A model generated the notes under the pieces. That model was not told the DNA's origin, did not search any database, and saw nothing but the letters and a program-made list of their open reading frames with translations. The translations under genes and the position numbers were made by a program. Of a DNA stretch of 64,000 nt, positions 1-64,000 are shown one piece after another. The DNA is from Candidatus Cloacimonadota bacterium (lineage in GTDB: Bacteria; Cloacimonadota; Cloacimonadia; Cloacimonadales; GCA-2742885): assembly GCA_002742885.1 (NCBI GenBank), contig PDOO01000032.1, positions 16,508-80,507 on the forward strand, in the 5' to 3' direction. How positions within the stretch are numbered: position 1 is the first letter of the stretch; every line of letters starts with the position of its first letter.

Positions 1-2475
1 CATAAAATATGACTCCGGCAATTTTTCTCTGTCATATCTTATTACATTTTGAAAACAATCTTTTGCCGAAGAATAGATTCCTAAAGCATAATAAGATTCT
101 CCCAAATAGTAAGTCGCATTTACGATCAGAGGATTATCATTTTGTTCTATATAACTTTTGAAAGCTTCAACGGCTTCTCTGAAATTTTTTCTGTGGTAAA
201 AATTTATCGCTTTTTTATAATCGGCATGAGTTATCATCAATTTATCTTGATCATAATTTTCGTTTACCGGTTTAAAATAAGAATCAGTATTTATCATATT
301 TGCGATATTTTCATTTATTTTCGGGGGAGAGGAGGAGGCTGATTTATCATTGGATTTTTTACCTGATTTTCGGTAATTCATCAGTTTTCTTTTTGCAATA
401 TCGGCATATTTTGATTTCGGATATTTTTTTATCAATTTATTCCAAGTCAAAACGGCTGAATCTTTTTTACCGATGCGAGCATAAGATTTTCCCAGCATTA
501 AGAGAGCTTCCGGTTGCTTGGCTTTATTAATTTCCAAAACTTTATTAAACATTGATATTGCTTCTTTGAAAGATGAAAGTCCGAAATAACATTCTCCTTT
601 AAAATATAAAGCATTCGGTTTTAATTTTCCGGGATTTGTTTCCAAAAACTTGTCAAATAAGGCAACGGCATCATTGTATTTACGATCAAAGCTCAACTTT
701 ACCGCCTCTTTATAAAGCGAATTCCCTTTTAAATTCGATTTAGCTTTTTTTCTCGACGGCATAACCGATTCGTCAGTTTTATTTTGCTTTTTCAGCTCTT
801 TTTTGTTTTCTTTCTTATTTCCTTTTTTCCGGACATTATAAACTATTCCTTCTCGTTGCATATCCAAACGTTTGGTAATCAGCGGATCCGGCATGTTAAA
901 AAGAATATCGAAATCCCATACTTTATATGCTTCGATATCTCTCTGGACAACTTTCAAAATCTTACCGCCCGGGAAGAGTTGCGAAAGAGCAACAATATTT
1001 ATTCTTCTTGTTGTTGATCCCGATAATTTAAATTGATTTTTTTCTTTATGAAGATTTATTCCCCAAGTCAAAGAATTATTTAAAAAACCCTTTGATATTT
1101 CTTCTAAAATGAAGTGCCATTGATTTTTATTGCCCATGAACTTATGGACTCTCTCAATGTTCTTTTTCAATTCGGCAATACGTTTTTCTTTTGTTTTTAT
1201 GGAATCAAGCAAAGGCTTATTAATGAGTATTCCGTTATGTAATGCTTGAATTTCGTTTTTCAAACGTTTAATATCTGAGTTTTCTTTCCAATTAAGCCTT
1301 ACTGAAATCAGAGACATTGCAAGAATTAAAGTCAATACCAACAATCCTCCGAAACCTATGGAAAGATTGTTTTGGGTCTCTTTAATTGATTTTGGCAATA
1401 AATCGGGAATAAATATGTTATCGTTTTCGGGAAACAGTGTACTGAGAGCCAAGGATATCGGGATAATAAACTCTGATAATTCTTCTTCTCCGTATTCTGA
1501 TTCCCCGGCTTCAAACTCTTCTGTCTCAAGCTGCAGGGGTAAAAGAGGAATAATTTTAATATCGCTTTCAAATTTTTGTAAAGTGTTTAAAGTTTCTTCT
1601 TTATTTATATGACCGGCAACAAATATATGTTGAATATCCGGTAAATCCGATCCTGATTTTTCAAATCTGAATCTGGAATAAAGAGTATTTACTATATCGT
1701 GACTCCTGAAACCTTCATTTATTATCGGCAAGGAAAAGATAATCATCTTGTCTTGCAACAAAGTGATACGAGAATAATTATCGCCTATGTAAAATACTGC
1801 TGCTACCTCGTCTTCCGGTAAGTCATAATTAAAATTAACCATGTTTACCAGAGCAATTTCATCAGGTATAATATGAGAAAAATGAAAACTTTTATTATTT
1901 AGATTGTTGGATAATTCGTAAAGGTTTTCCAATAAATTCATCGGCCCGTCGTTTACTATACCGACAACTTTATCATCATTTTTTTTCTTTATATAAGAGA
2001 AGGTAGCCGTTTTGCTTATTTTAGTCCCGGAAAATGCTGTTTTTACTGTATCCAGTATTTTTTTCTTTTTTGCTCTCGGATCAATATCTAAAGTATTGTA
2101 AAACACGTTGTCTATATCAAGGTTTAATGAAATCGGAGCCTCATGAAAATCCATTTCCCGGGCAATATCTTCCAAAATATCCTTGAACGAATCTGTTTCA
2201 TTTTCGTCTTCGACAAATTCCTCGTAAGGAGAATCATTTTTTTTCTCTTCCTCGTTTTCATATTTGAAATCATCGCCGTTTCCGAAATCGTTGAAATCAA
2301 AATCATTGAAATTTTCAAAGTTGCCTTCTGAGGAAAACTCTTTATCTTTATCGGTTACTAATGAATCCTTATAAAGACGGACAATTGATACTCTGTCTTT
2401 TGTTGCTTGCAACAACGCAACTTTTATATCATTACCGTCTTGATATATCCCAAATGCTTTTTTTATCTTTGCCAT
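1..2475 (-). CDS. PilM-PilN-like type IV pilus assembly protein fused to TPRs (partial, runs off the left edge)
   Basis: An open frame of exactly 825 codons from an ATG at 2475 to the window edge, with no stop, so the C-terminus is missing. Residues ~1-350 resemble an actin-like PilM ATPase domain and include an acidic, Asn-rich low-complexity stretch at ~45-95. A single membrane segment follows at ~365-390, then a charged coiled coil and a PilN-like periplasmic domain to ~550. After a Lys-rich linker (~550-585) come at least five TPR-type repeats to the edge. In classical systems PilM (cytoplasmic) and PilN (membrane) are separate partners linking the pilus motor to PilO/PilQ; here they appear to be one chain. 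It starts 5 nt after the pilT stop codon, so it is probably cotranscribed and translationally linked. The PilM/PilN assignment rests on domain order and the pilT neighbour. I checked the frame codon by codon over most of the right-hand 1.1 kb. Confidence 0.7.
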   Translation of the reverse strand, partial: MAKIKKAFGIYQDGNDIKVALLQATKDRVSIVRLYKDSLVTDKDKEFSSEGNFENFNDFDFNDFGNGDDFKYENEEEKKNDSPYEEFVEDENETDSFKDILEDIAREMDFHEAPISLNLDIDNVFYNTLDIDPRAKKKKILDTVKTAFSGTKISKTATFSYIKKKNDDKVVGIVNDGPMNLLENLYELSNNLNNKSFHFSHIIPDEIALVNMVNFNYDLPEDEVAAVFYIGDNYSRITLLQDKMIIFSLPIINEGFRSHDIVNTLYSRFRFEKSGSDLPDIQHIFVAGHINKEETLNTLQKFESDIKIIPLLPLQLETEEFEAGESEYGEEELSEFIIPISLALSTLFPENDNIFIPDLLPKSIKETQNNLSIGFGGLLVLTLILAMSLISVRLNWKENSDIKRLKNEIQALHNGILINKPLLDSIKTKEKRIAELKKNIERVHKFMGNKNQWHFILEEISKGFLNNSLTWGINLHKEKNQFKLSGSTTRRINIVALSQLFPGGKILKVVQRDIEAYKVWDFDILFNMPDPLITKRLDMQREGIVYNVRKKGNKKENKKELKKQNKTDESVMPSRKKAKSNLKGNSLYKEAVKLSFDRKYNDAVALFDKFLETNPGKLKPNALYFKGECYFGLSSFKEAISMFNKVLEINKAKQPEALLMLGKSYARIGKKDSAVLTWNKLIKKYPKSKYADIAKRKLMNYRKSGKKSNDKSASSSPPKINENIANMINTDSYFKPVNENYDQDKLMITHADYKKAINFYHRKNFREAVEAFKSYIEQNDNPLIVNATYYLGESYYALGIYSSAKDCFQNVIRYDREKLPESYFM

Positions 2476-2480
2476 TATCT

Positions 2481-3698
2481 CTACATCTTATGCCTGTAAT
2501 AATTAAGCAAATCAAACAAACGTTTTTTGTTGTTTGCGTAAGAAATTGCCGTCTCTTTTGAAATTACTTTATTCATGAAAAGTCGGAATAAATCTTGTTC
2601 CAATGAGATCATTCCGCTTTCTTTGCCTTCGGAAATCATCTGATAAATTTCAGAGATATTATCATTATTAATTGCTGCCGCAACGTAAGATGTTACGTTT
2701 AATATTTCTTTTGCCAAAACTCTTTTTCCGTTCAGAGCAGGAACGAGTTTCTGTGAAACTACGACGCTTAACACATCCGCCAGACGATTTCTGACTCGAG
2801 CCTGTTCATTGACCGGAACTTCCGCAACTATACGGTGAATGCTTTCAACTGCGGATGCCGTATGTAAAGTAGAAAAGACCTTATGCCCGGAATCGGTAAT
2901 TTCAAGAGCGGTCATCATTGTTTCCGGATCGCGCATTTCTCCGATTACTATAATGTCAGGGTCTTGTCTCAGCGCCTCAATTGAACCTTCTTTGAAAGAA
3001 ATAGTGTCTCTGCCTACTTCTCGGTGTCGTATAATACATTTATCTGATTGATGAACATGTTCCACCGGATTTCCGATTATAACTATATGCCCGGAATTTT
3101 TATGGTTGTTCATTGATATAATTGAATCCAACGTTGTGCTTTTGCCGCAACCGGTCAGCCCTGTAACCAAAATAAGACCTTTCTTTTCGAAAGCTAAATC
3201 AAATTTTTCGATTATTTTATTCGGGAAACCAAGTTCTCTGTAGTGAAAAGCCACCGGATTAATGAAACGAAAGTTGATTGCCAATTGATCAAAATCCATG
3301 TAAGCATCAGCTCGAAATCTGTACAGTTGTCCTTCATGAGTCAATTGATAGGCAAAATCCGTATTTTGACTTATCATAAGTTGATCAAGCTGTCTTACCG
3401 TTAAAACGCTTAAAATAAAGGCAGACATCTCGTCATATCTGAAACGTCCCATATCGGGAACCGGATATTTATTGCCGTGAACCCTCATCCAGACCATGTT
3501 TTTTGATCCGAACCCTCCAAAATCCAAGTCGGAAGCATTTTTTGAAATCATTCCTGCCAGAATATTATTCATTTTTTTTTCTGCTTCGGCTCTCCATTCA
3601 GGATGTTCATTCAACATCTCGGAAATAAGGTTTATTCTTTCTGTCCCTCTTGTAAGAGGAGGAAGTTTTGAAAATTCGTTTTGAAATGATAGAGACAT
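2481..3698 (-). CDS. pilT: PilT-like type IV pilus twitching/retraction ATPase
   Basis: A 405-residue secretion ATPase of the GspE/PilT family. Known members form cytoplasmic hexamers that power pilus depolymerisation. Visible motifs are Walker A GLTGCGKS (residues 180-187), a Walker B region ending in GEMRD with its Glu at 254, and a His box around STLHT (276-280). The segment that is normally IEDPIE, the Asp box, reads IGNPVE at ~208-213, so two acidic residues are lost. The C-terminal AIRNLIRE-type motif of PilT is also not recognisable. The start has AGGA 8 nt upstream and lies 3 nt after the preceding gene. Neighbours are a TPR lipoprotein and the PilM/PilN fusion, which fits a pilus or DNA-uptake apparatus. 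The family is certain; retraction rather than another motor role is inferred. Confidence 0.88.
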   Translation of the reverse strand: MSLSFQNEFSKLPPLTRGTERINLISEMLNEHPEWRAEAEKKMNNILAGMISKNASDLDFGGFGSKNMVWMRVHGNKYPVPDMGRFRYDEMSAFILSVLTVRQLDQLMISQNTDFAYQLTHEGQLYRFRADAYMDFDQLAINFRFINPVAFHYRELGFPNKIIEKFDLAFEKKGLILVTGLTGCGKSTTLDSIISMNNHKNSGHIVIIGNPVEHVHQSDKCIIRHREVGRDTISFKEGSIEALRQDPDIIVIGEMRDPETMMTALEITDSGHKVFSTLHTASAVESIHRIVAEVPVNEQARVRNRLADVLSVVVSQKLVPALNGKRVLAKEILNVTSYVAAAINNDNISEIYQMISEGKESGMISLEQDLFRLFMNKVISKETAISYANNKKRLFDLLNYYRHKM

Positions 3699-3701
3699 AT
3701 C

Positions 3702-4445
3702 TTATTCCTGTTTCAATTCTTTAAGCAAATATTCAACCAGCTCTCTTCTTTCGTAAGCCGGATAACGTTTTAAAATTCTGCTGAGTTCAATAACAGCTTG
3801 TTCGTTTTGTCCGTTTTTCTTATAAATAAGAGCAATTTTAACGTGTGAATCGGGAACTTTTGAGCTTCCCGGGAAAAAATCTATAACTTTTTGGAATTCA
3901 TTTTTGGCGTATTCGTAATTTTCCAGAGAATAGTAACATTCTCCCAACCAGTATTGTGAGTTGGCTGCCAGTTTATGAGCAGGATACTTTTTTAAAAACT
4001 CGCGCAGATATTTTACTGATTCCGATAAATTACGATCTTCATACGCTTTCAGTCCTTTTTGATAGAGGGCTTTTGCATTTCCCTTGTTTCCTTCGGGAAC
4101 AGGGGTTTTTCTCGGAGAGGGGCTTTTTTTTAGGGCTGTTGCGTTTTGGGGACTTTCGGAAATTCTCTTTCTTCTGTTTATCTCTTCTTTAAGAGAGTTT
4201 AATTGCTTTTGCATTTCATTTAATTGACCGGACAGTCGCATATAATTATCTTTTAACGACTTATTCGGCAAATCGGATAAACTGCTTAAATTATCCAATT
4301 GAACAAAAATTGATTGAATATCTTTTTCAAGAGCAACTATTTTTTTATTTTGTCCTTTCACGGACTCTTCCAAATCACTAATTTGTTTTTGATAAGAGCA
4401 AGAGCATAAAACAAAAACAAAAATCACGCTAAAAGCTATCCTCAT
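3702..4445 (-). CDS. CpoB/YbgF-like coiled-coil TPR lipoprotein
   Basis: About 247 residues: a signal peptide ending in a Cys-containing lipobox (VLCSC), a coiled coil of ~80 residues, a Lys/Pro-rich linker, and three TPRs at ~125-240 including an SQYWLGECYYSLENYEYA-type helix pair. This is the architecture of CpoB/YbgF, the periplasmic partner of Tol-Pal, but the neighbours here are pilT and the PilMN fusion. The ATG at 4445 has GAGG 5 nt upstream and gives a proper signal peptide. A longer frame from 4460 would add five residues without a ribosome site. The lipidated cysteine could be either of two close Cys residues. Confidence 0.7.
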   Translation of the reverse strand: MRIAFSVIFVFVLCSCSYQKQISDLEESVKGQNKKIVALEKDIQSIFVQLDNLSSLSDLPNKSLKDNYMRLSGQLNEMQKQLNSLKEEINRRKRISESPQNATALKKSPSPRKTPVPEGNKGNAKALYQKGLKAYEDRNLSESVKYLREFLKKYPAHKLAANSQYWLGECYYSLENYEYAKNEFQKVIDFFPGSSKVPDSHVKIALIYKKNGQNEQAVIELSRILKRYPAYERRELVEYLLKELKQE

Positions 4446-4714
4446 AAAGACCTCATGCAATAATTAATGAACTCTTGCAGTTTAAGTAGACCTGCAAAAT
4501 CACACATGCCATTTATTGCTTAAATAATGTCAAGGAAATAATACTCTATGTCGAATTTTATTTGTAAAAGTGTAAATTATTTAATTTTTGCTAAAACACA
4601 CTTTTGCCGGAACACATAAATATATAACTTGTCTTCGAACTCGATTAAGTGAAAATAAATTTTTCTATTTTACCGTTAATAAAAGAAATATGAATAATAA
4701 ACTGTTTGTCATGC
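4446..4714. other. Intergenic region upstream of the pil-type operon
   Basis: About 270 bases with no supportable ORF. It must hold the leftward promoter for the operon at 4445-1. A minus-strand TTGACA lies at 4533-4528, but I see no convincing -10 box at standard spacing. Confidence 0.4.
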
Positions 4715-4741
4715 AAAAAAAAGGAGAGCATTAAGCTCTCC
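4715..4741 (-). terminator. Rho-independent terminator of rplU-rpmA
   Basis: Perfect 7-bp stem GGAGAGC/GCTCTCC with a 5-nt loop. It is flanked on the plus strand by eight A residues, which read as a U-tract in the leftward transcript. It lies just past the rpmA stop codon. Confidence 0.9.
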
Positions 4742-4758
4742 TGCAATAATTTTAAATT

Positions 4759-5019
4759 TTATGCTCTTTCGGCGTAAACATTGATAAATTTTTTGCCTGC
4801 CGTTTTGGTTTCAAATTTAACAAAACCGTCAATCAAGCTGAAAATGGTATGATCTCTGCCGATTCCTACATTTTCTCCCGTATGAAATTTAGTTCCGCGT
4901 TGACGAACTATAATATTGCCTGCAAGCACGGATTCACCGTCATATTTTTTTACGCCGAGATACTTGGGATTGCTGTCTCGACCGTTCTTACTGCTTCCTA
5001 CACCTTTCTTATGAGCCAT
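4759..5019 (-). CDS. rpmA: 50S ribosomal protein L27
   Basis: An 86-residue protein starting [16 protein letters not shown], followed by the [11 protein letters not shown] core characteristic of L27. L27 sits near the peptidyl transferase centre, where its flexible N-terminus contacts the tRNA acceptor end. The N-terminus is already in the mature form, so no cleavable extension of the Firmicutes type is encoded. It lies 12 nt downstream of rplU, the usual bacterial L21-L27 order, and is followed by a strong terminator. Confidence 0.97.
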
Positions 5020-5031
5020 TAGGATACCTCT

Positions 5032-5346
5032 TTAAAATAAAATATCTTTTACAAGAACTTCGGTATATTTTTGACGATGTCCCTGTTTTTTTGTATAACC
5101 TTTTCTTCTTTTCTTTTTGAAGACGATAACTTTTTTATCTTTACGATGCGCAACTACTTCAGCTACAACTTTTGCTTCCGCAACCTTAGGTTGTCCGACA
5201 AGAATATCCGAATCGTTGTTCAGTAAGACAACATCAGTCATTTCAACCTCGGCGCCTTCTTCGAGATAAGACAGAAAAGGAACTCTTAACTTAGCGCCTT
5301 TTTCGGCACGAATATGATGTCCTTTAAAATCTACAATGGCGTACAT
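5032..5346 (-). CDS. rplU: 50S ribosomal protein L21
   Basis: About 104 residues, with the conserved C-terminal FKKKRRKGYTKKQGHRQ-type 23S rRNA-binding segment. Two adjacent ATG codons occur at 5349 and 5346. With AGGAG as the ribosome site, the second gives a 6-nt spacer and the first only 3 nt, so 5346 is preferred. It is the first gene of the rplU-rpmA unit. Confidence 0.95.
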   Translation of the reverse strand: MYAIVDFKGHHIRAEKGAKLRVPFLSYLEEGAEVEMTDVVLLNNDSDILVGQPKVAEAKVVAEVVAHRKDKKVIVFKKKRRKGYTKKQGHRQKYTEVLVKDILF

Positions 5347-5462
5347 CATTATCTCCTTTTATATCATCATTTTATTTATTTAATTTTTGTTAAGATTTCG
5401 TTTGATCGGGTTTTGCGAAATCTGTATTGAAAAAGACCAATAATTTCATTCCGGTTTCAATG

Positions 5463-6974
5463 TCAAGCATTATATCTTGATGTTATTTCTTTGCCGTTTT
5501 TTAAATCAAAAACAGTAAATTTGCCGGGAGAAAGAAGATCATCGGAAACCAATTCAATCTTGTTGTCTATGGCTGATAAATAGTCAGGCTGTCTGTCCAA
5601 AAATTCTTTTACGTTGGGGTGAACGGTGATCCTGAGTTCTTTTCCTTTTATGAAATATTCCGAGCGATAAAGCCAACGAAAAAGTTTCAGGGCAACCGAG
5701 TCTCTTGACATTACTCTTCCTGTTCCCTGACAGCAGGAACAATGTTCGGAATAGGTCGAAAGGAAATTCAATCTTGCCCGTTTACGGGTAACATGCACTA
5801 AGCCGAGTTGAAAGAAGGGGTATATGTTGCTTTTAACCCTGTCTCTTCGCAGAGCTTTGCGGAGAGCATCCAAAACCTCTTGCCTTTGTTTTTCATCGTT
5901 CATGTCAATAAAATCAATTACGGTGATTCCGCTTAAATCTCGCAGACGCATTTGTCGGGCAACTTCTTCTGCTGCTTCGATATTCGTTTTAAGTATGGTT
6001 TGAGAATAAGAAGATTTCCCTGTAAAGCTTCCGGTATTGATGTCAACGGCAACCAAAGCTTCGGTTTGTTCTATGACGATATTTCCTCCGCTCGGCAAAT
6101 AAACTCTTGCATTGAAAAGCGCTTCTATTTTCTTTTCTATGGAGAATGCGTCAAATACCGGAGAGTCTTCATTATAAAATTCTATTCTTTTGCATAAATC
6201 AGGATCAACAGCTTTTAAAGCGGAGAATAATTTCTTTTTGAAATCTGCATTGTCAACAATAACTCGATCTATTTTGGAGCTGAACAAATCTCTTATAATT
6301 GTATTTATGAGATTTGTTTTGGAAAAAAGACAATACGGAGCCTTGGCATGTTCTATCTGTTTTTCTATATATTTCCATGTTTTTTTAAGACCGTTATATT
6401 CGTGGCGGAAATCCTCTTCGGAATTTCCTTCCGCTTCTGTTCTGACAATTAATCCGACATTGTCATCTTTTAAATCTTTTAATATTTGTTTTATTCTTCG
6501 TTTTTCTGCGCCGTTTGAAATTTTGCGAGAAACGTTTAAATTGTTTCCGTTGGGCATATATACCAAAAATTTTCCCGGAATCGATAATTTACAGGTTAAT
6601 CTGGCGCCTTTTTTATCTATCGGTCCTTTCTGAACTTGAACGATTATTTCCATCCCCGGTTTCAGATAGCGATTTATATGCCCGGAATCATTGTCGTAAT
6701 TAACAAGTTTGCGTTCTTTTTTATCTTTTTCCGGTAAATCGAGAAAATCGGTCAGAATATCGGAATAATGCAAGAATCCGGTTCTGTCCAGACCGATGTC
6801 TATGAATGCCGCTCCCATTCCCGGCAATACGTCTTTGACGGTTCCTTTGTATATATTGCCGACGATATGACCTTTTTCTTTCTTTTCCACAAGCAGTTCA
6901 ACCAGCTTGCTGTCTTCGGTTACGGCAACTCTTGTTTCCAATGGATGAACATTTATTATAATTTCATTTAACAT
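5463..6974 (-). CDS. rng: Ribonuclease E/G family endoribonuclease
   Basis: A 503-residue RNase G-type enzyme that processes 5S/16S rRNA precursors and mRNA in the cytoplasm. An S1 RNA-binding domain spans ~38-125 with a charged insertion around 80-100. The DNase I-like catalytic core has metal-binding aspartates in VAVDINTGS (D311) and VIDFIDM (D354). A Cys motif, CSCCQGTGR, forms the zinc link used for dimerisation. The length fits RNase G, since the long RNase E scaffold tail is absent. AAAGGA precedes the ATG. Its position next to rplU-rpmA is common in bacteria. Confidence 0.93.
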   Translation of the reverse strand: MLNEIIINVHPLETRVAVTEDSKLVELLVEKKEKGHIVGNIYKGTVKDVLPGMGAAFIDIGLDRTGFLHYSDILTDFLDLPEKDKKERKLVNYDNDSGHINRYLKPGMEIIVQVQKGPIDKKGARLTCKLSIPGKFLVYMPNGNNLNVSRKISNGAEKRRIKQILKDLKDDNVGLIVRTEAEGNSEEDFRHEYNGLKKTWKYIEKQIEHAKAPYCLFSKTNLINTIIRDLFSSKIDRVIVDNADFKKKLFSALKAVDPDLCKRIEFYNEDSPVFDAFSIEKKIEALFNARVYLPSGGNIVIEQTEALVAVDINTGSFTGKSSYSQTILKTNIEAAEEVARQMRLRDLSGITVIDFIDMNDEKQRQEVLDALRKALRRDRVKSNIYPFFQLGLVHVTRKRARLNFLSTYSEHCSCCQGTGRVMSRDSVALKLFRWLYRSEYFIKGKELRITVHPNVKEFLDRQPDYLSAIDNKIELVSDDLLSPGKFTVFDLKNGKEITSRYNA

Positions 6975-7047
6975 ACTTAAATCCTTTTATTGTCAAGGAG
7001 CTTTTGTCTAATTTTGCGTCAAGATTATTCTTTTTTTTATTTTTTCC

Positions 7048-7076
7048 TTGACTCAAAATCAGGCTATCAGCTTTAT
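7048..7076 (+). promoter_or_regulatory. Candidate promoter of the tRNA cluster
   Basis: TTGACT at 7048-7053, a 17-nt spacer, then CTTTAT at 7071-7076. The implied start site is a few bases before the first tRNA at 7091. The -10 match is weak. Confidence 0.4.
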
Positions 7077-7090
7077 GACCTCACGTTTGT

Positions 7091-7167
<77 letters not shown>

Positions 7168-7179
7168 ATTTTAAGAGTA

Positions 7180-7256
7180 GGCGGCATAGCTCAGTTGGTT
7201 AGAGCAACGGAATCATAATCCGTGTGTCCGGGGTTCGAGTCCCTGTGCCGCTACCA
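7180..7256 (+). tRNA. tRNA-Met (CAT), elongator
   Basis: A 77-nt cloverleaf with CCA encoded and anticodon CAT in loop ATCATAA. It lacks the GGG/CCC anticodon stem of the initiator just upstream. The acceptor starts with a G-U pair. Elongator Met is preferred; a lysidine-modified tRNA-Ile2 has the same anticodon and is the alternative. Confidence 0.88.
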
Positions 7257-7264
7257 TTTTACTC

Positions 7265-7290
7265 GCTTATCTCAGATAAGCTTTTTTTTT
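7265..7290 (+). terminator. Terminator between tRNA-Met and tRNA-Arg
   Basis: Perfect 7-bp stem GCTTATC/GATAAGC with a TCA loop, followed by nine T residues. It splits the tRNA cluster into two units, unless read-through or processing occurs. Confidence 0.85.
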
Positions 7291-7301
7291 GGATGATTTG
7301 C

Positions 7302-7378
7302 GCGCCAGTAGCTCAACCGGATAGAGCAACGGCCTTCTAAGCCGTAGGTTTGGGGTTCGAGTCCCTGCTGGCGTGCCA
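7302..7378 (+). tRNA. tRNA-Arg (TCT)
   Basis: A 77-nt cloverleaf with CCA encoded, anticodon TCT in loop CTTCTAA, and G as discriminator base. It decodes AGA/AGG. It sits 11 nt after the T-run of the preceding terminator. Confidence 0.93.
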
Positions 7379-7385
7379 TTTTACG

Positions 7386-7461
7386 GTGGCTATAGTTCAA
7401 TCGGTAGAGCACTGGATTGTGGTTCCAGGCGTTGTGGGTTCGAGTCCCATTAGCCACCCCA
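7386..7461 (+). tRNA. tRNA-His (GTG)
   Basis: Cloverleaf with CCA encoded and anticodon GTG. The discriminator is C7458 and a G is encoded at 7385, giving the extra G-1:C73 pair that marks tRNA-His. Confidence 0.93.
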
Positions 7462-7470
7462 CTTTTTTTT

Positions 7471-7496
7471 CGTAACCTTTGGTTGCGACTTTTTTT
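7471..7496 (+). terminator. Terminator of the tRNA-Arg/His unit
   Basis: Perfect 7-bp stem CGTAACC/GGTTGCG with a TTT loop, followed by AC and seven T residues. Confidence 0.88.
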
Positions 7497-7627
7497 GTAT
7501 CCGAACCTATTAACATTGATTGCCTTTATGCGCTTTCTATTGAAATAAACGAATGGGGCAATAATAAATTATGACCATTATTTAAATAATTTAAGAAATC
7601 TTAATTCAATCTGACATGTTATTAGAT

Positions 7628-7664
7628 AAAAAAAAGCCGGCTTTTATTCAAGTCCGGCTTTTTT
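7628..7664 (-). terminator. Terminator of the C10 protease gene
   Basis: GCCGG/CCGGC core extended by A- and T-runs on both sides, just past the stop of the leftward protease gene. The symmetry means it could also stop rightward transcripts. Confidence 0.85.
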
Positions 7665-7677
7665 GATTATAACAGGG

Positions 7678-10179
7678 TTATTTTATTATTAACATCTTAT
7701 TTGCGCTTGTCGTTTTAGGAGTTTTTAACTTATAGAAATATATTCCCGAACTCAACGGTTGATTATTGTCGTCTTTTCCGTTCCAATATATTTGATGATT
7801 GCCGGAACGGTTGTTTTCATTAGCCAATTGTTTTACTTTTTGACCCTTGATATTATATACCGAAATTTCGACAGGGGTTGCTTTAGGCAATGAATAAGAT
7901 ATTGTCGAGCCTTGATGTCGGGATAAAATAAAAGGATTGGGATAGGAGTTTACCGATATATTATTTGGGTTATATTCGCTCGGTTCTTTTTCTGTAATAT
8001 CTGAAGCTGTTATGCGAATTTTATCCAAATAAAGGCAGTTTCCGTTATCGTTAAGGGTTTGAAAACATATTTTAATGTCAGGCATATTTTGATAATTATC
8101 CAGACTGAAAGAATATACATCTGCCCAATCATTTTCCGAAGCAGGGAAAAATCTGTTGTTTGTCGGAGCATGAGTAGCAAAATTTTCATCTGAGTTGTCC
8201 GATAGAACGGCAATGGATTCCCAAGTAACTCCGGCATCGGAAGAGATGAGTATTTCCAATTCATCGTTTTTTGCCGGAATTCTGTTGGCGTAAGCATGCA
8301 TAAAACTGAGAGTAATATCTGTTTTATTCGTAAAATTAAGCAGAGGAGAAATTAATCGGTCTTTTTCGCCGATATCTTCATAAGCGTAAAAGTTTAAGCC
8401 GATTGATTTTGCTCCCGGTCCGTTTCCGTCAACAAAATAAACTCCGTCCCAAGATATGTAATCGTCTTCGCTTTCTGTTTCCCAGGCATCAAGCTGCAAA
8501 GGGATCTCAAAATCTTCAATAAAAGGAAGCGGAAGTCCGCCTGCATAAATTGCTCTTTTTTCCGTTTCATCCGTTCCGCTGTCGTTGGTTGCCGATAAGG
8601 AGATATGATACGGTTGGGCGACGGGGAAACTTATTTCGGGATTTTGGGAATGTTGATCCGTTCCGTTTAAGTATTCCGGTTCAAACTCATTTCCGTTTAC
8701 CGAGAATTTCCATTCTATGGAAGTCGGAGAATTTAAGGAATTGTCATAAAGTATAATGCTTTGATCTGATTTAATGATCGAATCCTGCAAAGTAAAAGAT
8801 GCAAGGGGAGCAAAGTTATCCGCAACATGGATGTAATTTTCCAGCGTTAAACTGTTTGTTCCTAATCTGTTGGTCGCGCTTAAAATAACATCGTAATCAC
8901 CCGGCTCCGAATATACGATGCCTGTCGGATTTTTCAGGTTTGATTCGGTTGTTTCCGCACCGGGAAAATTCCATGTCCAATCATAAGGCGTATATAAGGT
9001 AAGATCCGTAAAATCAACCGGACTTCCGATATTTACATTTGTATAACTCGCTTCAAAATTTACTTCCGGTAAGTGATTGGGATAAATATTTATTACGGCT
9101 GCTTGCCAATTGTTGAATGTTGAGGTTCTGGGATTGAGGTTATCAAGATAATAGAATCCGTTGAATAATCCGTCCCAACCCCAATTAAAGTGAAAATGAT
9201 CATTTCCCTGATATCCGTCGCAGATAAAAGCATGACCGTATTCGCCCGAACCTGAATATTCCATCGGTAAATTTTGATCCAGATTCTCTTTCAGTATATT
9301 TTTCCATTCTTCTTCGGAATAATCTTCTTTATAACATATTGCTATATCATTGTTGTAATCAAAATATTGATTAAGAGCGTAAACCACGTTTTCTGTATAG
9401 GAACCTGAACCGTCAGTTCCGTAATTCATATCTACGGAGACTCCGCAATGATAACCCAATTGAGCCAAATCATCATTATAATCGGTAAGATAATTCGGAA
9501 TATTATCCCAGTTGTAAGTTGCGGCGGCAAAATTTGCCTCTTGGTAGCCGTAATTGCTGTAATAACCGTGTGAACCGGTTCCTTGAATCGGATATTTGTG
9601 ATAATGCATTATTTGACTCATGGCGGTTGCCACGCATCCTACGGGTACATGACCGTCCACTCCGCCCGGATCTTCCGGACACATCGCATTATAGTATTTG
9701 CACTGATTCCAAAGAGATTTAACCAAAGGCTCCGCAACATCTCTGTTGCGTTCCGGAACGAAATCAGCTTGCGAATATTTTTCCCAAGCCGAAGAAATTT
9801 CAGCTGTTTTTTCTAATTTATTTGTTTCTATTTCTTCTATTTGAGCAGAATAAAAATCTAAAAATTGTCGGAGAGCCGGCGGAATAGTTTCACCGGAAAA
9901 GCTTTGGCTTGAAGAGAATGCCAAAACAGGGAAAGCGGCATCAGAATTTGAAATAATGACGTAGCCTTTTTTATTTTCCCCGTTAAAAATATAAATTTGG
10001 TTATTCGATAAAGAAGAAAGCTCCGGGGTGTGATCCGAGGAACGAGATATATTAAGAATTTGATCCGATTCCGACAAAACATTTTTTGCCGTTTGTAAGG
10101 CTTGTTCCAAAGGTATCGGATTTGAATTGAGAATTGTTGATATTAAAATCAACAAAAATAAAAATGCTGTTTTTTTCAT
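7678..10179 (-). CDS. Secreted C10 (streptopain-like) cysteine protease with PKD and C-terminal sorting domains
   Basis: An 833-residue exported protein. A Sec signal peptide (~1-20) is followed by a propeptide/Spi-like inhibitory domain (~20-130). The peptidase C10 domain has nucleophile Cys182 in PVGCVATAMSQ and His316 in EYGHAFICDGY, then the HFHFNWGWDG segment with the supporting Asn/Trp. A PKD domain lies at ~375-455, a second PKD-like domain to ~550, and a jelly-roll/MAM-like region at ~555-720. The C-terminal ~90 residues start near SYPNPF and carry GQKVKQL and SSGIYFYKL, a FlgD-Ig/Por-type sorting domain. The family is well defined. It is presumably surface-attached or released to degrade protein, which would suit an amino-acid-fermenting anaerobe. 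A good ribosome site (GGAG) and its own terminator suggest it is monocistronic. Confidence 0.9.
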   Translation of the reverse strand: MKKTAFLFLLILISTILNSNPIPLEQALQTAKNVLSESDQILNISRSSDHTPELSSLSNNQIYIFNGENKKGYVIISNSDAAFPVLAFSSSQSFSGETIPPALRQFLDFYSAQIEEIETNKLEKTAEISSAWEKYSQADFVPERNRDVAEPLVKSLWNQCKYYNAMCPEDPGGVDGHVPVGCVATAMSQIMHYHKYPIQGTGSHGYYSNYGYQEANFAAATYNWDNIPNYLTDYNDDLAQLGYHCGVSVDMNYGTDGSGSYTENVVYALNQYFDYNNDIAICYKEDYSEEEWKNILKENLDQNLPMEYSGSGEYGHAFICDGYQGNDHFHFNWGWDGLFNGFYYLDNLNPRTSTFNNWQAAVINIYPNHLPEVNFEASYTNVNIGSPVDFTDLTLYTPYDWTWNFPGAETTESNLKNPTGIVYSEPGDYDVILSATNRLGTNSLTLENYIHVADNFAPLASFTLQDSIIKSDQSIILYDNSLNSPTSIEWKFSVNGNEFEPEYLNGTDQHSQNPEISFPVAQPYHISLSATNDSGTDETEKRAIYAGGLPLPFIEDFEIPLQLDAWETESEDDYISWDGVYFVDGNGPGAKSIGLNFYAYEDIGEKDRLISPLLNFTNKTDITLSFMHAYANRIPAKNDELEILISSDAGVTWESIAVLSDNSDENFATHAPTNNRFFPASENDWADVYSFSLDNYQNMPDIKICFQTLNDNGNCLYLDKIRITASDITEKEPSEYNPNNISVNSYPNPFILSRHQGSTISYSLPKATPVEISVYNIKGQKVKQLANENNRSGNHQIYWNGKDDNNQPLSSGIYFYKLKTPKTTSANKMLIIK

Positions 10180-10329
10180 GTTTTCTCCAAAGTTTAAATT
10201 TAATTGAACAGATTAATTCAACGGATTTAAAACATTGATTATTTTACCCGTAATATTGTCCGGTTAATTTTTTGATACGTAAAATTTATAATTCAATATT
10301 GTTCTATAAAGTAATTAAGGATATTTGTA
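10180..10329. other. Intergenic region upstream of the C10 protease
   Basis: AT-rich, with no supportable ORF. It presumably holds the leftward promoter of the protease, though I see no clean -35/-10 pair. Confidence 0.35.
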
Positions 10330-10575
10330 TTTTTATCATTACAATATAAAATATAAATGAAACGTAGAACATCTTGGATTATAGGATTTAAAATAAATAC
10401 TGCACTTCTTTTAAACCGCCCCGCCGGCAAGCCGGCACCCCTCCGCAGGATGAGAATTTTAAGCCGTTTGCGCTTCGATTTCTCTCAACGCCCGGCATCT
10501 CGTCCCGGGACGGTAATTTTAACCTTTTTTTATAATTACAACATATAAAATACAAATAAGATGTAAAATATCCCG
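10330..10575. repeat. GC-rich intergenic island flanked by imperfect direct repeats
   Basis: A ~100-bp GC-rich block (10416-10513) inside very AT-rich DNA. It contains GCCGGC-AA-GCCGGC (10423-10436) and the perfect 12-bp palindrome CGTCCCGGGACG (10501-10512). Similar AT-rich segments of ~45 nt flank it: 10330-10379 and 10525-10575 share a Tn-ATnATTACAA-TATAAAATA-AAAT-A-TGTA-AA-ATC pattern with several mismatches. It looks like a small intergenic repeat or non-autonomous element. A 63-codon frame across it shows no protein-like features. Confidence 0.5.
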
Positions 10576-10626
10576 ATCAAGAATTTATGCTTCCGACATT
10601 ATAAAAACATTGTCAGGATAACATAT

Positions 10627-10654
10627 AAAAAAATCCCCGACTTTTGCCGGGGAT
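10627..10654 (-). terminator. Terminator of the 2-oxoacid oxidoreductase operon
   Basis: 7-bp stem ATCCCCG/CGGGGAT preceded on the plus strand by seven A residues (a U-tract in the leftward transcript), 30 nt past the gamma-subunit stop. Confidence 0.88.
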
Positions 10655-10683
10655 GAATAATGTTTTTTATACCGTGAATAAAA

Positions 10684-11220
10684 TCAGGAAACCAATTCCA
10701 TTCCTTTTTTAATTGCAGTAAGGTTCATGGCGAGGAGTTCAGGATTTTTCTTTGCAAGGAAAGAGGTCAAATCCGATTCTATCGTTTCATATTTGATGAC
10801 TCCGGTTTTACCGATAATCATACCGATGGCAATCATATTAACAACTCTCGGACTTCCTATTTCTTTAGCCAAAGTATTCATGGGAGCTGCAACAACGTCA
10901 ACGCCTTCTCTTTTTACGCCGTGAGGACACATATCTGTATTATAAATAATAAGACCATTTTCGACCATATCCGGAGCGAATTTATCTATGGACGGTTGGT
11001 TTAATGCAACCAAAATATTGGGAAAAGTTACGAGAGGAGAAGCTATGGGAGAATCGGCAATAACAACTGAAACGTTTGCTGTTCCTCCGCGCATTTCCGG
11101 ACCGTAAGAAGGAAGCCATGAAACTTCTTTTCCTTCTTTCATTCCCGCTTTAGCCAAGAATTTTCCTATTGTAAGCGATCCTTGTCCTCCGAAGCCGGAG
11201 CAAATCAATTCGTATTTCAT
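10684..11220 (-). CDS. 2-oxoacid:ferredoxin oxidoreductase, gamma subunit
   Basis: A 178-residue POR/KOR/VOR gamma-type subunit with an N-terminal GFGGQGSLTIGKFLA motif and the LPSYGPEMRGGTANVSV segment typical of the family. In known complexes this domain takes part in CoA binding. Its ATG overlaps the beta-subunit TAA by one base (TAATG), so the two are translationally coupled. It is the last gene of the four-gene operon, with a terminator directly after it. Confidence 0.92.
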   Translation of the reverse strand: MKYELICSGFGGQGSLTIGKFLAKAGMKEGKEVSWLPSYGPEMRGGTANVSVVIADSPIASPLVTFPNILVALNQPSIDKFAPDMVENGLIIYNTDMCPHGVKREGVDVVAAPMNTLAKEIGSPRVVNMIAIGMIIGKTGVIKYETIESDLTSFLAKKNPELLAMNLTAIKKGMELVS

Positions 11221-11972
11221 TATTTTGCCTCCTCAACCGATCTGTCGCGGAAATTACCTAATTTGAAGAAAGGCAACATTTTTTCTCTTGCCCAATTTTT
11301 TGATTCAACCGGATCAAGTCCCCAGTTTGTCGGACAGGTTGAGATAAATTCAATGAAAGTAAATCCTCTTCCTTCTTTATTATATTGCAAAGCTTTTTTT
11401 ACTGCTTTTTTGGCTTTCAGAATTTCAGCCGGAGAAAGCAAAGAAACTCTTTCAATAAAATAAGGGGCTCTCAAAGTGCTGAGAAGTTCGCAAACTTGGA
11501 TAGGATAACCTATATCGTCGGCATCTCTTCCGTAAGGAGAAGTGGAAGTTTTCATGCCGGGTAAAGTTGTCGGAGCCATTTGTCCTCCTGTCATGCCGTA
11601 GATGGCGTTATTTACGAAGAAAGTGGTAATGTTTTCTCCTCTGTTGGCGGCGTGAACGATTTCGGCTGTACCGATGGCAGCCAAGTCTCCGTCTCCCTGA
11701 TAAGTGAAAACATGCATATCGGGTCTGGCTCTTTTCATTCCTGTAGCAACTGCCGGCGCTCTTCCGTGAGCAGCTTCTGCCATATCGCAATTAAAAAATT
11801 TATAAGCAAATACTGAACATCCGACGGGAGCAACACCCATCATATTGTTTCTCATTTCCAATTCGTCCATACATTCGGCAATCAAGCGATGAGCTACTCC
11901 GTGAAGACAGCCGGGACAATAGGTAAACTGAACGTCGGTTAACGACTCGGGTCTTTTTGCTATAACCTGCAT
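11220..11972 (-). CDS. 2-oxoacid:ferredoxin oxidoreductase, beta (TPP-binding) subunit, VOR type
   Basis: A 250-residue thiamine pyrophosphate-binding subunit. The TPP motif GDGD starts at ~93 and ends at the Asn pair at ~121-122. CPGCLHG (19-25) marks the N-terminus, as in 3-methyl-2-oxobutanoate (VOR) and 2-oxoglutarate (KOR) enzymes. With the other subunits it oxidatively decarboxylates a 2-oxoacid to acyl-CoA while reducing ferredoxin. Branched-chain 2-oxoacids are the likely substrate because the alpha subunit is VorB-like, but motifs alone do not separate VOR from KOR. Confidence 0.92.
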   Translation of the reverse strand: MQVIAKRPESLTDVQFTYCPGCLHGVAHRLIAECMDELEMRNNMMGVAPVGCSVFAYKFFNCDMAEAAHGRAPAVATGMKRARPDMHVFTYQGDGDLAAIGTAEIVHAANRGENITTFFVNNAIYGMTGGQMAPTTLPGMKTSTSPYGRDADDIGYPIQVCELLSTLRAPYFIERVSLLSPAEILKAKKAVKKALQYNKEGRGFTFIEFISTCPTNWGLDPVESKNWAREKMLPFFKLGNFRDRSVEEAK

Positions 11973-11981
11973 TATTCCTCC

Positions 11982-13064
11982 CTATAAATATTGTTCTATC
12001 TTGGCTTTTACTTCCTCGGGCGTAAAAATTATTCCGCCTACTTTTCCGAGGAATTCGACATCAGCTTTACCGTTTACGGCAATTTTAACGTCTTCAAGCA
12101 TTTGACCGAGATTCAATTCAAAAACGACAACTTTTTTGATTTTATCGGTTACGGCTTTTCTGACGGCATTGTAAGGATAAGGCCAAACAGTAATCGGACG
12201 GATAAGACCGACTTTATGACCTTCGGCGTTCAATTGATCAACTGCTGATTTTACGATTCTGGAAGCTGTTCCGAAAGCAACACAAAGAATTTCGTTATCT
12301 TCTTTGATACAATATTCTTCATGGCGAGTTTCTTTTTCTTCTATTAATTTGTATTTTTCGCTGAGAGAGATAACGTGTTTTTCCAAAACATTGGGATCTA
12401 TTTCCAAAGAGTTAACTTCATGATGATGATGTTTTTCTCCGTCTTCGTTAGGTCTCATGCACCAATCATGATGTTTATGGTCTTGAGTCGATATTTCTTC
12501 ATCGGACATTGTTTTTTTAAATTCAACCGGTTCCATCATTTGTCCCAACATACCGTCTGACAGAATCATTACCGGAATTCTGTATTGATCAGCTAAATCA
12601 AACGATAATTGAGCCATATCGGCAAATTCCTGAACAGTGCTCGGAGCCATAACTATGGTATGATAATCTCCGTGACCTCCGCCTTTGGTAGCCTGAAAGT
12701 AATCGCCTTGAGCAGGTTGAATATCGCCGAGACCCGGTCCTCCGCGCTGCACGTTTACGATTACCGCCGGAAGATTGGCTCCGGCAATATAAGAAACGCC
12801 TTCCATTTTCAAAGATATTCCCGGAGAAGATGAAGATGTCATCACTCTTTTTCCGCATCCTGCCGCTCCGTAAACCATGTTAATTGCTGCAACTTCGCTT
12901 TCAGCCTGCAAAAAAGTTCCGTTTACTTTGGGTAATTGGCGAGACATGTATTCGATTAATTCGCTTTGAGGCGTTATCGGATATGCAAAATATAAACGAC
13001 ATCCTGCTCTTATAGCAGCTTCAGCAACAGCTTCATTTCCTTTCATTAAGACTTTTTCAGCCAT
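11982..13064 (-). CDS. 2-oxoacid:ferredoxin oxidoreductase, alpha subunit (VorB-like)
   Basis: A 360-residue alpha subunit with fused pyrimidine-binding and C-terminal domains. The N-terminus MAEKVLMKGNEAVAEAAIRA and FAYPITPQSEL are typical of VorB. QAESEVAAINMVYGAA and SSSSPGISLKMEG are the conserved family segments. Residues ~196-215 carry an unusual His cluster (HKHH, then HHHH at 212-215) in the loop between the two halves. It lies 12 nt after the ferredoxin gene and 9 nt before the beta subunit. Confidence 0.93.
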   Translation of the reverse strand: MAEKVLMKGNEAVAEAAIRAGCRLYFAYPITPQSELIEYMSRQLPKVNGTFLQAESEVAAINMVYGAAGCGKRVMTSSSSPGISLKMEGVSYIAGANLPAVIVNVQRGGPGLGDIQPAQGDYFQATKGGGHGDYHTIVMAPSTVQEFADMAQLSFDLADQYRIPVMILSDGMLGQMMEPVEFKKTMSDEEISTQDHKHHDWCMRPNEDGEKHHHHEVNSLEIDPNVLEKHVISLSEKYKLIEEKETRHEEYCIKEDNEILCVAFGTASRIVKSAVDQLNAEGHKVGLIRPITVWPYPYNAVRKAVTDKIKKVVVFELNLGQMLEDVKIAVNGKADVEFLGKVGGIIFTPEEVKAKIEQYL

Positions 13065-13076
13065 ATCATCCTCCTT

Positions 13077-13280
13077 TTATTTCTCAACTGTAATGGCAAC
13101 GTCCGGACATGTTGCATAGCACATTCTGCATGCAATACATGAATCCTGATCAAAACATTCAGCAAAATGATAACCTCTTTCGTTAATATCTTCGCTGAAA
13201 CGTATAATTTTCTTGGGGCATGCTTGGATGCAAAGTCCGCATCCCTTGCAATAATAAGAGTTTACTGTCATTCTTGCCAT
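13077..13280 (-). CDS. 2[4Fe-4S] ferredoxin subunit of the 2-oxoacid oxidoreductase
   Basis: A 67-residue ferredoxin with two classic cluster motifs, CKGCGLCIQACP and CIACRMCYATCP. It is the delta subunit that passes electrons to soluble ferredoxin. It is the first gene of the operon, with ribosome site AAAGGAG. A minus-strand TTGACA at 13352-13347 is a candidate -35, but no clear -10 follows. Confidence 0.95.
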   Translation of the reverse strand: MARMTVNSYYCKGCGLCIQACPKKIIRFSEDINERGYHFAECFDQDSCIACRMCYATCPDVAITVEK

Positions 13281-13388
13281 TTCTGTCTCCTTTCTTTATA
13301 AGTTTTTTATTATTTTTAACCGTGTTTCAATATTTACCTTAAATATTGTCAACTTATCTTTTAAATTTGTTAAAATATTCGGCGAAAA

Positions 13389-14111
13389 TTATTTTTTTTC
13401 ATCAACATCGTTTTTCGGAATATCATTATGCTCCGTTTCTTCGTTTTTTGATCTTTTAAGCAATTCCTTTTCAACCGTCTTCAAAAAAGCATTTTTCATT
13501 ATGAAATAATATGTTCCGAAAGATATATTTATAAATGCGGTTAAGCAGCTTACGGCGAATAATCTGAGGGAAGAATCTCCGAAAATTTCTAAACTTACAA
13601 CAGACCACCATAAACTCGCGCTGTACATGATTAAAACAAAAATAAAAATAAATTTTTTCTTGGAACTGACAAGCTGTTCCGATAAATTTCTTGCTGATGC
13701 AAGATCCGTATTTTCATGAATTAAGATATGAACGGTAAAAAAATTTTTTAAAGCAAACTGTATTGCCGGGAAGACCAGAAGAAAAATTCTGTACGTAAAA
13801 TTAAAAAAATACCAAACTCCGAAATAAAGCAAATCCGGAAGACGTTTAAAAACTCGAGCAATGTATTTCCAGTTCAAATCATGGTATATCCAAGCTGAAC
13901 CGGTTCCGCAGTAAGTAAACCAAGACACCAAAACAGATATTAAACCGAGAAACATCAATTTGGGGTTATACGTTGATCCGTCGAATTGAATCAAAGCTTT
14001 ATTGACAGCGATATTAACCGAAAAATTCAACAAAACGATCATGGAATAGAAAATCAGGTTCTTTTTTATAAGTTTCAGACTTATTCTGAAAATAATTGCC
14101 GCATCTTTCAT
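13389..14111 (-). CDS. Integral membrane protein of unknown function
   Basis: About 240 residues with roughly five or six hydrophobic segments and a charged Asp/Glu/Lys-rich cytoplasmic-type tail. I do not recognise a family with confidence; the layout recalls polytopic membrane proteins with a GtrA- or DUF975-like appearance. The ATG at 14111 has AAGG 8 nt upstream; a TTG six bases earlier is poorly placed. It is separated from fpg by ~100 nt. Confidence 0.65.
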   Translation of the reverse strand: MKDAAIIFRISLKLIKKNLIFYSMIVLLNFSVNIAVNKALIQFDGSTYNPKLMFLGLISVLVSWFTYCGTGSAWIYHDLNWKYIARVFKRLPDLLYFGVWYFFNFTYRIFLLVFPAIQFALKNFFTVHILIHENTDLASARNLSEQLVSSKKKFIFIFVLIMYSASLWWSVVSLEIFGDSSLRLFAVSCLTAFINISFGTYYFIMKNAFLKTVEKELLKRSKNEETEHNDIPKNDVDEKK

Positions 14112-14207
14112 AATCAAAGCCTTAATAATTTTATCCGTTTAACAGGTCATTTTTATTCTGCAAAAAGAAAATTTTACTGATTTATGTCAAATTTTAAAAA
14201 GATAAAT

Positions 14208-15005
14208 TTATTTTTGACATTCCGGGCAGAAATAAGTGGAACGTCCGGCTTGTTTTATTTTGCTTATTTTATGGTTTTTCGGGCAAAAGTTTTTTTGATA
14301 AACCCGTAAGAAATTTTGGAAATTTCCTTTTTTCTCATCTACTCTGGCATAATCGGAAATGGTTGTTCCGTTTTCTCGGACGGCTTCTTTTAAGACTTCT
14401 TTGGTTTTTTCCGTTATTTTTTGCAGTTCATTTGTTTTTAGAGAATCGGCTTTTTTTTCAGGAGATATTCCGGCTCGATAGAGTAATTCGCAAACATAGA
14501 TATTGCCCAGTCCGGCAACCGTTTTTTGCTCAAGCAACACATTTTTTATCGGAGCTTTGCGTCTTTTCAGTTTATCTTTCAAATATGAAACATTAAATTC
14601 GTCCGACAAAGGTTCCGCGCCTATTCGGGCAAAAAATTCTTCTGTATTTTTGTCGGAAATAATATCTATTTTCCCGAAAGTTCTGATGTCGTCAAAAACG
14701 ATATGCCCGGATTTTTCGTAATCAAAGACAGATCTCGCATGTTTGCGATTTTGACTTAAATTTTCTTCGTAGATAATTTTTCCGGTCATGCGTAAATGTA
14801 TGATGATTGAAAAATTCCGGTTTGTTTCAAAAACGATATATTTTCCTCTGCGGACGACTTTCTCGATCAAAAAAGGAAATTTCAACAAGGACTCCGGATC
14901 GCGCGCCGTGCCGGGTCGCAATTCTTTCAGGCTAATGATATTTCGGGGCGGAAGAATTTTATTTAATTCATCTGTAATGGTTTGCACTTCGGGTAATTCA
15001 GGCAT
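14208..15005 (-). CDS. mutM: Formamidopyrimidine-DNA glycosylase (Fpg/MutM)
   Basis: A 265-residue base-excision repair enzyme that removes 8-oxoguanine and formamidopyrimidines. The mature N-terminus PELPEV supplies the catalytic Pro2 and Glu3. The H2TH core contains QKTVAGLGNIYVCELLYRAG. The C-terminal zinc finger is atypical: Cys241 is followed by Asn244-His245 instead of the usual second Cys, then Cys260 and Cys263, so the site may be CHCC or weakened. The start lies inside perR (8-nt overlap) with GGAGG upstream, coupling an oxidative-lesion repair gene to a peroxide-type regulator. Confidence 0.93.
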   Translation of the reverse strand: MPELPEVQTITDELNKILPPRNIISLKELRPGTARDPESLLKFPFLIEKVVRRGKYIVFETNRNFSIIIHLRMTGKIIYEENLSQNRKHARSVFDYEKSGHIVFDDIRTFGKIDIISDKNTEEFFARIGAEPLSDEFNVSYLKDKLKRRKAPIKNVLLEQKTVAGLGNIYVCELLYRAGISPEKKADSLKTNELQKITEKTKEVLKEAVRENGTTISDYARVDEKKGNFQNFLRVYQKNFCPKNHKISKIKQAGRSTYFCPECQK

Positions 15006-15417
15006 TTTTTGTGTCCTCCGACAAACATGAAGAGCAAATTCCTTTCAGGTTAATATGATGTTCGGTAATTTTATTGCCTTCTATTATTTTATTTTCCATA
15101 AAATTGAAACGTTGCTCTACATCAATTATTTTATCGCAAACAAGGCATTTGAAATGAGCATGAGGCATTCTGTTGTATTCATACCTCAATTCATTTTCAA
15201 ATACGGAAACAGTTTTAATCATACCTTTTTCCGAAAGAATTTTAAGCGTATTGTAAACGGTTGTCTTGGAAAGAGACGGCATTTCCGGCAACAATAACTT
15301 ATATATATTATCGGCAGTAGGATGTATTCTGTCCTGTTCAAGAATTTGAAGAATTTTTATTCTTTGTTGAGATGCCTGCAAGCCTTTATCTTTCAGCATT
15401 TGTCTGAAATTAAGCAT
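14998..15417 (-). CDS. perR: Fur-family transcriptional repressor, PerR-like
   Basis: A 139-residue Fur-family protein. The winged helix at ~1-85 includes SLSKTTVYNTLKIL as the recognition helix. The metal-binding dimerisation domain carries HAHFKCLVC and a second CSSC pair, giving the structural zinc site of two CxxC motifs. PerR proteins sense peroxide by metal-catalysed oxidation of His ligands, and I infer that role because a near-perfect Per box lies 22 nt upstream and fpg is cotranscribed. Fur or Zur function cannot be excluded from the protein alone. Confidence 0.88.
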   Translation of the reverse strand: MLNFRQMLKDKGLQASQQRIKILQILEQDRIHPTADNIYKLLLPEMPSLSKTTVYNTLKILSEKGMIKTVSVFENELRYEYNRMPHAHFKCLVCDKIIDVEQRFNFMENKIIEGNKITEHHINLKGICSSCLSEDTKNA

Positions 15418-15438
15418 ATCTTATACTCCGTTATAAAT

Positions 15439-15453
15439 TTATAATCATTACAA
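15439..15453. promoter_or_regulatory. Per box upstream of perR
   Basis: TTATAATCATTACAA matches the Bacillus-type Per box TTATAATNATTATAA at 14 of 15 positions counting N. It lies 21 bases upstream of the perR start, in the position expected for autorepression. Confidence 0.75.
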
Positions 15454-15726
15454 AAGAAAAATCGAAACAATCTGTCAATGTTTTTATGGATAAGCAACAA
15501 TTAAAGTTAATAAAATAAGAGAAAAAGAAGTGAGTTGCCGAAACATTGTGCAATTGATTGCAGATGGTATTATGAAAAAGATCAAAAATATAAAACAGAA
15601 ATCAAATCAATATAATCAGACCGGACTGACTAAATTTTCCGGACAGCTTTCTGCAGTTTCATTTATTGCGGAAAAATAAGCTTTGCATCAAATCGAATTA
15701 TTCTTTGCAGATTGTCGGTAACGAAA
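15454..15726. other. Intergenic region between pilD and the Per box
   Basis: AT-rich, with no convincing gene. A 35-codon plus-strand frame near 15574 lacks a ribosome site. A minus-strand TTGACA near 15477-15472 is a possible -35 for perR. No hairpin terminator is visible after the prepilin peptidase gene. Confidence 0.35.
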
Positions 15727-16503
15727 TTATAGAAATAAAGATAAATACAGGTTTATTAAATAATTGCCGAAAAAGACGAAAAGTAAAGAGGCGGTAACCA
15801 GAAACGGACCGAAAGCAAATTTTCCTTCCCTTAAACTTTTGAAAGGCAGAACTGTAAGCAAGGCAATTAAGCTGGAAAAAAATACGGTAAACAATACGCC
15901 TTTTGCTCCGAGAAAGGTTCCGACTGCCGCAATATATTTTATATCTCCTCCGCCCATTCCGACTTTTCCTTTTGCCTTAAAATAAAGATAAGAAATTCCG
16001 TAAAAAATCGAAAATCCGACAGCTCCTCCGATAAGAGAATCGGACAAAGTTATGTCGTTAAAAGAAGAAAAAGAGGCAATAATTCCGATTAAAACCAAGC
16101 TTAGCGATAATTCGTCCGGAATAATTCTATAAAACATGTCTATAAAAAAAATGATTAGACCGATACTTGCAAAAATGAGGTATTTTCCGTAAAGAAAATT
16201 AAATTCTGAATGAAATTTAAGATAAAGAAGAATAAATATCAACGGCGTTAAAATTTCTATAAGGATATAATGCCAGTGTATTTTTTTTTGGCAATAAGCG
16301 CATGAACCGCCGAGAAAAATCCAGCTTAAAACGGGAATGTTGTGATATGGTTTAATTGTTTTTTTGCAATGCGGACAATGAGAAGGAGGAAAAATTACCG
16401 ATTTCCCTTCCGGTATTCTGTGTACGCAGACATTAAAGAAACTGCCGAAAATAAGACCGAATAAGGTTATGAAAAAAAAAGAAATTGTTTCAATTCCCGT
16501 CAT
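15727..16503 (-). CDS. pilD: Prepilin peptidase/N-methyltransferase
   Basis: A 258-residue polytopic aspartyl protease that cleaves and N-methylates type IV prepilins. An N-terminal segment precedes the zinc-binding cytoplasmic domain with paired CxxC motifs (Cys43/46 and Cys68/71). Catalytic aspartates lie in IDMFYRIIPD (D122) and GMGGGDIK (D187). About seven membrane segments follow. Length and motifs are standard. It overlaps the upstream small exported protein by 4 nt and lies 11 kb from the pilT/pilMN genes it presumably serves. Confidence 0.95.
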   Translation of the reverse strand: MTGIETISFFFITLFGLIFGSFFNVCVHRIPEGKSVIFPPSHCPHCKKTIKPYHNIPVLSWIFLGGSCAYCQKKIHWHYILIEILTPLIFILLYLKFHSEFNFLYGKYLIFASIGLIIFFIDMFYRIIPDELSLSLVLIGIIASFSSFNDITLSDSLIGGAVGFSIFYGISYLYFKAKGKVGMGGGDIKYIAAVGTFLGAKGVLFTVFFSSLIALLTVLPFKSLREGKFAFGPFLVTASLLFVFFGNYLINLYLSLFL

Positions 16504-16943
16504 TCAGACCGCCAAAAAAAGTTATCGGAGCGACGGTAAATGCCGCCTTGTTGAAATTCAAATATTATTTTTGAGTTTTCGGAAGGTTTGTATTCGATTG
16601 AAAATTCGGGTAAAACTCTGTTTTCGTTGTCGCCGTTTCCTTCAACATGAAAATTTCTGCTCCAAGTTGCCGTTCCGTCATTCACAAAATGCAAATTGAG
16701 ATTCATTTTAAGCTTGGGGTTAAATTTGTATTCTATGCTGTTGGTGTAACGGGATTGATAAAAACTGTTGTTTCTTGAATCGAAAGAACTTGTAAAAGAA
16801 ACGCTTTGACTCATTTTAATTTTATTGGGATTCAGCAAAGTCGGAACTTTGTAAACTTGATGGAACAAGCGTTCAGGTTTGATAGTTTCAGACGATAAAG
16901 AAAAACAAAACATCAATAATGCCGAAATTGCAAGCTTATTCAT
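16500..16943 (-). CDS. Small exported protein of unknown function
   Basis: 147 residues with a signal peptide (~1-18). The remainder alternates hydrophobic and polar residues in beta-strand-like pairs (for example SVSFTSSFDSRNNSFY and KIIFEFQQGG), consistent with a short outer-membrane-type or periplasmic beta protein. AAGGAG precedes the ATG. The 4-nt overlap with pilD suggests coexpression, but the protein shows no pilin-type leader. Confidence 0.6.
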   Translation of the reverse strand: MNKLAISALLMFCFSLSSETIKPERLFHQVYKVPTLLNPNKIKMSQSVSFTSSFDSRNNSFYQSRYTNSIEYKFNPKLKMNLNLHFVNDGTATWSRNFHVEGNGDNENRVLPEFSIEYKPSENSKIIFEFQQGGIYRRSDNFFWRSE

Positions 16944-17172
16944 AATTATCTCCTTTTTTGATGTTTTAGAGGCATAACTTAATTTCTCGAAGAATATTTC
17001 AAGAACGGTTAATTTTATGATTCATGATTCCAATATTTGTTTCGGGGCTTATCTTGTCCAAAGAAAAATAAATCCGCTCAAAATAAGACGGGTAAATCTC
17101 GTTCGGTCTGCTCTCTTTTTCTGTCTGTTGACGGGTTCGGGCAGTCGGATATAATTATTGCCTATTAGTTTA

Positions 17173-17201
17173 TTGACAGCAATTTGACTAAAAAATATTT
17201 T
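17173..17201 (+). promoter_or_regulatory. Promoter of the EF-G paralogue gene
   Basis: Consensus TTGACA (17173-17178), a 17-nt spacer, then TATTTT (17196-17201), about 33 nt ahead of the chosen start codon. Confidence 0.6.
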
Positions 17202-17234
17202 GAATATCGTAAAAATATATCAGGGAGTCAGTTT

Positions 17235-19289
17235 ATGAAAAAATATGATATGAAGAACATTCGAAATATTGCTTTTTTGGGATCAAGCGGAGCCGGTAAA
17301 ACGACTTTGATTGAACAAATGCTTTTTAATTCTAAGATGACGACACGCCTCGGTAAAATAGAAGACAGTAACACTGTTACGGACTTTGATGCCGACGAAA
17401 TTGAAAAGAAGATGTCGATCGCAATGGGTATTGCTCATGCTGATCTGAAAGATGTAAGGTTTAATTTTATAGATACTCCCGGTTATTCCGATTATATCGG
17501 TGAATGTATCTCTGCCGTAACCGCTGTTGAAACAGTTGCTGTAGTGGCAAATGCTTCCGCAGGTTACGAAGTCGGTCTTGAAAGATCATTTGAGATTATT
17601 GCCGATAAAAAAAATACTGCTGCTATTATCGTAAACCGCATGGATAATGATCAGGCGGATTATAAAAAAGTTTTGGATCTTATTCAGGAAAATGCCGAAA
17701 TCACTCCGGCTCCCATCTTGATTCCGATCGGATCGGAATCAAAATTCGAAGGTGTTGCCGATGTCGTAAAAAATAAAGCTTTTATCGGCGGAAAAGTTGT
17801 CGATATCCCGTCCAATATTGCCGATGAAGTTGAAGAATATCGCATGAAGCTTACGGAAGCCGTAGCGGAAACCGATGAAGTGCTTTTGGATAAATATTTT
17901 GAAGAAGGCGAATTAACCGGAGAAGAGCTTATTCAAGGCGTTAAAAAAGGTATTGTTGACGGAACGGTAATTCCCGTTTTTGCCTGCTCCGGCGGACAAA
18001 ACATCGGAGTTGACGCTTTATTGAATGCTTTTGTCGAATACTTGCCGTCTCCTGCCGATAAAAATGTCAAAGAAATGGTCAAAGGAGACGAAGTTGAAGA
18101 AATTCAGCTTTCCGCCGACGGAAACACAATTGCTTATATATTTAAATCTTTCTCTGATCCGAATATAGGAGATATTGCTTATTGTCGCGTTTTCTCCGGA
18201 ATATTGAAATCAGGATCGGAATATTTTATTCCTGAAAAAGACACGAAAGAAAAAGTCGGAAACATGTACTATCTGCAAGGCAAAAACAGATCAGATGCTT
18301 CCGGACTGCGAGCCGGAGAAATAGGCGGTCTCGTTAAGCTTAAGCACGGACGCGGATTTGATACTATCGTTGAGCAGGGCGAAACCGTAAAACATCCTGT
18401 CGTTGAATTGCCTGAACCCGTTGTATGGTCTGTTATAAAAGGCGTAAGTCAAAGCGATGACGATAAAATAGGTATTGTTATTCAAAGATTGCTTGACGAA
18501 GATCCGACAATGCATCAAGAATTTAACGACGAAACGCATCAGCATGTTATTGCGGCAGTGGGCGAACAACAGCTCAATCTTATTCTTAAACGCCTTAAAT
18601 CCAGATACAAAGTCAACGCTGTAATGGAAAATCCCATTATACCTTATAAAGAAACAATTACGGGAAGAGTGGAAGACCAGCATTACAAGCATAAAAAACA
18701 ATCCGGCGGACGCGGTCAATTCGGCGATGTTTACTTTAAAATAAGTCCAAAACCCAGAGGCGAAGGTTTTGAATTTGTCGATTCCATCGTCGGCGGCGTA
18801 ATACCCAGCAAATTTATTCCTGCAATCGAAAAAGGTTGCCGCGAAAAGATGGAGCAGGGAATTATTGCCGGTTATCCCGTGGTTGACATAAAAGTCGAAC
18901 TTTACTACGGAAGTTATCATGATGTCGATTCTTCTGAAATGGCGTTTAAAATTGCTTCAAGTCAATGTTTGAAAGAAGGTTTTGCCAAATGTAAACCTAT
19001 TCTTCTCGAACCCATTCACGAAGTTGAAATTATTATTCCCAACGAATATATGGGTGATGTGATGGGTGATGTTTCCACGCGTCGAGGAAAGATTATCGGA
19101 ATGGAGCAGGCAGGCAAAAAACAAAACCTTAAAGCTCACATGCCTTTGGCTGAATTATTCGGTTATTTTGTTGCCTTGAAATCATTGACTCAGGGAAGAG
19201 GAATTTTTAAACAAAAATTTGACCACTACGAAAAAGTGCCTGAAGAAATTACCCAAAAGGTTATTGCCGCTTACGAAAGCGAAGAATAA
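17235..19289 (+). CDS. Elongation factor G paralogue (FusA2-type translational GTPase)
   Basis: A 684-residue EF-G-like GTPase. P-loop GSSGAGKT lies at ~16-23, the DTPGYSDY switch II motif and NRMD as the G4 motif follow, then domains II-V including the GGRGQFGDVYFKI region. The switch I sequence reads EKKMSIAMG instead of the RGITI of canonical EF-G, which places it in the EF-G2/FusA2 branch. Those paralogues often have a limited or unclear role in translocation or recycling, so a canonical fusA is probably elsewhere. The ATG at 17235 has GGGAG 7 nt upstream; an upstream TTG at 17184 is not supported. Confidence 0.88.
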   Translation: MKKYDMKNIRNIAFLGSSGAGKTTLIEQMLFNSKMTTRLGKIEDSNTVTDFDADEIEKKMSIAMGIAHADLKDVRFNFIDTPGYSDYIGECISAVTAVETVAVVANASAGYEVGLERSFEIIADKKNTAAIIVNRMDNDQADYKKVLDLIQENAEITPAPILIPIGSESKFEGVADVVKNKAFIGGKVVDIPSNIADEVEEYRMKLTEAVAETDEVLLDKYFEEGELTGEELIQGVKKGIVDGTVIPVFACSGGQNIGVDALLNAFVEYLPSPADKNVKEMVKGDEVEEIQLSADGNTIAYIFKSFSDPNIGDIAYCRVFSGILKSGSEYFIPEKDTKEKVGNMYYLQGKNRSDASGLRAGEIGGLVKLKHGRGFDTIVEQGETVKHPVVELPEPVVWSVIKGVSQSDDDKIGIVIQRLLDEDPTMHQEFNDETHQHVIAAVGEQQLNLILKRLKSRYKVNAVMENPIIPYKETITGRVEDQHYKHKKQSGGRGQFGDVYFKISPKPRGEGFEFVDSIVGGVIPSKFIPAIEKGCREKMEQGIIAGYPVVDIKVELYYGSYHDVDSSEMAFKIASSQCLKEGFAKCKPILLEPIHEVEIIIPNEYMGDVMGDVSTRRGKIIGMEQAGKKQNLKAHMPLAELFGYFVALKSLTQGRGIFKQKFDHYEKVPEEITQKVIAAYESEE

Positions 19290-19365
19290 ATTTATTATTG
19301 CAACCGAGAGGAGAAGAACAAGCTTTTCCGTTCGGAGTCGCTTGATTTAACCATCTCGAATATTT

Positions 19366-19397
19366 AAAGGAGGTGAGGAAATTTGCCTCCTTTTTTT
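19366..19397 (+). terminator. Terminator of the EF-G paralogue gene
   Basis: Stem AAAGGAGG/CCTCCTTT with a 12-nt loop, followed by a run of T residues. Confidence 0.88.
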
Positions 19398-19575
19398 GTT
19401 GTAAAGCAGGATTGACCGAACAGCATTTATCGGGTTTTCGGGTTTAAAATTGAAATCTTAAAATTTTTCTTTTTAATATTGATATAACCGTTTTTCACCT
19501 CGTCGATTTTGCATTTTTACTTTACGACTTCAACCGGTATTTTTTGCCGGGAAAAATTAATTAACAGGAGAAATT

Positions 19576-20319
19576 ATGTCAGGACATAATAAATGGAGTT
19601 CCATAAAACATAAAAAAGGCGCCGCCGATAAAAAAAGAGGAAAACTTTTTACCAAAATAGTGAAAGAAATTATTGTTGCTGCCAAAGAAGGCGGAGGCGA
19701 CCCTGATTCCAATCCTCGTTTGAGAGTTGCTGTTCAGCTTGCTAAAAGCAACAACATGCCTAACAGCAATATAGAAAAAGCAATTAAAAGAGGAACCGGA
19801 GAACTTGAGGGAGCCGCTTACGAAGAATACACTTACGAAGGATACGGCCACAACGGAGTTGCCGTAATAGTAGATGTTATGACGGACAATAAAAACAGAA
19901 CCGTTCCGGAAATAAGGCATATTTTTTCAAAATACGGGGGATCATTGGCTGAAAACGGAGCCGTTTCCTGGAATTTTGATCACAAAGGATTGATTGTCGT
20001 TCCGGAAGGAGATCATAACGAAGAAGAATTTATGATGACGGCTCTCGATGCCGGAGCTGAAGACGTTACTTCGGAAGACGGATTTTTTGAAGTAATTACC
20101 GAAAAAACAGATTTGCACAGTGTTGCGGCTGCTTTGGAAAAAGAAGGTTTTGCCATTGAAAAAGTTGAGCTGACCAGAATACCTAAATCCACCGTAAATG
20201 CGGACGATGTTGCCGAAAAATTATTGAAATTGATTGAAATGCTCGAAGATAATGACGATGTGCAAAAGGTTTATGCTAATTTTGAAATTTCCGATGAAGT
20301 TTTGGAAAGGTTATCTTAA
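19576..20319 (+). CDS. yebC: YebC/PmpR family protein
   Basis: A 247-residue YebC-family protein beginning [20 protein letters not shown], the family hallmark, followed by the three-domain fold of standard length. Members act as DNA-binding regulators, and some ease ribosome stalling at polyproline. It is immediately followed by ruvC and ruvA, a widely conserved yebC-ruvCA order, and begins the operon with an AGGAG site. Confidence 0.95.
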
Positions 20320-20802
20320 TTGTTGATTCTCGGAATTGATCCCGGAAGCAGATTTTGCGGTTATGGATTAATTGAGGTTGAAAACAGAAAAATTACGGCT
20401 GCGGGATGCGATGCAGTCAAAATTCCCGTTGAACTTAATCTTCCCGGGCGTTTAAATTTTCTCTATACTGAATTAACGAAAGTTATTCTGGAATATAAGC
20501 CGGACGTTATGTCTGTGGAATCGATTTTTTATTCCAAAAACGTAAAATCGTCGTTTATATTGGGACATGTCCGGGGAGTTGTTCTGTTGCTGGGCGCTTT
20601 ACATAAAATGTTTATTGCCGAATATACTCCGAAAGAAATTAAAAAATCGATTACGGGTAACGGCAATGCCTCTAAGCGACAGGTCGGTTATATGGTTTCG
20701 CAAATCTTGAATATCAATAAAGAAAATCCGTCCGAAGATGCCATGGACGCTCTTGCAGCCGCTTTCTGTTATTATAATCGAGAAAAATTCAGGAGCTTTT
20801 GA
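20320..20802 (+). CDS. ruvC: Holliday junction resolvase RuvC
   Basis: A 160-residue resolvase cleaving four-way DNA junctions. The RNase H-like acidic residues are visible: Asp7 in LGIDPGS, Glu in VESIF, and a C-terminal SEDAMDALAAAFC. It starts with TTG directly after the yebC stop, with GGAAAGG about 9 nt upstream. It is followed by ruvA; ruvB is not in the window. Confidence 0.95.
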   Translation: MLILGIDPGSRFCGYGLIEVENRKITAAGCDAVKIPVELNLPGRLNFLYTELTKVILEYKPDVMSVESIFYSKNVKSSFILGHVRGVVLLLGALHKMFIAEYTPKEIKKSITGNGNASKRQVGYMVSQILNINKENPSEDAMDALAAAFCYYNREKFRSF

Positions 20803-21407
20803 TGTTTGCCTTTCTTTGCGGAAAAGTTGTTGATAAACAACCCGGTTCTGTTGTGATTGATTGTAACGGAGTGGGATATGCGGTTGAAGTGCCTAACGGA
20901 ACTTTTTCCGCTTTGCCGGCTGAAGGGGATACTTTTAAACTATTTATTCATTTTGCCATGAGCGAATCAGACGGAATAAGACTTTTCGGCTTTGCGTCGC
21001 CGGAAGAAAAGAAAATGTTTCAATTGCTGATAAGTATTTCCAGAATCGGTCCTAAAATAGGTTTGGCAATATTATCTGCTTTGAGCGTGAAAAACATAAT
21101 TCAATCCGTTTCGGATGAAAATGACGACCTTTTGGCAACAGTGCCGGGACTCGGTAAAAAATCAGCCAAGCGACTTATAATGGAATTAAAAGACAAGGTT
21201 GACAAATTTAATGTTGTTCCGGAAATTTCTCCCGTCGCAAAACTTAATTCTGATCTTTTTAAAGAAGCGGAAGAAGCTTTGATAACTTTGGGATATAAAT
21301 CGTTTGCGATTCAAAAAGCATTTGCCGAAATGAAAAACGATGTCTTTTCCAATACTGAAGACATTGTGAAAAAAACCATAAAAATTTTATATAAGAACAG
21401 AAGTTGA
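20802..21407 (+). CDS. ruvA: Holliday junction DNA helicase subunit RuvA
   Basis: About 201 residues. It has an OB-fold N-terminus, two helix-hairpin-helix motifs (ISRIGPKIGLAILSAL and VPGLGKKSAKRLIMELKDK), and a C-terminal domain III that contacts RuvB. The ATG overlaps the ruvC stop (TGATG) and has GGAG 6 nt upstream, which decides against a TTG one codon earlier. Confidence 0.95.
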   Translation: MFAFLCGKVVDKQPGSVVIDCNGVGYAVEVPNGTFSALPAEGDTFKLFIHFAMSESDGIRLFGFASPEEKKMFQLLISISRIGPKIGLAILSALSVKNIIQSVSDENDDLLATVPGLGKKSAKRLIMELKDKVDKFNVVPEISPVAKLNSDLFKEAEEALITLGYKSFAIQKAFAEMKNDVFSNTEDIVKKTIKILYKNRS

Positions 21408-21412
21408 AAATT

Positions 21413-22732
21413 ATGTTGAATGTAAGATCAGAAGCTTATAAAATAATTGTTAAAGTCTTGAAAAATAACAGTTTCTCTGATTCTCTTCTCGTTAAGATGA
21501 CAAAGAAACTTCACGAAAATAACGAAAGTTCGGATTTCTTTTATCAATTGGTAAAAGGCGTAATAAAAATGCGGGATAATCTGGAATATATAATTTCTGC
21601 TTATACTGATGCGGATAAGTTTGCGAAAACTCAGATTCAAGTTAAAGCTTTGCTTTATATAGGATTTTATCAACTCCTCTATATGGATAAAGTTCCCGAT
21701 CATGCTGCCGTGAACGAAACCGTTGAAGCTGCCAAAAAACAATTTTCTCCCAAAATTGCCGATTTTATAAATGCCGTTATGCGCTCTTACCTCAGAAACC
21801 CTGAAATTTCTTACCCGGAAAAAGTGAACGAAAGAATTGCCAAAGAATATTCTTTTCCCGTTCATATTGTTGATGTTTTTTTGGACTATTGGGGAGAGGA
21901 AGATGCAGAAATGCTCTGCATGTATTTTAACGAGGTTCCGAAATTATGCATGAGAGTAAATCAATTGGCGACGACCAGAGAAAAGTTTATAGGTTATTTT
22001 GCTCGTAAAAATATTATTGTAACCGAATCTGAGGCAAGTAAAAATATGGCTTTTACTAAACAGGCAAAAGAAGTTTTAAATGATGTCGCTTTCTCGGAAG
22101 GTTATTTTACGATTCAGGATATTTCGGCTGCTTTAGTTGTGGAATTAAGCGCTCTCGAAAAAAATATGAGCGTTTTGGATCTTTTTGCCGGTCCGGGAGG
22201 AAAGGTTACTTTTGCCGGAGAATTAATGAGAAATACCGGTGAAATTATTGCCGTTGACAAATTCCCCAAAAAAGTAAAAGAAATAAAAAAAAGCTGTCAG
22301 CGTCTGAAAATAGAAAACATGAGTTTTGTTGCTCAGGATTTTATGATGTACGGTCCCGTTGCGCCGGCTTACGACAGAGTAATGTTGGATGTCCCTTGCA
22401 CCGGATGGGGAGTTTTTCAGAAAAAAGCCGAATTGCGTTGGCAAAAATCTCAGGATCTTGATTCAATTTTAAAAATTCAAAGCGAAGCTCTTCAACATGG
22501 AGCTAAATTCGTTAAACCCGGAGGCTGTCTGATTTACAGCACCTGCACTTTGAACAAACAAGAAAACGAAAAACAGGTAGAGAATTTTTTGGAAAGCAAT
22601 AAAAACTTTGAATTGCTTGAAGCAGCTGATTTTATTCCCGAAAAATATACTTCAGGATCATATTTAAAAACAATTCCTCATATTCACAATATGGACGGCG
22701 CTTTTGCCGCCAAAATGAGAAAAACAGATTAA
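21413..22732 (+). CDS. rsmB: 16S rRNA (cytosine-967-C5)-methyltransferase RsmB-like
   Basis: About 439 residues. It has a NusB-like N-terminal RNA-binding domain (to ~140), then a Rossmann methyltransferase with FAGPGGKVTFAGELM as the SAM-binding motif. The two catalytic cysteines lie in DVPCTGWGVF and IYSTCTL. The typical substrate is 16S rRNA in the P-site region. The ATG at 21413 follows the ruvA stop; a TTG three codons earlier is possible. Confidence 0.9.
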   Translation: MLNVRSEAYKIIVKVLKNNSFSDSLLVKMTKKLHENNESSDFFYQLVKGVIKMRDNLEYIISAYTDADKFAKTQIQVKALLYIGFYQLLYMDKVPDHAAVNETVEAAKKQFSPKIADFINAVMRSYLRNPEISYPEKVNERIAKEYSFPVHIVDVFLDYWGEEDAEMLCMYFNEVPKLCMRVNQLATTREKFIGYFARKNIIVTESEASKNMAFTKQAKEVLNDVAFSEGYFTIQDISAALVVELSALEKNMSVLDLFAGPGGKVTFAGELMRNTGEIIAVDKFPKKVKEIKKSCQRLKIENMSFVAQDFMMYGPVAPAYDRVMLDVPCTGWGVFQKKAELRWQKSQDLDSILKIQSEALQHGAKFVKPGGCLIYSTCTLNKQENEKQVENFLESNKNFELLEAADFIPEKYTSGSYLKTIPHIHNMDGAFAAKMRKTD

Positions 22733-22743
22733 GGAGATTTTTT

Positions 22744-23325
22744 TTGGAGTTTTTTAAAAGTTTTTTATTGGCATTGTTAATGCTTTCGGTTGTTTGCATT
22801 ATCGGTTTTTTCGGTTCAAATCTGGTAATGAAAATTATTACGGGACACGGCAATGAAGTAAAAGTCCCGAATATTGTCGGAAAAAATTTCGATACGGCAA
22901 GAAACAAATGCAAAAAATTAAAATTATACGTGCAGAAAACAGGTTCAAAGCACAGCAACGATATGGGGAAAGGAAAAGTTTTAAGCCAGAAGCCCGGTAA
23001 GGGAATGATGACGAAAATAGGCAGAACCGTTGAAGTGATTGTCAGTGAAGGTCCCGAGTTGGTTCGGGTACCGTTTTTGGACAACATTACTTCCAAAGAA
23101 GCAAGAGTAAGATTAAAGAATACGGCGTTGGAATTGGGACAAATAAAATATCGTTATTCTGAAGACGTGCCTAAAGGTAAAATAATTATCTCGACTCCTA
23201 TTGCCGAGGCGGAGGTTGCCAAGTACTCGGCAGTTAATATTATCGTATCTCTCGGAAAAGTTCCCAATACAACAAAAAAATCCAATAAATATAAGAATCT
23301 GCTGGATCGAGCAGGCTCTGATTAA
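22744..23325 (+). CDS. Membrane-anchored PASTA-domain protein
   Basis: 193 residues: one N-terminal membrane segment (~6-30), then two PASTA repeats (~38-100 and ~104-170), each with a VPNIVGK- or VPFLDN-type start and a VIVSEG/IIVSLG ending. PASTA modules bind peptidoglycan or beta-lactam-like ligands in penicillin-binding proteins and Ser/Thr kinases, but here they stand alone without a catalytic domain. It starts with TTG, with AAGGAG 7 nt upstream. It sits in the ruv-rsmB operon. Confidence 0.85.
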   Translation: MEFFKSFLLALLMLSVVCIIGFFGSNLVMKIITGHGNEVKVPNIVGKNFDTARNKCKKLKLYVQKTGSKHSNDMGKGKVLSQKPGKGMMTKIGRTVEVIVSEGPELVRVPFLDNITSKEARVRLKNTALELGQIKYRYSEDVPKGKIIISTPIAEAEVAKYSAVNIIVSLGKVPNTTKKSNKYKNLLDRAGSD

Positions 23326-23336
23326 GGAGAAAATCA

Positions 23337-23596
23337 TGTTTAAGCTTGATGAAAAGCATCTCGAAAAAGCAAAAAAAATTGTTTTAAATCACAGAAAGAA
23401 AAAAAGTTGCGACAAATGTTACGACCGCGGATATATCGGGGTTAACGAGAATAATTTGCTGATTACATGTCAAAAATGCGTTGATGTTGACGCTTCTATG
23501 GAAGAGTGGAAAAAATATGTAAATGATTATCCCGAATTAAAAGAATATTTCAGCGATTTATTTGAAGAAGAAGGCAACACGGAAGAAACTGATTAA
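23337..23596 (+). CDS. Small zinc-ribbon-like protein of unknown function
   Basis: 86 residues with a CDKCYDRGYIG segment and a second TCQKC, giving a compact two-CxxC zinc-ribbon-like module, followed by an acidic helix-rich tail (Glu/Asp-rich C-terminus). The CxxCxxxG pattern recalls half of a DnaJ zinc repeat. The true ATG is at 23337, preceded by AAGGAG. It is the last gene of the operon before a terminator. Function unknown. Confidence 0.65.
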
Positions 23597-23605
23597 CGGA
23601 ATTTT

Positions 23606-23641
23606 AAAGTCGATTTTCATTTCAGGAAATCGGCTTTTTTT
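23606..23641 (+). terminator. Terminator of the yebC-ruv-rsmB operon
   Basis: Long stem AAAGTCGATTT/AAATCGGCTTT (one G-U pair) followed by T residues. Confidence 0.85.
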
Positions 23642-23738
23642 ATATTTAAATTTCTTTTAGTATGATTTAAATCTTGATATATCAATCTGTTAAATAAATA
23701 AGGCTATATATGAATAAAAAACGTATAAAGGATTAATT

Positions 23739-25697
23739 ATGAGTTTTAAGTTTAACCCTCGAGAAAATTACGAGAAAACCCGAAAAGAAATCGGTTTTGT
23801 TGCGTTGAAAGAAGCTGACAGGGAAACATGGGAGAGAATCGGCTTTATGTCCGGTTTGGAAATTCATCAACAACTTGATACGGATAAAAAACTTTTTTGC
23901 CGTTGTCCCGTCGGTATTTTTCACGATTTTGAAGATTATGATGCGGAAATTATCAGACACATGCGACCTACTCTCAGCGAATTGGGCGAATATGACGGAA
24001 CAGCTTTGATGGAGTTTAAAACCAAAAAAGAGATAACTTATCGTATAAATAACGAAACTGCTTGTACATACGAGATAGATGACACTCCTCCTTTCCCGAT
24101 GAACAGAGAAGCTTTAAAATATGCGGTTGAAATTTCTTTGATGCTGCATCAGTATATTGTCGGCGAAGTTCACATTACCCGGAAACAATATTTGGACGGT
24201 TCCATTCCTGCCGGTTTTCAAAGAACCGCCATTATCGGAGTGGAAGGTTCTTTTCCGATTAAAAATAAAAAAATAAGAATGATACAGATGAGCATTGAGG
24301 AAGATTCCTGCCGTGAAATTTCGGATTATCGGCACAAGAGAATGTACATGACTGATCGTCTGGGAACTCCGCTTATAGAAATGGTTACTTATCCCGATAT
24401 GATAAATCCTTATGAAGCGGCGGAAGCGGCTCAGTATTTGCGTTTTTTGGTTCGCAGTACGGGAAAAGTCCGAACCGGCATCGGAGCATCTCGTCAGGAC
24501 GTAAACGTGTCTTGCAAAGGCGGAACCAGAATAGAAATAAAAGGTGTCGGACATATTGCCCGAATACCGGATTTGACTCACATAGAAGCTTTCAGGCAAT
24601 GGGCATTATTGCATATAAGAGATGAAATTAAAAATCTCGCCAAGGAAAATTGGAAAATAGAATCCAAGGTCATTAATGATGAGTTAATTTCGGAAAATAT
24701 GATTCAAAAGCCTGAAAATTGGCATTATATTTTGGTCAGACTTCCTGATTTCAGAGGCATTTTATCTCACTTTACTCAACCCGGTAAAATATTTGCCGAC
24801 GAAATTTCGGACAGATTGAAAGTTATCTCTTGTTTGGAAAAACCGAATATGCATCATTCCGAAGAATTGGAACCTGTAATAAGCGAAGAAATTTGGGATA
24901 TTCTTGCAAAAGAATTGCCGGGAAGCGAAAATGATGCTTATATACTTTTCCCTGCTCCCGAAGAAGATCGGGAAACCGCTTTGGAAACCGTTGAAGAGCG
25001 ATGTCTTGCGGCTTTTGACGGCGTGCCGGAAGAAACCAGAAAATCTTTTGCCGACGGAACAACCGTTTTTGAAAGAGTTTTGCCGGGAGCCGACAGAATG
25101 TATCCCGACACCGACAGCGCGCCTATTCCCGTTTCGGAAGATTTTATAGAAGATATAAGAAAACAATTGCCGGTTGAGTTGGAAAAACGCATTGCTCAAT
25201 TTGAAGAATGGAAGCTTCCGACCGATACTTTTACCTATCTTTTCAGAAATAATCTGATGAAACTTATCGATGAAATAAGTTCAGATTTGAATATTGATCC
25301 GCGTGAAGTCGGAAAACTTATGGCTCACAGAATAAAATTCAGAGAAAGAAAAGATCGTAAACCTTTTAATTATAAAATTTTGAAAAATCTTTTGGCTTTT
25401 GTTCAAAAAGAAAAGATTGAGTTTGAAATTGTTCCCGAAATGATAAAAGTTTTAATGAACAGCCCGGAAGAAGATTTTTCGTCAGTATTGAAAACAATAA
25501 AATTCAACCGCTTTAAGCAAAATGAAATTACTTCCGAAATATCGGCAATCAGAGATAAACTCGCCTTAAAAAAGGATATTTCAAAAGAAAAAATCGTTTC
25601 CGGCATTATGGGATTTTTACGTCCCCGGGCAATCGGAGATCTTTCTTTGGCGAAATTGAATAAAATTGTAACCGAAAACGTTGAAAGAGGAGAGTAA
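23739..25697 (+). CDS. gatE: Glu-tRNA(Gln) amidotransferase subunit E (archaeal type)
   Basis: A 652-residue GatE, the kinase/transamidase subunit that phosphorylates Glu-tRNA(Gln) and converts it to Gln-tRNA(Gln) with ammonia from GatD. The N-terminal MSGLEIHQQLDTDKKLFCRCP-type signature and the cradle domain with conserved HITRKQYLDGSIPAGFQRT separate it from GatB. The middle region (~280-440) corresponds to the AspRS-like insertion found only in GatE. The C-terminal ~150 residues are the helical/YqeY-like tail that binds the tRNA. GatE is described as an archaeal protein, so its occurrence among typical bacterial genes is unusual. The ATG has AAAGGA upstream. gatD follows after 1 nt. Confidence 0.95.
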   Translation: MSFKFNPRENYEKTRKEIGFVALKEADRETWERIGFMSGLEIHQQLDTDKKLFCRCPVGIFHDFEDYDAEIIRHMRPTLSELGEYDGTALMEFKTKKEITYRINNETACTYEIDDTPPFPMNREALKYAVEISLMLHQYIVGEVHITRKQYLDGSIPAGFQRTAIIGVEGSFPIKNKKIRMIQMSIEEDSCREISDYRHKRMYMTDRLGTPLIEMVTYPDMINPYEAAEAAQYLRFLVRSTGKVRTGIGASRQDVNVSCKGGTRIEIKGVGHIARIPDLTHIEAFRQWALLHIRDEIKNLAKENWKIESKVINDELISENMIQKPENWHYILVRLPDFRGILSHFTQPGKIFADEISDRLKVISCLEKPNMHHSEELEPVISEEIWDILAKELPGSENDAYILFPAPEEDRETALETVEERCLAAFDGVPEETRKSFADGTTVFERVLPGADRMYPDTDSAPIPVSEDFIEDIRKQLPVELEKRIAQFEEWKLPTDTFTYLFRNNLMKLIDEISSDLNIDPREVGKLMAHRIKFRERKDRKPFNYKILKNLLAFVQKEKIEFEIVPEMIKVLMNSPEEDFSSVLKTIKFNRFKQNEITSEISAIRDKLALKKDISKEKIVSGIMGFLRPRAIGDLSLAKLNKIVTENVERGE

Positions 25698-25698
25698 A

Positions 25699-27081
25699 AT
25701 GAGTGAAAATGAACAAGGTTATCGCGGTAAAGCTCTCGAAGTTTTAAGAAAATTCAAGGTCAGAGTTTGGAGTAAAGCAAGTATCCTTTCATCTCGAGGA
25801 AAATTTGAGGGAATTATTCTTCCCCGTTCGGAAAATGATGATGATTTTCATATTGTTTTAAAATTAATAACCGGCTATAATATCGGAGTCGATTGCAACA
25901 CAATTACCGAAATGACGGAGCTGGGTTATCAACGGGCTGAATACAAAATTCCCGAAAAAGAATTTCCTTACAGTCCGGATAAACCCAATGTCAAACTTTT
26001 GGGTACGGGCGGAACCATCGCTTCCAGACTTGATTATCGAACAGGCGCCGTTATTCCGGCGTTTTCTCCCGGAGAACTTTACGGAGCGGTTCCGGAATTG
26101 GCGGATATTTGTAACCTTAACACCGAAAAAGTGTTTGCGGTTTTCAGTGAAAATATGGGTCCTAAACAATATTTGGCATTGGCAAAAGCGATAGGAGAAG
26201 AAATCAAAAACGGTATAGACGGAATAATGATCGGACACGGTACCGATACTTTGCATTATACTGCGGCGGCTCTTACTTTTATGGTTCAAAATTCACCTGT
26301 TCCCATCGTTCTCGTCGGTTCTCAAAGATCGTCCGACAGACCGTCTTCCGATGCGGCGTTAAACTTGATGCATGCCGCTTATGCCGCTGCTCACGGCGAT
26401 ATTGCCGAAACCATGGTTTGCATGTTCGGACCTACTTCCGACGAATACGGTTTGTTGCACAGAGGAGTTCGGGTAAGAAAAATGCATTCTTCTTATCGTT
26501 CTACTTTCAGAACTTTGGGAGATGTTCCTTTGGCTGCGGTTACCCGGAATTCATTGACTCATATTACCAAAAAATACAACAAACGACGCTCGGATCGAGA
26601 AGTAACGATTTTACCGTATTTTGAAGAAAAAGTTTCTCTTCTTTACTATTATCCTAATATGCAACCCGATGTCATAGATTCCTTGGTTGCAAACGGTTAT
26701 AAAGGAATTGTTATTGCCGGAACAGGTTTGGGACACGTAAATAAATCCGTTTACGATGCCGTGGAACGAGCTTCAAAATCCGGAGTTCATATCTATATGA
26801 CGGTGCAAACTCTTTGGGGATATGCTCACATGTTTGTTTACGATACCGGACGAGATCTCATAGCAAAAGGTATCGTGCCGGCTGAAAATATGTTGCCCGA
26901 AACCGCTTACGTAAAACTGGGTTGGGCATTGGGACAAACCGACGATCCCGAAAAAGTACGTAAATTAATGCTTACTCCGGTCAGTTCCGAAATAACTGAC
27001 GGCGAACCTTATAACGGTTATCTGGTTTATCAGGGCGGTATCCCGGAAGTTGAAGAGTTCATAAGAAAAGTACATAAATAA
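25699..27081 (+). CDS. gatD: Glu-tRNA(Gln) amidotransferase subunit D (archaeal type)
   Basis: 460 residues: an N-terminal Tudor-like domain (~15-80, ending GYNIGVD) unique to GatD, then an asparaginase-like glutaminase domain. Catalytic residues are visible as LGTGGTIAS (T106), HGTDTLH (T182, D183) and a Lys in the RKMHSSYRSTF segment. It hydrolyses glutamine and channels ammonia to GatE. A stand-alone asparaginase is excluded by the N-terminal domain and the adjacent gatE. The ATG at 25699 has GAGGAG upstream and is 1 nt from the gatE stop. A hairpin terminator follows. Confidence 0.95.
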   Translation: MSENEQGYRGKALEVLRKFKVRVWSKASILSSRGKFEGIILPRSENDDDFHIVLKLITGYNIGVDCNTITEMTELGYQRAEYKIPEKEFPYSPDKPNVKLLGTGGTIASRLDYRTGAVIPAFSPGELYGAVPELADICNLNTEKVFAVFSENMGPKQYLALAKAIGEEIKNGIDGIMIGHGTDTLHYTAAALTFMVQNSPVPIVLVGSQRSSDRPSSDAALNLMHAAYAAAHGDIAETMVCMFGPTSDEYGLLHRGVRVRKMHSSYRSTFRTLGDVPLAAVTRNSLTHITKKYNKRRSDREVTILPYFEEKVSLLYYYPNMQPDVIDSLVANGYKGIVIAGTGLGHVNKSVYDAVERASKSGVHIYMTVQTLWGYAHMFVYDTGRDLIAKGIVPAENMLPETAYVKLGWALGQTDDPEKVRKLMLTPVSSEITDGEPYNGYLVYQGGIPEVEEFIRKVHK

Positions 27082-27087
27082 AATATC

Positions 27088-27111
27088 AAAGCTCCCTTGG
27101 GAGCTTTTTTT
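27088..27111 (+). terminator. Terminator of gatE-gatD
   Basis: Perfect stem AAAGCTCCC/GGGAGCTTT with a 2-nt loop and a run of seven T residues. Confidence 0.92.
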
Positions 27112-27195
27112 AAGAAACAAAGTCAGACAATTTAGCGGTCTGCTTATCAAATTATGAGATGATATTTTTTCGATAAATCACGGAAAATATTTTTC

Positions 27196-27224
27196 TTGAC
27201 AACATAAACTATAGTTTTTTTTAT
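27196..27224 (+). promoter_or_regulatory. Candidate promoter of the 109-residue protein gene
   Basis: Consensus TTGACA at about 27196-27201 followed after ~17 nt by TTTTAT. The start codon is ~115 nt downstream, leaving a long untranslated leader. Confidence 0.5.
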
Positions 27225-27257
27225 AAGTTACGACATTCATAAGTCTGGGTAAACAGG

Positions 27258-27273
27258 TTTCGGCATGCCGAAA
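27258..27273. promoter_or_regulatory. Perfect palindrome in the leader of the 109-residue protein gene
   Basis: TTTCGGCATGCCGAAA is a 16-bp perfect inverted repeat between the candidate promoter and the coding region. It could be an operator or fold as an RNA hairpin. Confidence 0.45.
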
Positions 27274-27340
27274 GAGAAGTATGCTTATTGCATATTTTTA
27301 CGAATTTGAAATTTATTTCTTGAAAAAAAGGGAGCTTATT

Positions 27341-27670
27341 ATGCAACAAGAAAAAATCAAAGATGTCTTGAAGGAATTGTTATCGGCAAACATAAAACCT
27401 TCTCCGGATGAATCCGCAGACGATTTTATCAAACGAGTCAAAGAACATCATTTGCCTTTGGTAAAGAAAATTGCAGGTGCAAAGATGGGAGTAATTGACG
27501 GTAATTTTGAGAATAAATCGAATGTTCCCGATGATATTGTCGAAAAAATAAATACCGGAAAATGTGTTTCGTTTACCGTTCCGGAAGATTCTCCGAATTA
27601 CAAAGAAGTCAGAGAAAGTTTACATCAACTGTTGAAAGAATTGGGAGCCGAGGAAGTTACGGAAAATTAA
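27341..27670 (+). CDS. Small hypothetical protein
   Basis: 109 residues, soluble, mostly charged helices with no signal peptide, cysteine cluster or recognised motif. The ATG at 27341 has GGGAG upstream; a longer frame from 27281 lacks a ribosome site. It is flanked by its own candidate promoter and a terminator, so it appears to be monocistronic and independently regulated. Function unknown. Confidence 0.65.
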   Translation: MQQEKIKDVLKELLSANIKPSPDESADDFIKRVKEHHLPLVKKIAGAKMGVIDGNFENKSNVPDDIVEKINTGKCVSFTVPEDSPNYKEVRESLHQLLKELGAEEVTEN

Positions 27671-27689
27671 AGGAAAATAAATTATTTCG

Positions 27690-27714
27690 GGGACTGATTT
27701 TCAGTCCCTTTTTT
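27690..27714 (+). terminator. Terminator after the 109-residue protein gene
   Basis: Stem GGGACTGA/TCAGTCCC with a TTT loop and six T residues. Confidence 0.92.
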
Positions 27715-27853
27715 ATTTGCTTATTTGATTGACAAAAAACTTAATCGTTTTATTAAATTATTTATTATCATATAACTTGAATATTCCTGAATTAATACAC
27801 ATGTAAAATACCGAAATAATCAGAGACGATTTTTCTTTATAAAAGGAGATGTT

Positions 27854-28723
27854 ATGACTAAAATTAACTTATTGATTCTTATTGCGTTTATTATTGCGCT
27901 GTGTCGGGCGGAAGAAAAAGAAATGCATAAAATTTACGATACAAAATCAAACAAAGAAATAAATTTAAATGAATTGGCTTCGGAATTATCAAATTATGAC
28001 GTTATCTTTTTTGGAGAATCGCATAATTCAGCCGTATTGCACCGACTTGAAATAAAGCTTATCCGTGAATTTTATAAGGAAAATAAAAATCTTATTATTT
28101 CGGCTGAAATGTTTGAAAGAGATACGCAATTATTTATTGATCAATACATTAACGGAGAAATAAAGGAAGATGAATTTCTTCAAAACTCTCGTCCCTGGTC
28201 AAACTATAGTACGGATTATCGCCCGATTGTCGAATTTTGCAAAGATAATAAATTGCAATTTATTGCTGCCAATGTACCGAGAAGATATGCCAAGCTCATT
28301 AATCTTCAAGGCGAAGATGCCGCAGAAAATCTTCCGGAAAACGAACAAAAATTTATTGCTTCTCAAATTAAAGCTTTGGATAACGAATATAAAAAACGTT
28401 TTTTTGCAACGATGAGTTCAAATATGATGCACGGCGGAAAAATGCCGATGAAAATGAATCTCGATAATCTTTATTCCGCTCAATGCGTAAAAGACGACAC
28501 CATGGCGGAAAGTATTGCCAAAGAAGCCGGTAAAAATAAAAAAATAATTCATATAAACGGAAAATTTCACAGCGATGCTCATTTGGGAACGGCAAATAAA
28601 CTGCATCTGCTCAAACCGGGGTTAAAAATTGCCGTAATCACTGCTTTTGAGATTGAAAACCGCGATTTTGAGTTAACCGAAAAACAACGTAAAGACGGAG
28701 ATTTTGTTATTTTGTTTAATTAA
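27854..28723 (+). CDS. ChaN-family haem/iron-associated protein
   Basis: 289 residues with a signal peptide (~1-19) and a ChaN-like domain of the EreA/ChaN/Tiki superfamily. Conserved segments are FFGESHNSAVLHRLE near residue 54, SAEMFERD, PWSNYSTDYRPIVEF and INGKFHSDAHLGT. Studied members are iron-regulated proteins that bind haem as a dimer at the envelope. The canonical lipobox is not clear here, so it may be periplasmic and not lipidated. AAGGAG precedes the ATG. A TTGACA near 27730 is a possible -35. Confidence 0.85.
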   Translation: MTKINLLILIAFIIALCRAEEKEMHKIYDTKSNKEINLNELASELSNYDVIFFGESHNSAVLHRLEIKLIREFYKENKNLIISAEMFERDTQLFIDQYINGEIKEDEFLQNSRPWSNYSTDYRPIVEFCKDNKLQFIAANVPRRYAKLINLQGEDAAENLPENEQKFIASQIKALDNEYKKRFFATMSSNMMHGGKMPMKMNLDNLYSAQCVKDDTMAESIAKEAGKNKKIIHINGKFHSDAHLGTANKLHLLKPGLKIAVITAFEIENRDFELTEKQRKDGDFVILFN

Positions 28724-28985
28724 AATAGTTTATGAAATATTTTGATAATGTTTTCTTTGAAACGATCAGGACTCGCAAAGAGCAATTTATTCCGCTTTAT
28801 ATCTCTGCTTGACAACTTTAATCTTCACAAACTTTTATCTTCTTTTTTAATTGTAATGATATGAAAATAGGATTATTATAAGGTTCTCGTTTTAAATTCG
28901 GCGAGTTATTGCAAACTTTCGGTTTGGCGCAAACGATAACCTTTTTTTGCGAGAATTTTAAAATAAATAAGGAAGACGGAGCGAA

Positions 28986-29924
28986 ATGGCTATATTGAGA
29001 AAATGGTACATCAACATAAACAGTACCGACTCCGATAAAAAATTTTCTTTAAGTTTTTCCAAAAATTTTTTGACGGGAGCGCTTATTGCCTTTTTGTTTA
29101 TATTATCGGCATTCGGGATGTTTTTCGTCAATTTAATGCAAAAACATGTTGATGCAACTGAATTGGAAAAAATAAAAGAAGAAAATATTGCATTGAGATC
29201 TCGTTTATTGCAATTGGATAATAAACTTGATAAAATTATGATTGACATAAAGCTTCTGGAACTGTTGGAAAACAGTATAAGAGCTGAAAAAAATCTTAAA
29301 CAAATCAATGAAGAAATAAGAGCTTTGGGAACCGGAGGTATGCCGATAATTGATTCTTCTCTTGTAAAATACGGGCTTGATTTGTCAAACAGATACAATG
29401 AGGCGATTCGTAAAATAAATCATTTGCAAAATAAGATTGAATTTGATACGGAATCATGTAAAAATTTGGCTGAAAATATTGCTTTGCAGGAAGAAATTTA
29501 CCGAGCCACTCCTTCAATTTATCCCGCTTTCGGACGCATATCGGACAAGTTCGGCTGGAGAAGACACCCGGTTACCGGAAAGAGAAGTTTTCATCGAGGA
29601 TTGGATATTGCCAATGAGAGGGGAACTCCGATTTATGCTTCGGCGGACGGGGTCGTTAAAGCGACGGGGAGAAAAAAACTTTTCGGGAAATATATAACCA
29701 TTGAGCACGGTTACGGTTATGCTACTAAATATGCTCATTTGCATAAATTTCTCGTTAAAAAAGGAGATAAGGTTAAAAAAGGTCAAATTATCGGGCAAAT
29801 GGGGAATACCGGACGATCAACCGGAGATCATCTTCATTATGAAGTTATTTATTACGGCAGAAAAATAAACCCTTATCGATATTTAAATAAATTTGAATCG
29901 GATATTGATGTTGCAGGACATTAA
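28986..29924 (+). CDS. M23 family peptidoglycan endopeptidase with coiled coil (EnvC-like layout)
   Basis: 312 residues: an N-terminal cytoplasmic segment, one membrane helix (~28-50), a coiled coil (~55-170), and an M23/LytM domain with zinc ligands His203 and Asp207 in HRGLDIA and the HLHYEV pair at His282/His284. All catalytic residues are present, so it should be an active D,D-endopeptidase, unlike degenerate EnvC activators. It is anchored at the inner membrane facing the periplasm. A divergent FtsE/FtsX pair lies 4.8 kb downstream in the same direction, which makes division-linked cell-wall cutting plausible. Confidence 0.9.
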   Translation: MAILRKWYININSTDSDKKFSLSFSKNFLTGALIAFLFILSAFGMFFVNLMQKHVDATELEKIKEENIALRSRLLQLDNKLDKIMIDIKLLELLENSIRAEKNLKQINEEIRALGTGGMPIIDSSLVKYGLDLSNRYNEAIRKINHLQNKIEFDTESCKNLAENIALQEEIYRATPSIYPAFGRISDKFGWRRHPVTGKRSFHRGLDIANERGTPIYASADGVVKATGRKKLFGKYITIEHGYGYATKYAHLHKFLVKKGDKVKKGQIIGQMGNTGRSTGDHLHYEVIYYGRKINPYRYLNKFESDIDVAGH

Positions 29925-30570
29925 AAAAGCAATTCTCGTTACATTTTTCGAAAAAGAAATAAATCCTGTCATTTGGGAAAAATTCAGAAAAGACGCTTTT
30001 CTTATTGCGGTTGACGGCGGTGCCGATTTGCTTATTGAATTGGGCGAGAAACCTGATTTGATGACAGGTGATTTTGATTCTGTCTCCCGAAAAGCAAATG
30101 AATTGTTTCGTGATGTAAAAAGATTGGAGTTTCCTGCCGAAAAAGATTTTACCGATACTGAATTGGCGATTGAGTATGCTTATGAAAATAATTTTCGGGA
30201 AATTATCGCAATTAATTCTTTAAACGGAAGACCCGACCAAATTTACGGATTGCTTTCCCATTTCAGATATGCGAAAAAAAAGAATATTGATTTGTTGATT
30301 TCCGATACCGTAAATCATATTTTTACCGTTAGAAAGTCGGAAATAATAAATTTGGATATTAATTCGACGGTTTCTCTCATTCCGCTCACTGAAGAGGCGG
30401 AAGTTGTTTCTACATCCGGTTTGAAGTATCCGTTATCAAATGAAAAATTATATAATTATAAAAACAGAGGAATCAGTAACGTTGCAATTAAAGAAGAAAT
30501 TAAAATTGAAACTAAAAAAGGAATTTTGCTTGCGACGGTTGCATCAAAAGATAAATTCTTGAGGAAATAA
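29908..30570 (+). CDS. Thiamine pyrophosphokinase
   Basis: About 220 residues of the TPK family, which transfers pyrophosphate from ATP to thiamine. AVDGGADLLIELGEKPDLM and GDFDSVS form the catalytic Asp-rich region, and KDFTDTELAIEYA is the typical second motif. The usual GGRxDH motif reads NGRPDQI, so the His is replaced. The start is uncertain: the ATG at 29908 lies inside the M23 gene (17-nt overlap) with no strong ribosome site, and TTG codons flank it. TPP is the cofactor of the VOR complex and of Dxs, both encoded in this window. Confidence 0.82.
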   Translation: MLQDIKKAILVTFFEKEINPVIWEKFRKDAFLIAVDGGADLLIELGEKPDLMTGDFDSVSRKANELFRDVKRLEFPAEKDFTDTELAIEYAYENNFREIIAINSLNGRPDQIYGLLSHFRYAKKKNIDLLISDTVNHIFTVRKSEIINLDINSTVSLIPLTEEAEVVSTSGLKYPLSNEKLYNYKNRGISNVAIKEEIKIETKKGILLATVASKDKFLRK

Positions 30571-30797
30571 TGGCAAAAAATTTAAAATTTGAAGAAGCAT
30601 TAAACAGATTAAAAACTATTGTTGAGACGCTTGAAAACGGCTCCGATGATTTGGACGAAATAATGAAATTGTTTGAAGAAGGCTCAAAACTTGTTTCAGG
30701 ATGCAACGATAAACTTAATAAAGCCGAACTTAAAATAAAAGTGTTAACAGAAAAAATGAATGAAACAAAATCTTCGTTTGAATCGGAGATGAATTAA
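30570..30797 (+). CDS. xseB: Exodeoxyribonuclease VII small subunit
   Basis: A 75-residue XseB with the LKFEEALNRLKTIVETLENG core and the coiled-coil hairpin typical of the family. It supports the catalytic XseA in degrading single-stranded DNA. It overlaps the kinase stop by one base (TAATG) and precedes ispA. The xseB-ispA order is common, but xseA is not here. Confidence 0.93.
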   Translation: MAKNLKFEEALNRLKTIVETLENGSDDLDEIMKLFEEGSKLVSGCNDKLNKAELKIKVLTEKMNETKSSFESEMN

Positions 30798-30807
30798 AGG
30801 ATGAAAA

Positions 30808-31713
30808 ATGGCAGCTAAAGACGATAAATTACAAGCAGTTTTTAAAAAAGATATTAAAGAAAAAAGGGAATTGATAAATATTACTTTGGACAGGTTTCTT
30901 CCTCGCAAAGACGAATATCCGAAAGAAATACATAAAGCTCAGCGTTATACTTTATTTGCCGGCGGAAAAAGATTGCGACCTTATTTGTGCCTTCAGTCAT
31001 TCCTGCTGTTTTCCGATGACATAGATTTGGCTCGTCCTGTTGCCGGAGCCATTGAATTGCTGCACACTTATACTTTGATTCATGACGATTTGCCGGAAAT
31101 AGACAATGACGATCTGAGAAGAGGACGCAAAACCTGTCATGTCGTTTACGGTCCCGCTTTGGCTTTGCTTGCCGGAGATTCTCTTATCTCTTACGCTTTT
31201 GATTTGTTGGCAAGCTGTGAAGTCTCCGATAGCTTGAAGGTTGAACTTATCAGACAGTTTGCCCGTGAAACCGGAGCTTGCGGAGTTGTCGGCGGACAAA
31301 TGAAGGATATTATCAGCGAAGGGAAAAAAATCACTAAAAAAGAACTGCAATACATTCACGACAATAAAACCGGTAAGTTGATCAGATTGCCCTTGCGTTT
31401 TGGAGCGATTGTCGCCGGAGCGTCAGAGGATGATGTTAATCGATTGGACAGATTCGGAGAAAAAATCGGTTTGGCTTTCCAGATTGCCGATGATATTTTG
31501 GATATTGAGGGCAGTAAAGATTCTTTGGGCAAGAGCATCGGTAAGGATGCAAAGACCGAAAAAGCCACTTATCCGGCTTTATACGGTTTGGAAAAATCGA
31601 AAGCTATGGCAGCGAAGTTAATCAAAGAAGCTAAAGCTCTTTTGCAGCCTTACGGAGAAAAAGCTCTGCATCTTGAATTGCTGGCTGATTATATCATAAG
31701 CAGAAATGTATGA
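30808..31713 (+). CDS. ispA: Polyprenyl (farnesyl/geranylgeranyl) diphosphate synthase
   Basis: A 301-residue trans-prenyltransferase of the IspA type. The first Asp-rich motif is DDLPEIDNDDLRRG, which contains the two-residue insertion of short-chain bacterial enzymes, and the second is QIADDILD. It condenses IPP with DMAPP to make FPP or GGPP for quinones and undecaprenyl phosphate. It follows xseB closely; dxs is 17 kb away in this window. Confidence 0.93.
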   Translation: MAAKDDKLQAVFKKDIKEKRELINITLDRFLPRKDEYPKEIHKAQRYTLFAGGKRLRPYLCLQSFLLFSDDIDLARPVAGAIELLHTYTLIHDDLPEIDNDDLRRGRKTCHVVYGPALALLAGDSLISYAFDLLASCEVSDSLKVELIRQFARETGACGVVGGQMKDIISEGKKITKKELQYIHDNKTGKLIRLPLRFGAIVAGASEDDVNRLDRFGEKIGLAFQIADDILDIEGSKDSLGKSIGKDAKTEKATYPALYGLEKSKAMAAKLIKEAKALLQPYGEKALHLELLADYIISRNV

Positions 31714-32147
31714 TTTTCGTTGATATAAAAAAAACGCATCCTAAAGCAGAAATTCCTCGTAAAATGTCAGAGCTTGCGGCAGGTTATGATATTTATGCCT
31801 GTCTTGAAGAAGAAATTCTGATCAAATCGGGAAGACTTGCTCTTATTCCCTCCGGATTTGCTTTAAGTTTACCGCCCGGATACGAAGCTCAAATACGCCC
31901 CAGAAGCGGTTTGGCTGCAAAATATCAAATCGGGGTTTTAAATTCGCCGGGAACTGTTGATGCTGATTATCGAGGTGAAGTTAAAATCATTCTTTTTAAT
32001 TTCGGAGAGGAAGATTTTATCGTAAGGCACGGAGACAGAATTGCTCAAATCGTGATTGCGAAACATGAAAACGCAGAATTTAATCTCAGAGACGAACTTG
32101 ATGAGACTGTCCGAAATACGGGCGGATTCGGTTCTACCGAGATATAA
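31710..32147 (+). CDS. dut: dUTP diphosphatase
   Basis: A 145-residue homotrimeric dUTPase hydrolysing dUTP to dUMP. All five motifs are visible, including AAGYDIYA, PRSGLAAK, GTVDADYRGEVK, RIAQIVI and the C-terminal NTGGFGST loop that closes the active site. It overlaps ispA by 4 nt (ATGA). Confidence 0.96.
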   Translation: MIFVDIKKTHPKAEIPRKMSELAAGYDIYACLEEEILIKSGRLALIPSGFALSLPPGYEAQIRPRSGLAAKYQIGVLNSPGTVDADYRGEVKIILFNFGEEDFIVRHGDRIAQIVIAKHENAEFNLRDELDETVRNTGGFGSTEI

Positions 32148-32191
32148 ATGAAATAATAAAAATTTGTATTTGTGTATAACGGGAGTTTAGA

Positions 32192-33109
32192 GTGGAAATT
32201 AGCGAGAAGATGTTGATTGACCGAATAAACAGATTAAAAAAAGAAAAAAATGCCATTATTCTGGCTCACAATTATCAAATATCTGAGGTTCAGGAAACAG
32301 CTGACTTTGTGGGCGATTCTCTGCAATTGGCTCAGGAAGCCGAAAAGGTTGAGGCAGATATTATTGTTTTTGCCGGAGTAAAATTTATGGCGGAAACAGC
32401 TAAATTATTAAATCCGGAAGTAAAAGTGTTATTGTCGCACGGACAAGCCGGATGTCCCATGGCGGATATGATTACAGGCGAACAATTGAAAAAATTTAAA
32501 GAGGAAAATCACGGATCTGTCGTTGTCTGTTACGTTAATTCCTCAATTGACGTAAAAGCAGAAAGCGATTTATGCTGTACTTCCTCAAATGCGGTTAAAT
32601 TAATCAATGCTTTGCCGGAAGATAAAAAGATTCTTTTTGTGCCTGACAAAAATTTGGGAACCTGGTCGGCAAAACAGACCGGACGAAATATCAAAGTTTG
32701 GGAAGGATGTTGCAATGTTCATAATCATCTTGTTACTTTGTCCGACGTAAAGAAAGTTCGCTCCAAGTATCCCGGTTACAAACTTTTGGTTCATCCTGAA
32801 TGTCGAATTGAAGTTTGCGAAGCGGCGGATTTTGTTGCGTCCACTAAAGGAATGGCGGATTTTGTTGCGAAAAACGATAATGTTATTATCGGTACCGAAG
32901 TCGGTTTGGTTGATGCTTTAAAGATTAAGTATCCGGGTAAAAATATTGTTCCTTTGAGTGAAAGAACTGTTTGCGTAAATATGAAAAAAACTGCTTTGGA
33001 AGATATTCTTTTGACTTTAGAAGAAGAAAAAAATGAAATTATTTTGGATAAAGATATTGCCGAAAAAGCTTTATCTGCTGTTGAAAGAATGTTGCAAATG
33101 TCCCGTTAA
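32192..33109 (+). CDS. nadA: Quinolinate synthase
   Basis: A 305-residue NadA that condenses iminoaspartate with DHAP to quinolinate in de novo NAD synthesis, using an oxygen-sensitive [4Fe-4S] cluster. The three cluster cysteines are in QAGCPMADM (Cys88), WEGCCNVHNH and SERTVCVNMKKT. It starts with GTG, with GGGAG 6 nt upstream. nadB and nadC are not adjacent. Confidence 0.95.
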   Translation: MEISEKMLIDRINRLKKEKNAIILAHNYQISEVQETADFVGDSLQLAQEAEKVEADIIVFAGVKFMAETAKLLNPEVKVLLSHGQAGCPMADMITGEQLKKFKEENHGSVVVCYVNSSIDVKAESDLCCTSSNAVKLINALPEDKKILFVPDKNLGTWSAKQTGRNIKVWEGCCNVHNHLVTLSDVKKVRSKYPGYKLLVHPECRIEVCEAADFVASTKGMADFVAKNDNVIIGTEVGLVDALKIKYPGKNIVPLSERTVCVNMKKTALEDILLTLEEEKNEIILDKDIAEKALSAVERMLQMSR

Positions 33110-33724
33110 ATGGAATTAAATCAAGTATTGCTTCCCTTCGGGAAAACGATATATCAGAGTTTAAAAGGTCAGCCGGTCTCATCGGATACCGGCTTTTTTG
33201 TTCAATATATTGCCGATCATTATTATTCCGAACGAGCTGAAGTTTTGGAATTGGGATCGGGATGCGGCATTATTTCTGTCATGTTGGGATTTTACCGAGA
33301 GAAATTTAATATTCACGGAATGGACATTTTACCTGAACTTGTGAAATTATCGTCTCTTAACGCCGAAATTTGCGAATTGAAAAACGTTAATTTCGAAGAA
33401 TGTGATTTAGTTGATTTTGCAGGAATCAAGCTTTATGATTTGATCATAACAAATCCGCCTTATTATGCCGAGGGAACGGGGCGTATTCCGCCCTGCGAAG
33501 AGAGAGCAATCGCCAGATTTGAGATCAAGTGTACGATGTCCGATGTTTTCAGAACGATTAAACGTAATTTAAAGCCGAACGGCTCAGCTTTTATAATGTA
33601 TCCTTTTGAACGTTACGAAGAATTAAGCGATAATGCCGAAAGAACAAAAATGATTAAAGTAAACGAAGAGATTTACGGGAAAAATAAAAATAAAAAAATA
33701 ATTGTTGAGGTAAAACATGCTTAA
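33110..33724 (+). CDS. TrmN6-like SAM-dependent N6-adenine methyltransferase
   Basis: A 204-residue class I methyltransferase. ELGSGCGIISVML is the SAM-binding loop and IITNPPYY is the NPPY catalytic motif of amino-methylating enzymes. The layout resembles TrmN6/YfiC, which methylates A37 of tRNA1(Val). A ribosomal or glutamine target cannot be excluded. The ATG abuts the nadA stop and the end overlaps the FtsE-like gene by 8 nt. Confidence 0.82.
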   Translation: MELNQVLLPFGKTIYQSLKGQPVSSDTGFFVQYIADHYYSERAEVLELGSGCGIISVMLGFYREKFNIHGMDILPELVKLSSLNAEICELKNVNFEECDLVDFAGIKLYDLIITNPPYYAEGTGRIPPCEERAIARFEIKCTMSDVFRTIKRNLKPNGSAFIMYPFERYEELSDNAERTKMIKVNEEIYGKNKNKKIIVEVKHA

Positions 33725-34325
33725 AATTGAAAATATCAGCATTAATTCGCAAAAAGACGAGCCTCTTCTTGAAATTAAAAAGTTTAATCTGAGTAAAGGG
33801 GAAAAAATTAATATTATCGGCAGGAATAAGACAGGTAAATCTTCTTTTTTGAAAATTCTTAAAGGAGATAAGAAGCCGGATTCCGGAGAATTGTCTTACG
33901 ATGCAAAAAATCCTAAACATTTGAGGATTTTGGAAATTCAAATTTTACCCAGACTGGTTGACGAATATTCGGTTTGGCAAAATATTGTTTTGCCTTTGAC
34001 AAAGATCACAAGCAGAGAAGAAAAAATAATTCAGGATTTTTGCAAAATATTTAAGCTTGTAGATTCCTTGGACAAAAGAGTCAAATATCTTTCGTTTTCA
34101 GAGAAAAAAGTTACCGAATTAATTCGCGCCGTTGTTCAGCTTCCTCATCTTATTTTGATAGATGATTTTGATGTTTTTTTTGATGATGTTACGAAATCTG
34201 ATGCTTTGCGTCTGATTGAATATGCTGCGAGCGGAGGAACTGCGGTTGCAGCTTTCTCAAAGATCAGGGAAGAAGGTTTTGAAACTTATTACCGAATACA
34301 AAATAAGGAACTTCTTAAACTGTGA
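33717..34325 (+). CDS. Divergent FtsE-like ABC ATPase
   Basis: A 202-residue ATPase with Walker A GRNKTGKSS, a degenerate signature YLSFSEKK in place of LSGGQ, and Walker B LILIDDFD in which the usual catalytic Glu is Asp. The H-loop His is not apparent. The adjoining gene encodes an FtsX-like membrane protein with which it overlaps, so I read the pair as a divergent FtsEX. FtsEX normally couples ATP use in the cytoplasm to activation of cell-wall hydrolases. The substitutions suggest slow or absent hydrolysis, with a mainly conformational role. Confidence 0.75.
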   Translation: MLKIENISINSQKDEPLLEIKKFNLSKGEKINIIGRNKTGKSSFLKILKGDKKPDSGELSYDAKNPKHLRILEIQILPRLVDEYSVWQNIVLPLTKITSREEKIIQDFCKIFKLVDSLDKRVKYLSFSEKKVTELIRAVVQLPHLILIDDFDVFFDDVTKSDALRLIEYAASGGTAVAAFSKIREEGFETYYRIQNKELLKL

Positions 34326-35107
34326 AAAAATATTATTTTCTGCAAATTTTTCCGATTTGTTTATTATTGGCGGTGTTGACAGCCGTAATCGTAAATATCG
34401 ATAAAATGAAATTAGGGGAATATGAGTATTTGGAATCTATTCCCATAGTTGTTTATTCTTATGATTGCGAGTCTTTGGAAAATGAAACAGGCAAATTAAC
34501 AAAATACGATTATGTCGGATCTGCCGTAATCGAATCTTCGGAAAGCATTACCGACAGTTTAATAAAAAAGTATGATCTTAAAAATATTAAAAAGGTTATC
34601 GGAAAAGTTTCTTTGCCCAATATAATGTATATTCGGATCATAGGCGAAAAATTCAACGAAAAAGCCAAAAACAATTTGCTGGAACAGCTCAATAAGAAAG
34701 AAAAAGGCTTTGCTTTGGATTACAATGACCGTATTTGGGAGGAAAATAACAGAAGACTTGAACTTTTTAATACAGCTGAAAATGCGATTTTTCTTACTTT
34801 TTATTTGATTATTTTTTTAATTAGGGTTTTTATGAGAAATTATGCCGAACGCCGCAACGAGAAATATTGGACTGTTTATCTGCATGCCGGCGGTGATTTT
34901 AAAAGAGTAAAAAAGATGTTCCGGAAAAATTCTTTCTTGCCGATATTTTTGCCTGTTCTTTTTAATTTTACGGTTATTTTTTTATTTACCGGAAATTTTG
35001 AAGGATACGGTTTGACAAACATTCTTATTCTGCTGATTGTGCTTTTGATTGCTGATTTATCGGTATATTTCAGGCTTAATTTTATTTACAAAAGAGGAAA
35101 CTTTTAG
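34322..35107 (+). CDS. FtsX-like permease domain protein
   Basis: 261 residues: an N-terminal membrane segment (~8-26), a periplasmic domain (~30-155) and three C-terminal membrane helices (~160-255), the four-helix topology of FtsX. Sequence identity to FtsX motifs is weak. It starts with GTG, overlapping the ATPase stop by 4 nt, which indicates tight coupling. It is followed by pgsA. The identification is by topology and partner gene. Confidence 0.68.
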   Translation: MKKYYFLQIFPICLLLAVLTAVIVNIDKMKLGEYEYLESIPIVVYSYDCESLENETGKLTKYDYVGSAVIESSESITDSLIKKYDLKNIKKVIGKVSLPNIMYIRIIGEKFNEKAKNNLLEQLNKKEKGFALDYNDRIWEENNRRLELFNTAENAIFLTFYLIIFLIRVFMRNYAERRNEKYWTVYLHAGGDFKRVKKMFRKNSFLPIFLPVLFNFTVIFLFTGNFEGYGLTNILILLIVLLIADLSVYFRLNFIYKRGNF

Positions 35108-35110
35108 AAG

Positions 35111-35680
35111 ATGAAATATTTACCTAATGCTTTAACTTTATTGAGAATAAGTTTAGTGCCCGTTTTTTGGTTCTTTATGTTTTGGGCGGAATCAAATTTT
35201 AAAAACAGCGTAATTGCTTTAGCAACTTTTGTAATTGCCAGTATTTCCGATTATTATGACGGCATGCTTGCCAGAAAGTACAACGTTATTTCAAACTTCG
35301 GGAAAATAATGGATCCTCTTGCCGATAAAATATTGGTTCTTACGGCTTTGTTTGCTCTCGGTACGGAACCTTTATCCATGATCAATATTTATATGATTTG
35401 GCTGATAGCTTTTCGAGAAGTCGTTATTACCGTTTTACGAGAAATTTACAAAAAGAAGAATATTATCATTGCCGCCAATAAAAGCGGAAAGTTAAAAACA
35501 GTTTTGCAAATGACGGGCATAATTGCCGCATTGCTGTGGTTTACTTTGGTTAAATCCGGAATTATTCCTGAAAAAGCCGTATCGGTTGCTGATTTAATCT
35601 TTAACATTTATTTTGTTTTCGTAACCGTGATTACTGTTTGGTCAGGACTTACCTATGTTTTGGCGGTAAAGAAAAAATGA
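35111..35680 (+). CDS. pgsA: CDP-diacylglycerol-glycerol-3-phosphate 3-phosphatidyltransferase
   Basis: A 189-residue polytopic CDP-alcohol phosphotransferase. The signature D-x2-D-G-x2-A-R followed by G-x3-D-x3-D is complete (starting DYYDGMLAR, ending MDPLADK). It makes phosphatidylglycerol phosphate at the inner membrane. It overlaps the following lipoprotein gene by 4 nt (ATGA). Confidence 0.93.
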   Translation: MKYLPNALTLLRISLVPVFWFFMFWAESNFKNSVIALATFVIASISDYYDGMLARKYNVISNFGKIMDPLADKILVLTALFALGTEPLSMINIYMIWLIAFREVVITVLREIYKKKNIIIAANKSGKLKTVLQMTGIIAALLWFTLVKSGIIPEKAVSVADLIFNIYFVFVTVITVWSGLTYVLAVKKK

Positions 35681-36768
35681 TGTTAAAAAAAATTATTTAT
35701 TTTTTTCTGATTGCTGTTTTTTTGATTTTGGGATGCGATTCCGGAAAGAACAGCAAATTGCGAGTAAGCAAAAATAAAATTGATCCGAAAAAACCTTTGG
35801 CTTGGGGAAGCAAGCAGGAAATTATTGTAATGTCCGACGAAGATGAATGGAAAATAACGGAAGACATTTTAAAAAGGTCATTGGAAAAAATTGTTGTAAC
35901 CACCGAGGAAGAAAGCGTCTTTCAATTGCGAAAAGTGTCTTTTGACGGAATGGAGCAGTTTTATAAACATCGAAATATTATATTTTTAAGCATTTTGGAT
36001 TCCCAAAGCGATATTTCTGACTTTGTTCGCAAACATTTAGCGGCAAACTCATTTAAATCTGCCCAAGAACGCAAAGGCGGAATGTTTACGGCAGAAAATG
36101 TTTGGGCAAATGATCAACAGGTTGTATTTTTAATAGGTTCAGATTTGGAAAGATTGAAACAACTTGCCGATTTCTATAAAGACAGATTGTTTAAAACTTT
36201 TCGTAAACGCTGGGACGAAAGAATTTCGGCAAACATTTATTCGCGAGGGATTATTCCGTATTCCGCATTTTCCCGATATCCTTGGACTGTGCAGATTCCT
36301 AAGCATTACAGGGAGTTTCGCAGAAACGACGAAAACAATTTTATTTCTTACATTGCCAGATTAAAAGATAATCCCGACAGAATTATCGGTATTTATTGGG
36401 AAAAAGCCGAGACAAAACCTGATATGATTCAATGGATGCTGGACACCAGAGACCGAATCGGTTATGAATTTTATGAGGGAGATATTTATGACCGCAAAAA
36501 AACAGAGATGACCAAAATCAAATTGAACGATCAAATCAATGCCATTAAAATGTACGGACATTGGGGAAATTTAGAATTATTTGTAGGAGGAGCTTTTCGA
36601 GGTTACGGTTTTTGGAACGAAGAACAAAAAATATGCTATTTTATAGATAATTATGTTTATTTCCCGGAAGGGTATAAACTTGCAGGGTTGGAAGAACTTG
36701 AACTTATAGCAAAGACTTTTCAACCTAAAAAAATAAATAAGAAACAGAGTCTTAAACAGGAGAATTAA
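35677..36768 (+). CDS. DUF4837-family lipoprotein
   Basis: About 363 residues. The lipobox LILGC gives lipidated Cys20. The body is soluble, with conserved-looking segments PYSAFSRYPWTVQIPKHY and YWEKAE that resemble the DUF4837 family known from FCB-group bacteria. Its function is unknown; an envelope role is inferred from the lipid anchor and the downstream outer-membrane genes. A second ATG at 35680 is the alternative start. Confidence 0.72.
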   Translation: MMLKKIIYFFLIAVFLILGCDSGKNSKLRVSKNKIDPKKPLAWGSKQEIIVMSDEDEWKITEDILKRSLEKIVVTTEEESVFQLRKVSFDGMEQFYKHRNIIFLSILDSQSDISDFVRKHLAANSFKSAQERKGGMFTAENVWANDQQVVFLIGSDLERLKQLADFYKDRLFKTFRKRWDERISANIYSRGIIPYSAFSRYPWTVQIPKHYREFRRNDENNFISYIARLKDNPDRIIGIYWEKAETKPDMIQWMLDTRDRIGYEFYEGDIYDRKKTEMTKIKLNDQINAIKMYGHWGNLELFVGGAFRGYGFWNEEQKICYFIDNYVYFPEGYKLAGLEELELIAKTFQPKKINKKQSLKQEN

Positions 36769-36769
36769 G

Positions 36770-37522
36770 ATGAAAAAAATCAGCTTTTTATTGATAATTT
36801 TCAGTTTATCCGACTTTTTGTCCGGGTATGAATTGAGAAGACTTGCAGATGTTCCGACAGCGGGAATTTTGCAGAGAGGAGAGAGTTCCGTTTTTACCAA
36901 ACTTTATCGCAATAACGGAATGCTTATCGGTTCCGAGGTCGGTCTTTTCCCCAGATTTATGTTTGGAATAAGTTATGGGGGAGAGTCAATTGTAGGTAAT
37001 GAAAAGCCTGTCTTTCACGATAAAGTAGAATTTAGTTTTAAGTTTCGCGCCATTGATGAAAGTCCGTCCGTACCGGCTGTTGTCATCGGTTACAATTCTC
37101 AGGGACACGGCAGTTACATTGAAAGCGAAAAACGTTACGACATAAAATCAAAAGGTTTTTATTTAGTTACAAGCAGAAATTGGATTTTATGGGGAAATAT
37201 CGGGTTACACGGAGGATTAAATTACAGTTTGGAAGACAAAGAAGACAATGACTTGAATTTCTTTTTCGGAGTCGATAAAACCGTCGGAAATATGCTGACG
37301 CTTATTTGCGAGTATGATTTGGCTTTAAACGACAACGATGATCGAGTCAGCGAAGATGACAGATTTTCCGGAGCGGGGAAAGGTTATCTTAATGCAGGAG
37401 CGGAAATTCGTTTTACCGATTATCTGAGTTTGCGTTTGAATGCTTACGATTTATTGGAAAACAGTCCCAACACTATCGGTTTTGATCGTTCTATGATGAT
37501 TATCTTCAATATGACTTTTTAA
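36770..37522 (+). CDS. Outer-membrane beta-barrel protein (YjbH-like)
   Basis: 250 residues with a signal peptide (~1-19) and alternating amphipathic strands throughout, ending in an aromatic C-terminal strand (MIIFNMTF) typical of outer-membrane barrels. The segment SRNWILWGNIGLHGGLNY and the general layout recall the YjbH family linked to exopolysaccharide export, but the resemblance is loose. GGAG precedes the ATG, 1 nt after the DUF4837 gene, so the two are cotranscribed. Confidence 0.62.
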   Translation: MKKISFLLIIFSLSDFLSGYELRRLADVPTAGILQRGESSVFTKLYRNNGMLIGSEVGLFPRFMFGISYGGESIVGNEKPVFHDKVEFSFKFRAIDESPSVPAVVIGYNSQGHGSYIESEKRYDIKSKGFYLVTSRNWILWGNIGLHGGLNYSLEDKEDNDLNFFFGVDKTVGNMLTLICEYDLALNDNDDRVSEDDRFSGAGKGYLNAGAEIRFTDYLSLRLNAYDLLENSPNTIGFDRSMMIIFNMTF

Positions 37523-37525
37523 AAT

Positions 37526-39439
37526 ATGAAAAATAAAAATTATCTTATTCTCGCATTATTTTGCGCATTGATTTTTGCCGGATGCAGCTCAAATAAATCG
37601 GTTAGTTCCGGAATTCCGAAAAGTTTGAAAGAGAATGCGGTAATAGAATATTCCATGGGCGATATGGCTCGTCTGGAAGGCGATCCCGTTTCGGCTGTTG
37701 TTTTATTGAGAAAAGCTTATAAAGAAAGTAATTGTAATCGAGTTATTCTGGATGATTTGATTGAATCTTACTGTTATCTTTCTCCCGAAGAAATGCAAAG
37801 GTTTAATGATGTCCCGGATTTGATCTGCCAATATCTTACGGAAGTAAACTTTGACGAGAAAATTGCCGAAGATTTCGGAAGTATTTTATTTAGTCGTTTT
37901 CAGTTTGAAAAATGGGAAAATATTTTCAGCAAACTGATTGAAAAATATCCGAACGACAGCAGAATTATCAAGTTATTGATGTTTAAAGTTTCTCGAATTG
38001 ACATTAAGCCTGAAGATTTTGACCTTATTTTTAATTTAAATCCGGATTCGACTCGCTGGGGAAAAATTGACCTTATTTTACAAGAAGAATTTATCGGATT
38101 ATTGAATTATATTGTCAATGCTTTCCCTGATCAGGCAGAAACTGTTTTGCGTAAATCTTACGAAACTTACGGAGCAAAAAGGATATTTCAGGAATGGTTC
38201 CAATTTTATTTGGAACGAAAAAATTTTGATGCCGCAATTGCTTTAGCTGAAAAATATTTTGCTTGGGATCAGGAGTTGCAAAAAGCTTATTTGCCTATGT
38301 TGCTCAGAATTTATTTGAGTTGCGATAAATATGAAAAAATAAATGAATATCAAGCTTTTTGCCGTGATATTGAAGATGAAAATTTAATTCTGATTTTTAT
38401 TTCTGCCGCTGTTTATTCCGATAGAGCGGATATTGCTGTTGATTGTTTCAGAAAATATTTGAAAATTTCTAAAAATGAAGAAGATAAAAGAAATGTTAAA
38501 CACTTAATTTCAAGTTTTCTCTTGCAAAAAGGATTAAAGAAAGAGTGGATGAGACTTTACAAAGAAACCGATTTAAATATCCAATTATCGAATTATTGCT
38601 ATGCTTTGGCAGCCAATGATTCCTCGGGATCGAATAATTCGGAAGCTTATTTGGATTCTTTGACGGCTCTCGGATTGCCGAAATACAGAAAAAATATTAT
38701 TCTTGCCGATATTTTTGAATGTTTAAACAGACAAAATGACGCAAAAAAATATCTGAATTTATTAGATAAAGAAGATTTAACGGAAGAAAACGATATTATA
38801 TTAGCGACCTATCTTGCTTTTAAAGGCGAAGAATATGAAAAAGCCGAAGAATTTTCGTCTGCTTTGAATAATCCCGGATTTTCCGCTTTTATAAACGGAG
38901 AATGTCTGCAAAACCTGAAGAAATATTCTTTGGCTGCCGAATGGTATTGGAAAGCAGCTCATCAGGACTGTTTGAGTTTAGATAATTATTTTGTTATAGG
39001 AACATTTTTTGAAATGAGAGGAGAAACAGATAAACTTCTTGCCGTTTCCGAAAAATGTTACTCTCGATTTCCGGAAAACTCTTCCGCCATTAATTATTAC
39101 GGTTATTCATTATTGATTTATTCCGATAAAACGGAAAAAGCGAGAAAGCTTATCTACGAGGCATTCGAGAAAGATCCGGATAACCTCGGCATAAGAGACA
39201 GTATGGGTTGGTTGTATTATAAACTGGGAAAATATCAAACCTCAAAAGTATTCTTTGAAGAATTTATTTATAATGAAGTTACAAACAGCGAAATAGCTTA
39301 TCATCTCGGGGCGCTTTTTTTGAAGCTGTCCGAACCGGAAGAAGGGAAAAATATGCTGAATTTAGCGGTTAAGCTTAATAATCATAAACAGTCGGTTGAA
39401 AAAGCCGAGACAATGTTAAAATATTTAAATAAAAAGTGA
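37526..39439 (+). CDS. Large TPR lipoprotein
   Basis: 637 residues: lipobox LIFAGC (Cys20), then helical repeats over nearly the full length. The clearest TPRs are near the C-terminus (NYYGYSLLIY and GWLYYKLGKYQTSKVFFEEF). Proteins of this build act as periplasm-facing assembly scaffolds. It lies 3 nt after the barrel gene, so it may help assemble or work with that barrel; this is inference. Confidence 0.78.
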   Translation: MKNKNYLILALFCALIFAGCSSNKSVSSGIPKSLKENAVIEYSMGDMARLEGDPVSAVVLLRKAYKESNCNRVILDDLIESYCYLSPEEMQRFNDVPDLICQYLTEVNFDEKIAEDFGSILFSRFQFEKWENIFSKLIEKYPNDSRIIKLLMFKVSRIDIKPEDFDLIFNLNPDSTRWGKIDLILQEEFIGLLNYIVNAFPDQAETVLRKSYETYGAKRIFQEWFQFYLERKNFDAAIALAEKYFAWDQELQKAYLPMLLRIYLSCDKYEKINEYQAFCRDIEDENLILIFISAAVYSDRADIAVDCFRKYLKISKNEEDKRNVKHLISSFLLQKGLKKEWMRLYKETDLNIQLSNYCYALAANDSSGSNNSEAYLDSLTALGLPKYRKNIILADIFECLNRQNDAKKYLNLLDKEDLTEENDIILATYLAFKGEEYEKAEEFSSALNNPGFSAFINGECLQNLKKYSLAAEWYWKAAHQDCLSLDNYFVIGTFFEMRGETDKLLAVSEKCYSRFPENSSAINYYGYSLLIYSDKTEKARKLIYEAFEKDPDNLGIRDSMGWLYYKLGKYQTSKVFFEEFIYNEVTNSEIAYHLGALFLKLSEPEEGKNMLNLAVKLNNHKQSVEKAETMLKYLNKK

Positions 39440-39446
39440 GGAATAT

Positions 39447-39626
39447 ATGAAGCGTCTGCAATTTGGAAAAATAAACATTGTGCTTTTTGTTTTATCCGTC
39501 ATTTTATTGATTGTCGGATATGCGATTATGGCAACAGGGGATGATGAAATTTCTCCCGTTATACTGACTATTACCTATATTGTTTTACTTCCCCTTTCAA
39601 TTTTGTATAAAGAAAAGAAAAATTAA
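39447..39626 (+). CDS. Small two-helix membrane protein (DUF3098-like)
   Basis: 59 residues: a short basic N-terminus (MKRLQFGKIN), a first helix (~11-30), a polar GDDEISP loop, and a second helix ending in KEKKN. Size, two-helix form and the N-terminal phrase resemble DUF3098 proteins of the FCB group. GAGG lies 7 nt before the ATG, and the stop overlaps the next start (TAATG), so it is a genuine coupled gene. Confidence 0.72.
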   Translation: MKRLQFGKINIVLFVLSVILLIVGYAIMATGDDEISPVILTITYIVLLPLSILYKEKKN

Positions 39627-40513
39627 TGAGGAAAGAGCTTTTAACGGACAAAGCGATTGCCGCAGCCGATAAATTCAATCTCAGAGCAAAGTTAATCGTC
39701 GAGGGATTTATTATCGGTTTGCACCGTTCTCCGTTTCACGGATTCAGCGTGGAATTCAGTGATCACAGGCAGTATATTCCGGGGGATTCTCTCAAAAACC
39801 TGGACTGGAAGATATTTGGCAAAACAGGTAAGTATTATATAAAAAGATATGAGGAAGAGACTAATCTGAAATCTTATATTTTGCTTGATTGCAGTAATTC
39901 CATGGGATTTTCTTCGGGAAATATATCAAAACTTAATTACGGAAAAATGTTGGCTTCGTCATTATCTTATTTAATGCTGAAACAACAGGATGCGGTCGGA
40001 ACATTAATTTTTTCCGATGCGGTTGACGATTATATTGTTGCCAAAGCAAGACGTTCGTATCTGAACATTTTGATGAATAAATTCTATGAAACTAAACCGA
40101 ACGGGAAAACCAATACGGCTGAAGTTTTACACAGTTTGGCGGAGAGAATACAAAAACGAGGTCTGATAATTTTGATTACGGATTTGCTTGATGATCCGGA
40201 AAAACTTATGAACGGACTCAGACATTTCAGGTATCTTAAACACGAAGTAATTGTTTTTCATTTGATTGATAAAGAAGAAATTGAATTTAATTATAAAAAA
40301 GAAACGGAATTTATTGATTCGGAAACAAAGGAAAAGGTTGTTGTTAATCCTTGGCAAATCAGAAAGCAGTATATAGACTCTTTTAAAGATTTTACCGATA
40401 AAATAACCGGAGAATGCCTTAAATCGAATATTGAATACAATCAGATTAACACTTCTGTACCGATTGAGCAAAATTTATTGGCGTATTTTATCAAAAGGTC
40501 AAAATTAATGTAA
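39626..40513 (+). CDS. DUF58 family protein with von Willebrand A-like domain
   Basis: 295 residues. The N-terminal HGFSVEFSDHRQYIPGDSLKNLDWK-type DUF58 signature is followed by a VWA-like fold with a MIDAS-type DCSNSMGFSSG motif at ~93 and TDLLDD later. DUF58 proteins usually pair with a MoxR AAA ATPase in a chaperone-like system; no MoxR gene is in this window. It is coupled to the DUF3098-like gene by a one-base overlap. Confidence 0.88.
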   Translation: MRKELLTDKAIAAADKFNLRAKLIVEGFIIGLHRSPFHGFSVEFSDHRQYIPGDSLKNLDWKIFGKTGKYYIKRYEEETNLKSYILLDCSNSMGFSSGNISKLNYGKMLASSLSYLMLKQQDAVGTLIFSDAVDDYIVAKARRSYLNILMNKFYETKPNGKTNTAEVLHSLAERIQKRGLIILITDLLDDPEKLMNGLRHFRYLKHEVIVFHLIDKEEIEFNYKKETEFIDSETKEKVVVNPWQIRKQYIDSFKDFTDKITGECLKSNIEYNQINTSVPIEQNLLAYFIKRSKLM

Positions 40514-40676
40514 AATTTTTTTTTATATCTATTTAGCTGTAATTTATTTTAAGATAACCATTTATTTAATATTGCTTTTACCTTTGAAAAATAAAATGCA
40601 AAGAAATATTTGCTATTATCAATTAGTTTGTTATTATTAAGCAGTAAATAAAAAATATAAATTAAACGAGGTAATA

Positions 40677-41030
40677 ATGGAACATTTAACACTTGATACA
40701 TTTAAAGAAAAAATTTTTGATTTTGAACAGGGAAAAGAGTGGAAGTTCAAAGGCGATAAACCCGCAATTATAGATTTCTACGCAAATTGGTGCGGTCCGT
40801 GTCGGATGGTGACTCCTGTTTTGGAAGAATTAAGCGAAGAATATGCAGGTAAAGTAGATATTTATAAGATTGATACGGAAGACCAGCAGGAACTTGCGGG
40901 AATGTTCGGAATCAAGAGTATTCCTTCATTATTATTTATTCCGATCGGAGAACAACCTCAAATGAGTCAGGGAGCTTTTCCGAAAGAGCAATTCATTTCA
41001 ATGATAAAAGAAATTTTAAAAGTCGGATAA
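40677..41030 (+). CDS. Thioredoxin
   Basis: 117 residues with the active site WCGPC (Cys39/Cys42), the cis-Pro segment SIPSLLF, and no signal peptide, so it is a cytoplasmic thioredoxin. Relative to E. coli Trx it has a short insertion after the first strand (DFEQGKEWKFKGDKP), as often seen in Bacteroidetes-type thioredoxins. It is monocistronic, with GAGG upstream and a terminator downstream. Confidence 0.93.
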   Translation: MEHLTLDTFKEKIFDFEQGKEWKFKGDKPAIIDFYANWCGPCRMVTPVLEELSEEYAGKVDIYKIDTEDQQELAGMFGIKSIPSLLFIPIGEQPQMSQGAFPKEQFISMIKEILKVG

Positions 41031-41068
41031 ATCCTGATTTTACGGTTTCTGAGCATAAAGAAAGAAAT

Positions 41069-41094
41069 AAAAACCTCCGTTTCGGAGGTTTTTT
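41069..41094. terminator. Bidirectional terminator between trx and the PorV-like gene
   Basis: Perfect stem AAACCTCCG/CGGAGGTTT with a TTT loop, A-run on the left and T-run on the right, serving the convergent genes on both sides. Confidence 0.92.
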
Positions 41095-41111
41095 GTTTTT
41101 TCTTTTTATAA

Positions 41112-42062
41112 TTAAAAGTTGTATTTTATTGTCAGTTGATTGACAAAACCCAAGTCTCCGTAAGAGGAAACGGCATAGTCAAATAAATATTTGTCCCAAT
41201 TCAAACCGAATCCGAAAGACATTCCTGAAAATAACTCGTAATCCCCTCCTGTTTTCCAGTCGGAAGCATTGGTTTTATAACCGACGCGCAAATCCAATAC
41301 GGGATGAATACGATATTCCGCACCCAATTTTCCGTAAGCATTATTGCGGAGAGGATAACATATATCAAGCAAACCTTTAAGTTTTTCGCTTTTTCGATAA
41401 CAGAATCCTACAGCAATAACTTCGGGCATGCTTTCTTTAAATTTTGATTCGGTAAAATAAGATAATTGCGTTCCGAAATTTTTGGCGCTGATCCCGAGTT
41501 TCAGTTTTTTATTTGTGGTTTGATGCAAAACTCCGAAATCAGCCAGAAATGCGGTTGCCGTATTGTCGTCAATGGATTCAGAAATAAATTTCGCCGTTAA
41601 TCCGAAAGTAAGAATACTGTTCATCTCGTAAGCGGAAGAGATGCCTAAAACAAGATCGGAAGCTCCGAAAGTTCCTGTTTTGCCTATATATTCATTTTGA
41701 TTGTTAACTTCCGTTTTATCTATGTCTCCGTTGGTCATGTATTGAGTAAATGCTCCTAAAATAATTTTATTGTTTAATCTTTTTGCGTAAGAAGCTGCTC
41801 CGCCTTGAAATCCTTCAAAATATTGCATAAAAGATACGGAAGCCGACGGACGCTTAATTTGAACAATTCCGGCGGGATTGTAATAAAGAGCTTCCGAATC
41901 ATCGGATAAGCCGGTGTAGGAGTTCCCCATAGCGGCTGCTCTTGCCGAATAGTTAACATTTAAAAAATTGAATGCGGAAGTTCCGGCATCATCGTGTAAA
42001 GCAAATAAAAAGTTCATCGGAATAATCAGAATTGCGACAAGAACAAGTTTATTTATTTTCAT
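41112..42062 (-). CDS. PorV/PorQ-family outer-membrane barrel
   Basis: 316 residues with a signal peptide (~1-21) and the N-terminal family signature ARAAAMGNSYTGLSDDSEALYYNPAGI. The rest is a FadL-like series of beta strands ending in LTIKYNF. PorV-like proteins in the FCB group act in type IX secretion or related surface attachment. That is of interest here because a secreted protease with a Por/FlgD-type C-terminal domain is encoded at 7678-10179. The start overlaps the EIIA gene by 14 nt and has GGAG upstream. Confidence 0.82.
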   Translation of the reverse strand: MKINKLVLVAILIIPMNFLFALHDDAGTSAFNFLNVNYSARAAAMGNSYTGLSDDSEALYYNPAGIVQIKRPSASVSFMQYFEGFQGGAASYAKRLNNKIILGAFTQYMTNGDIDKTEVNNQNEYIGKTGTFGASDLVLGISSAYEMNSILTFGLTAKFISESIDDNTATAFLADFGVLHQTTNKKLKLGISAKNFGTQLSYFTESKFKESMPEVIAVGFCYRKSEKLKGLLDICYPLRNNAYGKLGAEYRIHPVLDLRVGYKTNASDWKTGGDYELFSGMSFGFGLNWDKYLFDYAVSSYGDLGFVNQLTIKYNF

Positions 42063-42501
42063 ACTCCACTCCTTTCAATATTTCATAAATTTGATCAACC
42101 GAATTTACGGAAAAAAGATTGTTTATGGTATCGGGTATATGTAAAAATTTTGATACGGCAGATAATATTTTCATATATTCGGAGGCATATTTTTCCGGAA
42201 CGGCTACCATAAAAAGCAATTTAACGGGTTTATCGTCCAGAGAATTAAAATCAATGGTATTTTTCAAATGAAAAACGGCTATCGCTAAAGATTTTGCGAC
42301 ATTTGATCTTCCGTGAGGAACGGCTATACCGTATCCTATTCCGGTGGAGATAAATTCTTCTCTTTCTTTTACTGAAGCAAAAAACTCGTCTTCGTTTGTC
42401 AGAATATCGTTAAGAGCCAATAAATGCGCCATTTTTTTTAAACAGTCCCATTTATCCTTGGTTTCCGCATTAACTCTGATTAATTTTTTATCAAATAACA
42501 T
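42049..42501 (-). CDS. PTS EIIA type-2 (nitrogen/fructose-like) domain protein
   Basis: About 150 residues with the phosphorylatable His in GYGIAVPHGRS and the conserved FISTGIG and LLFMVAVPEK segments of EIIA-2/PtsN proteins. No permease, HPr or EI gene is nearby, so a regulatory role of the PtsN type is more likely than sugar uptake. The ATG at 42501 has GGGAG 5 nt upstream; an upstream GTG frame is not supported. Confidence 0.87.
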   Translation of the reverse strand: MLFDKKLIRVNAETKDKWDCLKKMAHLLALNDILTNEDEFFASVKEREEFISTGIGYGIAVPHGRSNVAKSLAIAVFHLKNTIDFNSLDDKPVKLLFMVAVPEKYASEYMKILSAVSKFLHIPDTINNLFSVNSVDQIYEILKGVEYENK

Positions 42502-43249
42502 TTTTACTCCCGAGATCACTTTTTAATTTCATTATCAAACTCTTTAATTTTTCTGAAGAAGTCTCCAAATAAGAATTTTCGTCGTAATCTTTAAATCCGG
42601 TTAAATTTAATTTATTTCCTGAGGTCGAAAGATCTCTTCGGCAATTCGAAAAAGTTCCGTGTAATTGTTTCGCTCTGGTATATTTTATAAACTCAAGACA
42701 ATTTTCCGGATTAATTCCCGCCCCGGGTAAAATCTCAATATGTTTAAAAGATTCTATAAGTTTTTTTATTTTTTCCTTTCCGGCAACAGCTGAATATTCC
42801 CCTCCGGAAGTAAGTATTCTGGTAAAACCGCAATCTTCCAAAATTTTTGCCGATTCCGTTAAATCTTCGGTAAAATCGAAAGCTCGATGAAAAACCAAAT
42901 CAATATTTTCGGGAACAGCTTTTCTGATTTCCAAACATTTTTCTCTGTCAATAGTTGCATTATTTTTTAAAAAACCGATTACAATTCCGTCAGTTCCGCA
43001 AGACAAAAAATTATCGATTGAACGTCTCATCATCATAAACTCGGATTTATTGTAACAAAATCCGGACGGTCGCGGACGAATCATACACATTACGGGGATT
43101 TCGGAAAAAGATTTTATGTAGTCCAAAAGAGCAATATCCGGGGTAAGACCGCCGAGTTCCAGCCCGCTGTTTAGTTCCAGTCTGTCAATTGCAAATTCGG
43201 AAGCAATCTCGGCGCTTTTGGCGGAAGCGATACAAATTTCCAATTTCAT
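42491..43249 (-). CDS. cutC: CutC family protein
   Basis: A 252-residue TIM-barrel CutC-like protein. Family segments include the N-terminal EICIASAKSAEIA, RLELNSGLELGGLTP, MIRPRPSGFCY and FHRAFDF. It was first linked to copper homeostasis in E. coli, but its biochemical role is unsettled. It overlaps the EIIA gene by 11 nt and follows the HDOD gene by 1 nt. Confidence 0.92.
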   Translation of the reverse strand: MKLEICIASAKSAEIASEFAIDRLELNSGLELGGLTPDIALLDYIKSFSEIPVMCMIRPRPSGFCYNKSEFMMMRRSIDNFLSCGTDGIVIGFLKNNATIDREKCLEIRKAVPENIDLVFHRAFDFTEDLTESAKILEDCGFTRILTSGGEYSAVAGKEKIKKLIESFKHIEILPGAGINPENCLEFIKYTRAKQLHGTFSNCRRDLSTSGNKLNLTGFKDYDENSYLETSSEKLKSLIMKLKSDLGSKNVI

Positions 43250-43250
43250 T

Positions 43251-44138
43251 TTAAGAACTCATAATCATTTCGGAAAAAGCAATGAATAATTTTGATTGAC
43301 CGAGAAATTCATCGAATAAATCTTTTATATCTTCTTCTGAATAGTCTTTAAAAGTAAAAATGTCCATAATATTTTCAGGATGGCGAATCATTTCGGCGTT
43401 ACTGACATTTTTGAAGCCTGTTAAATTGGAAATATAGGTTCCCGCATTCAATATATAAGCTCCCGTCTTATATTTCTGGACAGCTTTTTCAGGATTACTG
43501 TAATTTATTATGTATGAAACAATATTTGTCGGCAAAGACCAATATCGCAATATTTTGGCTCCTTCTTCAACATAGTTGGTGTTTTGTATTTTTTTTTCCG
43601 TAAATGCGATGGTTTCATTTTCTGCAATTGAAGTTTCCAGAATTTTTTTGAAGTTCAGAGGCATGTACATATCCCAAAAAACGAATCCCAAATCATGAAG
43701 AAGACCTGCAATATAAAGATTATTTTCAAGCTCATAGGAAGAAGTTTTGTCTGCGGAATCAAGGTAAGAAACAAGTTTTCGGGAAATAAATCCGGTTGCC
43801 AGAGAATGTTTCCAGAATTGGTCTATCTTTATAGAATTTAAACTCAAACCGCTGATCATGTTGGCAATATAAATAGTCATGGCAATATTTTTTATTTCGC
43901 TGCGTCCCAATCTTGTAACTGCTGCGGATATTTCATTTATTTGGGCTCTTCCTCCGAATAAGGCGCTGTTGGCAAGAGATAAAACTTTTGCCGTTAAAAT
44001 GGGATCGAATCCTATGATTTGCGCAACTTCTTTATTAGAAACTGAGTTATCGTCTATAGCCGTTAATATTTTGTTTAAAACGATGGGAACGCTGGGTAAT
44101 TGTTCCAGCTCTTTTATCGGTTTTCCGTAAAAAGTCAT
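43251..44138 (-). CDS. HDOD-domain protein
   Basis: 295 residues with an HDOD domain over most of the length: LPSVPIVLNKILTAIDD at the start, FDPILTAKVLSLANSALFGG, AVTRLGRSEIKNIA and LHDLGFVFWDMY. The metal-binding HD pair is replaced in this family, which acts as a signalling or scaffold module rather than a phosphodiesterase. No GGDEF or EAL domain is attached. AAAGGA precedes the ATG. Confidence 0.88.
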   Translation of the reverse strand: MTFYGKPIKELEQLPSVPIVLNKILTAIDDNSVSNKEVAQIIGFDPILTAKVLSLANSALFGGRAQINEISAAVTRLGRSEIKNIAMTIYIANMISGLSLNSIKIDQFWKHSLATGFISRKLVSYLDSADKTSSYELENNLYIAGLLHDLGFVFWDMYMPLNFKKILETSIAENETIAFTEKKIQNTNYVEEGAKILRYWSLPTNIVSYIINYSNPEKAVQKYKTGAYILNAGTYISNLTGFKNVSNAEMIRHPENIMDIFTFKDYSEEDIKDLFDEFLGQSKLFIAFSEMIMSS

Positions 44139-44204
44139 AATTGTTATTCCTTTTATTTTTGATTAGCTTTTTTTCTTAAATCGCATAGTGATAATAAAAT
44201 TTTT

Positions 44205-44798
44205 TTAGTCATATAATTTTGTTAAAATCAATATCAAATCAGAAATTTTCAAGTCGGAAATTTTTTTATCCCGATCAAAATCAGTTTTTAATATTTTCAA
44301 TAATTCCTTTACGGAAATTTGAGTCTCCTCAGGATATGATTTTCCGGATACGCAGATTTTTTCTTTTTGGGAATATGTTTTTTCTCCTGATTTTTGGATT
44401 TCTTTCATTATTTCATCGGTTTCGGATTTTTGGGACGGCGTTTCATATTCTTCAATATTTTTATGATCTTCTGCGTTTTGCGGAATTTTTTCTTCCTCAA
44501 TACCGTCAAAAGCTTCCCGATATGCTTTGTAAGTTTTTTCCGGAAGGATCAGAAGTTCTCTCATCTCTTTTTCCGTAAAAATTTTCAAAAGTTTATCGTT
44601 ATATTTTTCTTTATGTTCTTTTGCAATCAGACTGCGGAGATATTTTATTTTTTCCGAAACTTCTTCATCGGGATTTTGGGCATAAAGTTTTTCGCAGATA
44701 ACCAAAGCATCAACATATTGATTTTGAGCTTCGTAGAGATGAGCCAAAGTCAATGTCGGTCCTATTTTTCGTGAAATATCAATTTCGTTTATCGGCAT
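44205..44798 (-). CDS. Hypothetical TPR-containing protein
   Basis: 197 residues, cytoplasmic and charged. Residues ~12-60 form a TPR-like helix pair (TLAHLYEAQNQYVDALVICEKL). A Glu/Lys-rich low-complexity middle and a helical C-terminus follow. I do not recognise a family. It lies 9 nt after the ComEA-like gene and before the HDOD gene, probably in one operon. Confidence 0.62.
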   Translation of the reverse strand: MPINEIDISRKIGPTLTLAHLYEAQNQYVDALVICEKLYAQNPDEEVSEKIKYLRSLIAKEHKEKYNDKLLKIFTEKEMRELLILPEKTYKAYREAFDGIEEEKIPQNAEDHKNIEEYETPSQKSETDEIMKEIQKSGEKTYSQKEKICVSGKSYPEETQISVKELLKILKTDFDRDKKISDLKISDLILILTKLYD

Positions 44799-44807
44799 AA
44801 ATTATCT

Positions 44808-45428
44808 TTAATCCTTTAATATGATTTTATCTTTTATTTTCTCGTAAGTTCTTTTACCGATGCCTTTTACTTTCATAATATCTTCTTTTGCGGTAAACTT
44901 TCCGGAAGTTTTTCTGAACTCTTCTATTCTTTTTGCTTTCTCGAGCCCTATCCCCTCCAAAAGGGTTAATTCATCAGCTCCCGCCGTATTTATATTTATT
45001 TTAATATTCAATTTTTCGACTGATTTCCGATAATTTACGGAAGCTTTGATTTCGTAATCTTCTTCTCCGAATTTTAAGAAACAGTCGCTTAACTTTTTAT
45101 AAGTTAAAGGTCCTATTCCTTTTACTTTCATAAGATCGGAAGTTTTTTGAAAACCGTAATTTTTTCTGAATTCCAATATTTTATCAGCTTTTTTCTCGCT
45201 TATGCCGGGAAGACAGAGTAAAGCTTTTTTATCGGCTGTCCTGATGTCCAGTATTATCTTGTAAGGTTCGGCAAATACAGAATCGGCAATTTCTTTTTCG
45301 GCTTTTTCATTGATTATTTTATTGCCGCTTATTTTAAGAATTATTCCGGTAAAAAGAAGAAACAAAACAAAAAAAAGAATTCTTTGCTCATCCGGGGTAA
45401 TCCATCTTAAAAGCGGATTATTTTTCAT
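44808..45428 (-). CDS. ComEA-like helix-hairpin-helix DNA-binding membrane protein
   Basis: About 206 residues: one N-terminal membrane helix (~18-35), then two ComEA-type double HhH units (~60-115 and ~140-205), each with LLxLPGI/GIGLEKA and LMKVKGIG/IMKVKGIG hairpins. ComEA binds incoming double-stranded DNA at the outer face of the inner membrane during transformation. Together with PilT, PilMN and PilD in this window it makes natural competence plausible. The ATG at 45428 overlaps the M28 gene stop. Confidence 0.82.
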   Translation of the reverse strand: MKNNPLLRWITPDEQRILFFVLFLLFTGIILKISGNKIINEKAEKEIADSVFAEPYKIILDIRTADKKALLCLPGISEKKADKILEFRKNYGFQKTSDLMKVKGIGPLTYKKLSDCFLKFGEEDYEIKASVNYRKSVEKLNIKININTAGADELTLLEGIGLEKAKRIEEFRKTSGKFTAKEDIMKVKGIGKRTYEKIKDKIILKD

Positions 45429-46302
45429 AAATCCAATCCGTAACGACCTGACCGACATTTTTAAGAGATTCAGCTGAACATTTATCCGGCGTGTCTTCTC
45501 TTGTGTGCCAATATTTATAATCGAAATCTATAATATTTACGGACGGAAAGCCTGCTTTCAGCAGATAATAATGGTCATCTATTATCGGATCTGAAATTTT
45601 TTTGGTAAAAGAGGAAATATCTCTTTTTTCGGCAAGAGTAAGCAGTTTCAAAACATATTGAGGGTTTTCGCTGTAAGAAAAATATTCCATTTTAATTTCC
45701 TGATCGGAATCGCCTACCATATCGATATTTATTGATGTCTCGGGACAATCAAGCAAAGGATTTTCCGAAAAATATTTTGATCCGCAACACCATGATTCCG
45801 ATTCGTTGTAAATTCCTCCGTCTTCGCCGTCAAAAAAGATCATGTCCACTCCGTGAAGAACAGGACGATTTTTTGATAAAATTTCGGCAATTTCCAATAA
45901 TACGGCAACGCCCGATCCTCCGTCGTTTGCTCCGGGAACGGGTAATTTTCTGTCGGCTTCATTCGGATCTTTATCGGCGTATTTTCTGGTATCGTAATGG
46001 GCGGAAAGCAAAATTCTTCTTCCGAGATCAGGATAAAACTTTACTATGATGTTTTCGCCTTTTTGCGGTTCTCCAAATGCCGTAAAGTCAAATTTTTGCG
46101 TCGTAACTTCGCCTCTGCATTTTTTCATGCTTAAAATGATAAAGGATCGGAGTTTCTCAATGCCTTCCGTTCCGGGATATCTGTCTCCCATAAGATGTTG
46201 ACGCTTTATCAAATCCAAAGCGTTATTCCCGTCAAAATCGGGCGTCTTGTAATTCTGACAGCCTGACAACAATAAAAGTAAGAGCAATTTAATGAATTTC
46301 AT
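45418..46302 (-). CDS. M28-family lipoprotein, glutaminyl cyclase-like metallopeptidase
   Basis: 294 residues. The lipobox LLSGC lipidates Cys15. The M28 zinc fold carries SAHYDTRKY, GANDGGSGVAVLLE and FFDGEDGG, and ISDPIIDDHYYLLKAG with later WHTREDTPDKC. The single-metal pattern and Trp/His residues resemble bacterial glutaminyl-peptide cyclotransferases of the QPCT type more than aminopeptidases. It would convert N-terminal Gln to pyroglutamate on exported proteins, as described for T9SS substrates in Bacteroidetes. Substrate unproven. Confidence 0.82.
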   Translation of the reverse strand: MKFIKLLLLLLLSGCQNYKTPDFDGNNALDLIKRQHLMGDRYPGTEGIEKLRSFIILSMKKCRGEVTTQKFDFTAFGEPQKGENIIVKFYPDLGRRILLSAHYDTRKYADKDPNEADRKLPVPGANDGGSGVAVLLEIAEILSKNRPVLHGVDMIFFDGEDGGIYNESESWCCGSKYFSENPLLDCPETSINIDMVGDSDQEIKMEYFSYSENPQYVLKLLTLAEKRDISSFTKKISDPIIDDHYYLLKAGFPSVNIIDFDYKYWHTREDTPDKCSAESLKNVGQVVTDWIYEK

Positions 46303-46363
46303 GGCTTTCCCTTATGTGATTTCAGTAACCTTGTCATTTTCAGTCAATATGTCAAACTTAAAA

Positions 46364-48448
46364 TTAAATTTTAAAAAATTTTTCTCTGCTTTTGTATTCC
46401 CGATCATATTTAATTTTGATTATTTTATTTTTCTCAAGATTAAATTCATTATCTTCGGCAATAATCTTAAAAGCAATTTTGCGGGCTGTTTCCAAAATTT
46501 GTCTGTCTTTCGCTAAATTTGCAAAAGAAAAAGCAGGCAACCCTGATTGGATTGTACCGTAAAAATCTCCGGGACCTCTGATTTCCAAATCTTTTTCGGC
46601 AATATCGAATCCGCTGTTTGAAGCTGTCATTGCGGATAATCGTTCTTTTCCTTCTTTGCTTAATTTTTGATAAGAAATAAGATAACAAAAAGCTTGCTCT
46701 GCTCCCCTTCCGACTCTTCCTCGCAATTGATGCAATTGACTCAAACCGAACCTTTCGGCATGTTCTATTATCATGACGGAGGCATTGGGTACGTCCACGC
46801 CGACTTCAATTACCGTGGTGGCTATCAGAATGTTAAATTCCCCTCGTTTAAACGAGTTCATGATTTCGTCTTTGTCCCGGGTTTTCATTTTCCCGTGCAA
46901 CAGAGCAGATTTGAATTGAGGATAAATATTATCTTTAATTTCTTCATAAAGGGAAACCGCATCCAACAAATCTGTTTTATCTGATTCCTCAACCAAGGGG
47001 CAAACTATGTAAACCTGTCGCCCTTTTAATATTTCAGGTTCAATTTGAGAATAAACTTCATTTCTGCTGCGAAAAGAACGCCAAAAAGTTTTTACGGGTT
47101 TTCTTGTCGGAGGCAATTCGTCCAATATGCTGACATCCAAATCTCCGTATGCCGTCATTGCCAAAGAACGGGGAATCGGCGTTGCAGACATGTGTAAAAT
47201 ATCGGGATGCTGATCTTTGGAAGCAAGCAAAGCTCGTTGTCCTACTCCGAAACGATGCTGTTCGTCAATCACTGCAAATCCTAGATTTTTGTATTCAATC
47301 TTTTTTTGAATTAAAGCGTGGGTTCCGATTATAACTTGTATTTTCCCGTCTTTAACATCTTGAATTAAAGATTTTTTGCCTTTGTAATTACCGCCTTTTA
47401 TCAGGCAACATGAAATATTAAGACCTGATTTTTTCAATAACTTGCTTAACGTTTTTGCATGTTGTTCAGCCAGAATTTCGGTCGGAACCATAACGGCAGC
47501 TTGAAATCCGTTAAACACTGCCTGTATTATTCCGAAAAGCGTAACGACAGTTTTTCCGCTTCCGACGTCGCCCTGCAATAATCTGTTCATTTGGCGATCT
47601 GAAGCCATATCAGATTGAATTTCTTCGATAACCCTTTTTTGAGCATCAGTTAAGCGGAAAGGCAAAGAATTAATCAGTTGAATTTGAGCTTCCTCGACTT
47701 TCGGCATGACGTAACCTTTGCCGGGCTGTAAATGATTCATCCTCGATTTTGCCATCAATAACTGATGATAAAAGAATTCTTCAAAGATAAAACGTTTTCT
47801 GTTTTCGGCTGCTTCTTCCTCAAAATTGGGGAAATGAATTTTTTGAATTGCCGTATGAAGCGGTTTAAAATTTAACAATTTAATAAGATATTCGGGAAGA
47901 GTTTCGCTTATTTGATTGTGGTATAAAGAAAAAGCATTGAAAATCAATTTACGGAAACTGTTTATAGCAATTCCTGCCGTCAAAGGATAAACCGGCAATA
48001 TTTTACGGCTTCGCCAAAACTCGTTAACCCTGCTTTCTTCATCCAAAAATTCAGTTTCCGGATGAATCAGCTCGGGACGACCTCGAAAAACGGTAAGAAC
48101 TCCCGCCGCCCAGATTTTTCTTCCCGGTTTAAGTTTCTCAGGCAAGTATGAAGGATATTTAAACCAATGCAGATAAAGGTAACTTTCGCCGTCGGAAATA
48201 ACGGTTTCCAATTGTTTTTTACCGTTATAACCGGAGATTGTTTCGGTAATTACGATATGTCCCGTTAAAGCGGAATATTGATCTGTTTTAAGATCTGAAA
48301 GTCTTGTTTTCTGTTCCCTGTTTATGTACATTCTCGGAAAGTGCAGCATCAAATCATAAATTGTAAAAATATTCAATTTATTGAGCAATCGGGCTCTTTT
48401 TTCTCCGACGCCTTTCAGATATTTTATTTCCGAAAAAATTGAGATCAT
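46364..48448 (-). CDS. recG: ATP-dependent DNA helicase RecG
   Basis: A 694-residue RecG with an N-terminal helical region, a wedge OB-fold (~50-140), then the two helicase lobes. Walker A reads LLQGDVGSGKTVV, DEQH is the DExH box, and motif VI is QLRGRVGRG. The C-terminal TRG-type segment is present. It remodels stalled forks and Holliday junctions. AAGG precedes the ATG. Confidence 0.96.
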   Translation of the reverse strand: MISIFSEIKYLKGVGEKRARLLNKLNIFTIYDLMLHFPRMYINREQKTRLSDLKTDQYSALTGHIVITETISGYNGKKQLETVISDGESYLYLHWFKYPSYLPEKLKPGRKIWAAGVLTVFRGRPELIHPETEFLDEESRVNEFWRSRKILPVYPLTAGIAINSFRKLIFNAFSLYHNQISETLPEYLIKLLNFKPLHTAIQKIHFPNFEEEAAENRKRFIFEEFFYHQLLMAKSRMNHLQPGKGYVMPKVEEAQIQLINSLPFRLTDAQKRVIEEIQSDMASDRQMNRLLQGDVGSGKTVVTLFGIIQAVFNGFQAAVMVPTEILAEQHAKTLSKLLKKSGLNISCCLIKGGNYKGKKSLIQDVKDGKIQVIIGTHALIQKKIEYKNLGFAVIDEQHRFGVGQRALLASKDQHPDILHMSATPIPRSLAMTAYGDLDVSILDELPPTRKPVKTFWRSFRSRNEVYSQIEPEILKGRQVYIVCPLVEESDKTDLLDAVSLYEEIKDNIYPQFKSALLHGKMKTRDKDEIMNSFKRGEFNILIATTVIEVGVDVPNASVMIIEHAERFGLSQLHQLRGRVGRGAEQAFCYLISYQKLSKEGKERLSAMTASNSGFDIAEKDLEIRGPGDFYGTIQSGLPAFSFANLAKDRQILETARKIAFKIIAEDNEFNLEKNKIIKIKYDREYKSREKFFKI

Positions 48449-48483
48449 GCAAAGACCTTAACGGGAATTATATTTTCGCATTA

Positions 48484-48792
48484 TCAGGAGCGAGAAAGTT
48501 TGCTTTTTACGGAATTAATCTTTCCTTCCATGCGATTTTTTTTACTTTTTCTGTAATCCGTTTTCAGAGTAATGCCGATTCTTTCATAATCATCTGCAAA
48601 ATGTTTGAAAATTCTGTCAACCAAAGCCATTACGTCGTCCCATTCGCCTTCCAATACGGAACCCATGGGAGTGAGTTGATGATCTACTTTTTCATCTTCT
48701 TCGATCAGTTTTATAACTTCTGCGACAAATGGCGATAAGCTTGGTCCTATGTCATAAGTTACGCATACAAGTTCACAAATAACGTTTGCCAT
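48484..48792 (-). CDS. MTH1187/UPF0045-family thiamine-binding-type protein
   Basis: A 102-residue ferredoxin-like fold protein of the MTH1187/YkoF-like family, with PLSPFVAEVIKLIEE, LTPMGSVLEGEWDDV and a basic C-terminus. Some members bind thiamine or hydroxymethylpyrimidine. It is adjacent (3 nt) to dxs, a TPP enzyme, and thiamine pyrophosphokinase is encoded at 29908-30570. Confidence 0.85.
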   Translation of the reverse strand: MANVICELVCVTYDIGPSLSPFVAEVIKLIEEDEKVDHQLTPMGSVLEGEWDDVMALVDRIFKHFADDYERIGITLKTDYRKSKKNRMEGKINSVKSKLSRS

Positions 48793-48795
48793 AAT

Positions 48796-50652
48796 CTAAC
48801 CTCTTTTTTCTAAAATTTTTTCAGCGATTTGTTCGGGGCGAAGTTCAAGCATATTCCTTAATTCTTCAACCGAACCGTGAGTAACGAAATCATCCGGCAA
48901 GCCGAAATTCATTATCGTTAAACCGTCATTTTTAAAATATTCGCTGATTTGACATCCGAAACCGTTTTTCAGAACATTGTCTTCAACGGTAACGATAATC
49001 GAACATGTTTCTTTTATTTTATAGAGCATTTCCGTGTCCAAAGGCTTAACGAAAACGGCATCGACAAGACAGGGTTTTAACCCTTTTTCTTCCAAAATTT
49101 CAACGATTTTCATTCCTGTAACAAGATCTTTGCCTGCGGTCAGGATTGCAATTTCTTCGCCTTCTTTCAGCATATCGGATTTACCGTAAATAATTTCTTC
49201 GGATGATTCGGGAATAACGTGAGCTTCTCCTCTCGGGTAGCGTATTGCCAGCGGACCTTTGTCGTATTCTGATGCAAATTCCAAAATTTTCTCAAATTGT
49301 CTTCCGTTTGACGGGGCAACTATTGTCATTCCGGGAACAGGCAAGAGGTAGGACAAATCAAATACGCCGTGATGAGTTGCTCCGTCGTCTCCTACCAAAC
49401 CGGCTCTGTCTAAGCAGAAAACAACCGGTAATTTTTGCAAAGCTATATCATGGATTACCTGATCGTAAGCTCGTTGCAAAAAGGTTGAATAGACGGCGAC
49501 AAAAGGTTTCATGCCTTCTGCGGAGAGTCCTCCGGCAAAGGTTACGGCATGTTGTTCGGCAATACCTACGTCAAAAAATCTCTCGGGATGAGCTTTGGCA
49601 AAACCCGTTAATCCGGTTCCGTTTGTCATGGCGGCCGTAATTGCCGTTATTTTATCGTTTTTCTCGGCAAGTTCAGTTAATTTTTTACCGAAAACGTTTG
49701 AGTACGTCGGAGCTTTTTTACCGGCTCTTTCTCCCGTATTTTCGTTATAAGGACCTAAACCGTGAAAAGTCGTTGCGTCATTTTCGGCAAAATTACATCC
49801 TTTTCCTTTTTGGGTTACCGTATGAATAAGGACGGGACCGACGATATTATTCTTTACCTTATTGAAAATTCTGACCATGCGAGGTATATTGTGCCCTTCG
49901 ACAGGACCGACATATTTAAATCCCAAATCTTCAAAGAAGATATTCGGTACCAGAATATTTATCAAACTTTCTTCAACTTTTTGCACGCCCGTAATAAATT
50001 TACGTCTTATATTTGTCGGCAAATTATAAGAAATATTCCAAACTTTGTCTTTCAAAGTGTTGTATGATTTGCTGACCAGCATATTGGTTAAATAACTTTG
50101 CAGCGCTCCTACGTTTTTGGAAATGGACATTTCATTGTCGTTCAGGATAACTATAAGATTTTTTTGGATATGTCCGGCATGATTTAAAGCCTCGAAAGCC
50201 ATTCCGCCCGTCAATGCTCCGTCTCCGATAACGGCTATTACTCTGTCTTTTTCTTTTTTCAGATCTTTTGCCGTCTGAATGCCCAAGGCTGCAGAAATGG
50301 AAGTTGAAGCATGTCCGGCTCCGAATGCGTCAGCCTTGCTTTCAAAAATATTGTTGAAACCGCTGAGACCTTTAAATTTTCTTAACGTATCGAATTCATT
50401 ATTGCGTCCGGTTAATATTTTATAGGCATAAGACTGATGCCCGACATCCCAAACAAAGCGATCTTTAAACGGATCGAAAACTTTCAGCAGAGCAATAACT
50501 AAATCGGTTGCCCCGAGACTGGGAGCCAAATGACCGCCGTTTTTTGCGGTTACTTCTATTATTCTTTTGCGAACCTCTTCCGCCAAAATTTTCAAATCCG
50601 AGATTGAAAGTTGATGCAAATCGGTCGAATTTTTTATTTTTTCTAAAATCAT
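48796..50652 (-). CDS. dxs: 1-deoxy-D-xylulose-5-phosphate synthase
   Basis: A 618-residue TPP-dependent transketolase-like enzyme starting the MEP isoprenoid pathway from pyruvate and glyceraldehyde-3-phosphate. It has the N-terminal GGHLAPSLG, the TPP motif GDGALTGGMAFEALNHAG, the central FDVGIAEQHAVTFAGG segment, and DRAGLVGDDGATHHGVFD. Full length. It is the upstream partner of the thiamine-binding-type gene; ispA in this window acts later in the same pathway. Confidence 0.97.
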   Translation of the reverse strand: MILEKIKNSTDLHQLSISDLKILAEEVRKRIIEVTAKNGGHLAPSLGATDLVIALLKVFDPFKDRFVWDVGHQSYAYKILTGRNNEFDTLRKFKGLSGFNNIFESKADAFGAGHASTSISAALGIQTAKDLKKEKDRVIAVIGDGALTGGMAFEALNHAGHIQKNLIVILNDNEMSISKNVGALQSYLTNMLVSKSYNTLKDKVWNISYNLPTNIRRKFITGVQKVEESLINILVPNIFFEDLGFKYVGPVEGHNIPRMVRIFNKVKNNIVGPVLIHTVTQKGKGCNFAENDATTFHGLGPYNENTGERAGKKAPTYSNVFGKKLTELAEKNDKITAITAAMTNGTGLTGFAKAHPERFFDVGIAEQHAVTFAGGLSAEGMKPFVAVYSTFLQRAYDQVIHDIALQKLPVVFCLDRAGLVGDDGATHHGVFDLSYLLPVPGMTIVAPSNGRQFEKILEFASEYDKGPLAIRYPRGEAHVIPESSEEIIYGKSDMLKEGEEIAILTAGKDLVTGMKIVEILEEKGLKPCLVDAVFVKPLDTEMLYKIKETCSIIVTVEDNVLKNGFGCQISEYFKNDGLTIMNFGLPDDFVTHGSVEELRNMLELRPEQIAEKILEKRG

Positions 50653-50664
50653 TTCTTTTCTCTC

Positions 50665-51276
50665 TTAAAATATTTGTTTCTCTATCCGATTAATTACTTT
50701 TTCAACACCTTGTTTCTTTAACGAAGAGAACGGAATAATTGTTTCATCCGTTAATCCTAAACCTTCTTTAAGCCCGTTTAGAGCTTTCGGTATTTTTCCC
50801 TTGGCAATCTTATCGGATTTGGTGGCAATTACCGTAAAAGGCAAGTTGAGTTTTTTCAGCATTTCAATCATTGATGCATCTTTGGGATCGGCTTTATGAC
50901 GTATATCGACCAATATAAAAACGTCTCTGATTTGAACTCTGTTTTGAAAATACAGATCCAGCATTTTTTGCCATGAATCGCGCTCGGACTTGGGAACTTT
51001 AGCATAACCGTATCCCGGCAAGTCCACCAAATTAAAAAAGCCGGACTCTTCGGAATCCGAAAATTTAACCCTTATTTTGAAAAAGTTAATTAATCTTGTC
51101 TTTCCCGGTTTTGAAGATATTTTGGCAATTAATTTTCTGTTTAAGACGGTGTTGATCATGGATGATTTGCCGACGTTTGATTTGCCGGCAAAAACAATGT
51201 CCGCCAAACCTTCTGTCGGATATTGATCGGGTTTTACTGCGCTTTTAACAAATTCGGATTCGACTATTCTTATCAT
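50665..51276 (-). CDS. engB: Ribosome biogenesis GTP-binding protein EngB/YsxC
   Basis: About 203 residues of a TRAFAC GTPase assisting 50S assembly. G1 is AGKSNVGKSS, G3 is DLPGYGYA with the downstream KVPK, and G4 is TKSDK. The ATG at 51276 is preferred over a TTG five codons upstream because of a better-spaced GGA. Confidence 0.93.
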   Translation of the reverse strand: MIRIVESEFVKSAVKPDQYPTEGLADIVFAGKSNVGKSSMINTVLNRKLIAKISSKPGKTRLINFFKIRVKFSDSEESGFFNLVDLPGYGYAKVPKSERDSWQKMLDLYFQNRVQIRDVFILVDIRHKADPKDASMIEMLKKLNLPFTVIATKSDKIAKGKIPKALNGLKEGLGLTDETIIPFSSLKKQGVEKVINRIEKQIF

Positions 51277-51678
51277 TTCTTTATTTTCCAAGGTTTATTT
51301 TTTTTTATTTAATATCTTCCCGTAACAGAATTTTGATAATTTTGCACAAATAAGGATAAAGTGAAATTATGTCAAAGAAAAATTCAATGCGAATCGAAAA
51401 AACAACAATCCGGCGATGATAAAACAAAAAAGGTAAATGAATTAATTGCAAAAACGTTTGATTCCGGAATCGGAGCTTTATTTTTCATCAGTTTAAAGGA
51501 GGGAATAAAAACACGCTCATCTAATGTTTATCTTCAATTAAATCAAAATATTATCTGTCTCGTTATCTTTTTGTTCAATAAAAAGTTGACTTTGATAATG
51601 GCGCAAAAATTTTCAGTTTCGCTCTGAGGAACAGGTTATTGTTTGCGAGCAGAAAAATAAAATAAAAAACGAGGAAGA
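51277..51678. other. Intergenic region between divergent engB and yitT
   Basis: About 400 bases of AT-rich DNA. An 88-codon plus-strand frame from a GTG at 51361 has no ribosome site and no protein-like pattern. Promoters for both divergent genes must lie here; a TTGACT near 51587 is a weak -35 for the right-hand gene. Confidence 0.4.
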
Positions 51679-52611
51679 ATGACGGATATAATTTTAAAAC
51701 AGAAAAAACATGTTTTACCGTGGATCATGATTACTTTCGGTTGCATGCTTTCCGCTTTTGCTTATACGGTATTCGTTACTCCGATGAACTTTTACGAGGG
51801 CGGCGTTATCGGTATAGCTTATTTAATGAAATATATTTTCGGATTACCGCTAGGCACCGTAAATATGATCATAACTTTTGTTATTTTTATCATCGGAACC
51901 AAACTTTTGGGCAAAGGATTCGGGATAAGATCTATTTACGCCGTGGCAATTTTCGGCGCTATGTTAGACGGATTTCAATATCTTCATGATACGTATTTCC
52001 CCGAATTAATTTCTCATAATCCTCTTCTTAATTCATTTTACGGCGGCATATTAATCGGAATCGGCATGGGATTGGTCTTTTTTCACGGAGCTTGCACCGG
52101 CGGTTCTGACGCTTTTGCTCAAATTATGCGTTGGATTAAAAGAATCCCGATAGGCAAAACTCTCATTACGGTTGATATAACAGTTCTTTCTCTTGCTACG
52201 ATTTGGGCATACAAAAGTACCGGGATGAAAGGGCTTGAAACGATTATGTATTCCTTTGTTTTTATTTTTATTCAGATAAAAACCGTGGATATAGTTTTGA
52301 ACGGATTTAATGCCAGTCAGCGAATTATGATTACTACGGACAGACCTGAAGAACTGAAAGAAGCCATTTTTAAAAATTTGCAAAGAGGAATTACTTCTTT
52401 TGCCGGCGTCGGAGGTTATACGGGAGTTGAACGGGTTGTTCTTACCACGGTAATGCCCAAGAAAAATATTCCTGCTCTTGTTCGGCTGGTTTCCCGGATA
52501 GACGACAAAGCTTTTATTGTCGTTCAGGATGTTCATCAGGTTTACGGAGAGGGTTTTGAACATCTTCCCAAGGAAGGAGTTACCCCTAATATGAAAGTTA
52601 TTCAAGATTAG
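51679..52611 (+). CDS. YitT-family membrane protein (DUF161/DUF2179)
   Basis: 310 residues: five to six membrane helices (~15-200) with the glycine-rich TPMNFYEGGVIGIAYLMKY and GILIGIGMGLVFFHGACTGGSDA repeats of DUF161, then a cytoplasmic DUF2179 domain (~220-300, GGYTGVERVVLTTVM). It is widespread in bacteria, and its transport function is unassigned. GAGG precedes the ATG. Confidence 0.9.
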   Translation: MTDIILKQKKHVLPWIMITFGCMLSAFAYTVFVTPMNFYEGGVIGIAYLMKYIFGLPLGTVNMIITFVIFIIGTKLLGKGFGIRSIYAVAIFGAMLDGFQYLHDTYFPELISHNPLLNSFYGGILIGIGMGLVFFHGACTGGSDAFAQIMRWIKRIPIGKTLITVDITVLSLATIWAYKSTGMKGLETIMYSFVFIFIQIKTVDIVLNGFNASQRIMITTDRPEELKEAIFKNLQRGITSFAGVGGYTGVERVVLTTVMPKKNIPALVRLVSRIDDKAFIVVQDVHQVYGEGFEHLPKEGVTPNMKVIQD

Positions 52612-52616
52612 ATTTC

Positions 52617-52644
52617 AAGCCCTTTCAGCTCTGGGCTTTTTTTG
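52617..52644 (+). terminator. Terminator of the yitT gene
   Basis: Stem AAGCCC/GGGCTT followed by seven T residues. Confidence 0.82.
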
Positions 52645-52725
52645 TTTTTATTAAAATACAATACCCTTCTCATGCTCAAATATTGTGTCTCCTTTCATGA
52701 TGTTTCATCGTCGTTTAATTTAAAT

Positions 52726-52753
52726 TTGACATTCCCCGGAAACCGTATATACT
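52726..52753 (+). promoter_or_regulatory. Promoter of the DUF2249/CMD-like gene
   Basis: TTGACA (52726-52731), 16-nt spacer, TATACT (52748-52753). The start codon is 37 nt further on. Confidence 0.62.
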
Positions 52754-52790
52754 CATTTATAATAAAAAATAATTGCAGAAAGGAGAAAAA

Positions 52791-53489
52791 ATGAAAGATT
52801 GGTTAAACAAAAAATCTGATTTTGATATTAAAGATGTCAGGGAATTAAAAGGAAATTTTTTACCTTCTATTCTTCAAAAAGCAAAATCTTTGGAAGTAGG
52901 GCAGGGTATTTGCATTGTTCAAAGTTTTGAACCGCTTCCTTTATATTCTTTGATGACGGAATTGGGCTATGAAAACGATACCGAAAAAATAAACGATGCC
53001 GAATACAGAGCTTATTTTTACAGGATCAAAAAAGACGAATCAACCGAAAAACAGGATATGCCTTTTAAACCGACGGCTATCGTAAATTTTAATGCCGTAG
53101 ATCCTGCTTTGGCAAATAATGTTGTTAATTTTTGGAATTATATTTGGGGCAAAGAAGATCATGTTCTCGATATGAAAACAAGACTCTTTCTTTCTCTCGT
53201 CAACGGTGTCGGAGCCGGCAGAATGAGACAAGCCGTAAGAGAATTTATCAAAGCCTACTCCATCGGAGCCGAAACAAAAGAATTTGACGAAATATTTGCT
53301 ATGCTTGTCTGGAATCAGGGAGTCGGATATTTTGCTTCGGAAATAGGACCGTCGGCTTTATTTGCCGCCTATAAACTTGTGAAAAATCTGGAAAATCAAG
53401 GTAAAGACAGAGAATTTATTTTGGAAAAACTTGTCGAACAATTCGGAGAAAAAAATCCTGAAGTAAATACTTTTTTCCAAAAGAAATAA
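52791..53489 (+). CDS. DUF2249 domain fused to a carboxymuconolactone-decarboxylase-like helical domain
   Basis: 232 residues. The N-terminal ~75 residues read as DUF2249 (FDIKDVRELKG, then QSFEPLPLYSLMTELGY), a TusA-like small alpha/beta domain found with sulfur, nitrogen-oxide and haem proteins. The C-terminal half (~115-220) has a carboxymuconolactone-decarboxylase-type helical pattern (DMKTRLFLSLVNGVGAG, EFDEIFAMLVWNQGVGYF) but lacks the CxxC redox pair of AhpD. AAAGGAG precedes the ATG at 52791. The function of the combination is unknown. Confidence 0.72.
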   Translation: MKDWLNKKSDFDIKDVRELKGNFLPSILQKAKSLEVGQGICIVQSFEPLPLYSLMTELGYENDTEKINDAEYRAYFYRIKKDESTEKQDMPFKPTAIVNFNAVDPALANNVVNFWNYIWGKEDHVLDMKTRLFLSLVNGVGAGRMRQAVREFIKAYSIGAETKEFDEIFAMLVWNQGVGYFASEIGPSALFAAYKLVKNLENQGKDREFILEKLVEQFGEKNPEVNTFFQKK

Positions 53490-53529
53490 TTATCTGTAAA
53501 TCTCATTTTAAACTTTAACTTCAGAACTG

Positions 53530-53564
53530 CGGCGATTGATTTTATATTAATCGCCGATTTTTTT
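53530..53564 (+). terminator. Terminator after the DUF2249/CMD-like gene
   Basis: Perfect 8-bp stem CGGCGATT/AATCGCCG with an 11-nt loop, then A and seven T residues. Confidence 0.9.
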
Positions 53565-53723
53565 GTTTTTAATTACATTTAACACACCCTGCCGTCTATT
53601 AAATTTCCTTGACTCGAAAATCAACTTTCTGTTTCTGTTGCATTATCTCAGCTTGATTAACGGAGACTTTTTTCATAAAATTAATAAAAAGCTTTAATAA
53701 TGCGACGGAATCGGGAGAATAAG

Positions 53724-54221
53724 ATGAAAAGCAGCGTAAAAATAAGAGCAATAAAGGAAAATGATTTAGAGACAATTTACAATTGGAACAGTCCGGATTC
53801 GCGAGGATGCTTTCAGGAATTTACTTTTGAATCTTTTAAACGATTGGAATCGGAATATCAAGAAAACGGATTTATTGCGGATAAATTTAAAATACTTATT
53901 TTTGAGGATGATAAAAATCCTCTCGGGCTTATTTATATAAGCGTTCTCAGACCGGGTATATTTCGGCTCGGGCTTGTTGTCTGTGAAGAAAGTTACAGAG
54001 AAAAAGGAATCGGTACAAAGGTATGCGGAATGATTACAGAACATTTATTTGCCAATTATCCGTGCGTCCGCATTGAAGCCGATACCGATATTGATAATAT
54101 TCCGGCTCAAAAAGTTTTGGAAAAATCGGGTTTTGAAAAAGAAGGCGTTTTAAGGAAATACAGATTTCATGGAGGAAAATGGAGAGACTCACTGATTTAC
54201 GGCATAATCAGAAATATTTAA
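53724..54221 (+). CDS. GNAT-family N-acetyltransferase (RimJ/RimL-like)
   Basis: About 165 residues with a GNAT fold: IRAIKENDLETIYNW at the start, the acetyl-CoA loop EESYREKGIGTKVC (an RxxGxG/A variant), and the RimL-like ending NIPAQKVLEKSGFEKEGVLRKY. Likely acetylates a protein N-terminus or a small amine. The ATG at 53724 has GGGAG 6 nt upstream and is preferred to the upstream ATG at 53700. Confidence 0.88.
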   Translation: MKSSVKIRAIKENDLETIYNWNSPDSRGCFQEFTFESFKRLESEYQENGFIADKFKILIFEDDKNPLGLIYISVLRPGIFRLGLVVCEESYREKGIGTKVCGMITEHLFANYPCVRIEADTDIDNIPAQKVLEKSGFEKEGVLRKYRFHGGKWRDSLIYGIIRNI

Positions 54222-54445
54222 CGTCAGAGGCGAGAAAATCAGGAGCCTTAAACCTCATAGCTTCTCCGGTAATTGCGAAAACAGTGTTCTTGGGGACGGG
54301 AAAGATGAACTTATGCGGTTTTATTTTCTGCCGCGCTTTTTTCTTGTTTTCGGCATATCGAGGCTCTTTTCTTTAATGTTAAGTATAATGGCAGAATTTT
54401 CGTCTTTTGCCTTAATGATATATATTTTTATAAAGGAATTTTAAT

Positions 54446-55159
54446 ATGAAAATTATCTTTTCGCCCGCAAAAGAGCTTAATCTTGCAGCTCCCGTCAAAA
54501 AAGATCGGAGTATATCGGAGCATACGGAAAAAATAATTTCTGTACTTAAAAGTTTTAGTCCGGAAGAGTTGCGTAAGTGTTTAAAGATAAGTCCCGCTCT
54601 TTTGAGAGAAAATATAAAGTACATTAAAAATTTTGACAATCCTGTTTCATATCATGCAATAGATTTGTATAACGGACTTGCGTATCGTAATCTTTGTGTT
54701 GTTGATTTTTCTGAGACAGAGAGAGCTTATTTAATTGATCATTTGATTTTGCTTTCCGCTTTATACGGTCCGATTCAAGCTGACAGTCTTATAAAACCTT
54801 ATCGTCTTGATTTTCATTCACAACTCAAAATAGACGGGAAAAGTTTGAAAAGCTTTTGGAAAATGCCGTATAATAATTATTTCAAGAAAGGAGAAACAAT
54901 CATTAATCTTGCTTCAGACGAGTTTTCCGGATTGTTTGACCGGTCTCGCTTTAATTGGATTGACATTGCATTTTTTGAAAGGAAAAACGGCGAATTAAAA
55001 AAACATTCTTCTGTTTCAAAAAAAGCTCGCGGTTTAATGCTTCGTTTTATGGCAAAAAATAAGATTACAAATATTGATGAAATAAGAAGTTTTGACACAG
55101 ACGGCTATTTTTGCGATAACTCTCTCTCAAACGAAAAATCTCAGGTTTTTATTCGCTGA
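54446..55159 (+). CDS. yaaA: Peroxide stress protein YaaA (DUF328)
   Basis: 237 residues beginning MKIIFSPAKELN, the YaaA hallmark, with YNGLAYRNL, LSALYGPIQADSLIKPYRLD and INLASDEFS. In E. coli YaaA limits free iron during peroxide stress and is OxyR-controlled. I see no Per box upstream here, although a PerR system lies at 14998-15453. AAAGGA precedes the ATG. Confidence 0.93.
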   Translation: MKIIFSPAKELNLAAPVKKDRSISEHTEKIISVLKSFSPEELRKCLKISPALLRENIKYIKNFDNPVSYHAIDLYNGLAYRNLCVVDFSETERAYLIDHLILLSALYGPIQADSLIKPYRLDFHSQLKIDGKSLKSFWKMPYNNYFKKGETIINLASDEFSGLFDRSRFNWIDIAFFERKNGELKKHSSVSKKARGLMLRFMAKNKITNIDEIRSFDTDGYFCDNSLSNEKSQVFIR

Positions 55160-55224
55160 CGATTATCTTTGCAAAATTAATTTTTCTGACGATTATTTTC
55201 CTCTTAACACGGGATACGAGCAAT

Positions 55225-55263
55225 AAAAAAACTTCCCTCAAATTAAATTAAGGGAAGCTTTTT
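55225..55263. terminator. Bidirectional terminator between yaaA and the dehydrogenase gene
   Basis: Stem CTTCCCT/AGGGAAG flanked by A-run and T-run, between convergent genes. Confidence 0.85.
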
Positions 55264-55296
55264 ATTGAATTAAATGTCTGTTATATTGAGTTTATT

Positions 55297-56370
55297 CTAA
55301 ATATATTCTTCAATGCTTTTAACTAAGTAAACATTGTTCGGCATTTTGTCGGTGGTAATGTAACCCGGCTCGCTTTTGATTAAGGCAGGAATGCGACCTA
55401 CGAGGTTAGCGCAAGTCAGTTCGACGGTTGCCGGTCTGTCAACATTTATGGTTGTGGTCGGTTCTCCGTAGAAAGTCCAGTCATTTCTGTCGAAATCTTC
55501 GGGAGAATAAACATTGCCGATACATTCTGTTTCGATAGTGATACCTTCTTTTGTTTCGGTAGTTACTATTGCCGACATTCCTGTAGGTTCTCCGGCTTTG
55601 ATGGTCATGCCCAATGTAGAACTTTCCAGATCTTTGTCGCAAATAATCGGTACGCATTTTTGGATTTGCGAAACAGGAGTAAGTCCCATTCTCTCGCAAA
55701 GCCAGCCGTTTTGATTCCACATATAACTCGGAACATATTCTCCGCTTTCTACAAGTTTCTTTTGCTCTTCCGAACTGCAATCGTTGTAACAACCGATTTG
55801 TTTATCGAATTCTTCTTTGCTTAAGCCTGCGCCGTGACCTTCGGCTAAGGCTATTCCGTAATCTTCGACATTGTAGCTGCTTACGCCTTTAATTTTTGTA
55901 ATATTATGCATTGAACCGGCAATAACATCAACTAAAACGCCCCAATACATATCGGGATATCCGCTTCCCGCTAACGTGATTCCGTTCTTCTTGGCAAGTT
56001 CGTCCAATTCTTTGCACAATTCAGGATTTGAGTTCCAAGGGTACAGAGATTCTTCGCAAGTTGAAATTGCGTTTACTCCGCACAAAGCGCAAGTTTTAAA
56101 CGCTTCTTTAATGTCTTCCAAAGTACTCATTGTCGCAACTATGCAAACATCCGGTTTTTCGGCTTTCAAAATTTCTTCGGCATCTTTGACGTCACTGATT
56201 GCGGTTCCCATTTTTCCAGTTTCGCAATATTCGCCGATGTCCATTCCGATGACTTCCGGATTTTTATCAAATGCAGCAATAACATCTGCGCCTTTTTCAA
56301 GTAAGTAGCGAATAAGATATTTACCCATTTTACCGCAACCGTATTGTACGGCTTTTAGTTTTCTTTTCAT
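55297..56370 (-). CDS. 2,4-diaminopentanoate dehydrogenase-like NAD(P)-dependent oxidoreductase
   Basis: 357 residues. It has an N-terminal Rossmann fold (QYGCGKMGKYLIRYLLEKG) like dihydrodipicolinate reductase, a central segment with INAISTCEESLYPW and AGSGYPDMYWGVLVD, and a C-terminal domain of the type seen in 2,4-diaminopentanoate dehydrogenase (Ord), an ornithine-fermentation enzyme. The other ornithine-pathway genes are not nearby, so the substrate is uncertain. A strong promoter lies directly upstream and a shared terminator downstream, so it is monocistronic. Confidence 0.78.
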   Translation of the reverse strand: MKRKLKAVQYGCGKMGKYLIRYLLEKGADVIAAFDKNPEVIGMDIGEYCETGKMGTAISDVKDAEEILKAEKPDVCIVATMSTLEDIKEAFKTCALCGVNAISTCEESLYPWNSNPELCKELDELAKKNGITLAGSGYPDMYWGVLVDVIAGSMHNITKIKGVSSYNVEDYGIALAEGHGAGLSKEEFDKQIGCYNDCSSEEQKKLVESGEYVPSYMWNQNGWLCERMGLTPVSQIQKCVPIICDKDLESSTLGMTIKAGEPTGMSAIVTTETKEGITIETECIGNVYSPEDFDRNDWTFYGEPTTTINVDRPATVELTCANLVGRIPALIKSEPGYITTDKMPNNVYLVKSIEEYI

Positions 56371-56403
56371 AATGCCTCCGTAAAAACTTAATGTGATTAG
56401 GGT

Positions 56404-56432
56404 AAACTAACTTGCTCAGGATAATATGTCAA
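56404..56432 (-). promoter_or_regulatory. Promoter of the dehydrogenase gene
   Basis: On the minus strand TTGACA (56432-56427), 17-nt spacer, TAGTTT (56409-56404). The start codon is at 56370, with CGGAGG upstream. Confidence 0.6.
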
Positions 56433-56641
56433 GCTTTTTTATTTGTATTTTCTCGAGATGCAGGGCAGTATGTCTGCATTGCTTGCATATTCTTATAATT
56501 ATTCCGGACAATACCGTTTTTATTTATTTGATATTTTTTAAAGTAATGCGAAATAGTAAGTTAGTCTGTTATTACTATCCTCTGTAACTGATTCCCCTTG
56601 AAGAATTTTTTAAAAAAAACTTGACGCCTTTTTTACATAAA
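56433..56641. other. Intergenic region between divergent dehydrogenase and LolA-like genes
   Basis: AT-rich, with no gene. It holds a short inverted repeat ATGCAG/CTGCAT (56458-56479) and a plus-strand TTGACG (56621-56626) that may be the -35 of the RND operon. Confidence 0.4.
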
Positions 56642-56656
56642 AAGAACATTGTTCTT
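56642..56656. promoter_or_regulatory. Perfect palindrome upstream of the RND operon (candidate operator)
   Basis: AAGAACATTGTTCTT is a 15-bp perfect inverted repeat (7-bp arms around T56649), 60 nt before the first start codon and just after a TTGACG. The spacing suits a dimeric repressor overlapping the promoter. Confidence 0.6.
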
Positions 56657-56715
56657 ATATAAGGAACGTTTTTATTTTTTATTCGTTTATGAATGTTGAT
56701 AAAAGGAGATTTAAA

Positions 56716-57492
56716 ATGAAAAAATTATTTTTACTCATTATTGCGTCATTGCTTTCTTTTTCATTGACGGGAGCAGAAGAGATGTCGGCGCGTCAGGCGA
56801 TGGATCTTGTCGATAACAGAGACGAAGGAAAAACAAGTCAATCAGAAATTGAGATGATTTTGGTTAACAAAAGAGGTAAAAAACGAGTCAGACAAATCAA
56901 AAGTTTTACGGAAAATTACGGAAAGGATTCTAAAAGCGTTATGTTTTTTGAAAAACCGGCGGATGTGAAAGGAACGGCTTTTTTGGCTTGGGAATATGAC
57001 GACATTTCCAAAGAGGACGCAAAATGGCTTTATTTGCCGGCATTAAGAAAAGTCAGACGAATCAGCGGTTCTTCGGAAGACGATTATTTCATGGGTTCCG
57101 ATTTTACTTACGACGACATGGGAGACCGCAATATTGACGAAGATACTTACGAGTTCGTTGAAAGGAGCAAAATTGAGAACGGACACGATTGCAGAGTGAT
57201 AAAAGCAACTCCGACAGAACAGAAAGTAAGCGGAACGTATAAGATTTTGACGATCAGAAAAGACAATAATGTTGTCATTAAGGTTGATTATTACAAAAAG
57301 GAAAAGTTGGTTAAAACGCTTACCGTAAATTCGATTAAGAAAATTTCGGGCATTTGGATTGCCGAGCAGATGATTATGGATAATTACGAAAAGAAACATA
57401 AAACAATCATCAATATGAGCGAAATTAAAATCAATGAACCGATCAAAAAGAGTCTTTTTGAGGTTTCAACTCTGTCAAGAGGAAGATTCTGA
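56716..57492 (+). CDS. LolA-like outer-membrane lipoprotein-sorting family protein
   Basis: About 258 residues with a signal peptide (~1-19) and a LolA/LppX-like half-barrel. Characteristic segments are GKTSQSEIEMILVNKRGK, KGTAFLAWEYDD, WLYLPALRKVRRISGSSEDDYFMGSDFTYDD and the strand-rich end. This family typically accompanies MMPL/RND exporters and probably shuttles a lipid across the periplasm. The ATG at 56716 has GGAG upstream. It overlaps the next gene (TGATG). Confidence 0.85.
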   Translation: MKKLFLLIIASLLSFSLTGAEEMSARQAMDLVDNRDEGKTSQSEIEMILVNKRGKKRVRQIKSFTENYGKDSKSVMFFEKPADVKGTAFLAWEYDDISKEDAKWLYLPALRKVRRISGSSEDDYFMGSDFTYDDMGDRNIDEDTYEFVERSKIENGHDCRVIKATPTEQKVSGTYKILTIRKDNNVVIKVDYYKKEKLVKTLTVNSIKKISGIWIAEQMIMDNYEKKHKTIINMSEIKINEPIKKSLFEVSTLSRGRF

Positions 57493-58652
57493 TGAAAATT
57501 TCGGCATTTTGGATTATTTTGCTTTTTGCAGGTTTCATTTACGGTATGGAATTTTCCGGTTTTGCCGACACTTATTTTTCTGCTTATACGGAAGGAAAGT
57601 TTGAAACTGCCGTTAATTATCAACGTATAAGAGGGAATTTTTACTCTGATTTCGATAACTCTTTTTTATTTGTGTCATTAAACGGAAAAATTGATAATAT
57701 ATCGGGCGAGAATAAGCTTAATTTTCATGAATTGTATTTGGATTATGCTGATAATTTTTTTAATATTCGTTTCGGCAAGCAATTAACGGTTTGGGGAAAT
57801 GCCGACGGCGTAAGAATTACGGACTTGGTCTGTCCGTCCGATCTCAATGAACTTACGGCTCAGGAATTTGATGATATCCGAAAGCCTTTGAATCTTGCTC
57901 GTTTAAAATCAAATTTGGGTTTTGCCGACTTGGAATTAATTTGGATTCCTCTTTACGAAGGAGACGAATTTCCGCGAAAATCAAATCCTTATAGATTTGA
58001 ATTTCCCGTGTCGGACAGCTTGATTGAAATGTATAAACCCGATAACAGCTTGGAAAACGGCGAAGTTGCCGGAAAACTTTCCTTTTTTTATTCTTATTTT
58101 GATTTTTCTTTCAGCTGGCTTAACGTATGGAACGATTTTCCCGTATTCATTATATCCGATAACGGCGCGGTTCCTTATTATTACAGAAGCAATATTGTCG
58201 GAGCGGAAATAAGCAAACCTGTCAAAAGCAGCGTCATTCGTCTGGAAACGGCAACTTTTTTTGACCATTATTTTAACGGATTTCAAGAAACTCCCAAACA
58301 CAAAACCAAAGCAATGCTGGGATGGGATTATTATCCCGGAAACACTTTGAATTTAAGTGTGCAATACATTAACGAAAAAATTTGGGATTACGAAGATTTT
58401 ATTGCCGAAAAAGAAGAAATGCGCACCGGTACTTTTAACATTAAAGTTATGTTATTTCGGGAAACTCTTCAGCTCGGAAACATGATTTATTATTCTTTTG
58501 ACGAAGAAGATCTTGTTAATAATTTCAGTGTTGATTATGCTTTTAACGATAATATCAGTTTTTTAACCGGATTCAATTATTTCAATGTAAATAATGGATC
58601 TGTTTTAAACAAAAAATCTCAAATTTGGGTTAAAAGCAAAGTTTCTTTTTAA
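57492..58652 (+). CDS. Outer-membrane porin-like beta-barrel (DUF1302-type)
   Basis: 386 residues: a signal peptide (~1-18) and long amphipathic strands, including LDYADNFFNIRFGKQLTVWGNADGVRI-type segments seen in DUF1302/alginate-porin-like proteins that accompany RND lipid exporters, ending in the aromatic strand VKSKVSF. Coupled to the LolA-like gene by a one-base overlap. Probably the outer-membrane component of the system. Confidence 0.72.
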   Translation: MKISAFWIILLFAGFIYGMEFSGFADTYFSAYTEGKFETAVNYQRIRGNFYSDFDNSFLFVSLNGKIDNISGENKLNFHELYLDYADNFFNIRFGKQLTVWGNADGVRITDLVCPSDLNELTAQEFDDIRKPLNLARLKSNLGFADLELIWIPLYEGDEFPRKSNPYRFEFPVSDSLIEMYKPDNSLENGEVAGKLSFFYSYFDFSFSWLNVWNDFPVFIISDNGAVPYYYRSNIVGAEISKPVKSSVIRLETATFFDHYFNGFQETPKHKTKAMLGWDYYPGNTLNLSVQYINEKIWDYEDFIAEKEEMRTGTFNIKVMLFRETLQLGNMIYYSFDEEDLVNNFSVDYAFNDNISFLTGFNYFNVNNGSVLNKKSQIWVKSKVSF

Positions 58653-58733
58653 ACGGGATTATTTTTATATCTCGGATTTTGAACTCAAAACTAAAACTGA
58701 ACATGAAATTGCAGTTGCCGGGGAGAAATAAAA

Positions 58734-59345
58734 ATGACCAAAGATAAAAAATTTTGGGATAAGTTGGCAAAATCGTACAATAAGCTGTTTGAAAATGATA
58801 AATCTTATCGAAAAATGTATGCTTTAATGAGAGAAAATCTGAATAAAAACATGAAAGTTTTGGAAATAGGAACGGCAAGCGGAATTACGGCAAGAGCGGT
58901 TTCCGATAAAGTAAAAGATGTGTCTGCCGTCGATTTTTCCGAAAAAATGATAGAAAAGGCGAAATCGATAACCGAAGAAAAAAATATTTCTTTTGCCGTC
59001 ATGGATGCCGCTGATTTGCACTATCCGGACAAATCTTTTGATGCGGTTATTATTGCCAATGTCTTGCATATTGTTGAAAAACCCGAGAATGTTCTTAAAG
59101 AAATAAAAAGAGTTTTAAAGGACGACGGCATGATGATTGCTCCTAATTTTATGTGGAAAGAGACGGGGTTTATCGGGAAGATCCAAAAATTCATCATGAT
59201 AAAGAGAGGCTTTCCTGTTTATTCGGAATGGAACAGCGAGGAATATACGGAATTTTTAAGGCAGAATTATTTTTCCTGTATCAAAAGAGAAACGATAAAA
59301 TGGAATTTTAATATCTGTTACGTCGAGTGCATGAAAATCAATTAA
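58734..59345 (+). CDS. Class I SAM-dependent methyltransferase
   Basis: 203 residues with the SAM-binding motif VLEIGTASGITARAV and the acidic ribose-binding SAVDFSEKM, followed by DAVIIANVLHIVEKPENVL, the Methyltransf_11 pattern. The C-terminal part contains FMWKETGFIGKIQKFIM, resembling lipid or quinone methyltransferases. GGAG precedes the ATG. It sits between the porin and RND genes, so a lipid substrate is plausible but unproven. Confidence 0.85.
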   Translation: MTKDKKFWDKLAKSYNKLFENDKSYRKMYALMRENLNKNMKVLEIGTASGITARAVSDKVKDVSAVDFSEKMIEKAKSITEEKNISFAVMDAADLHYPDKSFDAVIIANVLHIVEKPENVLKEIKRVLKDDGMMIAPNFMWKETGFIGKIQKFIMIKRGFPVYSEWNSEEYTEFLRQNYFSCIKRETIKWNFNICYVECMKIN

Positions 59346-59369
59346 AATTATCAGGTTTCGGAGGATAAA

Positions 59370-61736
59370 ATGAAAACGACAAAAATTAATGCTTTTTTTT
59401 ATAAATTCGGCAAATGGCAAATCAAAAATCGTTATTTGCTGCTTGCTTTTATTTTTGTAATATTGCTGGCGGGCATTTCGGGTGTTCCGAAGATTTATAC
59501 TGAAAACGACAGGGAAAGCTGGTTTGACGATGCCGATGCCGTTAAAATTGCAACCGATAAATTTGAAGAACAATTCGGCAATAATGATAATGTGGGAATT
59601 TTAATAGAATCTGACGATGTTTTTCAACCGGAAGTTCTGAATATGATGCTTGAACTGGAAAAAGAACTCCTGGATAAAATTCCTTACGCCGATGAAGTTA
59701 TGTCTCTTGCCAATTTAGAAATTTCTCTGGGAAACGAGGAAGGCATAGAAGTTGTCAGTCCTTTCAAAGACGGTATTCCGGAAGATCCGAAGAAATTGGA
59801 AGAAATCAGAAAATTGTTTCTTTCAAGAACATCATTTGTCGATAAAATCGTAAGTTTCGATTCCAAAGAAACTTGGATGAGTTTATCTTTGCTTGAGTTT
59901 CCGTCTTCCGAAGAATGGAAAAAAGAGACGAACAAAGATCCTTTGTTTCAGGTTGGGGAAGCTGCGATAAAGATAATTGCTTCCGAAAAATATAAAAGCG
60001 ATAAATATTCCTTAAAACCGGTGGGAATGCCTTATACGGAAACCGAAGAAAGAGATTTTTTCGGAAGAGAAGCCGTGTTGAGGATAGTTTCCTGCTTTAT
60101 TGCCATGGTTATTTTACTTATTATTTTTGTGCGATCCCTGAGAGGAACCGTTATTCCAGCTTTTACCGCAATACTGGGAACTTTGGTTGTTTTCGGAATT
60201 TTAGGACATTTGAAAATAGGTATCGATGCCAATATGATGACGCTTCCCATCATGTTGGGCATGGCTCTTTCCGTCGGATATTCTATTCACTTAATTAATT
60301 CTTTTAAAAGATTTTACCGTATTGAGCAAGACAGAAAAAAAGCTGTTATTCATGCCGTGGAAGAAACCGGCTGGCCTCTCTTATTTACTGCCGTTACGAC
60401 TGTCGGCTCGGTTTTGTCTTTTTTAAGTACGGGAATAGTTTCAATTGCCTGGGTCGGCTATACGGCGGCGGGAATTGTTTTTACCAATTATATTTTTGTT
60501 ATTGTTTTAATTCCGGTTTTCTTGAGTTTCGGTAAAAATAAGCCTTTGCCCGATAAACAAAAAAACGGTTTGACTTTCGGCGAAAAATTTATGGAAAAAT
60601 TAGGATTCTTTACGTTGAAAAATCGTAAATTATTGATGGCGGTATTTATCTTAACTGTGATTTTTCTTATTCCCGGAATTATGAGAGTAGAAGTTAATAT
60701 CGATATGTTTAAAATGATGGGACTGAAAGTAGATTATATTAAGAGAGTTTATGAAGTTGTAAACTCGCAACTCGGTTCTTACATGTCTTATAACGTAACC
60801 GTTAAATATGAGGAACCCGATAGAATTAAAGAGCCGAAAGTTATGCAAAACTTTGATAAATTTTTAGAAGAAATCGGAAAATTTGAATTAACTGCCAAAA
60901 ATGAAAACAATTCCTCTATTTTTTCGATTTTGGATATTATCAAAGATATGAATCAAACTCTGAACGAAGATAAAAAAGAGTTTTATAAAATACCGGATAA
61001 TAAAGAGATGATTGCGCAACTCTTATTCTTATACGAAATGTCGGGAGGAACTAAACTTTTTACTTGGATAGACGAAGATTACTCTGTTTTGAGAGCTCAA
61101 ATCCAAATGAAAGAATTTAATGCCAACGAAACGGTCAGAGAACTTAACGAAATAAAGAGACTGGGAAAAGAATTGTTTCCCGGCGCCGAAGTTGACGTAG
61201 TCGGCACTGCCGTCCAATTTGCGGAAATGAATGCCAAAATAGTTACGGCTGAACTTAAATCAATTTTATTGTCTTTTTTGATTATCAGTATTTTATTGAT
61301 TTTGGTTTTCGGAAGTTTCGAGACAGGTCTTATCGGAATGATCCCCAATTTAATCCCGATGGCTTTTATCGGCGGTTATATGGGATATTTTGATATTCCT
61401 TTGGATATGATGACTATGACTATTTTGCCGATGGTTTTGGGGATTGCCGTTGACGATACTATTCACTTTATAAATCATATTAAATTTGAATTCGAAAAAG
61501 AAAAAAATTATCAACATGCTGTTATTTCTTCTTTTAAACATGTGGGATTGGCGCTCGGCATGACAACAATTATTCTTTCTGCCGGTTTTGCCATGTACAT
61601 TTTCTCGCCTGTGGGAGTTATGAGCAGAATAGGACTGTTGGTTTTTACAGGACTTGCCGCCGCTTTGATTTCGGATTATCTGGCAACGCCGATTTTAATC
61701 TATATAATTAAACCGTTCGGGAAAGAAGATAAATAA
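59370..61736 (+). CDS. MMPL/RND-family lipid exporter
   Basis: 788 residues in two homologous halves, each with a membrane helix, a large periplasmic domain and five further helices (12 in total). IVSCFIAMVILLIIFVRSL and GIDANMMTLPIMLGMALSVG in the first half, and GIAVDDTIHFINHI with MTMTILPMVLG in the second, are typical of MMPL/HpnN-like RND transporters of hydrophobic compounds. No membrane-fusion or TolC gene is present, as is usual for this class. GGAGG precedes the ATG. It is the last gene of the operon. Confidence 0.9.
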   Translation: MKTTKINAFFYKFGKWQIKNRYLLLAFIFVILLAGISGVPKIYTENDRESWFDDADAVKIATDKFEEQFGNNDNVGILIESDDVFQPEVLNMMLELEKELLDKIPYADEVMSLANLEISLGNEEGIEVVSPFKDGIPEDPKKLEEIRKLFLSRTSFVDKIVSFDSKETWMSLSLLEFPSSEEWKKETNKDPLFQVGEAAIKIIASEKYKSDKYSLKPVGMPYTETEERDFFGREAVLRIVSCFIAMVILLIIFVRSLRGTVIPAFTAILGTLVVFGILGHLKIGIDANMMTLPIMLGMALSVGYSIHLINSFKRFYRIEQDRKKAVIHAVEETGWPLLFTAVTTVGSVLSFLSTGIVSIAWVGYTAAGIVFTNYIFVIVLIPVFLSFGKNKPLPDKQKNGLTFGEKFMEKLGFFTLKNRKLLMAVFILTVIFLIPGIMRVEVNIDMFKMMGLKVDYIKRVYEVVNSQLGSYMSYNVTVKYEEPDRIKEPKVMQNFDKFLEEIGKFELTAKNENNSSIFSILDIIKDMNQTLNEDKKEFYKIPDNKEMIAQLLFLYEMSGGTKLFTWIDEDYSVLRAQIQMKEFNANETVRELNEIKRLGKELFPGAEVDVVGTAVQFAEMNAKIVTAELKSILLSFLIISILLILVFGSFETGLIGMIPNLIPMAFIGGYMGYFDIPLDMMTMTILPMVLGIAVDDTIHFINHIKFEFEKEKNYQHAVISSFKHVGLALGMTTIILSAGFAMYIFSPVGVMSRIGLLVFTGLAAALISDYLATPILIYIIKPFGKEDK

Positions 61737-61752
61737 TCACTTAATATTATTC

Positions 61753-61786
61753 AAGCTCCTGCCGTAAAAGCAAGGGGCTTTTTTTT
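61753..61786 (+). terminator. Terminator of the LolA/porin/RND operon
   Basis: 8-bp stem AAGCTCCT/AGGGGCTT (one G-U pair) followed by a run of T residues. Confidence 0.85.
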
Positions 61787-62057
61787 ATTGTTTCTCGCCA
61801 TCGGGGAAAGTTTAATTTTATTGACATAAAAACTAAGACAATGTTTTCGAGTAAGTAAATCAAAGTAAAATAATAATAGATTATATTTTAAGCAGGATAT
61901 CCTTGGAACTTTGTACTCGTAAAAATATGCTTGATCTTTTGATGTTTTTTTATACTGCGGAAAGTAAGAAATAAACGAATTACGATTATGGAAATGTTAT
62001 TGTATGATTTGAGTAGATTATGTGTAGAAAAAATCAGATTATTGTATAATATTTCTC
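61787..62057. other. Gene-free stretch before the decayed vsr/dcm island
   Basis: AT-rich and without a supportable gene. A TTGACA near 61823 has no matching -10. It is probably the left flank of the degenerate island. Confidence 0.4.
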
Positions 62058-62602
62058 ATGGATAAGCTGATAAAAGAGCAATGCAGGAAAAATAAGAAAA
62101 AAGTTTTGGTAAAACGGATTTTACCTTTAAAAAGCATAAAATTGCGATATTTGTTTATGGAGAGTTCCGGCACCGGAAAGATTTGGATAATAAAACTAGT
62201 CATGAATTTTGACGCAAAAAAATTGTAAGGAATATTGAACAAGATAAAGAAATTAATGCTGAATTACAAAAACAGGGTCGGGAAGTTCTAAGATTTTGGG
62301 GAAATGTTATTAAAAAAAAATATAAATGACTGCATAAAAAAGCAGAAGAAAAATTAGAGAGAAAAAATATGTCTTGCGAGGAAAAAATAGATTTTCAAAA
62401 AGCTCTTGACCATCAGTCTCAAACATCGGGAAATAATAAAAAAGCTATAGTAAGTCATTACTTATACAGTAATAAAGATATTGCCGATTTATACAAAGAG
62501 CGAACAATAGAAATAACTAAAGAAATATATGAAGTTATATATCCCAATCAAAAAATCAGTTTTGAAATTGCCGAGAGTAAATTGCAACATGTTTTTTTTT
62601 GA
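62058..62602 (+). pseudogene. vsr (very short patch repair endonuclease) pseudogene
   Basis: Three frames must be joined to recover a Vsr-like protein. The ATG at 62058 gives MDKLIKEQCRKN, then the next frame gives FGKTDFTFKKHKIAIFV and GEFRHRKDLDNKTSHEF, then a TGA in place of the expected Trp, then RKKIVRNIEQDKEINAEL and REVLRFWGN. A further shift in a poly-A run near 62312-62320 leads to NINDCIKKAEEKL. The segment between two RKN-coding sites (~25-30 residues) is missing. Several expected Trp codons are changed to Arg, Leu or stop. After position ~62370 the open frame continues for ~75 codons with no match I recognise. Intact Vsr repairs T:G mismatches from deaminated 5-methylcytosine. Confidence 0.72.
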
Positions 62603-62609
62603 TGTTGCA
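62583..62609. repeat. Inverted repeat at the vsr/dcm junction
   Basis: TGCAACAT and ATGTTGCA, perfect 8-bp arms around G-T9-G. It lies exactly where the vsr-frame sequence ends and the truncated methyltransferase begins. Confidence 0.6.
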
Positions 62610-63275
62610 GATATTATTAAGAAAAAACAGCCAAAAGCATTTTTTTGGGAAAATGTAAAAGGGTTGAGAAATCATGATAAAGGTAAAACTCTAAAAACTA
62701 TTTTAAATGTATTAAGAAACGATTTAGATTATTTTGTCCCTTAACCTCAAATTGTGAATGCAAAAGATTTTGGTGTTCCGCAAAACAGAGAAAGGATTTT
62801 TATAGTCGGATTCCATAAAAGTACAGGAGTTACCGAATTTAAATATCCGAAACCGATAAAAGAAAAACTGACTTTTGCGGATGTTAAAGAAGAAGCAACG
62901 GTTCCGACTAAATACTATCTTTCAACAGTTTATTTGAATACATTAGAAAAACATAAAGCAAGACATGCAAGTAAAGGAAACGGATTCGGATATGAAATTA
63001 TACCTGATACAGGAACGGCTAACGCATTAGTATGCGGAGGTATGAGCAGAGAAAGAAATTTAGTTTATGATCATAGAATTACGGATTTTACGCTCGCTAC
63101 AAATATAAAAGGATAAGTTAATCGTAAAGGAATTATAAAAATGACACCCAGGGAATGGGCGCGATTACAAGGTTTTCCTGATAATTTTATCATACCTGTT
63201 TCTGATACGGCAGCATATAAGCAATTTGGAAATTCCGTTGCTGTTCCCGCAATTCAAGCTACGGCAAAACAAATT
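62591..63275 (+). pseudogene. DNA (cytosine-5)-methyltransferase pseudogene, N-terminal half missing
   Basis: The recognisable part begins at FFDVADIIKKKQPKAFF and WENVKGL (ENV motif), so motif I (SAM) and the catalytic PCQ motif are lost. Motif VIII is QNRERIFIVGF, followed by a target-recognition region (PTKYYLSTVYLNTLEKHK). Motif IX is [14 protein letters not shown] and motif X is [13 protein letters not shown]. In-frame stops at 62742-62744 (TAA, where a Glu is expected) and ~63114-63116 (TAA, before VNRKGIIKM) break it. It cannot make an active enzyme. Association with vsr fits a former Dcm-like methylation unit. Confidence 0.85.
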
Positions 63276-63587
63276 TTTTCAAACAACCTTATTTTAATAG
63301 ACAGTTTATTACCTCAAATTTTATCAAACATTGTTTTTTACTTTTATTCAGAAAGTAAGTCTAATTTAGTAGACTTACTAAATCAAGTTTCAGACAAAAA
63401 TCCTTTAAAATTTTATATGGGAAATGGTCATAAATTTTATGAGTACAAGATTAAACGGTTTTTAACAGATACAGCTTTAGGGATGATGCCTTCAAAAGTC
63501 TGGACTATCCCCTGCGCATCAACTTGTCCTCAAATTGCGCGTACTTGTCCTAATTTTTTTTCAGTGCCAAGTACATTGCAAAAATAA
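63276..63587 (+). pseudogene. Remnant downstream of the methyltransferase, possibly a partner restriction enzyme
   Basis: The methyltransferase frame continues without a stop for ~100 codons. About 70 residues ([19 protein letters not shown] and [18 protein letters not shown]) look like real protein. The last ~30 (Cys-rich) run into repeat DNA. The start and end of the original gene are not identifiable. Partnership with the methyltransferase is inferred from position only. Confidence 0.4.
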
Positions 63588-63620
63588 TCTCTTACTCGTG
63601 GTCAAGTACATTGCAAAAAT
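63568..63620. repeat. 18-bp direct repeats, transposon-end-like
   Basis: CAAGTACATTGCAAAAAT occurs at 63568-63585 and again at 63603-63620. Just upstream ACTTGTCCT occurs twice (~63521-63552), with GTACTTG/CAAGTAC forming an inverted pair. Clustered short repeats of this kind resemble transposase-binding ends of IS21-like elements. No transposase is present. Confidence 0.5.
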
Positions 63621-63634
63621 CAAGGGGAAAAAAT

Positions 63635-63663
63635 AAAAAAAACGCCCTCCGAACGGGGCGTTT
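63635..63663 (-). terminator. Terminator of the right-edge gene
   Basis: Stem AAACGCCC/GGGCGTTT preceded on the plus strand by an A-run (a U-tract in the leftward transcript), 24 nt past the stop codon at 63687. Confidence 0.85.
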
Positions 63664-63686
63664 AAAGAGAGAAAAACAAATATTTT

Positions 63687-64000
63687 TTACGTAAACCTTC
63701 TTTTATAAACCTTTTCGGCTTTCATGTTTTCTTTGTGTACATCAACCAAAGATTTATTTTTGACGATTATTTTAATATTGGCGCTGTTTTCTTCGACGCT
63801 TTTTTTAACGTCTCTGAGCGCTTCCGTTATTTCTTTTAAGTCATCTTTGTAAATGTTGCGGTTCATACCTCTTGAACGGACGACTTGACCGCCGTTTTCG
63901 CAGATTCCGACAGCAGGCAAAGGAGACGGCACGGGCGGATTGACAATCCCCGACAAAACTGTTTTGACTTGATCAAGAGGCGCAAAATTGATAAAATCAA
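63687..64000 (-). CDS. Hypothetical protein, C-terminal part (cut by the right edge)
   Basis: The frame is open to the window edge, so the N-terminus lies outside; a TTG at 63956 is not a convincing start. The visible ~104 residues include a Pro-rich stretch (NPPVPSPLPAVG), a GGQVVRSRGMNRN segment, a coiled-coil-like helix (DDLKEITEALRDVKKSVEEN) and a basic tail. The Pro-rich linker and short helix recall phage or secreted structural proteins, but I do not recognise a family. It has a good terminator and is separated from the decayed island by ~100 nt. Confidence 0.55.
   Translation of the reverse strand, partial: DFINFAPLDQVKTVLSGIVNPPVPSPLPAVGICENGGQVVRSRGMNRNIYKDDLKEITEALRDVKKSVEENSANIKIIVKNKSLVDVHKENMKAEKVYKRRFT

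Follow-up and report, generated by a model that had tools for sequence, protein, structure and literature searches.

How does a bacterial chromosome come to carry both subunits of GatDE, and what would they do there? Reviews, in the portions available, place GatDE only in archaea (PMC9499178, PMC8007984), and one review argues in those portions that archaea never adopted GlnRS because GatDE co-evolved with their tRNA(Gln) (PMC9499178, PMC8007984). The window, which is the whole 64,000-nucleotide stretch of Candidatus Cloacimonadota DNA that was analysed, contains such a pair in the interior of an 80.5-kb contig, with the following features:

23607..23641, + strand: terminator-like hairpin and T run, 3' of the preceding gene (read by eye)
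23727..23732, + strand: Shine-Dalgarno-like stretch of gatE (read by eye)
23739..25697, + strand: gatE, Glu-tRNA(Gln) amidotransferase subunit E, 652 aa (NF003107, TIGR00134, PF02934)
25687..25692, + strand: Shine-Dalgarno-like stretch of gatD, within the end of gatE (read by eye)
25699..27081, + strand: gatD, Glu-tRNA(Gln) amidotransferase subunit D, 460 aa from the ATG (TIGR02153, NF003217, PF18195, PF00710, PF17763)

The layout given in the preliminary description holds: the gatE stop at 25697 and the gatD start at 25699 are separated by one base, a putative bacterial ribosome site precedes each gene, and the neighbours of the pair are ordinary bacterial genes. The gatD start is placed at the ATG at 25699, with the listed open reading frame beginning at a TTG at 25681. 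Because a terminator-like hairpin and T run lie behind the preceding gene, gatED may have its own transcript.

The identification of the two proteins as GatE and GatD is confirmed at the level of curated families, with both exceeding NCBI equivalog cut-offs. GatE scores 479.9 bits against NF003107 (cut-off 456; model positions 5-627 of 630) and 422.9 bits against TIGR00134 (cut-off 319.55), and GatD scores 500.4 bits against TIGR02153 (cut-off 324), 499.6 against NF003217 (cut-off 310) and 43.1 against the GatD N-domain model PF18195 (cut-off 25.7). The Pfam matches are GatB_N (PF02934) at GatE residues 38-471, and GatD_N, Asparaginase and Asparaginase_C on GatD. GatE consists of a GatB-like kinase/amidase body, an insertion and a C-terminal tail, and GatD of its N-domain, an asparaginase-like ammonia donor and a C-terminal extension that is conserved in the bacterial clade. 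The nearest solved structures, from Methanothermobacter thermautotrophicus (2d6f) and Pyrococcus abyssi (1zq1), are both annotated GatE/GatD; the archaeal enzyme has the same subunits and the same catalytic residues, its curated families match the window proteins over nearly their full length, and adjoining genes in most loci are a shared trait. The bacterial GatD extension is not seen in the P. abyssi chain or in one bacterial genome with an archaeal-like pair (G129); the 2d6f row was truncated at residue 426. An AlphaFold model of GatE built from a two-row alignment had a mean pLDDT of 40 and was discarded.

Two related systems could be mistaken for this one. GatCAB performs the same overall reaction with a homologous kinase/amidase body (PF02934) in GatB, but window GatE falls far under every GatB cut-off (at most 131.3 bits against cut-offs of 314.8-680, the best-scoring model having a cut-off of 338), and the window's genome has no GatB match. 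Type I L-asparaginases share a superfamily with the GatD catalytic domains, and TIGR00519 is over its cut-off, but GatD differs from them in its N-domain, its gatE partner and its higher scores to GatD models. Together with a GatB-rooted tree (see below), the curated scores rule out a misread GatB or asparaginase.

The catalytic residues named for GatD in the preliminary description, T106, T182 and D183, are correct when numbered from the ATG. With K261 they are invariant in 57 of 57 rows (T112, T188, D189 and K267 when numbered from the TTG). GatE H43, E187 and D254 are kept in all 55 rows, and E214 in 54, the exception being a Gln in G061. The T, T, D and K of GatD, and H15, E157 and E184 of M. 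thermautotrophicus GatE, are what we take to be the catalytic residues, and all of them are present in the window proteins. The pair is under strong purifying selection, with dN/dS of 0.05-0.10 for GatE (5 pairs) and 0.03-0.07 for GatD (4 pairs; in the fifth, G046/G047, GatD was saturated and GatE nearly so).

Compared with 21 other bacterial loci, the window's GatE shows 52-58% identity and its GatD 71-79%; compared with two aligned archaeal pairs, the values are 31-33% and 45-48%. The GatB root sets off all GatE sequences, archaeal and bacterial, as one group with support of 100/100; the bacterial branch has 92/97, and the archaea together with G129 have 100/95. In both trees, which hold two or three archaeal sequences (three for GatE) and part of the phylum's own (30 GatD and 31 GatE rows, UBA6244 counted in), bacterial sequences stand apart from archaeal ones, with the sole exception of G129, whose archaeal-like pair is in D-E order. 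Rows with partial sequences were dropped, namely G153 for GatE and both G025 and G059 for GatD, and the GatE tree is also without G228, G360 and G381. Lateral acquisition, as earlier proposed, is upheld in one form: transfer between bacterial phyla is supported in two cases, G253 and G300. The three archaeal GatE sequences available, with G129, form a sister group of the bacterial branch and do not enclose it, and so do not show descent from archaea. G253, from another phylum, is 75-78% identical in GatD and 55-62% in GatE to six members of the window's phylum, but only 50-52% in AsnRS, whereas the same six share 66-75% of AsnRS residues with each other. AsnRS is the sole yardstick for this inference; a GlnRS yardstick, applied to other pairs, separates values across phyla (55-67%) only slightly from those within a phylum (60-72%).

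GatDE is not an oddity of one genome. GatE occurs patchily in the window's phylum, in 47 of 124 genomes (two of an initial 49 were dropped, G054 as a fragment with E = 1.9e-4 and G123 as a GatB cross-match), and 25 of the 262 bacterial genomes sampled from elsewhere carry both subunits, the 25 coming from 22 families and the 262 being tool-chosen relatives rather than a random sample. The two genes are usually neighbours. They are close and on the same strand in all 22 loci of a first set, which was picked by GatE; among the 25 outside genomes 17 pairs are close on one strand, 2 are convergent and 6 lie on different contigs. No tRNA or other gene was frequently linked to gatDE among the loci examined, the next commonest neighbour family in 47 loci being an ABC transporter in 7, of which 6 belong to the phylum set. 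An apparent GatE-GatD fusion in L133 proved to be two long overlapping open frames. Searches of plasmids, phages and viral contigs for GatE, and of plasmids and viral contigs for GatD, gave little sign that the genes are such cargo: GatE had one near full-length match, on a Natrinema plasmid, with the others partial and gatB where annotated, and was not found in viral contigs; GatD had no plasmid match at E <= 1e-40, and its nine matches among viral contigs were distant and asparaginase-like.

The preliminary description had left it undecided whether GatDE replaced or coexists with the usual pathway, and for the phylum the answer is coexistence. GlnRS is present in 43 of 47 GatE-positive and 67 of 77 GatE-negative phylum genomes (p = 0.56), so that hosts resembling archaea in lacking GlnRS are not the rule among these relatives. 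GatB is found in none of the 47, and was not found in 123 of the 124 phylum genomes at E <= 1e-50. Outside the phylum, GatB is absent from 14 of 25 GatDE-positive genomes against 35 of 237 others (p = 1e-5), a deficit to be expected if the two enzymes do the same chemistry, and GlnRS occurs in 17 of the 25 and in 96 of the 237 others (p = 0.01); these statistics ignore kinship, the 25 genomes representing 22 families. AsnRS mostly accompanies GatDE in the 78 genomes searched, namely 41 of the 47 GatE-positive phylum genomes (all except G005, G009, G048, G087, G095 and G112), 12 other phylum genomes and the 25 outside.

The reading that we consider probable is that these genes encode a complete, selected GatDE heterodimer of a bacterial branch, which would provide a second way, mobile and dispensable, of turning Glu-tRNA(Gln) into Gln-tRNA(Gln). 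GatD would release ammonia from glutamine or asparagine, and GatE would phosphorylate the glutamate on Glu-tRNA(Gln) and then amidate it. Together, gatE and gatD would make up a module that is sufficient in itself, moves laterally and is often absent. In most bacterial hosts it would be second to GlnRS, and outside the phylum it would sometimes stand beside GatCAB, using or cleaning up Glu-tRNA(Gln) made by GluRS. The sequences show the identity of the pair, its intact residues, selection, patchiness, coexistence and, in two cases, transfer; the reaction, tRNA substrate and physiological role are inferred, and some considerations count against them. Where a host has GlnRS and its GluRS discriminates, GatDE would have no obvious substrate. 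In addition, archaeal GatDE has been reported to recognise A1:U72 and the D-loop of its tRNA (PMC9499178, in the part available), whereas U1-A72 is found in both tRNA(Gln) of the window's genome (G000) and in 42 of the 43 others read, all from relatives of one family, the exception being a CTG tRNA(Gln) with A1-U72 in G004, whose TTG tRNA had no ARAGORN call. The 1:72 pair is a feature of the host, and does not count against membership of the enzyme in GatDE. Bacterial hosts differ from archaeal ones in mostly having GlnRS and, where read, bacterial tRNA(Gln). GluRS Arg358, tried as a marker of a non-discriminating enzyme, is kept in 9 of 10 GatE-positive and 9 of 10 GatE-negative phylum genomes, and failed its own control: it is also kept in 7 of 8 GatDE-positive outside genomes showing no GlnRS (the eighth, G261, being unalignable). 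Nor was a special second tRNA(Gln) seen in GatE-positive genomes; a Ser-Gln-Gln tRNA cluster is common to GatE-positive and GatE-negative genomes read.

It is unlikely, but worth setting out, that GatDE has replaced GlnRS in the window's lineage and become its only route to Gln-tRNA(Gln). A search of the window's own genome for GlnRS, GluRS and GatB found none of the three, and no PF00749 protein. Both of its tRNA(Gln)(TTG) carry A73 where all 43 others (22 phylum genomes) carry G73, a base listed among bacterial GlnRS identity elements in the part of PMC9976931 available, and the cluster position that holds a CTG tRNA(Gln) in relatives holds a second TTG copy. Of the 23 phylum genomes in which tRNA(Gln) was read, however, the 22 other than the window's own are, among the genomes listed, all of family f2, and a single change at position 73 may be incidental. 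GluRS is essential, so its absence as well points to a likely gap in the assembly (53 contigs, 93.6% complete). In at least 33 phylum genomes gltX and glnS share a contig and are no more than 4 kb apart, so one gap could remove both. A search of the 688 kb read from the window's genome gave no holB, their neighbour (named from PF13177), the sole weak match being DnaX by reading of its sequence. Absence calls for GlnRS are moreover unreliable, because 10 of 77 GatE-negative phylum genomes show neither GlnRS (at E <= 1e-45) nor GatB. If replacement were nonetheless real, it would be a domain-crossing swap of one amino acid's entry into the code, within a phylum that inherits GlnRS and in a lineage whose relatives carry both systems.

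A new substrate or role, in which GatDE would, for example, amidate another aminoacyl-tRNA or act with GatD as a regulated asparaginase or glutaminase, seems quite doubtful. Its appeal is that GatDE coexists with GlnRS and mostly AsnRS, so that no amide aminoacyl-tRNA route appears to be missing; GatD is also the more conserved subunit (see identities above), its clade has the conserved extension, and four phylum assemblies have GatD without GatE. Two of those four are only 64% and 72% complete, however, and outside the phylum GatE accompanies GatD in 25 of 25 genomes, even across contigs, with kinase residues kept in the aligned rows, which argues that the two-subunit amidotransferase is the selected unit. 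Archaeal contamination or a chimeric contig is most improbable: apart from the archaeal-like pair of G129 and a G+C maximum in the gatD bin, the much closer identities to bacterial loci, the ordinary bacterial neighbours and a pair inside a single 5.04-Mb contig (G181) all tell against it.

What appears new, measured against the available portions of the reviews, is the presence of GatDE in bacteria of many groups, usually beside the ordinary enzyme. A bacterial GatDE branch spread over many families, most with GlnRS, means that both systems can share one cell, and natural hosts with GlnRS only, with both, or perhaps with GatDE only provide material for route-replacement tests.

The G+C content in 1-kb bins across 18-34 kb ranges from 0.315 to 0.443, the maximum being at 26-27 kb (gatD) and the next value 0.425, a mild peak with no abrupt edge. 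A second asparaginase-like protein, under the GatD cut-off, is encoded elsewhere in the window's genome (C51).

The pair consists of two adjoining genes in the window, scored here against curated models:

23739-25697, + strand: gatE; NF003107 479.9 bits (cut-off 456) and TIGR00134 422.9 (319.55), both GatE equivalogs
ATG at 25699, directly after gatE, + strand: gatD; TIGR02153 500.4 bits (324) and NF003217 499.6 (310), both GatD models

These scores bear out the identities proposed in the preliminary description, whose GatD residue numbers are correct when counted from the ATG at 25699. The best GatB model scored 131.3 bits on the GatE protein, short of its cut-off of 338. Pfam matched GatB_N in GatE and GatD_N, Asparaginase and Asparaginase_C in GatD, and the closest solved structures are those of GatDE (2d6f, 1zq1). 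A Shine-Dalgarno-like stretch precedes each gene, gatE ending at 25697. The pair lies inside an 80.5-kb contig with no abrupt edge in G+C across it, the gatD bin being the highest of 16 profiled (0.443). Among the residues checked, some of which we take to be catalytic, T, T, D and K of GatD are kept in all 57 aligned proteins, and H43, E187 and D254 of GatE in 55/55 rows; E214 is kept in 54/55, with Gln in G061. Values of dN/dS were 0.05-0.10 for GatE (five close pairs) and 0.03-0.07 for GatD (four close pairs); in the fifth pair, G046/G047, GatD was saturated and GatE nearly so. Judged by sequence comparison, gatE and gatD are working DNA.

GatDE is not confined to one odd genome. GatE matches (E <= 0.001) were found in 49 of the 124 genomes of the window's phylum, 41 of them above the cut-off; dropping a weak fragment (G054) and a GatB cross-match (G123) left 47. 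When the sample was widened to 386 genomes, picked by the search tool as relatives and 262 of them outside the phylum, GatD exceeded its cut-off in 70: 45 within the phylum and 25 outside (22 families). All of these 25 also encode GatE, 24 above the cut-off; in G153 GatE is split across two contigs. Two reviews call GatDE archaea-only (PMC9499178, PMC8007984), and other papers name it as the archaeal enzyme (PMC7373986), refer to archaeal GatDE structures (PMC4027206) or cite a GatDE review in the reference list only (PMC4206432). No paper on GatDE in bacteria was recognised among the titles and abstract openings searched, mostly of open-access literature. NCBI models would already give such proteins GatD or GatE names in annotation.

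The two genes are close and on the same strand in 22/22 loci of a first set chosen by GatE, which included UBA6244; one genome (G023) has a PDDEXK_3 (PF13366) open frame between them (L066:8011-8382). In the 25 genomes outside the phylum they are same-strand neighbours in 17, convergent in two (G200, G261), and carried on separate contigs in six (G157, L135; G227, L141; G228, L142; G302, L149; G360, L151; G381, L154); all six match GatB, G381 weakly (7e-60). In G181 the pair lies within a single 5.04-Mb contig. After gatD and gatE themselves, the family most often found nearby is an ABC transporter, at 7/47 loci, six of the seven from the phylum set. GatD occurs without GatE in four phylum assemblies (G052, G058, G086, G104), including a 97% complete draft, G058, with GatD at L155:3898-5280.

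The preliminary description had proposed lateral acquisition. The GatE tree it called for, rooted on five GatB, kept all GatE rows, archaeal and bacterial, together against the GatB outgroup and separated archaea plus one bacterial-labelled draft, G129 (100/95), from the other 51 bacterial rows (92/97). The GatD tree, which carried long-branch warnings, made the same split (100/100), with G129 and two archaeal rows on one side and 54 bacterial rows on the other. On these few archaeal rows (three GatE, with a partial, long-branched one from Natrinema, and two GatD) the bacterial branch may or may not have arisen within archaea. The pair in G129 (L131:4293-7561, order gatD-gatE) stands apart from that branch and may reflect either an independent uptake of archaeal-like genes or contamination.

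For transfer between bacteria the picture is clearer. G253, from another phylum, shares 75-78% identity in GatD and 55-62% in GatE with six phylum members, which among themselves share 73-87% and 55-74%; for AsnRS, the single yardstick in this comparison, the values are 50-52% and 66-75%. G300 resembles phylum members similarly (GatD 71-76%, GatE 52-57%, AsnRS 45-48%). GlnRS identities in other pairs were 55-67% across phyla and 60-72% within, a far smaller gap than that of AsnRS. In both trees G253, G300 and UBA6244 (labelled Bacteroidales at NCBI) are nested in or beside the phylum's branch.

By the family's established mechanism, GatD would free ammonia and GatE would phosphorylate and then amidate the glutamate on Glu-tRNA(Gln); for these bacterial enzymes we infer the reaction, the tRNA and the role. 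Most likely GatDE serves these bacteria as an optional second route, drawing on the Glu-tRNA(Gln) that GluRS makes; GluRS was matched in 23 of the 25 GatDE-encoding genomes outside the phylum. Coexistence with GlnRS, one of the outcomes first envisaged, is the rule in the phylum: GlnRS (E <= 1e-45) occurs in 43/47 genomes with GatE and 67/77 without (p = 0.56). GatB (E <= 1e-50) occurs in one of 124, G123, counted as lacking GatE. Outside the phylum GatB is missing from 14/25 genomes with GatDE versus 35/237 without (p = 1e-5), and GlnRS is present in 17/25 versus 96/237 (p = 0.01), kinship being ignored in both tests; the enrichment where GatCAB is missing fits the optional-route reading. The 25 divide into GlnRS only (12), both (5), GatB only (6) and neither (2); neither was likewise matched in 8/237 genomes without GatDE. 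The two, G153 and G271 (98-100% complete), lack GlnRS and GatB at the thresholds used and are candidates for GatDE as sole route.

That GatDE is the only route in the window's own genome, through true loss of GlnRS, seems unlikely. Its assembly (53 contigs, 93.6% complete) yielded no PF00749 protein at E <= 0.001, and hence no GluRS or GlnRS match. GluRS is essential, so its absence points to an assembly gap; since gltX and glnS are no more than 4 kb apart in at least 33 genomes of the phylum, GlnRS may sit in the same gap. In 8 of the 16 stretches examined around gltX and glnS, one of the two is followed by holB, which was sought as a synteny marker and did not turn up in the 688 kb of the window's genome examined. 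On contig C48 (L312:2130-2327) are two identical tRNA(Gln)(TTG) genes, both with A73. The second occupies the position of the relatives' CTG tRNA(Gln), which was not found in this cluster. G73 is listed among bacterial GlnRS identity bases (PMC9976931). The A73 and the TTG copy in place of CTG keep real GlnRS loss conceivable.

In 22 other genomes of the phylum, some with GatE, some without and all from one family (f2), 43 tRNA(Gln) genes were read; every one has G73, and 42 have U1-A72, the exception being the CTG tRNA of G004. Archaeal GatDE is reported to rely on A1:U72 and on the D-loop (PMC9499178). Bacterial GatDE may therefore read its tRNA differently, or its substrate may differ. Arg358 of GluRS, which we take to be a mark of discrimination, is present in 9/10 phylum genomes with GatE and 9/10 without; it was dropped as a marker of non-discrimination, being uninformative on GluRS specificity because it is also kept in 7/8 GatDE-encoding genomes outside the phylum that have no GlnRS match.

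AsnRS (E <= 1e-60) was matched in 35/41 GatE-encoding phylum genomes tried, the window's own included, in 12/12 other phylum genomes and in 20/25 outside, 66/67 matches being above the cut-off. Because this model also matches in archaeal control genomes, the protein of the window's genome was checked against further models, and scored above two for AsnRS and below both Asp-tRNA(Asn) ligase cut-offs. In G106 (L046:1-3120) a single open frame, at least 1039 aa long, encodes GluRS followed by GlnRS and may be a natural fusion of the two.
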